A stretch of 41,389 nt of DNA, taken from the NCBI GenBank assembly GCA_030627235.1, contig DAOUSL010000011.1, positions 1 through 41,389 on the forward strand. The letters run 5' to 3'. Below the pieces are notes generated by a model, which worked only from the letters and a program-made list of their open reading frames with translations, was not told the DNA's origin and made no database searches. Of the stretch, positions 1 to 41,389 are shown in pieces; positions within the stretch are counted from its first letter, which is position 1; every line of letters begins with the position of its first letter. The position numbers and the translations under genes were made by a program. This stretch comes from Thioploca sp. (GTDB lineage Bacteria; Pseudomonadota; Gammaproteobacteria; Beggiatoales; Beggiatoaceae).

Positions 1-2
1 CT

Positions 3-119
3 AAAGCCATGAAAGATGATAAAATTAAATGTATTGAAGCTGGAGCAAATGATTATTTGGCTAAACCAGTTGAGACAGATAAATTGCTGTCGTTGATGCG
101 GGTTTGGTTGTATCGGTAA
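3..119 (+). CDS. Response-regulator receiver (REC) domain, C-terminal end only
   Basis: The window opens inside a reading frame whose last 38 residues end at TAA 117-119. They contain [10 protein letters not shown], the beta5-alpha5 part of a CheY-like receiver domain with the conserved Lys-Pro pair, followed by a last helix ([13 protein letters not shown]). The gene stops right after the receiver domain, so this is either a stand-alone receiver or, more likely, the C-terminal receiver of a hybrid histidine kinase; endings of the [10 protein letters not shown] kind are common there. The phosphoacceptor Asp and everything upstream lie outside the window. Confidence 0.85.
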
Positions 120-126
120 ACAAAAT

Positions 127-217
127 GTCTGAATCAGGATTCACAGAATTTAAGAATTAAACCCCAAATTTGCCTTTATTCTGAAAATTTTATAATTCTG
201 TAAATTCTGATTCAGAC
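127..217. repeat. Long inverted repeat of the GTCTGAATCAG type
   Basis: Two 24-base arms, 127-150 and 194-217, are inverted copies matching at 22 of 24 positions. Each begins, read inward, with GTCTGAATCAG and ends with ACAGAATT. The 43 bases between are AT-rich. A single degenerate arm recurs at 1545-1569, and a weaker GAATCAGGATTAAAG trace lies at 34201-34215. This looks like a dispersed palindromic intergenic repeat (REP or MITE-like). Just downstream of the REC gene it could also end transcription, but there is no clean T-tract. Confidence 0.7.
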
Positions 218-254
218 AATTAAATATTTAATCAATGATTATCTTGCGTAACTT

Positions 255-278
255 GGTAGTCCTGAACGAAGTAGTGGT
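255..278 (+). repeat. IS1-like left terminal inverted repeat
   Basis: Reads GGTAGTCCTGAACGAAGTAG followed by TGGT. It is the inverted copy of 1064-1087 with one mismatch (C to T in CCTGAA-adjacent position 6 from the outer end). Confidence 0.85.
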
Positions 279-310
279 GTATAATAAAAAGTTGATATGA
301 ACATAAATAA

Positions 311-1055
311 ATGGTGATGAACTGCCCAAGATGTAACTCATAAAATACCATACGGTAGCATCCATAACGTAAAACTAAAATATTCCTGTAAAGAATGCCG
401 TCGTCAATTTGTTTTAGAACCCAAAAATATACTATCTAAAGAAAGATTTGATTAATAATATTAGAAAAAATACCATTAGCAGGAATTGCAAGAGTTGTTA
501 GTGAACGTTGCCTGCAAAATTATGTGAATATCAAATATGATTCTGTTCCAAAAGCAATTGATGTTACACCTAAAAGGTAAAATTATCATCCAATGTGATG
601 CAACGAAGTGGCGTGGCCTTATACGCCCAATGTAGGTAGGGATTCTTTGTATTTAGAAAATAAACAGTGGATTTGGTTAGCTATTAATATTGAAACGAAT
701 GAAATAGTTGAGTAGGGATTCTTATATTGAAAGAAGAGATACAAAAGATGCCCAAAGATTATGGAACTCATTACCACCTGTTTATAAACAATGTGCTATT
801 TCATTTACAGATTTTTGGGCAGCATATGATGCCATTTTTCCTAAAGAACGTCATAAATCAGTTGGAAAATAAACTGGTCTTACAAATTGTATTGAACGTT
901 TTAATTGCACCATGAGACAACGTATTGATCTCACATTCGTTCTTTACTTCGTTGCCCGTCTTGTTAGAAGCACTCTTTCTTTTTCCAAAAAACTTTCAAA
1001 TCACATTGGAGCTATTTGGATTTTCATTCATCATTATAATCCCAATATTATTTGA
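311..1055 (+). pseudogene. IS1-family transposase, multiply frameshifted
   Basis: Joining frames gives an InsA-like start with a zinc-ribbon (MVMNCPRCNS, then YSCKECRRQFVLEPKNIL), a helix-turn-helix-like stretch (EKIPLAGIARVVSERCLQNY) and an InsB-like catalytic part (QWIWLAINIETNEIVE, SFTDFWAAYDAIFPKERHKS, TNCIERFNCTMRQRIDL, LSFSKKLSNHIGAIWIFIHHYN). The breaks include a frameshift after CNS, one near 450, a disruption around 590-620 and an in-frame TAA at 870-872 inside the motif that should read GK-E-TG. The product cannot be made as one polypeptide, so the element needs a transposase from elsewhere to move. Assignment to IS1 rests on zinc ribbon, order of motifs and element size. Confidence 0.85.
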
Positions 1056-1063
1056 TTTCATGT

Positions 1064-1087
1064 ACCACTACTTCGTTCAGGATTACC
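1064..1087 (-). repeat. IS1-like right terminal inverted repeat
   Basis: Reads ACCACTACTTCGTTCAGGAT followed by TACC, the inverted partner of 255-278 and the outer boundary of the insertion sequence. Confidence 0.85.
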
Positions 1088-1881
1088 GATATTTTTAACG
1101 AAAACTTTACACTAGTAATATAAAGTGTTATCTACGTTTACTACTACCAAAAATCTTATTATCTATTTCAACTATAGTGAGATAACGATTCATATGATAT
1201 AGCAATTCATGTTTGCTTAAAATCCAAAATATCTCCTTGATTGATCTCAGTTTCAACTTTAAAAGCCATTTTTTCTAACCATTTTGAGAAACTTCACTAT
1301 TAAATAATTCATCACATTGTAATACATCATCAGCAAAAAATTCATAATTGCGAACAGTATCAATTAATGCTTCCACAAGTTTGTTCAAATAATGGTAATT
1401 TATATATATCTGCAAAAGATTGTTATAATTGAGAATTAATTTTATTTTTCCTCTAATTGTTTTACAAAGTTCCGCTTTAGTACTCAATTGGTTATGTAAC
1501 TATTTAAAAGAAATATCTCATAGCAATATATAGCAAAAAAATTATCTGAATCAGAATTCACATGATTTTGAAGTCCTGCCAAGGTTTCATGAGGTTCACG
1601 GAACATCCATGTTCCTTAGAACTATTCTTAGCAAAACAGATAAAGTTTCTCTACTCGTCCTGTCGTGCGACTCAGCTCAAATCCATCATACTTCTTCCTC
1701 ATGAATCTACGCAGAACTCATAGGCTAGGATGAAGCAATAAATCCCAGCTATCAACGTCAAACTAACCTTAATACCTATAACAACAAATTACACACTGAA
1801 AATGATTGATTTATATAATCTTTAATAAAAAAATTAATCCTTATAGTTTATAAAATATGTTTGCATAACTTCAGTAAATAA
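1088..1881. other. Gene-poor stretch with repeat copy and a small hairpin
   Basis: No recognisable gene apart from the doubtful small frame at 1275-1487. It holds a single copy of the GTCTGAATCAG-type repeat arm (1545-1569). At 1600-1615 there is a perfect 7-bp hairpin (GGAACAT, two-base loop, ATGTTCC) in a stretch (about 1570-1760) that is visibly more GC-rich than its surroundings. All six frames of that stretch carry stops; short runs on the minus strand read like protein (for example MRKKYDGFELSRTTGRVEKL) but match no family I know. It may be an old gene or element remnant. Confidence 0.5.
1275..1487 (-). CDS. Small hypothetical protein, doubtful
   Basis: A 70-residue frame from ATG to TAG-type stop region in otherwise non-coding DNA. 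The product is helical in character, with a hydrophilic acidic C-terminal half (NYEFFADDVLQCDELFNSEV), no signal peptide and no motif I recognise. No convincing Shine-Dalgarno sequence precedes it. It could be a real small protein, a piece of a decayed gene, or chance; the region around it carries repeats and insertion-sequence debris, which favours a remnant. Confidence 0.25.
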   Translation of the reverse strand: MSTKAELCKTIRGKIKLILNYNNLLQIYINYHYLNKLVEALIDTVRNYEFFADDVLQCDELFNSEVSQNG

Positions 1882-4800
1882 TCATAATATGATAATAATC
1901 ATAGCGATAAAACCAAGTGCAGCCGCTACTTTACCAGCTTGTTCAGCAGTTCCCCACCATTCTTCCCGATCTTGTTCTTCCTTATATATCCATAAAGCCG
2001 CCATTTCCTCAAAATTAAATTCCAAATTTGCATCAAGTTGACGAGCTTGTCTAAATTTTAATGTAGCCGCTTTAATATCACCATCTTGAGCCAATTGTCT
2101 ACCTTGTTCGATTAATAATTCTGCCATCGCTTTAATTTCAATAGATTGTAACTGTGGATTAAGTTGCAAAGCTTGTTGAAACTTTTTAATTGCAATTTTA
2201 ATATCGCCATGTTGAGCTAAAGCAGTGCCTTCTTTTATCCGTAATAAAGCCACTAATTTACCCACCTTTTTTTCTGGATCAAAGTTCAATTGTTGGTTTA
2301 AAGCTCTAGCTTCCCTAAATTTTTCTATCGCAGCTTCACTATCCCCAATTGCAGCTAATTGCTCTCCTTCTTGTAAACGTACTTGAGCCATAGTATTAGT
2401 GGCTAATTGATGTGGGTCAAAAGTCAATTTTGGGTCTAATAATCGAGCTTCTTTAAACTTTATTACAGCAGCTTCAATATCTTGTTCTGCCAATTGTTTA
2501 CCCTGTTTTACTAAAAATTGAGCAAACTCTTGAATTTTAGGAGATATTAATTTATTATCCAATTTTATTGCTACTTTAAATTTTTCTTTAGCAGCTTCAA
2601 TTTTGCCATCTTTAACTAATAACTCACCTTCTTTAGCCCGCATATGAGCAAGAGCTTTACGTCTAGGATTAAAATTTAATTGTGAATCAAATGCTATTGC
2701 TGCTTCAAATTGTTTAATTGCCAACTCAACTTTACTCGCTCTAGATAATTGTTTACCTTTATTAATTAATTCTTGAGTAATTATTTGGATTTCACTAGTA
2801 AATTCTAATTGTGAATCTAAGCTAATCGCTTGTTTAAATTTAGTAACTGCTGTTTGAATATCTTGTTCTTTAACTAATTGAGTACCTTCATACATATATT
2901 TTTGAGCAATGGCTTTATCTTCAGGATTAAAATTTAACTGTGAATCTAACATTAATGCCGCTGTAAATTTCTCCACTGCTTGCTTAATTTTATTGTTTCT
3001 AGCTAATTTTTCTCCTTCTTGCAATAAAATTTGGGCATTAGCTTTATTTTCAGGAATAAATTTCAATTGAAAATCTAATGTTCTAGCAGTTTTAAAATTT
3101 TCTATCGCAGCTTTAAAATCTCCTTTTTGAGCTGATAATTCCCCTTGTTGCATTTGGATTTGAGCAACTGCTTTATATTTTGGAGTAAAATGAAGTTGAG
3201 GATCAAACTCTAATGCTGCCTTAAATTTAGTGATTGCATTGTCAATATCTCCTTTTCTAGCTAAGTATTTACCTTGCTCTATCAACACCACAGCATTCAT
3301 TTTATTTTCTGGTTTAAAAGCTAAATTAGGTTCAAATTTAAGAGCTTCAGCATATTTTAAAATAGACTTATTAACTATACCTTGCCGAGCTAATCGTTCA
3401 GCTTGTTGTACTAATAAATTAGCAATAATTTGCGGACTATTAAATCTAGTATCTATTTCATCAACTTGTTTAAGTTGGTTAATTGCTGTTGTAATATCGG
3501 GATTAGATAATCCTTGTTTAATTAAATAATTAGCAAATATTTGATGGCTTTTATCTGTTGGATTGAACTTATAACATGGAGTTAGTTCTTTAGCTTGCTT
3601 AAATGTGCTTATTGCAGCTTGAATATGGCCTTGTTGAGCTAGAATTTTAGCCTTAGCTAGTAAAGCTTGGCTCTTGGTTATTGGTAATGAAAATTGCTGA
3701 CGTTGTTTAATTGTCAAACAAGTTGGAACTATTTGATTAGCATAATTAATTAATTCCTGTACTGACATTACTCGCCATAAACGAGCAGTTTTATCATCTG
3801 AAGTAGTAATAATAAATTTACCATCAGGACTAAAATTAACATAATTTACTTCATCTTCATGGCCAAACAAAACATTGAAAAGTTTACCATTTTTCCAGAT
3901 ACGAACTGTATTATCATCCGAAGCAGTAGCGATAAATTGACCATTGGGACTGAAAGCAATGTAATTGATCTCATCCTTGTGACCTCGTAAAACCTTAAAT
4001 AATTTACCAGTTTTGGTAACCCACAATCTTGCAGTATTATCATCCGAAGCAGTAACCACAAATTTACTATCAGGACTAAAAGCTGCATGATTTACCTTAT
4101 CTCTATGACCTTTTAATACTTTGAATAATTTACCATTTTTATGCCACAAACGAGCAGTTTTATCGTCAGAAACGGTAATAATTAATTTACCATTGGGACT
4201 AAATATAACTTGATTAACAGTATTTTTATGACCTTTTAAAGTTCGTAAAAATTTTCCATTATCTGAATTCCATAAGCGAGCAGTTTTATCGACAGAAGCA
4301 GTTGCAACTATTTTATTATTTAGACTAAAGCTTGCTTGTACAACCTTATTAGTATGCCCAGACAAAGCTATAAGTGGCTCATTAGTATAGTAGTTCCAAA
4401 TAGAAGCTGGATCCCAATTAAAATTCTGCCATAAATAAGTAGTTTCTTCATCAGAAGCTATTACTAGTTTGGAATGATCAGGACTGAAAGCAATATTATT
4501 AACTTCATCTATATGTCTGGCAATTATTTTAAAAGATTTATCAGTTTGCCAAATTCGGGTGGTTTTATCGGCAGAAGCAGTTATTACTTGTGAACCGTTA
4601 AATAAAGCTTGATTAACTCTATTTTCATGTCCTGCTAAAACTCTCAATAATTTACCAGTTGTAGTATCCCACACTCGAGCATTATTATCATCGGAAGCTG
4701 TCACTACTTGTTTGCCATCAGCACTAAAATCTGCATTTAAAACCCTAGATTTATGACCAGCCAATATTTTGAAGTTATTTCTATTCGCTACTTGCCATAA

Positions 4801-7047
4801 ACGCATTATTCCATCATCAGCAACAGTGGCAACTAATTTACTATCAGGACTAAAAGCTGCATAATTAACCTTGGCTGTATGACCAGCTAGAATGCTAATT
4901 TGCTTACCAGTTTTTGTTTTCCATAAGCTGGCAGTATGGTCTTCTGAAGTCAGAATGATGAATCTTCCAGAAGGACTAAAAGTGGCAAAAGTTAAAGCCT
5001 GTTTATGGCCAGCTAATATTTTCCGTAATTTACCATTTTCCCATAAATTAGCCGTTTTATCTTTAGAAACAGTTAGAATAAAACGACCATCTGGACTAAA
5101 AGCTGCATTTAATACATTGTCGCTATGACCTCTAAATACAGAAATTTGTTCACCAGTATTCACATTCCATAAGCGAGCTGTATTGTCATTTGATACTGTA
5201 ATTACCGTTTTATTATCTGGACTAAAGCTAGCAAAATTAATGTTATCAGTATGAGCAGCAAGGATATGTATTAGCTTTCCAGTATGACTGTTCCATAAAC
5301 GAGCAGTATTATCAGCAGATACGGTTACTATAATTTCATCGTTGGGACTGAAGCTTGCATAATTTATAGTTTTTTCGTGACCAGTTAATATGTTAATTAG
5401 CTTTCCATCCTGCCATAATCTAGCGTCTTCTGCTACAGTGAGTATTTTGTTATCTAATGCACTTAAAGTCACATGGTTTATGCCTTTTTGATGTCCATAT
5501 AATATTTTTATTAACTGACCTGTATTAGCATTCCAAATTCGAGCGGCATTATCATTAGCTATACTGGTAATTAGTTTGGAACTATCAGGGCTGAAAGAGA
5601 TAGAAGGAAGATTAACAAAAGGTACTCGTTGACCTTGCAAAACATTTAGTAAATTACCATCAACATCCCACAAATAAACTTGGCCATTAATACTAGCCGT
5701 GGCAATTCGTAAACCATCTGGACTATAAGCTACTCGATGAATTGGCTGTTCAGACTCAGTGATAATTTTATATTCACGTTGTTTTAAAATTGCTTCATAT
5801 AGCTTTTCTTCGGCGGCAAAAGTATAAGGACGTTCTGGAGCAAAGGTGTATTTAGGCAATGCTTCCAAGGCAAATAACATCCCATTAGTTGTATTACCTT
5901 TAGCAATTTCTTTATGAGCCAATTTAGTCAGAGATAGAGATTGCTTTTGTTGAAGAATATCATTAGCATCGATAAATTTATATGGTTGTTTAAATACAAA
6001 ATCTCCCCTGCTATTAGTATCGATTAATTTGTATTGTAAAATTTGTGACATATCCGCAATTAAACTGCGAGTAGTAAAAATTGTCTCTCCTTCTCTATTA
6101 TTTAACGCAACTACTAAATTTTGAGCTAAAACTGAATGTCTATCATTGCTGATAATTTGTTCATTACTTTCTAATAATATCCGTGATTTTCTAATAGCTT
6201 TTTGTAACAAATCGACTTTACTATTAGTTAACATATATTTAGGTAGTTTATTTAATATTTTTCTTACATTTTGCTGGTCATTAATTACCCAATTTTTCTT
6301 TTTATAATATTGAGTTAATGGACTAGAATAAAAACCATCTGATATGATTAAAACATTCCGCAAACTATTATTATTAATCAATAAATTACTGGTGATAATA
6401 TTAGTTTCTAACCAGTTTTGCCGATTACTTTTATCAGCATCAGTTGCTAACCAATAGCTTTGGCCATTTGCATCTTTATGACTACGTCCAGCATAATAAA
6501 TTAACAGATTATCATTTACTCCTAATTTATCTTTTAATTTTTTGAAAGCAGCAGTTATTTCCTGATATGAAGCATTGATTAATAGTATGTTATTAAAACC
6601 ATATTTACTGCTTAATACTTCATCAATAATCTTGGCATCGTTGATAGCAGTAGTTAATCTTGGCCAATGTTGATAGTTATTAATTCCAATAATTAAACCA
6701 TAATATTTGCCTAAACTGTTATCAATAGCGTAATTCCAGTATTTTTCACATTTTTGAAGCTGGGATAGGGTATTTTGTTGCCATTTGTTAACATCTATTT
6801 TAATCTGAGATATAGATGTTCTATATTGAGTTAATTTATTATTGCCAGCAACTAAGGAATTGTTGATTAAAAGTTTAAAGGCTTTAATAAGATTAATTTC
6901 AATAATTTGCAAATCGTTAGAATGCCCAACTTGTTTGAGTATTTCTGGGTATTCAGTTAAATTATCACAGGTTTTTACTGATATCTCGATTGCAAATGCT
7001 GGTAAAGTAAATAGTAATAGAATTAGTTGAAAAGTTAAATAGCGCAT
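1882..7047 (-). CDS. Exported giant protein: inactive caspase-like domain, 16 WD40 and ~13 TPR-like repeats
   Basis: The 1721 residues begin with a signal peptide (residues 1-19, ending LPAFA). Residues about 115-250 form a caspase-like (peptidase C14, orthocaspase/metacaspase) fold: YYGLIIGINNYQHWP, then NLLIYYAGRSH and VLIISDGFYSS. In active relatives these last two motifs read YYAGHG and SDSCYSG, so the catalytic His is Arg188 and the Cys is Phe239; His190 is a nearby non-canonical His. Residues about 430-1085 carry 16 WD40 repeats, most ending ARLW or similar, enough for two beta-propellers. Residues about 1120-1695 carry about 13 TPR-like units of about 42 residues (ground pattern G.L...G.I..AI.KF..A..LDPQL.F.P). 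The last residues (KVAAALGFIAMIIIIL) form a membrane segment. Likely a scaffold outside the cytoplasm, anchored at its C-terminus. It is divergent from nuoH with a 216-bp gap and no clear Shine-Dalgarno sequence. Confidence 0.9.
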   Translation of the reverse strand: MRYLTFQLILLLFTLPAFAIEISVKTCDNLTEYPEILKQVGHSNDLQIIEINLIKAFKLLINNSLVAGNNKLTQYRTSISQIKIDVNKWQQNTLSQLQKCEKYWNYAIDNSLGKYYGLIIGINNYQHWPRLTTAINDAKIIDEVLSSKYGFNNILLINASYQEITAAFKKLKDKLGVNDNLLIYYAGRSHKDANGQSYWLATDADKSNRQNWLETNIITSNLLINNNSLRNVLIISDGFYSSPLTQYYKKKNWVINDQQNVRKILNKLPKYMLTNSKVDLLQKAIRKSRILLESNEQIISNDRHSVLAQNLVVALNNREGETIFTTRSLIADMSQILQYKLIDTNSRGDFVFKQPYKFIDANDILQQKQSLSLTKLAHKEIAKGNTTNGMLFALEALPKYTFAPERPYTFAAEEKLYEAILKQREYKIITESEQPIHRVAYSPDGLRIATASINGQVYLWDVDGNLLNVLQGQRVPFVNLPSISFSPDSSKLITSIANDNAARIWNANTGQLIKILYGHQKGINHVTLSALDNKILTVAEDARLWQDGKLINILTGHEKTINYASFSPNDEIIVTVSADNTARLWNSHTGKLIHILAAHTDNINFASFSPDNKTVITVSNDNTARLWNVNTGEQISVFRGHSDNVLNAAFSPDGRFILTVSKDKTANLWENGKLRKILAGHKQALTFATFSPSGRFIILTSEDHTASLWKTKTGKQISILAGHTAKVNYAAFSPDSKLVATVADDGIMRLWQVANRNNFKILAGHKSRVLNADFSADGKQVVTASDDNNARVWDTTTGKLLRVLAGHENRVNQALFNGSQVITASADKTTRIWQTDKSFKIIARHIDEVNNIAFSPDHSKLVIASDEETTYLWQNFNWDPASIWNYYTNEPLIALSGHTNKVVQASFSLNNKIVATASVDKTARLWNSDNGKFLRTLKGHKNTVNQVIFSPNGKLIITVSDDKTARLWHKNGKLFKVLKGHRDKVNHAAFSPDSKFVVTASDDNTARLWVTKTGKLFKVLRGHKDEINYIAFSPNGQFIATASDDNTVRIWKNGKLFNVLFGHEDEVNYVNFSPDGKFIITTSDDKTARLWRVMSVQELINYANQIVPTCLTIKQRQQFSLPITKSQALLAKAKILAQQGHIQAAISTFKQAKELTPCYKFNPTDKSHQIFANYLIKQGLSNPDITTAINQLKQVDEIDTRFNSPQIIANLLVQQAERLARQGIVNKSILKYAEALKFEPNLAFKPENKMNAVVLIEQGKYLARKGDIDNAITKFKAALEFDPQLHFTPKYKAVAQIQMQQGELSAQKGDFKAAIENFKTARTLDFQLKFIPENKANAQILLQEGEKLARNNKIKQAVEKFTAALMLDSQLNFNPEDKAIAQKYMYEGTQLVKEQDIQTAVTKFKQAISLDSQLEFTSEIQIITQELINKGKQLSRASKVELAIKQFEAAIAFDSQLNFNPRRKALAHMRAKEGELLVKDGKIEAAKEKFKVAIKLDNKLISPKIQEFAQFLVKQGKQLAEQDIEAAVIKFKEARLLDPKLTFDPHQLATNTMAQVRLQEGEQLAAIGDSEAAIEKFREARALNQQLNFDPEKKVGKLVALLRIKEGTALAQHGDIKIAIKKFQQALQLNPQLQSIEIKAMAELLIEQGRQLAQDGDIKAATLKFRQARQLDANLEFNFEEMAALWIYKEEQDREEWWGTAEQAGKVAAALGFIAMIIIIL

Positions 7048-7263
7048 AATTTTAAAATAAGATAGTTTAAGTGTTATATGGTCATAATAATTGTTAATTT
7101 AAATCTTGAAAACTTAAATAATAATAATAAAGAAATATATTTTAATAGCAATGATAATGTACAAATTGTTTAATTTCTATTATAATAAATTTTCCTTAAT
7201 GAAATTAGTGGACAATTTTACTTACTACACATTTAAATATTTTTTCTCCCAGTTTAAAAAATT

Positions 7264-8316
7264 ATGATTGAATCAATATATTACTTATTTATAACAGTGG
7301 TTAAAATTTTAATCATCGTGTTGCCAATAATGGCATGTGTAGCCTATTTAACTCTTGCGGAACGTAAGATTATTGGCTATATGCAGGTACGAATTGGTCC
7401 AAACCGAGTCAATTTATCAATAATCCCATTTCTTAGAAATTTACCTGGATTTGGGCAACCAATAGCCGACTCGATTAAATTGATGTTTAAAGAAATCATC
7501 ATTCCGACCAATTCTAATAAATTTTTATTCGTAGGAGCTCCAATTCTATGCTTAGCACCAGCTTTAGCTGCTTGGGCAGTAATACCTTTTGCTGATGGTT
7601 GGGTATTAGCCGATATTAATGCAGGTTTACTCTATGTTTTAGCAATGACTTCTATTGGAGTATATGGGGTTATGATATCAGGTTGGGCCTCTAACTCTAA
7701 ATATGCCTTCTTAGGAGCAATGCGATCTACAGCACAAATCATTTCCTATGAAATAGCAATGGGTTTTGCATTGGTTGGGGTATTAATGGCCGCTGGCAGT
7801 TTGAACCTAAGTGAAATTGTAATGGCTCAACAAGGTAGTTTATTACATTGGTTTTGGATACCTTTGTTTCCATTATTTATTGTTTATTTCATATCTGGTT
7901 TAGCAGAAACTAATCGGGCTCCATTTGACGTAGCAGAAGGTGAGTCAGAAATTGTAGCTGGGTTTCATGTAGAATATTCGGGGATGTTATTCGCAGTATT
8001 TTTCCTCGCTGAATATGCTAATATGATTTTAATTGCCGCATTAGTGACTATATTTTTCTTAGGTGGTTGGCTATCTCCATTTGAAGGCGTTCCAGTTTTA
8101 GGATACCTTTTCTCCTTTTTACCAGGTATATTTTGGTTTGGAGCTAAAATAGCGTTTGTATTATTCTTTTTCTTATGGACTAGAGCAACTTTTCCACGTT
8201 ATCGTTATGATCAAATTATGCGATTAGGCTGGAAAGTATTTATCCCAATCACTTTGGTATGGATAGTAGTATTAGGCTTACTGATATTATTAAAACTGCC
8301 GCCTTGGTTTGCATGA
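7264..8316 (+). CDS. nuoH: NADH-quinone oxidoreductase subunit H
   Basis: Membrane subunit of respiratory complex I that forms much of the quinone-binding site where the peripheral arm meets the membrane arm. The 350 residues are full length and show NuoH landmarks: [19 protein letters not shown] near the start, [34 protein letters not shown] and the acidic loop [21 protein letters not shown], plus eight or so hydrophobic segments. It is the first complex I gene here. The usual upstream neighbour nuoG is replaced by the divergent WD40/TPR gene, so this nuo block has its own promoter somewhere in 7048-7263. Its stop overlaps the Shine-Dalgarno region of nuoI (TGAGG). Confidence 0.97.
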
Positions 8317-8326
8317 GGAAAACATA

Positions 8327-8815
8327 ATGAAAGCGATTATAGATTTATTTAAACGATTATTTTTATTAGAATTAATTAAAGGATTGAGAGTAACTGGGAA
8401 GTATTTGTTTGAACGTAAAATTACGGTACAATACCCAGATGAAAAAACTCCACAATCATTTAGATTTCGAGGTCGGCATGCTCAACGACGTTATCCTAAT
8501 GGAGAAGAACGTTGTATTGCTTGTAAATTATGCGAGGCTACTTGCCCAGCATTAGCAATTACAATTGAAGTTGAACAACGTGCTGACGGTTCTCGACGTA
8601 CCTCTCGGTATGATATTGATTTGACTAAATGTATTTTTTGTGGTTATTGTGAAGAATCTTGTCCAGTAGATGCCATTGTTGAAACACGTGTGTTTGAATA
8701 TTGTGGAGAAGAAAGTGGTGATTTATTGATGACAAAACAAGATTTATTAGCATCTGGCGATAAACTTGAATCACAATTAGCAGCAGATAGATTACTTGAT
8801 TCACAATATCGTTAA
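8327..8815 (+). CDS. nuoI: NADH-quinone oxidoreductase subunit I (2x[4Fe-4S])
   Basis: Peripheral-arm ferredoxin-like subunit carrying clusters N6a and N6b, passing electrons toward the quinone site. Two complete cluster motifs are present: [12 protein letters not shown] and [12 protein letters not shown], with RCIACK and LTKCIFCG contexts typical of NuoI. I place the start at ATG 8327, giving 162 residues, the usual size, because GAGG at 8315-8318 sits at good distance; a TTG at 8309 in the same frame would overlap nuoH and adds only six residues. It is translated directly after nuoH. The next complex I gene, nuoJ, is separated by a palindromic repeat and a MORN-type gene, which is unusual. 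Confidence 0.97.
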
Positions 8816-8819
8816 ATCT

Positions 8820-8856
8820 TAGACCTGTCAGATTTTTTTAATATCTTGCAGGTCTA
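8820..8856. repeat. Palindromic repeat, AGACCTG type, after nuoI
   Basis: TAGACCTG (8820-8827) pairs perfectly with CAGGTCTA (8849-8856) around a 21-base loop that itself holds a run of seven T. Imperfect inner pairing suggests a decayed longer palindrome. Because the T-run is in the loop and not after the stem it is not a standard terminator; I read it as a REP-like intergenic repeat. It may weaken read-through from nuoI to the downstream genes. Confidence 0.5.
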
Positions 8857-8879
8857 TAGTTATATTTTAGGATAATACT

Positions 8880-9566
8880 ATGCAATTATTTATCAAAGTA
8901 ACTCTATTAACTATAATATTAATAACTTCTGTATTTGCAGTAGATGAAAAAAAATATTATGAAAATGGTACGGTCCAATTTGAATATAGTTATCGCAGTG
9001 GCCAACTACATGGGCTTACCAAAGAATTTTATGAAACTAGTGAACTTAAAGCAGAACATGAATATAGAGCTGGTAAATTAGTTAGTAAACGAAGATTTCG
9101 GCGAAATGGCGATTTAGAATATGAATTAAAATATGAAGATGGGCAGAAAATTGAATATAAAATAGAATACCATCCAACTGGTGAACGGTTTCGACAACGT
9201 ACTTTGATTAATGGAAAACGGGAAGGTTTAGAAATAGAATTTCACCGTAATGGTAAAAAGAAGGCAGAACGAAATTATATAGCAGATAAAAAGGAAGGTA
9301 GTGCTAAAGGTTATTATATTAATGGTAGATTGCAAGGTGACTGGTTATTTGAAAATGGTGAACCAGTTTCGGCAACTATTTTTTATAGTACTGGTGAAAA
9401 ATGGTTAGTACATTCAGATTTTGATAGTCAAGGCCGTTTGAGTGGTAGTAGTAGAGAATATGAAAAAGATGGTACGCTCAAGGCTATTCGTTATTATGAA
9501 AATAATGTGATGGTGCAAAGAAGACGAGTTAGCCGTTGGTTACGTTGGTGGTGGTCTATTTGGTAA
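8880..9566 (+). CDS. Secreted MORN-type repeat protein (YwqK-like)
   Basis: The 228 residues start with a signal peptide (to about residue 20, TSVFAVD). The rest is a series of beta-hairpin repeats of about 20-24 residues with the pattern Y..G.L.....Y..(S/N)G.., for example KKYYENGTVQFEYSYRSGQL, EYHPTGERFRQRTLINGKRE and EFHRNGKKKAERNYIADKKE. This is the COG2849 family, widely labelled toxin-antitoxin YwqK antitoxin or MORN variant; no antitoxin role follows from this sequence and no toxin gene is adjacent. The C-terminus is Arg/Trp-rich (RRRVSRWLRWWWSIW), which may contact a membrane or cell envelope. It sits inside the nuo gene run between nuoI and nuoJ, on the same strand. Confidence 0.8.
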   Translation: MQLFIKVTLLTIILITSVFAVDEKKYYENGTVQFEYSYRSGQLHGLTKEFYETSELKAEHEYRAGKLVSKRRFRRNGDLEYELKYEDGQKIEYKIEYHPTGERFRQRTLINGKREGLEIEFHRNGKKKAERNYIADKKEGSAKGYYINGRLQGDWLFENGEPVSATIFYSTGEKWLVHSDFDSQGRLSGSSREYEKDGTLKAIRYYENNVMVQRRRVSRWLRWWWSIW

Positions 9567-9654
9567 TATTTAGAACTTTAAAATTATAATTTCCTTAATT
9601 TAAGATAGTGATATAGGAACGATAAACTTACTTTAAAAACCTTGGATTAACTAT

Positions 9655-10236
9655 ATGATAAAATTTACTTTTTATTTGTTTTCTTTCATATTAATATTTG
9701 CAGCTGTACGAGTGGTTACGGTTAAAAACCCTGTCCATGCAGCTTTATTTTTAGTATTAGCATTTTTTTCTTCAGCAGCAATCTGGCTATTATTACAAGC
9801 TGAATTTCTGGCGATTGCATTGGTATTAGTTTATGTTGGTGCAGTTATGGTACTGTTCTTATTTGTGGTAATGATGTTGGAAATCAATTTCTCTCAATTA
9901 CGAGAAGGATTTGTCCATAATTTACCAGTGGCTGGAGTAGTTGGATTTTTAATTTTATTAGAAATGGTATTTGTAGTTGGAACTTGGCAAAATATTCCGC
10001 CACCAGAAGCGACTGGAATCGCTAATACTGTGGCATTAGGAATGGTAATGTATACTGATTATGTTTATCCATTTGAAATAGCTGCAGCATTATTATTAGT
10101 TGCTATGATTGCTGCTATTTCTTTAACTATGCGCCCTCATAATCGAGCTAAATATCAAAAACCAGATCAACAGGTTAGTGTAAATCGTGAAGATTATGTC
10201 AAAATTGTCAACATGCCATCTGAACCAAAGGAATAA
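9655..10236 (+). CDS. nuoJ: NADH-quinone oxidoreductase subunit J
   Basis: Membrane subunit of complex I. The 193 residues have five hydrophobic helices and the NuoJ landmark region VKNPVHAALFLVLAFFSSAA followed by AEFLAIALVLVYVGAVMVLF, which includes the conserved helix with its pi-bulge region in known structures. The hydrophilic tail (residues about 162-193) is short and charged. Its stop TAA is three bases from nuoK ATG, so the two are certainly cotranscribed and probably translationally coupled. It is preceded by an 88-bp gap after the MORN gene. Confidence 0.95.
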   Translation: MIKFTFYLFSFILIFAAVRVVTVKNPVHAALFLVLAFFSSAAIWLLLQAEFLAIALVLVYVGAVMVLFLFVVMMLEINFSQLREGFVHNLPVAGVVGFLILLEMVFVVGTWQNIPPPEATGIANTVALGMVMYTDYVYPFEIAAALLLVAMIAAISLTMRPHNRAKYQKPDQQVSVNREDYVKIVNMPSEPKE

Positions 10237-10239
10237 TAT

Positions 10240-10545
10240 ATGCCAGAGTTAGCTGATTTTCTTATTTTAGGAGCTATTTTATTTTGTATCAGTATAGCTG
10301 GAATCTTTCTTAATCGTAAGAATTTGATTATAATACTGATGTGTATTGAATTAATATTATTATCTGTTAATTTGAATTTTGTTGCTTTTTCCTATTTTAA
10401 TGCTGACATTGCTGGCCAAGTTTTTGTGTTTTTTGTACTAACAGTTGCAGCTGCCGAATCAGCAATTGGATTAGCTATTTTAATAGTATTGTTCCGTAAT
10501 AAAGGTTCTATTAATGTTGAAGATATCAATGCTTTAAATGGATAG
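10240..10545 (+). CDS. nuoK: NADH-quinone oxidoreductase subunit K
   Basis: Small MrpC-like antiporter-related membrane subunit of complex I. The 101 residues give the normal length and three transmembrane helices. The conserved acidic residues lie in helices 2 and 3 ([17 protein letters not shown] and [20 protein letters not shown]), which match the Glu residues essential for proton translocation in characterised NuoK. In most bacteria nuoL, nuoM and nuoN follow directly; here a cyclophilin gene follows and those subunits must be elsewhere in the genome. Confidence 0.96.
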
Positions 10546-10594
10546 TTATCTTCAATAAACCGTAGTTTCATAAATATATAAGGAGTATTTTTGA

Positions 10595-11278
10595 ATGAAG
10601 TATTTTGCTAGTGTATTATTTTTATTATTATCATTTTCTGGATATTGTGACGAAGTTCATAAACATGATGTGACCACTAAAGCTGTAACAACGGCTAAAT
10701 CGGTAATTATGCAGACTAGTCTGGGTAATATAGTTATCGAACTAAATTCTGCAAAAGCTCCTAAAAGTGTTGATAACTTTTTACATTATGTTGAAGAGGG
10801 TTTTTATAATGGAACAATTTTCCATCGAGTTATTGGTAACTTCATGATTCAAGGTGGTGGATTTTATAAAAACTATGAGCAGAAAAAAGCTCATGCTCCA
10901 ATTCCTAATGAAGCTAATAATGGTTTAAAAAATACTCGTGGTACGATAGCAATGGCTCGTACTAATGATCCACATTCTGCTACTGCCCAGTTTTTTATCA
11001 ATGTGGTGGATAGCAAATTCCTTGATTTTACTTCTAAAAGTACTCGTGGTTGGGGTTATGCTGTTTTTGGTAAAGTAACTGAAGGTATGGAAGTTGTAGA
11101 TAAAATTAGGAAAGTAAAAACTGGTCGTGGTGGTCCATTTTCAACTGATGCTCCAAAAACTCCAGTAATTATTGAGAATATTACAGTAAAACCAATTATT
11201 CAGAATATTACAGTAGAACCAATTATTGAGAATATTACAGTAAAACCAATTATTGAGAATGTTACAGTAAAACCATAA
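10595..11278 (+). CDS. Secreted cyclophilin-type peptidyl-prolyl isomerase with a C-terminal repeat tail
   Basis: A signal peptide ([18 protein letters not shown]) is followed by a cyclophilin domain of about 160 residues (from about residue 38): [39 protein letters not shown] with the catalytic Arg of [25 protein letters not shown] and [18 protein letters not shown]. The enzyme should catalyse cis-trans isomerisation of Xaa-Pro bonds in the periplasm (PpiA role). AAGGAG at 10580-10585, nine bases from the ATG, fixes the start. The last 38 residues are four tandem units of PIIENITVK with small changes, not part of the cyclophilin fold. It may be cotranscribed with nuoK (49-bp gap). Confidence 0.93.
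11162..11275 (+). repeat. Four-copy 27-bp coding tandem repeat in the cyclophilin gene
   Basis: Units encode [28 protein letters not shown] and PIIENVTVK, then a last Pro. The DNA units differ at only a few bases, so the array expanded recently. The repeat period is a multiple of three, which keeps the frame whatever the copy number. Confidence 0.9.
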
Positions 11279-11310
11279 AATTTAAGGGCAACTAGGATTG
11301 CCCCTAAATT
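11279..11310. terminator. Probable bidirectional terminator between convergent genes
   Basis: A 13-bp stem with one mismatch (AATTTAAGGGCAA, 11279-11291, against TTGCCCCTAAATT, 11298-11310) encloses a six-base loop. It lies one base after the cyclophilin stop and seven bases beyond the cytochrome stop on the other strand, the normal place for a shared terminator. The flanks are A- and T-rich but lack a long uninterrupted T-tract. Confidence 0.7.
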
Positions 11311-11317
11311 TGTAGAA

Positions 11318-11641
11318 TTAATCCTGTTTAATCCCTTCTAACAATTGTTTTAATAACCAATTAATTTCTTCTACAGTTAAAAAATCTCGCCAAGGTGGCA
11401 TGGCTGTTCCCATACGACCATCTAATATAGTAATAAATAACAATTCTTTAGGTTTGGTTGCTAAAATTTCTGGGAGTAAAGATGGCCCTAAACCTCCTTT
11501 AAGTGTCATACCATGACAAGCACCACAATCATGTTTTAATAAATATAACAATTCAGATTGGCGTTCAGACGACGGTTCTTCAGCACAAGCGTTTATTTGT
11601 AATGCTGACAGTAAAAAAATAACAAGAGTGATTATTTTCAT
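11318..11641 (-). CDS. Monohaem c-type cytochrome, NirC (cytochrome c55X)-like
   Basis: I start at ATG 11641, giving 107 residues with an immediate signal peptide (MKIITLVIFLLSALQINACA); an upstream ATG at 11671 would put ten residues before it. The haem site is CGACH, and GTAMPPW supplies the Met ligand. The run GGLGPSLLPEILATKP ... GRMGTAMPPWRDFLTVEEIN is typical of NirC, a small periplasmic cytochrome of cd1 nitrite reductase gene clusters that can donate electrons in haem d1 maturation. INAC resembles a lipobox, so it may be lipid-anchored. No other nir gene is in the window. It follows the DUF255 gene by 79 bp on the same strand and may share its transcript. Confidence 0.85.
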   Translation of the reverse strand: MKIITLVIFLLSALQINACAEEPSSERQSELLYLLKHDCGACHGMTLKGGLGPSLLPEILATKPKELLFITILDGRMGTAMPPWRDFLTVEEINWLLKQLLEGIKQD

Positions 11642-11750
11642 ATTATTTACTTCAAAATGTATTGCTAACAATATTTTTAGAATAGTGGAATTTCGTACAG
11701 AATATTTATTATCTAAATGAATTAATTCTTAAATACTCTGTATAAATTAG

Positions 11751-14171
11751 CTAAAAATTAATTCTTTCTCTCCAGATTAATTCTTCTGGTGGTAAACATA
11801 TTTTATCATTACAAGTTTGAAATCTAAGTTTAATTGGTATAGCTTTAGTTAAAACATTATTATCTGTTGTTGAAGAAGGATTAGAATGTTTTAATTTACC
11901 ATGTAATTGGATTTCACCTTCATAAAGAGCTAATTTTTCTTGTTGCCATTGTAAACTTTGATGTTTTGGCTCAGGATATTTTATTGATTCCAACTGCCAT
12001 TCACTTTCTCCAACAGTTAATACAGTAGCAATTAAATTATCTTGCAATGGTTTATGAGCATTTATATGCCATCCTGATTTAATATTTAGTTTTAGCATAA
12101 TTTCTGTATCAGTTAATTGCAGTGATGCTTTCACATTACCATTAGAACCATACTGTTGTTTTTTCATTTCTCCATATAACAGCTCATCAACTCCTAATAA
12201 CATGTAAGCATAATTATCCGGATTATTATTAATTGCATTAGCAAAACCATTAATTGTTGTATTGGCATGTTCACGATATATATCTGCACCAGTACGTTTT
12301 GCCAACATAGCTAAAACCCGAACTGCAACTGAATTACCAGAAGGAATTGCACCATCATTAGGGCTTTTAGGACGAATCATCAACAATTTATCATTAGGAA
12401 CATTTATGAAAAAACCACCGTTAGTTTCATCCCAAAATAATTTTAACATTTCATCAGTTATATCTGTAGCTTGCTGTAACCATTTTGATTGTCCAGTAAC
12501 ATCATATAAATTTATTAAAGCTTCGGCAAAATAAGCATAGTCTTCCTGAGTAGCTACAATAGAAGTTTGGCCATCTAAGTAAGTTCGCCATAACTTATTT
12601 TTCTTATTTAGCTCCAAATTAATAAAATCGGTGGCTTTAATAGCAGCTGTTAAATATTTAGGTTGATTTAAAATATCAGCAGCTTCTACCAACGCAGTAA
12701 TCATCATACCATTCCAAGCAGTGATAATTTTATCATCTCGCATTGGTTGTTCACGCTTATTTCTTACTATCCGCAATTTATCACGAATTATATTCAGTTT
12801 GCTTAAAAGTTGTTCTATTGAAATATTATTTTGTTCAGCATAGTCTGTTAAAGAAATTGGTAAATGTAAGATATTCCTACCTTCAAAATTCCCAGACTTA
12901 GTTATTCTATACAGTTTAATAGCTAATTCTGCTTCTTCTTTATCCAAAGCTTTATGTATTTCTTCTGGAGTCCAGATAAAAAACCAACCTTCCTTTTCTT
13001 CACTATCGGCATCAGTAGCTGAATAAAAACCACCTTGAGCAGAGGTCATTTCTCGTAAAATATAATCTAAAGTCTGCACGATGATATCAGAATATTTACC
13101 AGTAAGTTTATGGCCTAATAGATATACTCTAGTCAATAAAGCTTGGTTGTAAAGCATTTTTTCAAAGTGAGGAACTAACCATTGTTCATCAACTGTATAA
13201 CGATGAAAACCACCACCAACTTGATCATAGATACCACCTTGAGCCATTGCGTTCAAAGTTCTCACAGCAGCTAACAACGGTTCTTGTTTATCATTACGCA
13301 AACTAGTTTCTAACAATAACAATAGCCAATTTTCTTGAGGAAATTTAGGAGCAGTTCCAAAGCCACCAATAAAACTATCATGTCGAGTTAAAATAGCTTT
13401 AATTGCTGTTTGAATAGAATCTGCACCCAATTGTTGAGCTTTACTACTTGCATTAGTAACTTGCTTAACTGCTTGTAAAATATTATCAGCTTGAGCTATA
13501 ATTTTAGGATGTTGAGTTTGCCAAAGATTAGAGATTTCTTGTAGAATATTAATAAAATTATTGGGAGGAAAATAAGTACCAGCAAAAAATGGTTTACCTT
13601 CTGAAGTCAAAAAATTAGACATTGGCCAACCACCGTGACCTGTTGTCATCACTAGAGCGGTCATATAAACTTCATCAACTTCAGGCCGTCTTTCTCGATC
13701 AACTTTAATACAAATAAAATTTTCGTTCATTATCTGAGCAATTTTAATATTATCAAAGCTTTCTCGTTCCATCACATGACACCAGTGACAAGTTGAATAA
13801 CCAATAGATAAGAAAACTGGTTTATTATCTTCACGAGCTTGAGCAAAAGCTTCTTCACCCCAAGCATACCAATTAACTGGATTATGTGCATGTTGTAATA
13901 AATAAGGAGAACTTTCTAAAATAAGTCGATTAGTAAATTGTGGTTTACCATCTGCTAATAAATATTGAGTCCTAGGTTTATAATTAGAACCTTTAGCAGT
14001 TAATGCTGTTTGTAAAGATTGTTGTAATTCGATTGAATATGTTCCATGTACAGATTGTGTTGTAATTAGCATAATTAGACCGATTAATAAAAGTGGTAAA
14101 ACCGGTGAGTATTCTTGTAAGTTTATATTGTGTTTATTTGAAATTTTCATTAGTAAACATATATCAAGCAT
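11751..14171 (-). CDS. DUF255 (YyaL/SSP411-type) thioredoxin-fold protein fused to a DsbD N-terminal-like domain
   Basis: The 806 residues begin with a membrane/signal segment (about 23-43). Residues about 80-245 are the DUF255 thioredoxin-like domain: [20 protein letters not shown], then [12 protein letters not shown] with C128 and C131, and [11 protein letters not shown]. The middle is the alpha/alpha-barrel typical of the family ([50 protein letters not shown]). From about residue 690 a domain like the N-terminal domain of DsbD follows ([27 protein letters not shown], Cys787 and Cys792), which in DsbD passes electrons to periplasmic partners. The membrane segment and this domain argue for a periplasmic redox role, which is inference. 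ATG 14150 is an alternative start. Related proteins of about 600-700 residues lack the DsbD-like tail. Confidence 0.9.
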
Positions 14172-14215
14172 ATTTAAAACATTAAGTTAAAGAGGTATAA
14201 ACTAAATCATCAATT

Positions 14216-14539
14216 ATGAGTTCTATAATTTTACTTATTTTATTTGGAAGCATTGCTTGGTTTTGGTTTGATACCCTACGTTGCCGAGAAACAACCAAAA
14301 TTGTAGCACAAAGATTATGCAAGCAACTACAATTACAGTTGTTGGATGATACTATAATCATAACCAAATTACGAATAAAACGTAATAAAAATGGTCGATT
14401 AAGTTGGCAAAGGAGTTATCAATTTGAATTTTCTGATGGTGGTAATAATAGACAAAAAGGCATTATAATAATGCTTGGCTCTATTGTCGAAATATTAGAA
14501 ATGCCAGATTATGTTAATAGAGTTATTTCACCAGTTTAA
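14216..14539 (+). CDS. DUF3301 family membrane-anchored protein
   Basis: The 107 residues start with one transmembrane helix (about 3-19, ILLILFGSIAWFWF) and continue as a short cytoplasmic domain: DTLRCRETTKIVAQRLCKQL, LQLLDDTIIITKLRIKR and RSYQFEFSDGGNNRQKG. This pattern is the DUF3301 family, small proteins conserved in gammaproteobacteria, function unknown. It is divergent from the DUF255 gene (44-bp gap to ATG 14171) and overlaps the sspB 3' end by 17 bases tail to tail, so transcripts of the two strands are complementary there. Confidence 0.85.
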   Translation: MSSIILLILFGSIAWFWFDTLRCRETTKIVAQRLCKQLQLQLLDDTIIITKLRIKRNKNGRLSWQRSYQFEFSDGGNNRQKGIIIMLGSIVEILEMPDYVNRVISPV

Positions 14540-14897
14540 AATTAGGCTTAGCTGGTGTCTCTGGTTTAGGTATTGTTGATTTATCAGTATTTTCATCTTG
14601 AAAAAACATACCTTTACCATTTTCCTTGGCATAAACACCTAATACTGCCTTGATTGGCACATAGACTGAAAATGGTTGACCAGAAAATCTAGCACTAAAA
14701 CTTACCCAATCATTATCTAACAGTAAGTTTTGTACTGCAGTTGGAGAAAGATTTAAAATAATTTGACCATTTTCAACATATTGTTCTGGTACTGCTACAT
14801 CTTCATATTTGGCATCAACTAACATATAAGGAGTTAAGCCATTATCAACGATCCAATCATGAAAAGCTCGTAATAAATATGGTTGTATTGAAGTCAT
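14523..14897 (-). CDS. sspB: ClpXP specificity-enhancing factor SspB
   Basis: Adaptor that tethers ssrA-tagged and other substrates to the ClpXP protease. The start at ATG 14897 gives 124 residues beginning MTSIQPYLLRAFHDWIVDNG, the usual SspB start, and overlaps the sspA stop as ATGA. The substrate-binding domain covers about residues 1-95 (TPYMLVDAKYEDVAVP, NLSPTAVQNL, WVSFSARFSGQ, VYVPIKAVLGVYAKENGKGM). A flexible linker leads to a C-terminal ClpX-binding tail, here KPNFKLVK, which resembles the LRVVK-type XB motif of E. coli SspB. Eleven further in-frame codons upstream are unlikely to be used. It is the last gene of the strand-minus sspA-sspB pair. Confidence 0.94.
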   Translation of the reverse strand: MTSIQPYLLRAFHDWIVDNGLTPYMLVDAKYEDVAVPEQYVENGQIILNLSPTAVQNLLLDNDWVSFSARFSGQPFSVYVPIKAVLGVYAKENGKGMFFQDENTDKSTIPKPETPAKPNFKLVK

Positions 14898-15493
14898 ACT
14901 TGAATATCTCGTTCTGTTTTGCTCAGACAACTTTGAAATGATTCTCGGCTAAATAAGCGGTTAGCATAGCTAAGAACTGGTCTGGCTTGTTTAGGTAATT
15001 CTATTTCGAATAGTGGTAAACGCCATAATAGTGGTATAAGGCAACAGTCCATCAAAGAATAATCATCTGACATGAAATAATTTCTCTGAGTAAAAATTGG
15101 GGCTAAGGAAATCAAATTTTCTCGTAATTTACGACGAGCAGTAGCTGATTTCTTTTTATTAGAGGCTTGTTGCAATACTTCTATATGTCCATACAAATCA
15201 CGTTGGATACGATAACGACAAAGACGATTGTTAGCCCTAGCAACCGGATCAACTGGCATTAATGGCGGGTGCGGGAAGCGTTCATCTAAATATTCAATGA
15301 CAATTTGAGGTTCATATAAAACCACCTCTCTATCAGAGAAAATAATGCCATCAGTGTATGGTTTAAGTGGTTGTAAAGTGTCTGGCGGATTTTGAGGATC
15401 GATAACATGTAGATCAAACTGAATACCTTTTTCTGCCATTACTAAACGTACGCAATGGCTTTCCAAGCAAGTTCCATCTGAGTAAAGTGTCAT
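14894..15493 (-). CDS. sspA: Stringent starvation protein A
   Basis: RNA-polymerase-associated protein with a glutathione-S-transferase fold, without GST activity, active in stationary and stress regulation in relatives. From ATG 15493 it has 199 residues (a GTG one codon earlier is possible). The thioredoxin-like N-terminal part reads MTLYSDGTCLESHCVRLVMA ... YEPQIVIEYLDERFPHPPL, and the helical part has the SspA run MPVDPVARANNRLCRYRIQR plus DYSLMDCCLIPLLWRLP. In Pseudomonas the order is petA-petB-petC-sspA-sspB with direct adjacency. Here the same order is kept, but more than 2 kb with three other genes lies between petC and sspA. Confidence 0.93.
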   Translation of the reverse strand: MTLYSDGTCLESHCVRLVMAEKGIQFDLHVIDPQNPPDTLQPLKPYTDGIIFSDREVVLYEPQIVIEYLDERFPHPPLMPVDPVARANNRLCRYRIQRDLYGHIEVLQQASNKKKSATARRKLRENLISLAPIFTQRNYFMSDDYSLMDCCLIPLLWRLPLFEIELPKQARPVLSYANRLFSRESFQSCLSKTERDIQV

Positions 15494-15576
15494 CACGTTG
15501 TTAGCTATCCAATTGTTGACTGTTAAAAAATTGTGTTAAATATTTGGATTTTCTAAGAAGTATTTTTGATAATAAT

Positions 15577-16093
15577 TTAATTATTCTCAAATTGTATTTT
15601 GAATCTGTTTGAAAATAGTTTGATAAAACTATCACAATTATCTGTAAAAATATCTTTTAAAAAATTCGGTTTTAAATCATCCAATCCAAATTCAATCATT
15701 CTTTTATCATCTTTATTAGAAATATTTAAAAACTCATCTTCAAAAGAAAGTGTTTCGTTTTTATTAAAGACAACAAAATAAAACTTATTATAATTCTTAT
15801 ATTCACAACTTTTTTCACAATAAATTTCATATAGCAAAAATAAAGCTGAAAGTACTTTTCTTTTTAATTTAATTTTTAAAATTAGATAGATTTCTTTTAT
15901 TACTAGATTTAAACTCAACAAACCAAATTTCTTCTTTTTCATCATTTATATAAACCATATCAGGTGAATTTGGAATATTATCTCTTCTCAATCTACCTTT
16001 TAAATTATCAAAATCTACAAATTCATTTTTATAATTACAAACTGTAATATTATTTGCTGTATCAAAGCTTAATTCAGACAAAGACTTATTCAT
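15577..16093 (-). pseudogene. PD-(D/E)XK nuclease-like gene, frameshifted
   Basis: ATG 16093 overlaps the ATPase stop as ATGA. The first frame runs 65 sensible codons and holds NSPDMVYIND followed by EEIWFVEFKSS, a PD...ExK nuclease core (D45, E60, K62). It then reads out to a stop. The continuation lies one base away in another frame: from GAA ATC TAT near 15900 it reads EIYLILKIKLKRKVLSALFL and goes on about 115 residues to the stop at 15577. The A-run in AATAAAAGAAATC has one A too many; removing it restores a protein of about 170 residues (FKSSNKEIYLILKI). Likely the effector of the ATPase pair. Family otherwise unknown to me. A sequencing slip is possible. Confidence 0.65.
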
Positions 16094-17052
16094 ACAATAT
16101 ATTTTTCCAATTTTAATTTTTTTAATTCCCTTAGTGACATTACTAATTTTTCAAAAATATTTTCCAAACTATCTTGTTCTTCAACATAACCATCTTCTGC
16201 TAAATAAAAATTAGTTTGTTCTTCTATTTTTTCAACTTCACTATACCTTTGCAGAGCTTCTACCATATAAGGACTATGAGAAGTTATTAAAACCTTTACA
16301 CCATTTTTCACCAATTAAACTATAAACTTTGCATATGCAAGTTGCCATTTGGGATGTAAATGTACTTCTGGTTCATCCACAATTAAAATAGAATCTTTAC
16401 TTAAATAATTATTTTTTATTAAAAGTTGTAAAATTCCAAAATTTTTAATTCCAGTTGCTACTGAATTTATATGAAATTCTTGATTGCCTCTTTTAAATAC
16501 TAGCTCTTTTAAAGCTACATATATAAATTCTCCATTTATTATATCTTTTAAATTGTTTACCAGTCCATCTTTATCTAAAGAAGTTTCATATTTTATTTCT
16601 AGCTGTGATTGATTTTTATTTGAGGGAGTTTTATGCTTTAGTTTTAACTTTAATTGTTTATATAAATTTCTTAATGTATGAGGGTAATTAATTTCATATG
16701 GAGTATCACTTTGGATAGTATCTAAATCTGAAAACAAATGAAATAGACTAACAACGATAGGAGTTTCAATAAAAATAGTTATCAAAGTATTTTTAAAATT
16801 TGATTTTTTAATATTAAATAAGTTTTTATTGAAATTTATCTCTGTATTTTCCTGTGGTGTAAAATAAAAAACATCATTAAATTTACTGAGAACTAAATCT
16901 CTACTACTTGGATTATTTATAAAAAATAAACTCTTCCCCACTGTACTTTTCCCAGTATCATTTTCCCCAGCAACAACTGTTAAGCCATTTATTTTTATAT
17001 TAGCTTCTTTGATTAAACCAACATTTTTAAGATTTAATTCTAAATTACTCAT
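16090..17052 (-). pseudogene. AAA family ATPase (OLD/AAA_21-like) split by an in-frame stop
   Basis: ATG 17052 overlaps the upstream stop as ATGA. The product begins MSNLELNLKNVGLIKEANIK with Walker A GENDTGKST (residues 29-37), a signature-like run NSVATGIKNFGILQLL and Walker B ILIVDEPEVHLHP (D226, E227). After KFIV a TAA (16315-16317) interrupts, and the same frame continues LVKNGVKVLITSHSPYMVEA with the conserved His of the H-loop, then about 55 residues to TGA at 16090. One substitution (for example GAA to TAA) explains it. Restored length is 320 residues, full size for these SMC-like ATPases that are found in OLD, retron and abortive-infection systems. Without the H-loop the short form should be unable to turn over ATP normally. 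Confidence 0.85.
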
Positions 17053-17654
17053 AGTTTGTTAGATTTAGCTTCAGAAAATAACCAATTCAGACAGTTAAAT
17101 AATTTTGGTAAATTTTCCAGTGCAGAATAGCTAATGACATCCATCTTTAACACTTTATTTCGTAAACTAGCAAATTGCCAAATACTACCAGTTGTCACAA
17201 TACCAAAAACTTCTAAAGTTTCATCTTGATTAAAACGTTGGGCAGCGATCATTTCAGATAAGGCCTGAGCCCAACCTTCATTAAAATTTTCTTTTTTCGC
17301 TTCAGCTACACAAATAACTGGCTGAGTAAAAATTGTTCCAATGGGAGAAGCTGGTGCAATTAGAAAATCTGGTATACCTATCAATCCATCCTTTTCGTCT
17401 ACATCAAAACGCATATGTGACCATACTGGTAAATCATTAGCATTAGAGATTATATTTAAGATAGGAGAGATCATGGTTTCACAAATTGCACTTTCACTAA
17501 CATAATTACGTCGGAGTTGTAAATTATTTTGAATTAAACTTAGAATCTCTTTATTAATACTAATTGTTTTTTGTTGTATAAAATATTGTTCTTCTAACTT
17601 AATTTCAAATTTTAATGCAACTTCTTCATAAGTTTTTAACGTTCCATAAGACAT
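17049..17654 (-). CDS. PD-(D/E)XK nuclease-like protein, first gene of an ATPase operon
   Basis: The 201 residues form an intact PD-(D/E)XK core: E60 in SESAICETM, D96 in GIPDFLIAP, E118-A-K120 in VICVAEAKKEN and Q130 in WAQALSEMIAAQ. The arrangement resembles the N-terminal nuclease domain of type I restriction HsdR subunits and stand-alone relatives, but there is no helicase domain. The C-terminus (EVFGIVTTGSIWQFASLRN) also resembles the end of that nuclease domain. It overlaps the ATPase start by ATGA, so the two are made from one transcript. It is intact, whereas the two genes after it are broken. A role in DNA cleavage of foreign DNA is inference. Confidence 0.75.
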   Translation of the reverse strand: MSYGTLKTYEEVALKFEIKLEEQYFIQQKTISINKEILSLIQNNLQLRRNYVSESAICETMISPILNIISNANDLPVWSHMRFDVDEKDGLIGIPDFLIAPASPIGTIFTQPVICVAEAKKENFNEGWAQALSEMIAAQRFNQDETLEVFGIVTTGSIWQFASLRNKVLKMDVISYSALENLPKLFNCLNWLFSEAKSNKL

Positions 17655-17685
17655 ATATTATAAATGGTATTATGAATATTAAGAC

Positions 17686-17715
17686 AGGCCGGGTCAGCCA
17701 AAGCATAACCCGACA
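17686..17715. repeat. Dispersed palindromic repeat, copy 1 (GGGT...ACCCGAC type)
   Basis: CGGGT (17690-17694) pairs with ACCCG (17708-17712). The same sequence type recurs at 32693-32722 with matching ends (AGG...GGGT and CGACATTT). This copy lies just downstream of petC and just upstream of the inserted nuclease operon, the place where the insertion boundary is expected. Confidence 0.6.
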
Positions 17716-17727
17716 TTTTCAAATAAC

Positions 17728-18444
17728 TTAATGTATATCTTTCCAATATTCTTTCTTCAACAAAATTGCGAAGATTAAGAAAATAAATAAGAAAAGAATT
17801 ACTTTCCAACCTAAAGCAAGACGCTGCAATTTAGCTGGTTCACCAATATAATCAAGAAAGTTTACTAAATCAGTTACATCTTTCTTATATTGTTCAGCTT
17901 TATCTTTTGAACCTATCAATTTCAAAGAAGTAATAACCTTATGGCCATCATGTTCTTCATAAACCGCTTCTTGCCAACCTTGACGATCCCACATTACATG
18001 CGGCATACCAACATCTGGAAATATTAAATTATTTACTCCAAATGGGCGAGAAGGGTCTAAATAGAAACTCATCATATAAGTATATAACCAATCAGTTCCA
18101 CGAGATCTAGAAATCACACTCAAGTCAGGAGGAGTTACTCCAAACCATTTCTTAGAATCTGCCTTATCCATTGCAATGCTCATGGTTTCTCCGACTTTAT
18201 CAGCACTGAACATAAAATCTTTCAGCAACTCTTCATCAGAAATTCCAATATCTTTTCCAATACGTTGAAAACGCACATAATCAGCTGAATGACAACCAGA
18301 ACAATAATCAACAAATAATTGAGCTCCAGCTTTCAGAGAATCATTATCAGTTAGATCATTATTAACATGTTGTAATGCAACACCACCAGACGCAAATCCG
18401 ATACTAGGCAACAATAAAATTAAAGTAGTAATCAATTTTTTCAT
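17728..18444 (-). CDS. petC: Ubiquinol-cytochrome c reductase, cytochrome c1
   Basis: Haem c subunit of the bc1 complex, which takes electrons from the Rieske protein and hands them to a soluble cytochrome c. The 238 residues have a signal peptide (to about residue 19), the haem motif CSGCH (C48, C51, H52), PPDLS and RSRGTDWLYTYM typical of cytochrome c1, the Met-ligand region DVGMPHVMW and a C-terminal anchor helix (VILFLFIFLIFAILL). Its ATG overlaps the petB stop by one base. In related genomes sspA follows directly; here a repeat and a nuclease operon follow. Confidence 0.97.
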   Translation of the reverse strand: MKKLITTLILLLPSIGFASGGVALQHVNNDLTDNDSLKAGAQLFVDYCSGCHSADYVRFQRIGKDIGISDEELLKDFMFSADKVGETMSIAMDKADSKKWFGVTPPDLSVISRSRGTDWLYTYMMSFYLDPSRPFGVNNLIFPDVGMPHVMWDRQGWQEAVYEEHDGHKVITSLKLIGSKDKAEQYKKDVTDLVNFLDYIGEPAKLQRLALGWKVILFLFIFLIFAILLKKEYWKDIH

Positions 18445-19667
18445 TATGTTAACCTTTCTGGTACTGGTTTAGTCTTATCTATCTTAGAATAGAATGGCAT
18501 TAACAAGAAAAATCCGAAGTAAATAACGGAAAATATTTGAGCAAACAAAGTTTTAGTTGCAGTTGGAGCTTGCATACCTAAATAACATAAACCAAAGAAA
18601 GCTATTACAAATAAGAATAAGGCAAATTTAAATATTGGGCCTTTATAGCGAATAGACTTAACTGGGCTACGGTCTAACCATGGTAATGCAAATAAAATTA
18701 CGATAGATCCGCCCATAGCTATTACGCCCATTAACTTATCTGGGACAGCACGTAAGATGGCATAAAATGGAGTAAAATACCAAAGTGGTGCAATATGCTC
18801 TGGGGTTTGCATTGAATCAGCTGGGAAGAAGTTATTAGCTTCAAGGAAATAACCACCTAATTCTGGCGCATAGAATACTACTGCGGAAAAGAGTATTAAA
18901 AATACCGTTACACCTACAATATCCTTAACTGAATAATAAGGATGGAAAGGAATACCATCTAATGGAATACCAGTTTTTGGATCTTTATTTTTCTTAATTT
19001 CGATACCATCTGGGTTATTAGAACCTACTTCATGTAAAGCAATAATATGCACTACTGCTAAACCTAATAAGACCATTGGTACTGCTACTACATGATAAAT
19101 AAAGAATCGATTCAAGGTAGCATCAGCAATTACAAAATCACCACGTACCCAAATTGCTAAATCTTCACCTATTATTGGAATTGCCCCAAACAAGGAAAGA
19201 ATAACCTGAGCTCCCCAATAAGACATCTGTCCCCAAGGTAATAAATAACCCAAGAAAGATTCAGCCATTAGGCAAACATAAATAAACATTCCAATGATCC
19301 AAATCAACTCACGAGGTTTTCTATATGATCCATATAATAAAGCTCGGAACATATGCAGATAAACCGCAATAAAGAAGAAGGAAGCACCAGTTGAATGCAG
19401 ATAGCGAATCAACCAACCGTAATCAACATCACGCATGATGTATTCTACTGAAGCAAATGCCATTTGAGCATCTGGTTTATAGTTAGTAGCTAAGAAAATT
19501 CCGGTGAGAATTTGTAACACTAACATCATTAAAGCTAATGAGCCGAAATAATACCAAAAATTAAAATTCTTAGGTGCGTAATATTTGGCTAGATGCTCAT
19601 CCCACAGCTTTGTCATAGGAAAACGTGCGTCTACCCATTCCCTACTTGCATTTAATATTTTAGCCAT
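18444..19667 (-). CDS. petB: Ubiquinol-cytochrome c reductase, cytochrome b
   Basis: Membrane core of the bc1 complex holding the two b haems and both quinone sites. The 407 residues are full length (N- and C-terminal halves fused as in proteobacteria). Visible landmarks are WYYFGSLALMMLVLQILTGI, the four haem His in helices B and D (WLIRYLHSTGASFFF, YLHMFRALLYGSYR, FFIYHVVAVPMVL, VVHIIALHEVGSNNP), LLPWGQMSYWGAQV, and the quinol-oxidation-site motif as PEHIAPLWYFTPFYAILR (PEW-equivalent). It is sandwiched between petA and petC with one-base overlaps on either side, so the three are one operon. Confidence 0.98.
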   Translation of the reverse strand: MAKILNASREWVDARFPMTKLWDEHLAKYYAPKNFNFWYYFGSLALMMLVLQILTGIFLATNYKPDAQMAFASVEYIMRDVDYGWLIRYLHSTGASFFFIAVYLHMFRALLYGSYRKPRELIWIIGMFIYVCLMAESFLGYLLPWGQMSYWGAQVILSLFGAIPIIGEDLAIWVRGDFVIADATLNRFFIYHVVAVPMVLLGLAVVHIIALHEVGSNNPDGIEIKKNKDPKTGIPLDGIPFHPYYSVKDIVGVTVFLILFSAVVFYAPELGGYFLEANNFFPADSMQTPEHIAPLWYFTPFYAILRAVPDKLMGVIAMGGSIVILFALPWLDRSPVKSIRYKGPIFKFALFLFVIAFFGLCYLGMQAPTATKTLFAQIFSVIYFGFFLLMPFYSKIDKTKPVPERLT

Positions 19668-20272
19668 TAAGCAGCTCCTTCTTGATCAATACCGATTAAA
19701 ATACGGCTATCATTGATATAAGTATGAGGCGGGACAACTAAATTAGTTGGTGCTGGCAAACCAGAGTAAATGCGTCCAGCTAAATCAAATTTAGAACCAT
19801 GACAAGGACAGAAAAATCCTCCTTTCCAATCTGGATCAATTCCAGCTCCTGCTGGATCATCTTCTTTAACGTGAGTTGGAGAACAACCCAGATGAGTACA
19901 GATTCCTACTACTACTAAATATTCCGATTTAATAGCTCTACTTGGATTTTTAGTATATGCTGGTTGCTGTTCAACAACATCAGAATTTGGATCCGCTAGT
20001 TTAGTATCTAAAGTCGCTAAATCTGTCAGATTCTTTTCGGTTCGTCTAACAACCCATACTGGCTTTCCACGCCATTCTACAGTAACTTTTTCGCCTGGCT
20101 CAAGTTTACTGATATCAACTTCAACTGGAGCACCAGCTGCTTGTGCTTTTGCACTCGGTTTTAGGGACATTACAAATGGAACTGCTGCAAAGCCAGCTCC
20201 GACAGCCCCAACCACCGATGTCGCCGCAATTAAAAATCGACGTTTACCTTTATCATCTATGCCTTCAGTCAT
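19667..20272 (-). CDS. petA: Ubiquinol-cytochrome c reductase, Rieske iron-sulfur subunit
   Basis: High-potential [2Fe-2S] subunit of the bc1 complex. The 201 residues carry the two cluster boxes CTHLGC (C125, H127, C130) and CPCHGS (C155, C157, H158). Near the N-terminus KRRFLIAATSVVGAVGAG is a twin-arginine signal that also stays as the membrane anchor, as usual for this subunit. SGLPAPTNLVVPPHTY is the proline loop. It is the first gene of petABC. AAGGTAAGG lies upstream of the ATG at a somewhat long distance. The promoter should lie in the 440-bp divergent gap. Confidence 0.97.
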   Translation of the reverse strand: MTEGIDDKGKRRFLIAATSVVGAVGAGFAAVPFVMSLKPSAKAQAAGAPVEVDISKLEPGEKVTVEWRGKPVWVVRRTEKNLTDLATLDTKLADPNSDVVEQQPAYTKNPSRAIKSEYLVVVGICTHLGCSPTHVKEDDPAGAGIDPDWKGGFFCPCHGSKFDLAGRIYSGLPAPTNLVVPPHTYINDSRILIGIDQEGAA

Positions 20273-20713
20273 GTCAAAAGACCTTACCTTTAGTGATACA
20301 TCCTTGAGAATAATACTAACTTGAAAGTACTAGTAACTTAGAAATGGTAGTTTTAATGAAATCAATAACTACCAAACTACGAGTTTATTAAAAAATAGAT
20401 TAATTCTAAAATATTTGAAAAATAATTGACTAAGATGCAGTTCTGGACTACTCTAGTGAAAAAACAATACAATTATAGTTAGAATATGCAGATTTTTGCC
20501 ACTATAACATATTTATCTAAATTAAGCTATACCAACGGTATTACACTAAATCTAAAATACACTATTAAATATAACAATATACTGATATATTTATTATTTT
20601 CTTTGAGAAATATTTATCAAGGATAAATACCTTTCATTAATAGCTTGAAAACCAGTTTTTATAACTAGAAAAATTTCTTAAATTAAAGCATACCATAGCA
20701 TTTATTACAAATA
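20273..20713. other. 440-bp divergent intergenic region without a gene
   Basis: AT-rich, no frame of note on either strand and no repeat seen. It must hold the promoters of petABC (minus) and of the TPR gene (plus), but I cannot name -35/-10 boxes with confidence in such AT-rich sequence. Confidence 0.6.
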
Positions 20714-23140
20714 ATGACTAAAAAGAAAAAAACCTTCCCAAATCAACCGTTATCATCCCAAAAAGCCAATGAACTTTTAACAAAAGGTAAATATAAAGAA
20801 GCTACTGATATTTATAAAAAGCTATTGAAAATTGAACAACGAGAAGAATGGCAAGCTGGATTAGCTAAAGCTTATTTATTACGGGCTAAAAATTTAGCAA
20901 CCAAAGGCATGTATAAAGAAGCAGTAGTTTTGTGGGAAAATAGAGCAATCACATGTAATGACAAGGAATCATTTGATCAATATATTTATTGGTTAGTTGA
21001 AGCTGGATATTATAGTCGTGCTGTTAGTGCATTAATGGAAGCAGATACATATTTACCAGCAGAAACCTTACAACAATTATTAACTAAATTTGGGGTATTG
21101 TTATTCAAAGGAAACTCTGAGTTTATGGTAGCTCTACCCAAAGATAGCTCTTTAGTAAAACATTATACAATTATTCAGCAAGCGTTAACCGCATATTATC
21201 AAAATAATAAAAAATTATGTGAAGAACATATTAGTCAAATTCCATTTCGTTCTCCTTATCGAGATTTTTGTTTTTTATTCAAAGCACTACTTAGCATTGA
21301 TTCTAATCAAAATTTGGCTAATGAATTATTAACAAAAATACCATTAGATTCTCCATACGGTAACTTTGCTAATTTAATTAAATTGGCGATAGAGCCTCAT
21401 GATATAAAGCTATTGAGTAAATTGACTAATTTAAGTCTTACTGAACAACAATTTATTGCTCAGATAAAGGGTTGGAATAAACAACAATTTAAGGCTATTA
21501 TAGCTCTCCAAACAGCTATCAATAAAAAAGTCAATAATAGTGATACAGTGCTAGAGATTCTTATTAATAATCGAAAAATATTTGGAGAACAATATGTTAA
21601 ACAGACTTGTTTAGCTATCTTACCAAACTGTCCGAATAGAATTAAATTATATGAAAAAACATTTACCCCTTTATCTGAATTTGAAAAAAATCGGATTTTA
21701 GCATTAAATTATGAGCAACAAAACAGGTTATTAATAGCTAAAAAACATTGGCAAATTTGTATAGAAATACTAACTAAAAATCGCCATCAAAACTCACTTA
21801 AAATTGCTCTTATTCTTAGGCATCAAGTTACAATTCTAAAACAGCATGGTGAATTTTTCGATAAAAAATATGTACCTGAATTTCTTATTGAAAGTCTTAA
21901 CTTTGATCCAGATGATAAAGAATGTTTTTTAGATTTAATCTTATGGTATAAGAAAAATAACCAACTGAAAGATTATTATAAATGGATTGAAATAGCAGTT
22001 ACTAAATTACCACAAGATAATGATATTTTATTTATGGCAATGGAAGCTGCAACTGATAGAAAATCCTTTAAGAAAGCTCTCAAATATGCAATAACTTTAT
22101 TAAAAACTGATCCGATTAATGTAAAAGCTCTCAATATTGCTAGTTCTTCTCATATAGCACATGCTCATAAATTAATAAAAAATGCTAGATACCCTTTGGC
22201 ACATAAAGAGTTACAAGAAGCTGCTAAATTTGAAAAAGCTGCTACTGGTATTATTCAAATCAATCAAGGTTTGTTAGAACTACAAGAACAAGAATTTATC
22301 AAACCAATACCTTCAATAAAACAAGAAGTTAAACCATTAAAACCAATCAGCTCAAAAGAGTTACAAATAGTTACTAAACAATATCCACAAACAATAAAAT
22401 TATTACAAGCAGGAGTTAAATTAGCTGGTGGTAGAATTTTAGGAATATTTCAGTTAATAATAATTACTCAAAAGCAAAGTATTGATTTTAATAAAATTTA
22501 CCCTTTAGTTACTGAAACAAAATTTAAATTATTTGCTACTAAAAATTTGCCAACTAAATATGAAGCATTGGAACTAATTAATTTAATTAATCATTATTCT
22601 GAAGAAGAAGTAAATTTCTTATATTATGCAGTTGAGATAATTAAAAGTAATATTATTAATTTTATTAAAATAGAGCTTTCTAAAAATGACATGCTTAATC
22701 TGTGCAAATGTATGAAAAAAATAGGACATCATGAAATATTAGAAAAACTTGCCACTAATTCTCTTAAACGTTGGAAACAACAACCTACTTTTATCTTTTA
22801 TCAAATTTATGGAATTGCCAAAGGAACTGCCTGGTATCTTTCTGAACAACAGCTTAATAAACTGGAAAAAGCCGCTGATAATGCTAAAAAACAAAGCGAT
22901 GAATATACTGCAATAATGATTGCAAAGTTTGTAGAACAAATGTATGAAGGAATATTCCCCAAGAATACTTTTTTTGATAGCTTGCTTGATGAGGAAAAAC
23001 TAGAAGTAGCCTTGGAAAAAATTGAAGCTAATATGGATGAAATAGAACAAAAAGACGATATTGAACCTCAGGAAATGCAAGAAATTATCAAGCAATTTAA
23101 AGAATTAAGTATGCCTATAACATCTGGGAGAAAAAAATGA
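20714..23140 (+). CDS. Large TPR-repeat protein, partner of a J-like protein
   Basis: The 808 residues lack a signal peptide and start very basic (MTKKKKTF). Residues about 15-115 show TPR-type helical pairs (ANELLTKGKYKEATDIYKKL, KNLATKGMYKEAVVLWENRA, YWLVEAGYYSRAVSALMEA); further TPR-like pairs lie about residues 320-500 (ALKYAITLLKTDPINVKALN). The C-terminal quarter is mixed helical and ends acidic (DEIEQKDDIEPQEMQEI). Function is unknown to me. Its TGA overlaps the ATG of the J-like gene (ATGA), so the two products are made together and probably work together, perhaps as a co-chaperone pair; no Hsp70 gene is adjacent. Residues 335-400 and 540-700 are not covered by obvious repeats. Confidence 0.75.
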   Translation: MTKKKKTFPNQPLSSQKANELLTKGKYKEATDIYKKLLKIEQREEWQAGLAKAYLLRAKNLATKGMYKEAVVLWENRAITCNDKESFDQYIYWLVEAGYYSRAVSALMEADTYLPAETLQQLLTKFGVLLFKGNSEFMVALPKDSSLVKHYTIIQQALTAYYQNNKKLCEEHISQIPFRSPYRDFCFLFKALLSIDSNQNLANELLTKIPLDSPYGNFANLIKLAIEPHDIKLLSKLTNLSLTEQQFIAQIKGWNKQQFKAIIALQTAINKKVNNSDTVLEILINNRKIFGEQYVKQTCLAILPNCPNRIKLYEKTFTPLSEFEKNRILALNYEQQNRLLIAKKHWQICIEILTKNRHQNSLKIALILRHQVTILKQHGEFFDKKYVPEFLIESLNFDPDDKECFLDLILWYKKNNQLKDYYKWIEIAVTKLPQDNDILFMAMEAATDRKSFKKALKYAITLLKTDPINVKALNIASSSHIAHAHKLIKNARYPLAHKELQEAAKFEKAATGIIQINQGLLELQEQEFIKPIPSIKQEVKPLKPISSKELQIVTKQYPQTIKLLQAGVKLAGGRILGIFQLIIITQKQSIDFNKIYPLVTETKFKLFATKNLPTKYEALELINLINHYSEEEVNFLYYAVEIIKSNIINFIKIELSKNDMLNLCKCMKKIGHHEILEKLATNSLKRWKQQPTFIFYQIYGIAKGTAWYLSEQQLNKLEKAADNAKKQSDEYTAIMIAKFVEQMYEGIFPKNTFFDSLLDEEKLEVALEKIEANMDEIEQKDDIEPQEMQEIIKQFKELSMPITSGRKK

Positions 23141-23439
23141 TAACCCCTTTCGATATTTTAGAAGTAGCAGAAAAACCAACTGACGAAGAAGTAAAGAAAG
23201 CTTATTTACAAAAAATTTGTCAATATCCTCCAGAATATAATCCAGAACAATTTCAAATAATTCGTAAAGCTTTTGAAACTATCAAAACTCAATCTCAACG
23301 TGTAAAATATCAGTTATTTCATAGTGAAGTTCCAGATATTAATACATTAGTAGAACGTGTTTTGCAAGCTAATAACCAATATGTTCCAACTGAAAAAGTT
23401 TTTACCAAAGCATTGTTAGAAAGCTTTCAGAAAGATTAG
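23137..23439 (+). CDS. J-like (DnaJ-related) protein lacking the HPD motif
   Basis: The 100 residues start with a J-domain-like fold: PFDILEVAEKPTDEEVKKAY (helices I-II), then QYPPEYNPEQFQIIRKAFET (loop and helix III). In canonical J domains the loop reads HPD; here residues 31-33 are PPE, so stimulation of Hsp70 ATPase by the usual contact is not expected. YPPE followed by NPE.FQ.I..A.E is shared, from memory, by a family of proteobacterial J-like proteins and is not just decay. The rest (ERVLQANNQYVPTEKVFTKA) is a small helical tail. Coupled to the TPR gene by ATGA. Confidence 0.8.
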   Translation: MITPFDILEVAEKPTDEEVKKAYLQKICQYPPEYNPEQFQIIRKAFETIKTQSQRVKYQLFHSEVPDINTLVERVLQANNQYVPTEKVFTKALLESFQKD

Positions 23440-23493
23440 ATATTTATTCTCAACTTATTCGGCCATATGTAAATTTATTTAATAAATAACCCT

Positions 23494-26400
23494 ATGAATT
23501 TTCTAAAAAAATATTTTAAATCTAACCAATCATATAAACCAGCTATCACTGATAAATTGCCAACAGCTATCCTACTAGGTAATCAACGTCAAACCATAAC
23601 TCCAACTATGCTAGATGGTAATATACCAATTTCTTTGGCAGATGCAAGCGTTCATTTTAGTTTGATTCCTAATAACGATATTATAACTGGAATAAGATTA
23701 AGATTTGGAACTTATTGTAGAACTAATAATTGTCATATAACTATAAAAATCAATGAATTTAAACATAGTTTTAATGCTAATTCTTTAATTGATAACGAAT
23801 ATATTGATATATCTTTTTCTAATATACAAACTTGTATTGCTGGCAAATCGTTGGATATTGTTATCTATTCAGAAGATGCGACTAAAGATAATTCGGTAGC
23901 AATTTGGTGTAATCGAATATTGCCACAATTTGTTAATAGTATAACTCCCCAACCTATAATATTACCAGAAGTTTCTAAGCCTACTGTTAGCATTGTAATT
24001 CCAGTATTTAATAAGGCTTTATATACTTATAACTGTTTATTAACATTGCAAAAATATGACTCAGAAATAAGTAAAGAGGTTGTCATAGTAAATAATGCTT
24101 CCAGTGATGCAACTATAGATTTATGCAAACGATTACAAGGTGCTTTCCAAGTTATTAATAATAAAGATAATAAAGGTTTTGTTGAAGCTTGTCGTCAAGG
24201 TGCTGATATTGCCAAAGGTAAGTTTGTGTTATTTTTGAATAATGATACTCAAGTATTACCTAATTGGTTAGCAAATATGGTTAAACTTATGGATTCTAAT
24301 CCAAAAATTGGTATCACTGGTTCTAAATTAATTTATCCAAATGGTCAGTTACAAGAAGCTGGCGGAATTATTTTTAATGATGCAAGTGGTTGGAATTATG
24401 GAAGATTACAAGAACCAACTGAACCTAAATATAATAAAAATCGGGAAGTAGACTACTGTTCTGGTGCTAGTTTAATGATTCGGAAAGCTTTATGGGAGCA
24501 AATTGGGGGATTTGATTTACGTTATGCTCCAGCTTACTATGAAGATACTGATTTATGTTTTGCAACTCGTGCAGCTGGTTACAAGGTTATCTATTGCCAT
24601 GATTCTGAAGTAATTCATCATGAAGGAATAACCGCCGGTACTGATATTCAAACTGGTTACAAAGCTTATCAAGCTATCAATCGGAAAAAATTTCAAGCTA
24701 AATGGTGGAATGTATTATCCAATCATCCATTACCCCCACCACAATCTTCCCATGAGGAAGCAGCTTTCCGATTTGAAACTAACCAGCCAATTAAGTTTCG
24801 GATTCCAAACGAAAAAATACTGGCAACTCATTTCCTTGCTCAAGGTTGGGCGGCTAATTTTTGGAGTTATTTAAACTTAAAACAAGTTGATGCTGAGTTA
24901 GAATTTATTCAATCAATTGGTTTTAATACAGTAATTTTATTAATTCCTTGGGTTGGTTTTCAAACTAAAATACAGCCAATAACTTATTACGAAGAATATT
25001 TTACTTTGTTTGAACAGCTATTGGATAGGATTCAAGAATTTGATTTACAAGTAATATTACGGATTGGTTATAGTCATGACAATGGACCAGATAGTGAACC
25101 AGAAGGCTTTCTACGACAGGTGGTAATTGGAGCTGATACTGTAACCATGAAAGCTTGGTGTGATTACTTAGATAGATTGTGGTCGATAGCTAAATCAAGA
25201 CCAAATATTTTAGGTGGTTTTATCACATGGGAAGATTTCTTTTTCATGGATTTGACTCATATTCATTTAGATCAACGTTTATTATTCGCAACTCGTACCG
25301 GTTATCAAAATTATCTGGAAACAAATTATAGTTTGGATGAACTTGCTAATCGTTATAAACAGCCATTTAGCAATTATACTGAAGTTCCAATTCCCGAATT
25401 TAAATCCAGTGCGATTCATTTATTTTGTGAATTTTGGGATGAAATTTTAATCAATGTGATATTTAAGCAATCTAAACAACATTTTCCAGCTTTGTCAATG
25501 GAAATCAGGACAGATTGTGATCCACAAGAAAACAGCCATATTTGCCACGAACAAACCTTTGATTTAACTAATGATACTAATATTAGTACAATTTATTATG
25601 CTCCAGCTTGGGGAGCTTCCAATGACGGTGGATTAGAATCATCAGCAACTATTCTCCAACGTATGCAGTTTATGTTTGACCATATTCGTTCTAAAACAAA
25701 TAATTTAATTTTTATTGACCAATTTAATTTTATTGATAATACTCCTGGTTTTGAACATAACACTGGTATTACTGCTACTGAAATGCCAAAATTTTTGGCT
25801 GGAGTTGCAGATATTTTACGATATAATACTGTCGGTTATGGTATGTGGACATTACGAGATGTCAGAGCTAATGCTTTGAAAAATGGTATATTTGCTCGTG
25901 ATTATCCATGTTGGAAATTGGAAAATGCTGAAATTGTATCCAATGATAATAGTCAGGCTGTATTATTAAGTATAGGTGGTAAGCTTAGTCAGTTATTGAC
26001 TTGGTGTGTAGGTGTACCTTATGTCAAAAATAAACCTTTCCAATTGGATTTTAGATTGAAAACAGCTGATGGAACTGGTGAATTAAAGCTGGTTATTATC
26101 AATGAAAATGAGATAATTCATACAGTTAATATTTATCCAGAAGCTAATGATGTTTGGCAAGATATTCATTTGGAAAATATTCCGTTTTATCTTAACCATG
26201 AGTTACGCTTGGAGAATTTAGGTAGCCCAATTTTAGTAACTGATTTTTACCTGTATCAAATTTGGCAAGAGAATGGAATTATTGATACTAAAGGTAAACC
26301 AAAACCATTTTACAATGATTTAATAGCCCTTAATCATAAGTTGAATAATTGCAAACCAACTATTCCTGCCAGTTATTTTCAGCAAATAACTCCGAAGAAT

Positions 26401-26748
26401 TTTGATGGAGTATTTTTTGATCATTGGATGGGAAAAAGATGTTTAGGAATTATTTCTAAACCAGCTTCTGATAATTTAACTTTTATTATAAAAGCTTATG
26501 TCCCAGAAACTTGGCAAGATTATTCTAATCAACTTACTATAACGCTTGATAATAATAAATTTACCAGTCAAGCAATTAAAATTGGTTATAATGAACTACA
26601 ATTTCAAAAACTATCATTAACTAACGACATAGTATTTTTACAATTGGAAGCAGAAATAACTCATTCTCCTAATGAATATGATCATCATTCTCAGGACAAT
26701 AGAGAAGTTAGTATGATGTTGTTAGAATTTGGTTTTATTGAAACATAA
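23494..26748 (+). CDS. Family 2 glycosyltransferase fused to a glycoside-hydrolase-like barrel
   Basis: The 1084 residues have three parts. About 25-150 is a beta-rich domain that resembles a carbohydrate-binding jelly roll. About 164-400 is a GT2 (GT-A) domain: VSIVIPVFNKALYTYNCLL, EVVIVNNASSDATIDLC, LFLNNDTQVLPNWL (DxD-like NDT) and YYEDTDLCFATRAAGYKV (ED motif). About 445-790 looks like a TIM-barrel glycosidase: ATHFLAQGWAANFWSY, IGFNTVILLIPWVGF, LQVILRIGYSHDNGP, GGFITWEDFFFMD (candidate acid/base Glu) and NLIFIDQFNFID, where a nucleophile Glu might be expected but Gln stands. The last 250 residues are beta-rich. No signal peptide or membrane helix is evident, so it probably acts in the cytoplasm on a glycan or glycolipid. 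Substrate unknown. It follows the J-like gene by 54 bp. Confidence 0.8.
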   Translation: MNFLKKYFKSNQSYKPAITDKLPTAILLGNQRQTITPTMLDGNIPISLADASVHFSLIPNNDIITGIRLRFGTYCRTNNCHITIKINEFKHSFNANSLIDNEYIDISFSNIQTCIAGKSLDIVIYSEDATKDNSVAIWCNRILPQFVNSITPQPIILPEVSKPTVSIVIPVFNKALYTYNCLLTLQKYDSEISKEVVIVNNASSDATIDLCKRLQGAFQVINNKDNKGFVEACRQGADIAKGKFVLFLNNDTQVLPNWLANMVKLMDSNPKIGITGSKLIYPNGQLQEAGGIIFNDASGWNYGRLQEPTEPKYNKNREVDYCSGASLMIRKALWEQIGGFDLRYAPAYYEDTDLCFATRAAGYKVIYCHDSEVIHHEGITAGTDIQTGYKAYQAINRKKFQAKWWNVLSNHPLPPPQSSHEEAAFRFETNQPIKFRIPNEKILATHFLAQGWAANFWSYLNLKQVDAELEFIQSIGFNTVILLIPWVGFQTKIQPITYYEEYFTLFEQLLDRIQEFDLQVILRIGYSHDNGPDSEPEGFLRQVVIGADTVTMKAWCDYLDRLWSIAKSRPNILGGFITWEDFFFMDLTHIHLDQRLLFATRTGYQNYLETNYSLDELANRYKQPFSNYTEVPIPEFKSSAIHLFCEFWDEILINVIFKQSKQHFPALSMEIRTDCDPQENSHICHEQTFDLTNDTNISTIYYAPAWGASNDGGLESSATILQRMQFMFDHIRSKTNNLIFIDQFNFIDNTPGFEHNTGITATEMPKFLAGVADILRYNTVGYGMWTLRDVRANALKNGIFARDYPCWKLENAEIVSNDNSQAVLLSIGGKLSQLLTWCVGVPYVKNKPFQLDFRLKTADGTGELKLVIINENEIIHTVNIYPEANDVWQDIHLENIPFYLNHELRLENLGSPILVTDFYLYQIWQENGIIDTKGKPKPFYNDLIALNHKLNNCKPTIPASYFQQITPKNFDGVFFDHWMGKRCLGIISKPASDNLTFIIKAYVPETWQDYSNQLTITLDNNKFTSQAIKIGYNELQFQKLSLTNDIVFLQLEAEITHSPNEYDHHSQDNREVSMMLLEFGFIET

Positions 26749-26749
26749 G

Positions 26750-26977
26750 ATATTAATTGATAAATTTTACGAATTTGTTACAGGTGAAAAAACAGCGTTT
26801 AAAGCACTTTGTGAACAATTACCACAAGTCATTGAAGATATAGTTAATGAAATATAATTAGATAGTGAATCTAATACAGTTTTTGCAGAGTTAGAAAAAA
26901 TATCCCCTAATTTGCTTAAAAGTCTTTATTTACTGTCTTTTGAAAAATATGAAGGTTTTAATGATTTCAATGTCTAA
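26750..26977 (+). pseudogene. C-terminal remnant of a type II restriction endonuclease
   Basis: One frame reads KILIDKFYEFVTGEKTAFKA, then LCEQLPQVIEDIVNEI, a TAA (26855-26857), then NTVFAELEKISPNLLKSLYL and LSFEKYEGFNDFNV before TAA at 26975-26977. It has no start codon and begins flush against the end of the glycosyltransferase gene. Its stop overlaps the methyltransferase start region, as in coupled restriction-modification genes. The wording FYE.VTGE..AF..LC..LP resembles my recollection of the C-terminal part of Eco47II-type endonucleases; that family name is tentative. About the last 75 residues survive, so no enzyme is made. Confidence 0.6.
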
Positions 26978-28217
26978 AGAAACTATTTCAGAGTCATTAT
27001 TAGCAGACATTATGTCTGTATCCAAAAGAACAGTTAAAAGTTGGAAGAAGAATGGAAAAATAAAACCGTTGAAAAATGGTCGCTATTCTTTATCTGATTT
27101 AGATAAATTTCCCCAAGTAAAAGCAATGCTAGAATCTAAATGGGATGAAGAGCAAGAAATAACCCCTGCTAGAAAATATAGTTCAATAGAATTGTTTGCA
27201 GGTGCAGGTGGATTAGCTATAGGTCTTGAAAAAGCAGGCTTCAATACTGTAGCATTGAACGAAATAGATAAAAATGCTTGTGCAACATTGAGAAAAAATC
27301 GTCCTAGTTGGAATGTTCTTGAGGGAGATATAAATAATATAGATTTTAGTACATATAAAGATATAGATTTTTTATCGGGTGGATTTCCGTGTCAAGCATT
27401 TTCTTATGCAGGAAATAAATTAGGGTTTGAAGATACAAGAGGAACCTTATTTTTTGAGTTTGCTAGAGCAATCAAAGAAATAAAACCTAAAGTATTTTTA
27501 GGTGAAAATGTAAGGGGGCTATTAACTCATGATAATGGAAAAACGTTAGAAACTATTAAAACAGTTATTCAGGAATTGGGCTATATCTTAATTGATCCAA
27601 AAGTTTTAAAAGCAATTTTCTATCAAGTACCGCAAAAAAGAGAACGACTATTTCTTGTTTGTATTCGAAAGGATTTAGTTAAATATGCTAATTTTGAGTG
27701 GCCAGAACCATTTAATAAAGTTTTAACCTTAAAAGATGCTCTAAAAAAAGGTGTTTTATATAACTCAGATTGCCCTGAATCCCAAGGCCAGGTTTATCCT
27801 GAGAGAAAAAAGAAAATTTTGGCTATGGTTCCTCCTGGCGGATGCTGGGTAGACCTTCCAGATGATATACAACGAGAATACATGCAAAAAAGTTATTTTA
27901 TGGGTGGAGGCAAAACAGGAATGGCTAGAAGATTGTCTTACGATAGTCCTAGTTTAACTTTAACTTGTTCACCTGCTCAAAAACAAACTGAACGTTGTCA
28001 TCCTGAAGAAACAAGACCTTTAACTATCAGAGAGTATGCAAGAATTCAAACATTTCCTGATAAATGGGAGTTTATGGGTTCGGTTAGCAGTCAATATAAA
28101 CAAATTGGAAATGCTGTTCCAGTTAATCTAGCTCATGCCATGGGTAGAAAATTAATTGAATTATTAAATAATATTGAAAATAAAGAAGAAGTTTCTTTGC
28201 ATAACTTCAAATATTAA
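26961..28217 (+). CDS. C5-cytosine DNA methyltransferase with N-terminal helix-turn-helix
   Basis: Modifies the 5-carbon of cytosine in a specific DNA site. From ATG 26961 the protein has 418 residues; ATG 26970 and in-frame TTG/ATG codons at 26940/26949 are alternatives, and GAAGG at 26951-26955 favours 26961. A helix-turn-helix domain (ETISESLLADIMSVSKRTVK) comes first, probably for autoregulation or target contact. Then come all main motifs: I (IELFAGAGGLAIGLEKAGF), IV (GGFPCQAFSYAG with the catalytic Cys), VI (GENVRGLL), VIII (QVPQKRERLFLV), the target-recognition region, IX (RPLTIREYARIQTFP) and X (QIGNAVPVNLAHAMG). It appears active. The partner endonuclease is a remnant, so it now works as an orphan. 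Confidence 0.95.
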   Translation: MISMSKETISESLLADIMSVSKRTVKSWKKNGKIKPLKNGRYSLSDLDKFPQVKAMLESKWDEEQEITPARKYSSIELFAGAGGLAIGLEKAGFNTVALNEIDKNACATLRKNRPSWNVLEGDINNIDFSTYKDIDFLSGGFPCQAFSYAGNKLGFEDTRGTLFFEFARAIKEIKPKVFLGENVRGLLTHDNGKTLETIKTVIQELGYILIDPKVLKAIFYQVPQKRERLFLVCIRKDLVKYANFEWPEPFNKVLTLKDALKKGVLYNSDCPESQGQVYPERKKKILAMVPPGGCWVDLPDDIQREYMQKSYFMGGGKTGMARRLSYDSPSLTLTCSPAQKQTERCHPEETRPLTIREYARIQTFPDKWEFMGSVSSQYKQIGNAVPVNLAHAMGRKLIELLNNIENKEEVSLHNFKY

Positions 28218-28236
28218 TACCGAATATAATTCGGTA
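28218..28236. terminator. Short hairpin after the methyltransferase gene
   Basis: TACCGAAT (28218-28225) and ATTCGGTA (28229-28236) form a perfect 8-bp stem with a three-base loop, starting at the first base after the methyltransferase stop. The following bases (CAATAATTTGTTTT) are T-rich but not an uninterrupted T-tract. Confidence 0.5.
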
Positions 28237-28309
28237 CAATAATTTGTTTTAAGCTAAAGAAACACATATATTTTTAATCAAAATTTTCTTTATTGATTAC
28301 TCGATAAAT

Positions 28310-28500
28310 TCAAACTGGTGGAGATATTTTAATTCGGTTTGGAACTAATTTTTCTGTAATAATTTTATTAACTACAAAAGCTACTTGCATTCCTAAACTA
28401 TGATAATCGATAGTAATGGAAAAAATGCTCCAGATTGCAAAAATGCTTCCGAAAATACTAATGAAGGTTTTCCATATTTTTAGGAATATTATAGAGAGAA
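28310..28500 (-). pseudogene. Remnant of an ABC transporter substrate-binding protein
   Basis: Reading the minus strand across two frameshifts gives YNIPKNMEKPSLVFSEAFLQ, SGAFF, SITIDYHSLGMQVAFVVNKI and ITEKLVPNRIKISPPV. This is the C-terminal lobe ending of periplasmic substrate-binding proteins of the DUF/TrpX-like kind (pattern PS.VFSE..V.AGAF...DY.SLG.Q.A..V.KI). The breaks lie at about 28460 and in a T-run at about 28425. No start and no N-terminal domain remain. It abuts the 3' end of the chemoreceptor gene (28506), so a deletion probably brought them together. Confidence 0.6.
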
Positions 28501-28505
28501 AATAT

Positions 28506-31500
28506 CTAAAAATCCTCCCAGCCATCATCATGATTATCGTAAGTTAATTTATTATCTACATGCTTATTTCCAGTTGGTTTATGAAGCTTTTGTACATCAG
28601 TAATACCAATATCAAAAAAATCTACCTGTTGTTTCAGGTTCTGAGATTGTTCTTTCATAGATTCACTAGCAGCCGCTGCTTCTTCTACTAAAGCCGCATT
28701 TTGTTGAACCATTTCATCCATTTGTAATATCGCTTTATTTACTTGATTAATACCACTAGATTGTTCTTGGCTAGCTGCCGCAATTTCTGTGATAATATCA
28801 CTAACTTTTTTCACTGCTAAAACTATTTCTTCTAATGTTTCTCCAGATTTATTAGCTAGATGAGTTCCTTCTTCTGCTTTAGTCACACTATCTTGAATTA
28901 GTTCTTTAATTTCTTTAGCCGCTGAAGCACTGCGTTGAGCTAAAGTACGAACTTCGGCCGCAACTACCGCAAATCCTCTGCCTTGTTCTCCAGCTCTGGC
29001 AGCTTCCACTGCAGCATTAAGTGCTAATAAATTAGTTTGGAAGGCAATTTCATTAATAACTTCTATTATATCGGTAATTTTTTTGCTACTGGCATTGATG
29101 TCAGCCATTGCATTTATAGTAATTCCTACAATTTCTCCACCTTTTTCTGCACAGGCTCTAGCAGTAATGGATAATTGACTCGCATGACTAGCATTATCAG
29201 CACTTTGTTGCACAGTACTGGTCATTTGCTGCATACTAGCAGAAGTTTGTTCTAAAGATGCCGCTTGCTGTTCAGTACGTTGACTAAGACTGAGATTGCC
29301 TTGAGATATTTCATTTGCAGCATTTGCAACAACTTGTGATGAACTAGAAATCTGTTGCATAATGCTAGTCAAACGTTCCACGGTAGAGTTGGCATCTTGC
29401 TTTAAGCGTCCAAAAGTTCCATTGTAATCATTGTTAATGGTTTGTTTTAGATTGCCATGAGCTAAAGCAGATAATAATTGGATAATGTCTTCCAATATAG
29501 TTTGATTTAACACTATAATTTGGTTAATACTTTGACTAAAAGATTTGAAAAAACCAGTTTTATTTTCCAGATTGATACGTTCTTCTAAATTACCTTGAGA
29601 AATAGCTTCTATAACTTTACTAATATCACGTTGTAAATGTTCTCGGAGTTGAGTTTGCATATCGGCAAAAGCTTGTAATAATTGGCCAATTTCATCTTTA
29701 CTAGTTATTTTAATTTTGCTATTTAAATTTCCGGCAGAAATAGCTTTAGAAACCTCTATTAAATGATATAATGGGCGTTTAATATTATGAGTAACTATCC
29801 AAGCAATAAAAGTAATAGCAGCTAATGCAATCAATGCTGTGATAATCAATAACCATTCTAGCTCATTAACCGCAGTAAAAGCTTCATCCTTATCTATTTC
29901 AGTTAATAATGCCCAAGTAATTTTATCGCTTACAGTTATTGGAGTATATGCTGTAAGAACCAAAGTATTAGCATCATGATATTCTGGTATAATGGCAATG
30001 CCAGTTTCCCCAGATAATGCCATATTGACAATATTACTATCAATTTTATTCAAGCTTGGATTGGCAAAAGAAGCCTTGATTGAAAAATGTTTACTATCAT
30101 GGTAAGAATTAGAACGCATAAGCTTATCACTCCCAACTAAATAAGCTTCGCCACTTTCACCCAATCCAGCTTTTTGTTGGACAATTGCATTCAAAGAAAT
30201 ATCATTTAACTGAATTGCTACTATTATTTCGATATTGCCATTCATTATTAAAGGTTGAGCAATAAAAGCAGACGGCTCTCCAGAACTAGGAATATAAGGA
30301 GCATAATCAGTAATACCAAAAGTTTCTGTTTTTAATACTTCTTGAATAACCTTACTTAAACTAGAATCAGCATATTTACCATTGATAATATTAGTTTTAT
30401 AGTCAGTTTTGTGAGCAGTTGTATAAAATATTTTACCTTGTGGATGGATTAATAATAAATCTTGATAATTATATTCTGCAGTATATTGTGAAAGGAAATT
30501 TTTATTTTCTCCACTGCGACTAATATTAAAACATTCTTCTAAACTCATAGTTACAACTATAATCCAATCTAAATTAGAAATTTTTAGTGGAGTATAGCTG
30601 GTTATTGCTACTTCACCAATACTATCAATTTTAATTTTAACATCAGATTTACCTGCAAATGCTTGACTTATATCTTCTCCAATTTTTTCAATTCCAATAT
30701 CATTTTTCTTACCTTTAATAAGCCTTTCACTTCGATAACTAGTTTTATTATTTATATTACCAACTAAATAAGCTTCCCCAGTTGTACCAATTTTTTTCTG
30801 CACAATGGTATTTATTATATCAAACGTTGCAGAGGCAATTAAAAGTCCAACAGTTTTATCATCAGACATGCGAATAATTGGAGAAACAAACAATAAAATC
30901 GGTGTTTTATCATCTAAAGAAAAATCTTGAATAATAATTTCCTTCAAATCACTATGAAAAAATTTGTTTAAAAGGCTATTTTTTAATTCATTATTTAATA
31001 AGCTTTTATCATGCTTTGATGTACTATAAATTACATGGCCATCTGCTGCGGTAACAATAATATTATGATAACTATATTCTGTTTTGAATCGATTAATTTC
31101 AGTTTTAAATTCATCTTCAAGCTCTTGTTCAGTCATTTCATGAGCTTCAGTATCTATATGCAATTCTTCATGAACATGAGTTTCATCAAGTTTATTAATA
31201 GTTGGTGATATTGATAAGGTATGAGAGAGAAAAGAAATATTATGCAGGTGTTCTTGAAAATGTTCTTCTATTTGTAGCTTTCTAGTTTCTCGGATTGATT
31301 GTAATTTTTGGAATGCATTAATCCTAAATATATCTATAGTATCTAATAGGATATGCATATCATGCTTACGTTCAGCAAAAAATTCTTCTATTTGAATCTT
31401 TTTATCAGTTCTAGTACTTTCTAATTGGCTAAAAGCTGCATCTTTCAGTGCATTATGACTATTTATAATAAAAATGCTACCAGAGACAATAAAAATTAAA

Positions 31501-31544
31501 GCAATGATTAAAAAAGCTAGTGATAATTTTGTATTTATTTTCAT
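28506..31544 (-). CDS. Methyl-accepting chemotaxis protein with two tandem sensor domains
   Basis: Chemoreceptor of 1012 residues. A first membrane helix (8-28) is followed by a large periplasmic region (about 30-562) holding two Cache-like sensor units, each with the hallmark GEAYLVG (258-262 region and 466-471 region). Before them a helical segment is duplicated: [20 protein letters not shown] (about 37-56) and [20 protein letters not shown] (about 77-96). The second membrane helix is about 564-584, then HAMP ([17 protein letters not shown]) and more HAMP-like segments to about 740. The signalling domain has the conserved hairpin [20 protein letters not shown] and [19 protein letters not shown]. 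The C-terminus GWEDF resembles the NWETF pentapeptide that tethers CheR/CheB in enteric receptors. Ligand unknown. Confidence 0.95.
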
Positions 31545-31734
31545 TATGTTAGCAAAATCTCTTAAAAAGAATTGAAAAATTTGAAGTCTAAAGAATAAAT
31601 TTTATTTTAAAGCTTTGCAAACTAGTTTTTTAGAATTACGTTAGCTCTCTGCGTAACATCAGATGATAACTATTGATAATGTTATACGGCTTATAACAAA
31701 TTGATGTTAATATAGAAATTTCACTGTACCAAGA

Positions 31735-31950
31735 TCAAATGCCCATAACCATATCATCTTCTGGAGCATACCAAGTATAAGTATGTTTGCTGTCTTGTAA
31801 TTTTCCATCATTAGTTTTTACTTCCCAAATCAATCCGGTATTATTATCTTTTACAGCTACCCATTGAGTTGCTGATTCTAGTAAAACTTGTCCTTTATCG
31901 TCTAATTTTTTGAAACGATTTACTCTTTGATAACGTTGGTAAATAGCCTT
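31735..31950 (-). pseudogene. Fragment of an Lcl C-terminal (DUF1566)-type protein
   Basis: An open frame without start codon ends at TGA 31735 and reads RYQRVNRFKKLDDKGQVLLE, then SATQWVAVKDNNTGLIWEVK and TNDGKLQDSKHTYTWYAPED. NTGLIWEVKT.DG..D...TYTW is the start of the Lcl C-terminal (DUF1566) domain, a C-type-lectin-like fold common in large surface proteins. Only about 65 residues are left and the frame overlaps the end of the MotA/TolQ gene, so a deletion joined the two. Confidence 0.7.
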
Positions 31951-32327
31951 AATTCAGATAAACTATTGAGTGATATTTTATTAAGTTCTTCTAATTGTTG
32001 CTTAATTTCTAGCAAAATAATGTTAGTTTTAACTTCTGGTTTGGATTGTAATATGGATAAAAATATTGATACCACCATGCCTAAAATAGAAGTTAAAAAA
32101 GCTAACTTTAGTCCTTCCAATAATTGAGGCACACTTGCACCAATATTTTGGGTATTAAAATTCCACAATCCCCATACAATTCCTACAAAAGTTCCTAAAA
32201 CTCCAATACTTACAATAACATGTTTATAATTAATATGTTGGCCACTTTTAAAAGTTTTATGGTCTTTGTAGGCCAAAAAATACATGATTATCGCAACTAT
32301 AATGGTTATTATTACTGATTGAGTCAT
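31920..32327 (-). CDS. MotA/TolQ/ExbB-type proton channel, probably truncated
   Basis: The 135 residues have a first membrane helix (5-20), a basic loop, and two further helices with the conserved channel sequence SIGVLGTFVGIVWGLWNFNT and QLLEGLKLAFLTSILGMVVS. These correspond to the pore helices of MotA/TolQ-type stator subunits, which run on proton flow with an OmpA/MotB-type partner. Its ATG overlaps the OmpA-tail stop as ATGA, so the pair was an operon. Relatives I recall are longer; the C-terminus (SLNSLSELRLFTNVIKE) runs into the DUF1566 fragment, so loss of its end is likely. ZorA of Zorya defence is a distant relative, but nothing else supports a Zorya system here. Confidence 0.7.
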   Translation of the reverse strand: MTQSVIITIIVAIIMYFLAYKDHKTFKSGQHINYKHVIVSIGVLGTFVGIVWGLWNFNTQNIGASVPQLLEGLKLAFLTSILGMVVSIFLSILQSKPEVKTNIILLEIKQQLEELNKISLNSLSELRLFTNVIKE

Positions 32328-32513
32328 AATTTTAAACGGGATTGTTTTAGTATTTGATAGAGTTTTTCTTCTGCTTTTGTAATAACTTTGAATTCAACTC
32401 GCCGTGATTTAGTAGCATCTTCTTGTTGTTTAGTCAAAATTGGTTTTGCAAATGATAAACCATTAGCTCTAAATATTTTTCTAAGCCATTTTTGTTGGGA
32501 AATTGGAAGTCCA
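32324..32513 (-). pseudogene. C-terminal tail of an OmpA/MotB-family protein
   Basis: A frame without start reads [20 protein letters not shown], then [20 protein letters not shown] and FKVITKAEEKLYQILKQSRL before TGA at 32324, which overlaps the channel gene ATG. SRRVEFKV is the C-terminal motif of OmpA-like peptidoglycan-binding domains and the preceding [10 protein letters not shown] matches their last helix. About 60 residues remain of a protein that should have several hundred. Its 5' end is joined to the Avd head. Confidence 0.75.
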
Positions 32514-32682
32514 ATTTTTCTTTACTATATTTAGCGTTAATTAATCCTTCCAGTAAATCATACAAACCTGTTATAATTCTATCTCCTAAAATAAACTTAT
32601 GATCTCGTGGTAAGCGATTTAAAATAGGCACATAATATTTAATTAAATCATAAGTTTTTTGGATTATAGGTAATTCATTCAT
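32434..32682 (-). pseudogene. avd: N-terminal half of a DGR accessory protein Avd
   Basis: The frame starts [20 protein letters not shown], then [20 protein letters not shown] and [17 protein letters not shown]. This is close to the start of bacterial Avd, the four-helix-bundle accessory protein of diversity-generating retroelements that binds the reverse transcriptase; full proteins have about 115-125 residues. After about residue 57 the match ends: the DNA from about 32513 on is the OmpA tail read in a different frame, so the listed 82-residue product has an unrelated C-terminus. A deletion or recombination cut both genes. The related S23 four-helix family is the other possible label. Confidence 0.75.
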
Positions 32683-32692
32683 TATAAAATAT

Positions 32693-32722
32693 AGGTTGGG
32701 TTAGACCCAGCCGTAACTCGAC
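32693..32722. repeat. Dispersed palindromic repeat, copy 2 (GGGT...CTCGAC type)
   Basis: Same family as 17686-17715: both start AGG, contain GGGT early and end CGACATTT. This copy is more decayed, so its stem is weaker. It lies in the 58-bp gap between the Avd fragment and the formylglycine-generating-enzyme-like gene. Confidence 0.55.
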
Positions 32723-32740
32723 ATTTCCATCTTAAAAAAC

Positions 32741-34123
32741 ATGACAATAAAATTAATTATCTTAGCAATAGTATTTGTATTAAGTGGTGGTGCTGCCTTC
32801 TCGGAGTATTTTAGAGGTCATAAAAAACTATCTTTTTTGGCAACAGTTATAGCGATTATTGCTACTTTTTATCTGTTTGAAGATATTTGGGAAGATATTG
32901 AAGAAAAAATTTCAAAAACTAATGAGTCAACAGTTACACAATCCTCGGTACCAAACCCACCTGTAATAACTGAAGTTACAATTCCAGATTTACTAACTCA
33001 ATCAATTGTAAAGCCTGAAATTAAACCATCAAGTTTAGCAGATAATTTAATAGAAAATCCAAATTTCACAGCTTATTTTCAACCCAAAAAAGGTCAGTTT
33101 GAAACTACTTCTGCTTTTCAAACACGATGGCATAAGTTATTGCAGCAGTTTAACAATCAAGTGCAACAACGGAATTTAGCCTATCAAGTTGGAACTTTAA
33201 AATTGAAAAATTATGACGCTGATACCCAAAAATTTACCGTAAATTTAAACTGGCAAGCTAATTGGTTGAACCAGTTTGAAACATTACAGAATAAAGGTAT
33301 AGTAACAATTACAGTTCAAAAGGCCAAACAACTTTACAATGCTGGTAATAAAAAACCATTATTTATAATTGCTAGTTTACATGATAATCAAGTTGAAATT
33401 CAAGGTTTGATAGTAGAAAATGGTCAAACTTATCCAATTAATTTAGTAAAACTGCCAAAAATGGTGAAAATTCCGGCTGGTAAGTTTCAAATGGGAGATA
33501 TTCAAGGTGGTGGTGATTCTGATGAAAAACCAGTGCATTGGGTAACTATAAAACAACCTTTTTTCATGAGCAAGTACGAAATAACTTTTGCTGAATATGA
33601 TGCTTTTGCTGAAGCTACTAGTAAAGAAAAACCAGATGATAAAGGTTGGGGACGTGCTAATCGGCCAGTAATTAACGTTTCATGGGACGATGCCGTAGCT
33701 TATACAACATGGTTAAGCCAACAAACTGGTGACCAGTATAGATTACCTTCAGAAGCCGAATGGGAATATGCAGCTCGGGCTGGCACGAAAACTAAATATT
33801 GGTGGGGTAATAATATTGGGAAAAATAAGGCTAATTGTAGTGATTGTGGTGATAAATTTGAATATACATCTCCAGTAGGTTCTTTCCAACCTAATAAATT
33901 TGGTTTATATGATACTGTTGGCAATGTTTGGGAATGGTGTGCTGATTATTACCAAGACAGTTATAAAAATGCCCCAACTGATGGTAGTTCTTGGGAAAAA
34001 GTTAGTGAATACAGAGTGTTGCGTGGTGGTTCATGGTACAATGATCCTATTTATGTTCGGTCTGCTAATCGTAATAGGGACAATAATAGGAGCAGCAATA
34101 TCGGTTTTCGAGTTGTTCGTTAG
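32741..34123 (+). CDS. Membrane protein with FGE/SUMF1 domain; likely DGR target
   Basis: The 460 residues begin with two membrane helices (about 3-22 and 31-47), then a linker (60-240). The rest (about 243-460) is a formylglycine-generating-enzyme/SUMF1 domain, a C-type-lectin-like fold: MVKIPAGKFQMGD, PFFMSKYEITFAEYDAFA, RPVINVSWDDAVAYTTWL, YRLPSEAEWEYAARAG, NKFGLYDTVGNVWEWCADYY and RVLRGGSWYN...IGFRVVR. Real FGE enzymes need a pair of Cys near the end; none is present, so it is likely a binding domain, not an enzyme. The final 36 residues have the form of a diversity-generating retroelement variable region (see separate entry). The Avd fragment lies 58 bp upstream on the other strand. Confidence 0.9.
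   Translation: MTIKLIILAIVFVLSGGAAFSEYFRGHKKLSFLATVIAIIATFYLFEDIWEDIEEKISKTNESTVTQSSVPNPPVITEVTIPDLLTQSIVKPEIKPSSLADNLIENPNFTAYFQPKKGQFETTSAFQTRWHKLLQQFNNQVQQRNLAYQVGTLKLKNYDADTQKFTVNLNWQANWLNQFETLQNKGIVTITVQKAKQLYNAGNKKPLFIIASLHDNQVEIQGLIVENGQTYPINLVKLPKMVKIPAGKFQMGDIQGGGDSDEKPVHWVTIKQPFFMSKYEITFAEYDAFAEATSKEKPDDKGWGRANRPVINVSWDDAVAYTTWLSQQTGDQYRLPSEAEWEYAARAGTKTKYWWGNNIGKNKANCSDCGDKFEYTSPVGSFQPNKFGLYDTVGNVWEWCADYYQDSYKNAPTDGSSWEKVSEYRVLRGGSWYNDPIYVRSANRNRDNNRSSNIGFRVVR
34021..34120 (+). other. Candidate DGR variable region (VR)
   Basis: The 3' end of the FGE-like gene encodes GGSWYNDPIYVRSANRNRDN followed by NRSSNIGFRVVR. The segment is rich in Asn, Ser, Asp, Tyr and Arg codons of the form that adenine mutagenesis of AAC/AAT codons gives (AAT, AGC, GAC, TAC, TAT, GAT), and ends in GGTTTTCG, the conserved end of many FGE-type variable regions. 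I found no matching template repeat and no reverse transcriptase in this window. Confidence 0.55.
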
Positions 34124-34372
34124 TTGAGCGGACTTATTTTCTTTTTAGATTTTTACCCTTTTTCCCTTTATACTTTTACACTTTATTCTTTTTAATGTTA
34201 GAATCAGGATTAAAGTTTAAGTAATGATGCGTCCTATACGCATATTTATGGAATCATAATTTTGAATTTAATATTATGTTCAGGAATATATAACATTTAT
34301 ATCAAATTAAAATTTGAACCACTATTCAATTATTTCCAATCACTGGGAACAAGACTGTATACAGGTTAAAAC

Positions 34373-35737
34373 ATGTCTATTTTTAAAGCCTACGATATTC
34401 GTGGTATTGTTGATGATACTTTAACTCCAGAAATAGTTACTAAAATTGGTCAAGCAATAGGTAGCGAAGCTGCGAAACGTGGTCAAGATAAAGTTGTGGT
34501 TGCTAGAGATGGTCGTTTATCTGGACCAGATTTAATAGAAGCATTAATTATTGGTCTTCAAATGACAGGTCGGGAAGTTATTGATATTGGTATGATGCCA
34601 ACTCCATTATTATACTTCGCTACTTTTTATCTAAAAACTGGTACTGGAGTAATGTTAACTGGCAGCCATAATCCACCTAATTACAATGGGTTAAAGATTA
34701 TGATAGCTGGTGAAACCTTATCCGAAGATTCAATTCAAGCCCTAAAAAAACGTATAGATACGAATGATTTAATTACTGGCGATGGTTCTCGACATATAGC
34801 TGACGTGCATCATGCTTATACTTCACACATTCATAAAGATATTAAATTAGATAGACCATTTAAAGTAGTGGTAGATTGTGGGAATGGAGTTGCTGGAGCA
34901 ATTGCCCCATATTTAATCGGAATTTTAGGTTGCAAAGTGGTAAAATTATTTTGTGAAGTGGACGGTAACTTTCCTAATCATCATCCCGATCCAAGCGTTC
35001 CAAAAAATCTAGAAGATTTAATAAATACCGTGCAATCAGAAGGTGCAGACTTAGGGTTAGCTTTTGACGGTGATGGTGATAGATTGGGAGTTGTTGATGC
35101 TACTGGTGAAATAATTTGGCCAGATCGACAAATGATTTTATACGCTACTGATTTATTGCAACGTGAGCCAGGAAGTGAAATAATTTATGATGTAAAATGT
35201 AGTAATCATCTTGCTGATGCTATTGAAAAACAAGGTGGGAAAGCTACTATGTGGAAAACCGGACATTCCCTAATAAAATCTAAGATGAAATCAACAGGAG
35301 CTTTATTAGCAGGGGAAATGAGTGGGCATATTTTCTTTAAAGAACGTTGGTATGGTTTTGACGATGCAATATACACAGCAGCTCGTTTATTAGAAATTTT
35401 AGCTAAAGATAAACGTTCTCCAACTGAAGTTTTTGCAAGTTTACCAAATTCAATAAATACTCCAGAATTAAAACTAGAATTAGAAGAGTTTGGAAAACAT
35501 TATGAATTAATGGAAAAAGTCAGAGATACTTTTAAATTTCCAGATGCTAAAATTTCTACTGTTGATGGAATAAGAGCAGATTTTACTGATGGTTGGGGTT
35601 TAGTACGTCCTTCGAATACTACTCCATGTTTAGTCATCCGTTTTGAAGCTGATAATCAAACAGTGTTGGAAACCATTCAAAATAAATTTCGGCAACAATT
35701 TTTAACAATAGATAATACTTTACAATTACCATTTTAA
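34373..35737 (+). CDS. algC: Phosphomannomutase/phosphoglucomutase (AlgC type)
   Basis: Interconverts mannose or glucose 6- and 1-phosphates, feeding nucleotide-sugar and exopolysaccharide synthesis. The 454 residues are full length with four domains: FKAYDIRGIVDDTLTPE, the phosphoserine loop TGSHNPPNYNG (Ser98), the metal loop FDGDGDRLGVVD (D232, D234, D236), the sugar-binding loop GEMSGHIFFKER and the phosphate-binding RPSNTTPCLVIRFEA. It matches the AlgC branch by length and motif wording. The 3' end contains the Shine-Dalgarno sequence of the next small gene, so they are cotranscribed. Confidence 0.93.
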   Translation: MSIFKAYDIRGIVDDTLTPEIVTKIGQAIGSEAAKRGQDKVVVARDGRLSGPDLIEALIIGLQMTGREVIDIGMMPTPLLYFATFYLKTGTGVMLTGSHNPPNYNGLKIMIAGETLSEDSIQALKKRIDTNDLITGDGSRHIADVHHAYTSHIHKDIKLDRPFKVVVDCGNGVAGAIAPYLIGILGCKVVKLFCEVDGNFPNHHPDPSVPKNLEDLINTVQSEGADLGLAFDGDGDRLGVVDATGEIIWPDRQMILYATDLLQREPGSEIIYDVKCSNHLADAIEKQGGKATMWKTGHSLIKSKMKSTGALLAGEMSGHIFFKERWYGFDDAIYTAARLLEILAKDKRSPTEVFASLPNSINTPELKLELEEFGKHYELMEKVRDTFKFPDAKISTVDGIRADFTDGWGLVRPSNTTPCLVIRFEADNQTVLETIQNKFRQQFLTIDNTLQLPF

Positions 35738-35748
35738 GGAGATATAGA

Positions 35749-36042
35749 ATGAGAGCTTTTGGATTTGCTTTTATTGGAATTTTTTTATTATTATTAGCAT
35801 CTTCATATCAAGAATTAAATATGATGTTCCCAGATATTTTTGAACCAGTTTATACTGTTTTAAATTCTTTTGGTACGGATATTTTATATATAGCTGGAGT
35901 TTTGGCTTTATTTATTGCATTTTTTTCATGGTTACCATCTTGGCTTAGTTTGTTATTATTTCTTGTATTAGTATTTGGTGGAGGTTATTTTTTAATGGGC
36001 AAAGACATTCATCTTAGAATAGATACTATTGTTATTTTATAG
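35749..36042 (+). CDS. Small membrane protein, unknown
   Basis: The 97 residues are mostly hydrophobic: helices at about 3-20 (FGFAFIGIFLLLLASS), 48-65 (ILYIAGVLALFIAFFSWL) and 66-84 (PSWLSLLLFLVLVFGGGYFL). AAGGAG overlapping the algC stop lies at a good distance from the ATG, so it is translated. I recognise no family. It may be a membrane partner of polysaccharide export, but the only support is its position after algC. Confidence 0.65.
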   Translation: MRAFGFAFIGIFLLLLASSYQELNMMFPDIFEPVYTVLNSFGTDILYIAGVLALFIAFFSWLPSWLSLLLFLVLVFGGGYFLMGKDIHLRIDTIVIL

Positions 36043-36164
36043 AATAAGTGATTATTGAACAACCACCTGCTACAGATATATTTAAATAATTTCTGAAGTG
36101 GACGGTTGTTAATAAAGTTAAAAATTAGCTTCATAATATTAATATCTTCACTAATGTCAAAAGG

Positions 36165-36197
36165 TTTCGGGAAATCCGCTATGCTCCATTCCCGAAA
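36165..36197. repeat. GC-rich palindrome TTTCGGGAA...TTCCCGAAA
   Basis: A perfect 9-bp stem (36165-36173 and 36189-36197) around a 15-base loop. It stands out by GC content in an AT-rich gap between two plus-strand genes. No T-tract follows, so it is more like a REP element than a terminator. Confidence 0.6.
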
Positions 36198-36309
36198 CAA
36201 CCATTGGCAAGGGTATTGTAATATTTATGCAATTTCATACCTAAAAATTCCCTCTTAATTTCAGAAAAAAAATCCTATTTACAATGGAATACTTCCTACT
36301 TAGCAAAAA

Positions 36310-36984
36310 ATGAAAAACCAACTCACATCAAAAACAGTTTTAATAGTAGGGTTAGGTGGATTAGGTTCACCAGTAGCAATGTATTTGGCAGCAGCTGGAA
36401 TTGGACATTTGGTGTTGATAGATTTTGATAAGGTAGATTTATCTAATTTACAAAGACAGATTATTCACACTGAAATTGGTCAATATAAAGTAAATTCGGC
36501 TCAGAATACATTACAAAAAATAAATCCAAATATAAAAATTACTATTTATAATCAACAAATTGATGAAATTTTTCTACAAACTTTAATTAATAATATTGAT
36601 GTAATAGTGGACTGTAGTGATAATTTTGCTACTCGATTTATTATCAATTCCATATGTGTGCGTAATAATATACCATTAGTATCTGGGGCGGCTTTACGTT
36701 GGAATGGACAAGTTGCGGTATTTCTACCTAAAAATAGTCCTTGTTATCGTTGTTTATATGATGATGCTGAAGAACAAGCAACAACTTGTAGTGAAGCTGG
36801 TATATTAGCTCCAATAGTAGGAATTATTGGTAGTATTCAAGCAATTGAAGTAATCAAAATTTTATTAAATATAGGCAAAAGTCTTTGTGGAAAATTACTA
36901 TTATTTGATGCTTATCAAAATCACTGGCGTAGTATTAAATTACCAAAAGACCCAGATTGTCCAGTATGTTCATTAAATCGTTGA
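36310..36984 (+). CDS. MoeB/ThiF-family adenylyltransferase lacking the usual N-terminus
   Basis: E1-like enzyme that adenylates the C-terminal Gly of a ubiquitin-like sulfur carrier (MoaD or ThiS). The 224 residues contain the nucleotide-binding loop VLIVGLGGLGSPVAMYLAAAG, DFDKVDLSNLQRQIIH, the DCSDNFATRF segment, the catalytic-Cys run TTCSEAGILAPIVG, and four zinc-ligand Cys (CYRC and CPVC). Family members normally start about 25 residues earlier with a segment like RYSRQILLP..G. In frame upstream there is a stop at 36301-36303, and I found no such segment in other frames, so it is absent. That segment holds an ATP-contacting Arg (Arg14 in E. coli MoeB). The gene may be a shorter variant or 5'-truncated. 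Confidence 0.85.
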   Translation: MKNQLTSKTVLIVGLGGLGSPVAMYLAAAGIGHLVLIDFDKVDLSNLQRQIIHTEIGQYKVNSAQNTLQKINPNIKITIYNQQIDEIFLQTLINNIDVIVDCSDNFATRFIINSICVRNNIPLVSGAALRWNGQVAVFLPKNSPCYRCLYDDAEEQATTCSEAGILAPIVGIIGSIQAIEVIKILLNIGKSLCGKLLLFDAYQNHWRSIKLPKDPDCPVCSLNR

Positions 36985-37396
36985 CTGACATAAAGATTAG
37001 ATGTATTATTTATATGCTCTTCTATTAGAAAGACATTATATAGCAATTCTTAATTATGAATGCTTAATTCTTAATTAAATTCAAAATAAATATTAATTAT
37101 TTAATATTGCTGTAGTTTATCCAATCGAAAAATGCTATAAGTAGTTTATATCAGGTAATTATTAAGTGTTCAGGAATATATTTTTAATTGTGAATTAGTG
37201 AATGAAGAATGGTTAATTACTAATGATTTTCATTAAAAATTAATAATTCACAGTTAACCATTCACAATTAATATTTTTCCCAAACGCCTATAATCAGGCA
37301 ATATGTTTGTTATACCAGTAATTATAATGCTATTTAAACTTTTCTGCGAAATTATGTTGAATATATTTACCAATTGTTAAATCCGAGGCTATTTGA
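36985..37396. other. AT-rich intergenic region with nested inverted repeats
   Basis: No gene seen. It contains short direct repeats of TTAATTCTTAATT kind (37045-37080). At 37184-37195 and 37260-37271 lie perfect 12-bp inverted arms (TTAATTGTGAAT / ATTCACAATTAA), and inside them GAATGGTTAA (37207-37216) is repeated inverted at 37254-37263. TTCAGGAATATAT at about 37169 also occurs at about 34280, both in intergenic DNA. Confidence 0.6.
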
Positions 37397-37711
37397 ATGC
37401 TTATCAAGAAATATCTAGTTATTTTCTGTTTACTTTTAACACCATTACCTGTTTTTGCAACATCATATTGGACTCCAATGTTACAAAATTGGAATTTATA
37501 CCTTGATAATGGAGTTGCTTATGTAAATGCCTACAATATGCCTAGTCATTGTATTCATAGACGAGCTGAAATAAGCATAGCTACAGATGACCAATATCAA
37601 AAATTTTTATTTGATTTTGTATTAGCCATGTATCAATTAAGAAGACAACTTAAAGTTGTGATTGATAATGAACAGACTGTATGCAAAGTCATGGGTGCTG
37701 CTGACAAATAG
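37397..37711 (+). CDS. Small secreted protein, unknown
   Basis: The 104 residues start with a signal peptide (MLIKKYLVIFCLLLTPLPVF-AT). The mature part (about 82 residues) has two Cys, in PSHCIHRRAEI and QTVCKVMGAAD, that could form a disulfide, and a mix of beta and helix (FLFDFVLAMYQLRRQLKVVI). I know no named family, though the pattern of a short exported protein with a C-terminal VC.V.GA is found in other gammaproteobacterial hypotheticals. It has its own terminator downstream. Confidence 0.7.
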   Translation: MLIKKYLVIFCLLLTPLPVFATSYWTPMLQNWNLYLDNGVAYVNAYNMPSHCIHRRAEISIATDDQYQKFLFDFVLAMYQLRRQLKVVIDNEQTVCKVMGAADK

Positions 37712-37739
37712 CTATGATGCTCAAATATGGGAATGATGA

Positions 37740-37776
37740 AGCTCTGTGGTATCGTTGATTACTACAGGGCTTTTTT
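37740..37776 (+). terminator. Rho-independent terminator
   Basis: AGCTCTGTGGTA (37740-37751) pairs with TACTACAGGGCT (37760-37771) through 12 pairs including two G-U pairs, with an 8-base loop, and is followed directly by TTTTTATTTAT. It ends the small secreted-protein transcript before the subtilase gene. Confidence 0.85.
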
Positions 37777-37801
37777 ATTTATCTAAACTAAAGGAATTAT
37801 T

Positions 37802-40351
37802 ATGTTAATTAAATATCTTATCAGTTTTATATTACTTTTTCTCATTACTGGTTGTGGTGGTGGTAGTGATGATAGTGGTGGTAGTAGTAATCGTAGTAGT
37901 ATAAATTTTAGTTTAAGTGGGAATATCTCAGTAGGTAGTAATACTGCTAGAGATGATGATGTAAATGATATTGAAACCAAAGAGCTATCCAATAATAATA
38001 TATATGAAGCTCAATCAATTCCTAATCCGGTAATTTTGGGAGGTTATGTTAATCAAACATATACTGGTCATCCTGATGGACGTTTTTATGATGCTGGAGA
38101 TTGGGATGATTTTTTTGCAGTTGATTTGAGAGCTGGACAAATTATCACATTATTTGTTACTAATCAAGACTTACTGGATAATGATTTGGATTTAGCACTG
38201 TTAAATAGAGAAGGCTTAATTCTGAATGCTTCTGTTGGAGATGGTAAAACGGAAAATGTTATTGTCCCAGCTGATGGCCATTATTTTTTGCAAGTTCAAG
38301 CTCATTCAGGAGCTTCTAATTATGTCCTAACTATAGGTCAAAATACTTATATCAATTCAGTTGGTATGCATTTAAGTGATGATTTTATACCCAATGAGGC
38401 AATTATCCAACCATCTCCTAAAATTCAAAGTTTGGATGATAGATTTACTGTTCAGAGTTCGGATTCAACTCGACGCATGTTAGTTAATTTTGATAGTATC
38501 AAAACTCAGTCGATTACAGATAAATTTGTTAGCCCAGAGTTAGAACATAAATATAATACGTTAATGGAGATAAAACGTTTACGAAAAGAAGGTATTACAG
38601 CAGCTCCAAACTATAAATGGAAATCATTACAGACTACACCTAATGATACTCTATATCGTTATCAATGGAATCATTCTATCATTGAACTTCCTCAAGCTTG
38701 GGATTTTACCACTGGAGATTCTTCAATAATAGTTGCAGTGCCGGATACTGGAGTATTGCTTGGCCATCCAGATTTAGAAAATAAACTTGTACCAGGTTAT
38801 GATTTTGTTAGAAGCCGCTACTCTGAGATAGATAGTGATCGTGGTATTGATACCAATCCAAATGATCCAGGTGATCAATTGCCAGGTGGTAGTTCTTTTC
38901 ATGGAACTCATGTTGCAGGAATTATATCTGCTCAATCTAATAATAACGAAGGTATCGCTGGTATAAGTTGGAATACTAGCATAATGCCATTGAGAGCGTT
39001 AGGTAAAGGTGGTAGTGGTACTGAATACGATATTGAACAAGCAATCCGTTATGCTTCTGGTTTACCTAATGATTCTGGTACTGTACCAACTTATCCAGCT
39101 GATATTATAAATCTTAGTTTAGGTGGAGGAGCATTTTCTGAAGGTACTCAACAACTGATGGAAGCAGTGAGAAACAAAGGGATAATTGTAGTAGCTGCTT
39201 CTGGTAATGAAAATACTGATATTCCAATGTTTCCCGCATCATTAGATAGTGTCATTTCAGTTGGAGCAATTAATATTAATAAACAACGAGCTTCTTATTC
39301 TAACTACGGTAGTTATTTAGATGTGGTAGCTCCTGGCGGTGATAATACTCCAGATATCAATGGTGATGGCGATCCAGATGGAATTATTAGTACTATGGGG
39401 AGTGATGTAGCTGCTAAAAACTTGCAAATGGAATATTCTTACAATTATGCGATGGGTACTTCAATGGCAGCTCCACATGTCTCTGGGGTAATCTCATTAA
39501 TGAAAGCAGTAAATCCAAATTTAACTCCACAAAATGTAGATGATTTATTAGCAAATGGAAAAATGACTGATGATTTAGGAAATGGTGGACGTGATGATGA
39601 GTTTGGTCATGGATTAATCAATGCAAGAAAAGCAGTAAATGCGGCAAGTAGTTTAAATACTGGAGGAGAAATAGTATTACCAACTTCGCCACCATTCTTA
39701 GTTACCAATCCTAAGTCATTAAATTTTGGTACAACTTCTAATTCTACAACTTTATCATTAACAAACTGGGGTGATGGAAATTTAGAAATAATTGATATTG
39801 AAGAAAATTCTGGTGGTTTTTTATTTATAAATGGTGATGGTTTAGGTGATTATATTATTACTGTTAATAGAGATGTGTTAACAACCGGAACTTATTCAGC
39901 AACTATTAAGATTACTTCTGATATAAACGTGGTTAGAGTGCCGGTTATTTTACAAGTTAGTAATTCTAGCGATACTAGTGGTAATGCCGGTTTACATTAT
40001 ATTTTATTAGTTGATCCAGGTACTTTAGATTCAATTCAAGAAGTACAAGCTGAAGTGAGAAATGGCTCATATTTTTTCCGATTTAATAATGTAGAAGCTG
40101 GTGAGTATATTATTGCTGCTGGTAGTGATTCTAATAATGATGGTTTTATCTGTGATGAAGGAGAGGCTTGTGGAGCATTTTCAACTGTATATCAACCTAC
40201 TACTATTAATATTAGAAATAGTCGTAGTAACATAAATTTCAGTACTGGTTTTAATGTTATTTATCAATCCCAAGCTGTTGGCGGAGCAGTAGCACCACCA
40301 CGTAAAGGATTTGCTAGAATATCAGATAAAAAACATAAACTAGCTAAGTAG
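37802..40351 (+). CDS. Subtilisin-family (S8) serine protease lipoprotein
   Basis: The 849 residues start with a lipoprotein signal (FLLFLITGC-type, lipid on Cys18) and a Gly/Ser-rich linker. About 70-180 is a pre-peptidase C-terminal-like (PPC) beta domain placed in front of the protease (GDWDDFFAVDLRAGQIITLF). About 285-620 is the subtilase domain with Asp315 (VAVPDTGV), His367 (SFHGTHVAG), Asn469 (AASGNEN) and Ser554 (GTSMAAPHVSG), so it should be active. About 660-745 is an immunoglobulin-like domain (NPKSLNFGTTSNSTTLSL), then a last beta domain with DSNNDGFICDEGE, a calcium-loop-like run. AAGGA lies seven bases before the ATG. It probably degrades extracellular proteins while anchored to the outer membrane. 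Confidence 0.95.
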   Translation: MLIKYLISFILLFLITGCGGGSDDSGGSSNRSSINFSLSGNISVGSNTARDDDVNDIETKELSNNNIYEAQSIPNPVILGGYVNQTYTGHPDGRFYDAGDWDDFFAVDLRAGQIITLFVTNQDLLDNDLDLALLNREGLILNASVGDGKTENVIVPADGHYFLQVQAHSGASNYVLTIGQNTYINSVGMHLSDDFIPNEAIIQPSPKIQSLDDRFTVQSSDSTRRMLVNFDSIKTQSITDKFVSPELEHKYNTLMEIKRLRKEGITAAPNYKWKSLQTTPNDTLYRYQWNHSIIELPQAWDFTTGDSSIIVAVPDTGVLLGHPDLENKLVPGYDFVRSRYSEIDSDRGIDTNPNDPGDQLPGGSSFHGTHVAGIISAQSNNNEGIAGISWNTSIMPLRALGKGGSGTEYDIEQAIRYASGLPNDSGTVPTYPADIINLSLGGGAFSEGTQQLMEAVRNKGIIVVAASGNENTDIPMFPASLDSVISVGAININKQRASYSNYGSYLDVVAPGGDNTPDINGDGDPDGIISTMGSDVAAKNLQMEYSYNYAMGTSMAAPHVSGVISLMKAVNPNLTPQNVDDLLANGKMTDDLGNGGRDDEFGHGLINARKAVNAASSLNTGGEIVLPTSPPFLVTNPKSLNFGTTSNSTTLSLTNWGDGNLEIIDIEENSGGFLFINGDGLGDYIITVNRDVLTTGTYSATIKITSDINVVRVPVILQVSNSSDTSGNAGLHYILLVDPGTLDSIQEVQAEVRNGSYFFRFNNVEAGEYIIAAGSDSNNDGFICDEGEACGAFSTVYQPTTINIRNSRSNINFSTGFNVIYQSQAVGGAVAPPRKGFARISDKKHKLAK

Positions 40352-40393
40352 TGGGAAATGTTATTCCAAGATAAATAATTATTGTAATATTGT

Positions 40394-40412
40394 TCCCGAA
40401 TTTTATTTGGGA
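40394..40412. terminator. Weak hairpin after the subtilase gene
   Basis: TCCCGAAT and ATTTGGGA form an 8-bp stem with one G-U pair and a TTT loop, 43 bases after the stop. An A-run, not a T-run, follows on the plus strand, so it is at best a weak terminator. Confidence 0.35.
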
Positions 40413-40598
40413 GCGATAAAAAAATTTTCGGAGGAATATATTTTGGAATGGTTTGGAAATTGTAAAGTTGATAATTTCTCTTTTTACTGCTTTAATTTTG
40501 GTAGGAAATATTTATTTAAACAACAAATTAGTAATTAATTATAGGATATTTTTAAAATAGGTATTTAATTATGAAAACAAGCTGTACATTATGGTCAA

Positions 40599-41228
40599 GT
40601 GAAAATTGTTCCGGGAATTAAGTGTGATGGTTATGTGCTTGATGATGGCACGGCATGTTTAAGCAAGCGTGGAACTGCTGACTTGTTGGGAATGAATCAA
40701 GATTCATTTCAACGCGTGACCCCTAAACTAGTAAAAGTGGTAGCTAAAAATAGTCCTCATAAAGGGCGAAAAATTGTTATTTATAGTGCTGCATTTATTG
40801 AATCTTTTATTCGTGGTTATTCGTTAGCATTAGCACATCGTAAACTAAGAGCAAACCAAGTACATATTGGGGAAAGATATGTTATTTTACAATCATCTTT
40901 AGTAAAAACTGCTTTAGAAGTAGCCATCAAAGAAGCCTGTGTTTTACCAGTAAACCTCCGAAAAACAGCTCAAAAGAGTTACACCGATATCGTCAAGTTA
41001 ATGAGAAAATCTGGTTTGAAATGTTCGGTGAGTGATGAGGTTGTTATTAAAACTGATATTACTGATTTTCTTGATATTCCTTTGAGTACATTGAATAGTT
41101 TTCTGGGTAAACGGCGTAATGAAATTGAACCGATTCGGTTAGATCGTGAGACTATTCGGGCTTTGGGTTCTAAGGCTTCTCGGATGAATGGATACTCAAA
41201 CAATAAAGCCTTTGGTTTTAACCAGTAG
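40599..41228 (+). CDS. Hypothetical protein, probably with a frameshifted 5' end
   Basis: The frame gives 209 residues from GTG 40599. Coding sense extends upstream: KQAVHYGQVKIVPGIKCDGY reads from 40575, just after a stop in this frame. An ATG at 40571 is one base out of frame; deleting one A of ATGAAAACAAGC would give MKQAVHYGQVKIVPGIKCDG as the natural start. The N-terminal half (VLDDGTACLSKRGTADLLGM, NQDSFQRV) recalls phage-type or KilA-N-associated DNA-binding proteins, in which a short DGT.CLS.RG.A.LLG segment is followed by a helix; I cannot name the family. The C-terminal half has a helix-rich region (FLDIPLSTLNSFLGKRRNEI) that resembles a DNA-binding helix-turn-helix. Confidence 0.6.
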   Translation: MKIVPGIKCDGYVLDDGTACLSKRGTADLLGMNQDSFQRVTPKLVKVVAKNSPHKGRKIVIYSAAFIESFIRGYSLALAHRKLRANQVHIGERYVILQSSLVKTALEVAIKEACVLPVNLRKTAQKSYTDIVKLMRKSGLKCSVSDEVVIKTDITDFLDIPLSTLNSFLGKRRNEIEPIRLDRETIRALGSKASRMNGYSNNKAFGFNQ

Positions 41229-41389
41229 CGTCTTATTGGTATTGGTACACACCAATAGTATGGCAACACTCAGCGTGGATTATGCTTGTTTTGATTCAGC
41301 CAATAATAGTTTTATTGTCTCCTTTTGTGAGGGTCAAAAACCCCACCTTTAGGGCAGCTTTAGCAAAGATGTTATCATATTGTAATGAA
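41229..41389. other. Window end with a small hairpin
   Basis: TATTGGT (41240-41246) and ACCAATA (41251-41257) form a perfect 7-bp hairpin with an ACAC loop shortly after the preceding stop. The rest is too short to interpret and runs off the window. Confidence 0.4.

Follow-up and report, generated by a model that had tools for sequence, protein, structure and literature searches.

Can the end of a gene be diversified by a retroelement that lies elsewhere in the genome? The locus considered here raises this question: a gene for an FGE-fold protein ends in what resembles the variable region (VR) of a diversity-generating retroelement (DGR), a fragment of the DGR accessory gene avd lies beside it, and the surrounding DNA holds neither a reverse transcriptase (RT) nor a template repeat (TR). 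Throughout, the window denotes the whole stretch of Thioploca sp. DNA that was analysed (41,389 nucleotides; contig DAOUSL010000011.1). The initial annotation had pointed to the VR-like end of this gene, and the gene, its position and the quoted residues are all as it described them. The features at the locus are:

32506..32682, minus strand: avd relic, comprising 59 codons from the start of avd, with 93% identity to the intact gene on contig C315 (below); the open reading frame continues to 32434 with unrelated sequence
32741..34123, plus strand: DGR target gene of the FGE fold, 460 residues
residues about 3-60 of its protein: two predicted N-terminal membrane helices
residues 61-237: linker or unknown domain, poorly modelled
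residues 238-460: FGE-sulfatase, or FGE/C-type-lectin, domain (E 1e-63)

A short MotA/TolQ/ExbB-like open reading frame (31920-32327, minus strand) adjoins the avd relic, a PGM/PMM-family gene follows the target, and unique DNA lies on both sides of the locus. The closest solved structures to the target protein are PvdO and FGE, and Treponema TvpA is also matched (E 1e-14 by sequence, 2e-11 by fold). Confidence in the structure model is moderate, with a mean pLDDT of 62 and values of 75-92 in parts of the FGE domain. The cysteine pair of active FGE is missing, the bacterial LCHDSYC being aligned to YNDPIY of the query; to judge from the alignment, binding is therefore a likelier role than catalysis, and we infer that the product is a membrane-anchored binding or sensor protein.

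The RT and TR that the window was rightly said to lack both sit on another contig of the same assembly (4.58 Mb, 471 contigs, 98.9% complete, 0.08% contamination). The initial annotation had proposed searching the genome for a near-copy of 90-120 bp that differs at A positions alone, and for a DGR-type RT. Both searches succeeded, and on the same contig, C315, which within 3159 bp (3.2 kb) holds an intact avd, an intact RT and a TR of 116 bp:

C315 1227->1: FGE paralogue, 92% identical to the window gene, running off the contig
C315 1297-1632, plus strand: intact avd
C315 1644-2687, plus strand: intact DGR-type RT
C315 2984->2869, minus strand: TR, 116 bp
right end of C315: copy of the 3' end of the VR, 33 bp identical

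The RT carries the motifs IGNLTSQ and YVDD, matches PHROG 1423 (E 1e-120) and has as its best solved relative the 8ub7 series, the BPP-1 DGR RT, which scores 186 bits where group II RTs reach 84. Avd scores 136 bits against NF033474 (cut-off 80) and 82 bits against bAvd. The TR is followed by a structured spacer RNA, and since this spacer is conserved in the sense of the TR across 20 loci, with compensatory change at 17 of 28 predicted pairs, the template RNA looks functional even though it is flipped relative to the RT. An Rfam search returned no DGR family, just chance matches, and the genome's four other RTs (C291, C309, C352, C313) have no adenine-biased repeat pair in the surrounding sequence that was read. 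Note that C315 is short, physically unplaced and unresolved at its ends, so that the cassette is remote in the sense of lying 7.2 kb or more from the locus, past the nearer window end.

What lies to the right of C315? Its neighbour is likely C168, by virtue of 97 identical bp. Beyond these 97 bp, however, the last bases of C315 (L026:3155-3159) depart from C168 (L040:98-102) at VR positions, which points to a further, third target or to a polymorphic VR within the sequenced population. We also considered a circular 3.2-kb DGR element, given that C315 has an FGE gene without VR on one side and a VR end on the other. In Candidatus Parabeggiatoa HSG14 the order is the same and the targets on the two sides of the cassette are different, so that two targets around one cassette is the simpler reading of the C315 ends.

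Aligning the TR (C315:2984-2869, minus strand) to the window gene shows where the VR begins and ends, and where it has changed:

34014..34129, plus strand: VR, 116 bp, extending 6 bp beyond the stop codon
34037, 34043, 34050, 34052, 34079, 34092, 34095: VR/TR mismatches, all at TR adenines
34130..34137, plus strand: IMH-like element GGACTTAT, exact complement of AUAAGUCC in the spacer RNA of C315, with TTACTTAT at this place in the TR
34138..34204, plus strand: pyrimidine-rich flank, common to the C315 right end and C168, with 2 differences in 68-75 bp

The VR thus occupies the 3' end of a C-type-lectin/FGE target, where it had been placed originally, and is slightly longer than the 34021-34120 first assigned to it. 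It matches the TR at 109 of 116 bases (94%), and all seven mismatches coincide with one of the 34 adenines in the TR, leaving 82 of 82 non-A positions identical with RT and TR absent from the window. Each of the seven alters an AAY codon (N to Y, D, I, Y, D, S and S). The second target, a DUF4062-FGE gene on C168, differs from the TR at 15 positions, again all adenines (15/15). Hypergeometric P values are 1.2e-4 for the window alone and 5e-10 for C168, and the substitution spectrum at TR adenines comprises 13 A>T, 7 A>G and 2 A>C changes. Comparing the two targets directly, we find 17 VR differences, all at TR adenines, against 2 in the 68 bases that directly follow the VR. Adenine mutagenesis thus acted after the flank was last shared, on at least one of the two copies.

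By far the best explanation of these observations, and one in which we have high confidence, is that the 3' end of the window gene is the VR of a remote target of a DGR cassette. The RT of C315, together with Avd, would copy the RNA of the C315 TR, placing random bases opposite template adenines during cDNA synthesis; the cDNA would then be substituted for the 116-bp VR with which the window gene ends, altering up to 13 AAY codons of the FGE/C-type-lectin domain. These 13 codons theoretically allow about 7e16 proteins, and stops are impossible. The protein scaffold is under purifying selection, with dN 0.041 and dS 0.251 between the window gene and its C315 copy (dN/dS about 0.16).

How did the target come to stand apart from its cassette? 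The avd fragment had been reported 58 bp from the FGE start, and there it is: an open reading frame at 32434-32682 (minus strand) whose first 59 residues are 93% identical to C315 Avd, placed divergently as in the C315 cassette. Over window positions 32507-33961 the two contigs share 90% identity, and the divergent order of avd and target is retained. Shorter avd relics stand beside paralogous targets on C414 (18 residues) and in a genome of the same genus (G004:C295, 26 residues). Given this identity and order, an avd cut at 59 codons and the shorter relics elsewhere, targets have multiplied through copying of the cassette's target end, with avd decaying later. The window locus accordingly derives from a duplicated unit of avd 5' part, target, VR and flank, in which avd could decay because Avd was supplied in trans. 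It shows how new DGR targets arise, in a fragmented, sulfur-bacterium-like genome where one DGR cassette would serve two or more dispersed genes of sensor-like type.

Could the same pattern arise without a DGR that acts on the window? Natural FGE domains end in ..GFR.., and the genome contains ordinary paralogues (C26, C226, C302), so one might suspect an ordinary FGE C-terminus. The existence of a TR with adenine-only differences refutes this, and while GGACT mostly follows the VR in DGR-type FGE genes of this genome and genus, the element is missing from the three ordinary paralogues; the chance that no DGR is involved is negligible. A more serious scenario is that of a frozen relic: imagine that the VR was duplicated out of the cassette at an earlier time and that rewriting has since ended. 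The cassette is indeed half broken at the window locus, with an avd relic and no RT or TR, and other FGE copies of the genome (C414, C93, C150, C333) end in VR-like sequence that has lost its match to the TR at non-A sites. The window VR differs from them in retaining all 82 non-A positions as well as GGACTTAT, despite a gene body that has diverged by about 8% from C315, which makes a frozen relic unlikely. Of the two possibilities originally raised, a remote cassette or a dead one, the remote cassette fits better, because RT, Avd, TR and spacer are intact and the VRs differ at TR adenines alone where the adjoining DNA is nearly identical. The C315 cassette presumably acts on the window locus at present.

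Among the copies with mismatched ends, those on C150 (L042, C150:839-956) and C333 (L028, C333:3013-3119) define a second VR class, their FGE genes ending in GTGCTGCGTGGTGGTTCGTGG...ACTCGTGCCGCT followed by GCGGACTT. A TR for this class was not found in the assembly; a second DGR of the genome is lost or unassembled. In the same genus, genomes G001, G002 and G004 (L096-L103) carry several FGE genes with VR-like variable ends, most of them with GGACT, and no DGR RT related to that of C315 was found in these three genomes.

Two further readings concern the VR state in the window rather than the existence of a target. Similarity between targets extends about 75 bp beyond the VR into non-coding DNA, the flank being as similar as the non-A positions of the VR, and duplication or gene conversion has therefore added to the identity. 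One might go further and attribute the VR state itself to gene conversion or duplication of a cassette-adjacent target instead of direct retrohoming at the window. With 17 VR differences from C168 accumulated since the flank was shared, all of them at TR adenines, we regard this as a minority possibility, to be kept in mind. The other reading is an assembly chimera in which the window VR belongs to the C315 locus: the FGE paralogues of C315 and the window are identical over 105 bp before the VR and at 105 of 107 bp after it, and since the former stretch stands just before the C315 contig end, the assembler could have exchanged VR states between them. The window continues on both sides into unique DNA, so that a VR-bearing target exists whichever VR state it has, and we consider a chimera very improbable.

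How are target and template told apart? The bases after the VR suggest an answer. The VR reads GAGC-GGACTTAT where the TR reads GAGC-TTACTTAT, in the manner of IMH and IMH*: the VR/TR match ends with GGACT(CTT) in the VR and an altered version in the TR, and the spacer contains AAGAGUCC. At the two primer-proximal positions, 39 and 40 of 40 TR/VR pairs of the clade, respectively, have a VR base complementary to the spacer; at the second position the TR is complementary in 2 of 40. Where the spacer changes, the VR changes with it (spacer CA and VR TG in L125; spacer UC and VR GA in L130 and L122). In Bordetella phage BIP-1, of the BPP-1 type, spacer positions 49-56 (GGUGGUCA) are fully complementary to the VR (TGACCACC) and the TR (TGCCCATC) is mismatched; A56 is the primer nucleotide. 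A pyrimidine-rich tract (e.g. AGCCCTTTGCCCTTTTGCCCT) follows nearly every VR of the clade (L105-L143) and is absent after the TR.

A blind 8-mer search for spacer complementarity proved too noisy, whereas a test that took the TR:spacer helix as its only anchor and made no use of the VR worked. Across 22 non-redundant loci with strong anchors, many of them related, the VR base pairs with the spacer in 18 and the TR base in 2, compared with 26% for shuffled spacers. Because of that relatedness, compensatory cases across lineages (spacer A and VR T in Ideonella-type loci; spacer T and VR A in L094) carry more weight than the count of 18/22. BalMu-1, Microcystis and Magia-type phages do not follow the rule. 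We tentatively suggest, as a possibility somewhat short of an even bet, that what makes an IMH is its ability to pair with the primer part of the template RNA, where the TR is mismatched. cDNA is primed by an internal spacer adenine (PMC12875486), and the same source cites Naorem et al. for a proposed Okazaki-like intermediate. Post-VR bases would pair with spacer bases adjacent to the priming site, so that the spacer-RNA/cDNA hybrid pairs unbroken across the end of the VR and not across that of the TR. A hybrid that fits its target but not its own template would explain why transfer runs one way, from TR to VR. If true, the rule makes the distinction between IMH and IMH* directly testable and permits a motif search for remote targets even in genomes where the cassette is unassembled.

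The nearest named relatives of the RT come from large sulfur bacteria and filamentous cyanobacteria. They belong to HSG14 (74%), Thiomargarita, the Guaymas gammaproteobacterium B20_G6 and a large number of the cyanobacteria; RTs related at 44-75% identity mostly lie within cassettes with A-biased TR/VR pairs. In most related loci with a detected TR, it shares the strand of the RT and follows it at a distance of about 30 bp. C315, HSG14 and B20_G6, whose RTs form one group (support 91/94), have TR and spacer flipped as a unit to face the RT. The HSG14 cassette is flanked by two FGE targets in the layout of C315, with 16 of 18 and 12 of 15 mismatches at TR adenines; read from their open reading frames, these targets appear to be fused to kinase-like and caspase-like sequence. 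In B20_G6 (L139) the same cassette is decaying, with a frameshifted RT, an internal deletion in the TR and a target with the window gene's two-helix N-terminus, cut short. Phormidesmis priestleyi Ana (L120) has inverted its TR independently, onto the far (5') side of the RT gene, and an Ideonella dechloratans plasmid (L154) carries two RT genes in tandem, with an annotated avd before each, in a stretch of about 4 kb.

How does this system compare with those described before? The window target shares the FGE/C-type-lectin fold of Treponema denticola TvpA (PDB 2y3c), at 25% identity in the fold alignment and in another host with another cassette. A hairpin or cruciform after the VR is conserved in phage DGRs (PMC3240598); no stable BPP-1-like hairpin follows the window VR (z -0.2), this being an accessory feature of phage DGRs that does not define the family. 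Remote targets are already known: Thiohalocapsa PB-PSB1 has DGRs with such targets (Dore et al. 2024, PMC10907252), whereas the genome studied here has one complete cassette, on an unplaced contig, with an inverted TR-spacer. Cyanobacterial DGRs also have remote variable proteins (Vallota-Eastman et al. 2020, PMC7517822) and share with the present system dispersed CLec targets, VRs at the 3' end and RTs that are 60-71% identical; our host is not a cyanobacterium, and the TR orientation in cyanobacteria is mostly canonical. Inverted DGRs, too, have been known since 2012, as group 4 of Schillinger et al. (PMC3521204) in Shewanella, Vibrio and Photobacterium and as G5 of Yan et al. 2019 (PMC6642488), and C315 resembles them in having the RT on one strand and TR, VR and target on the other. 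Yet C315, HSG14 and B20_G6 form a clade separate from the inverted DGRs of Schillinger et al., one in which TR and spacer were flipped as a unit. That the template unit is inverted in a second lineage too shows that the RT mRNA and the template RNA do not have to share a transcript.
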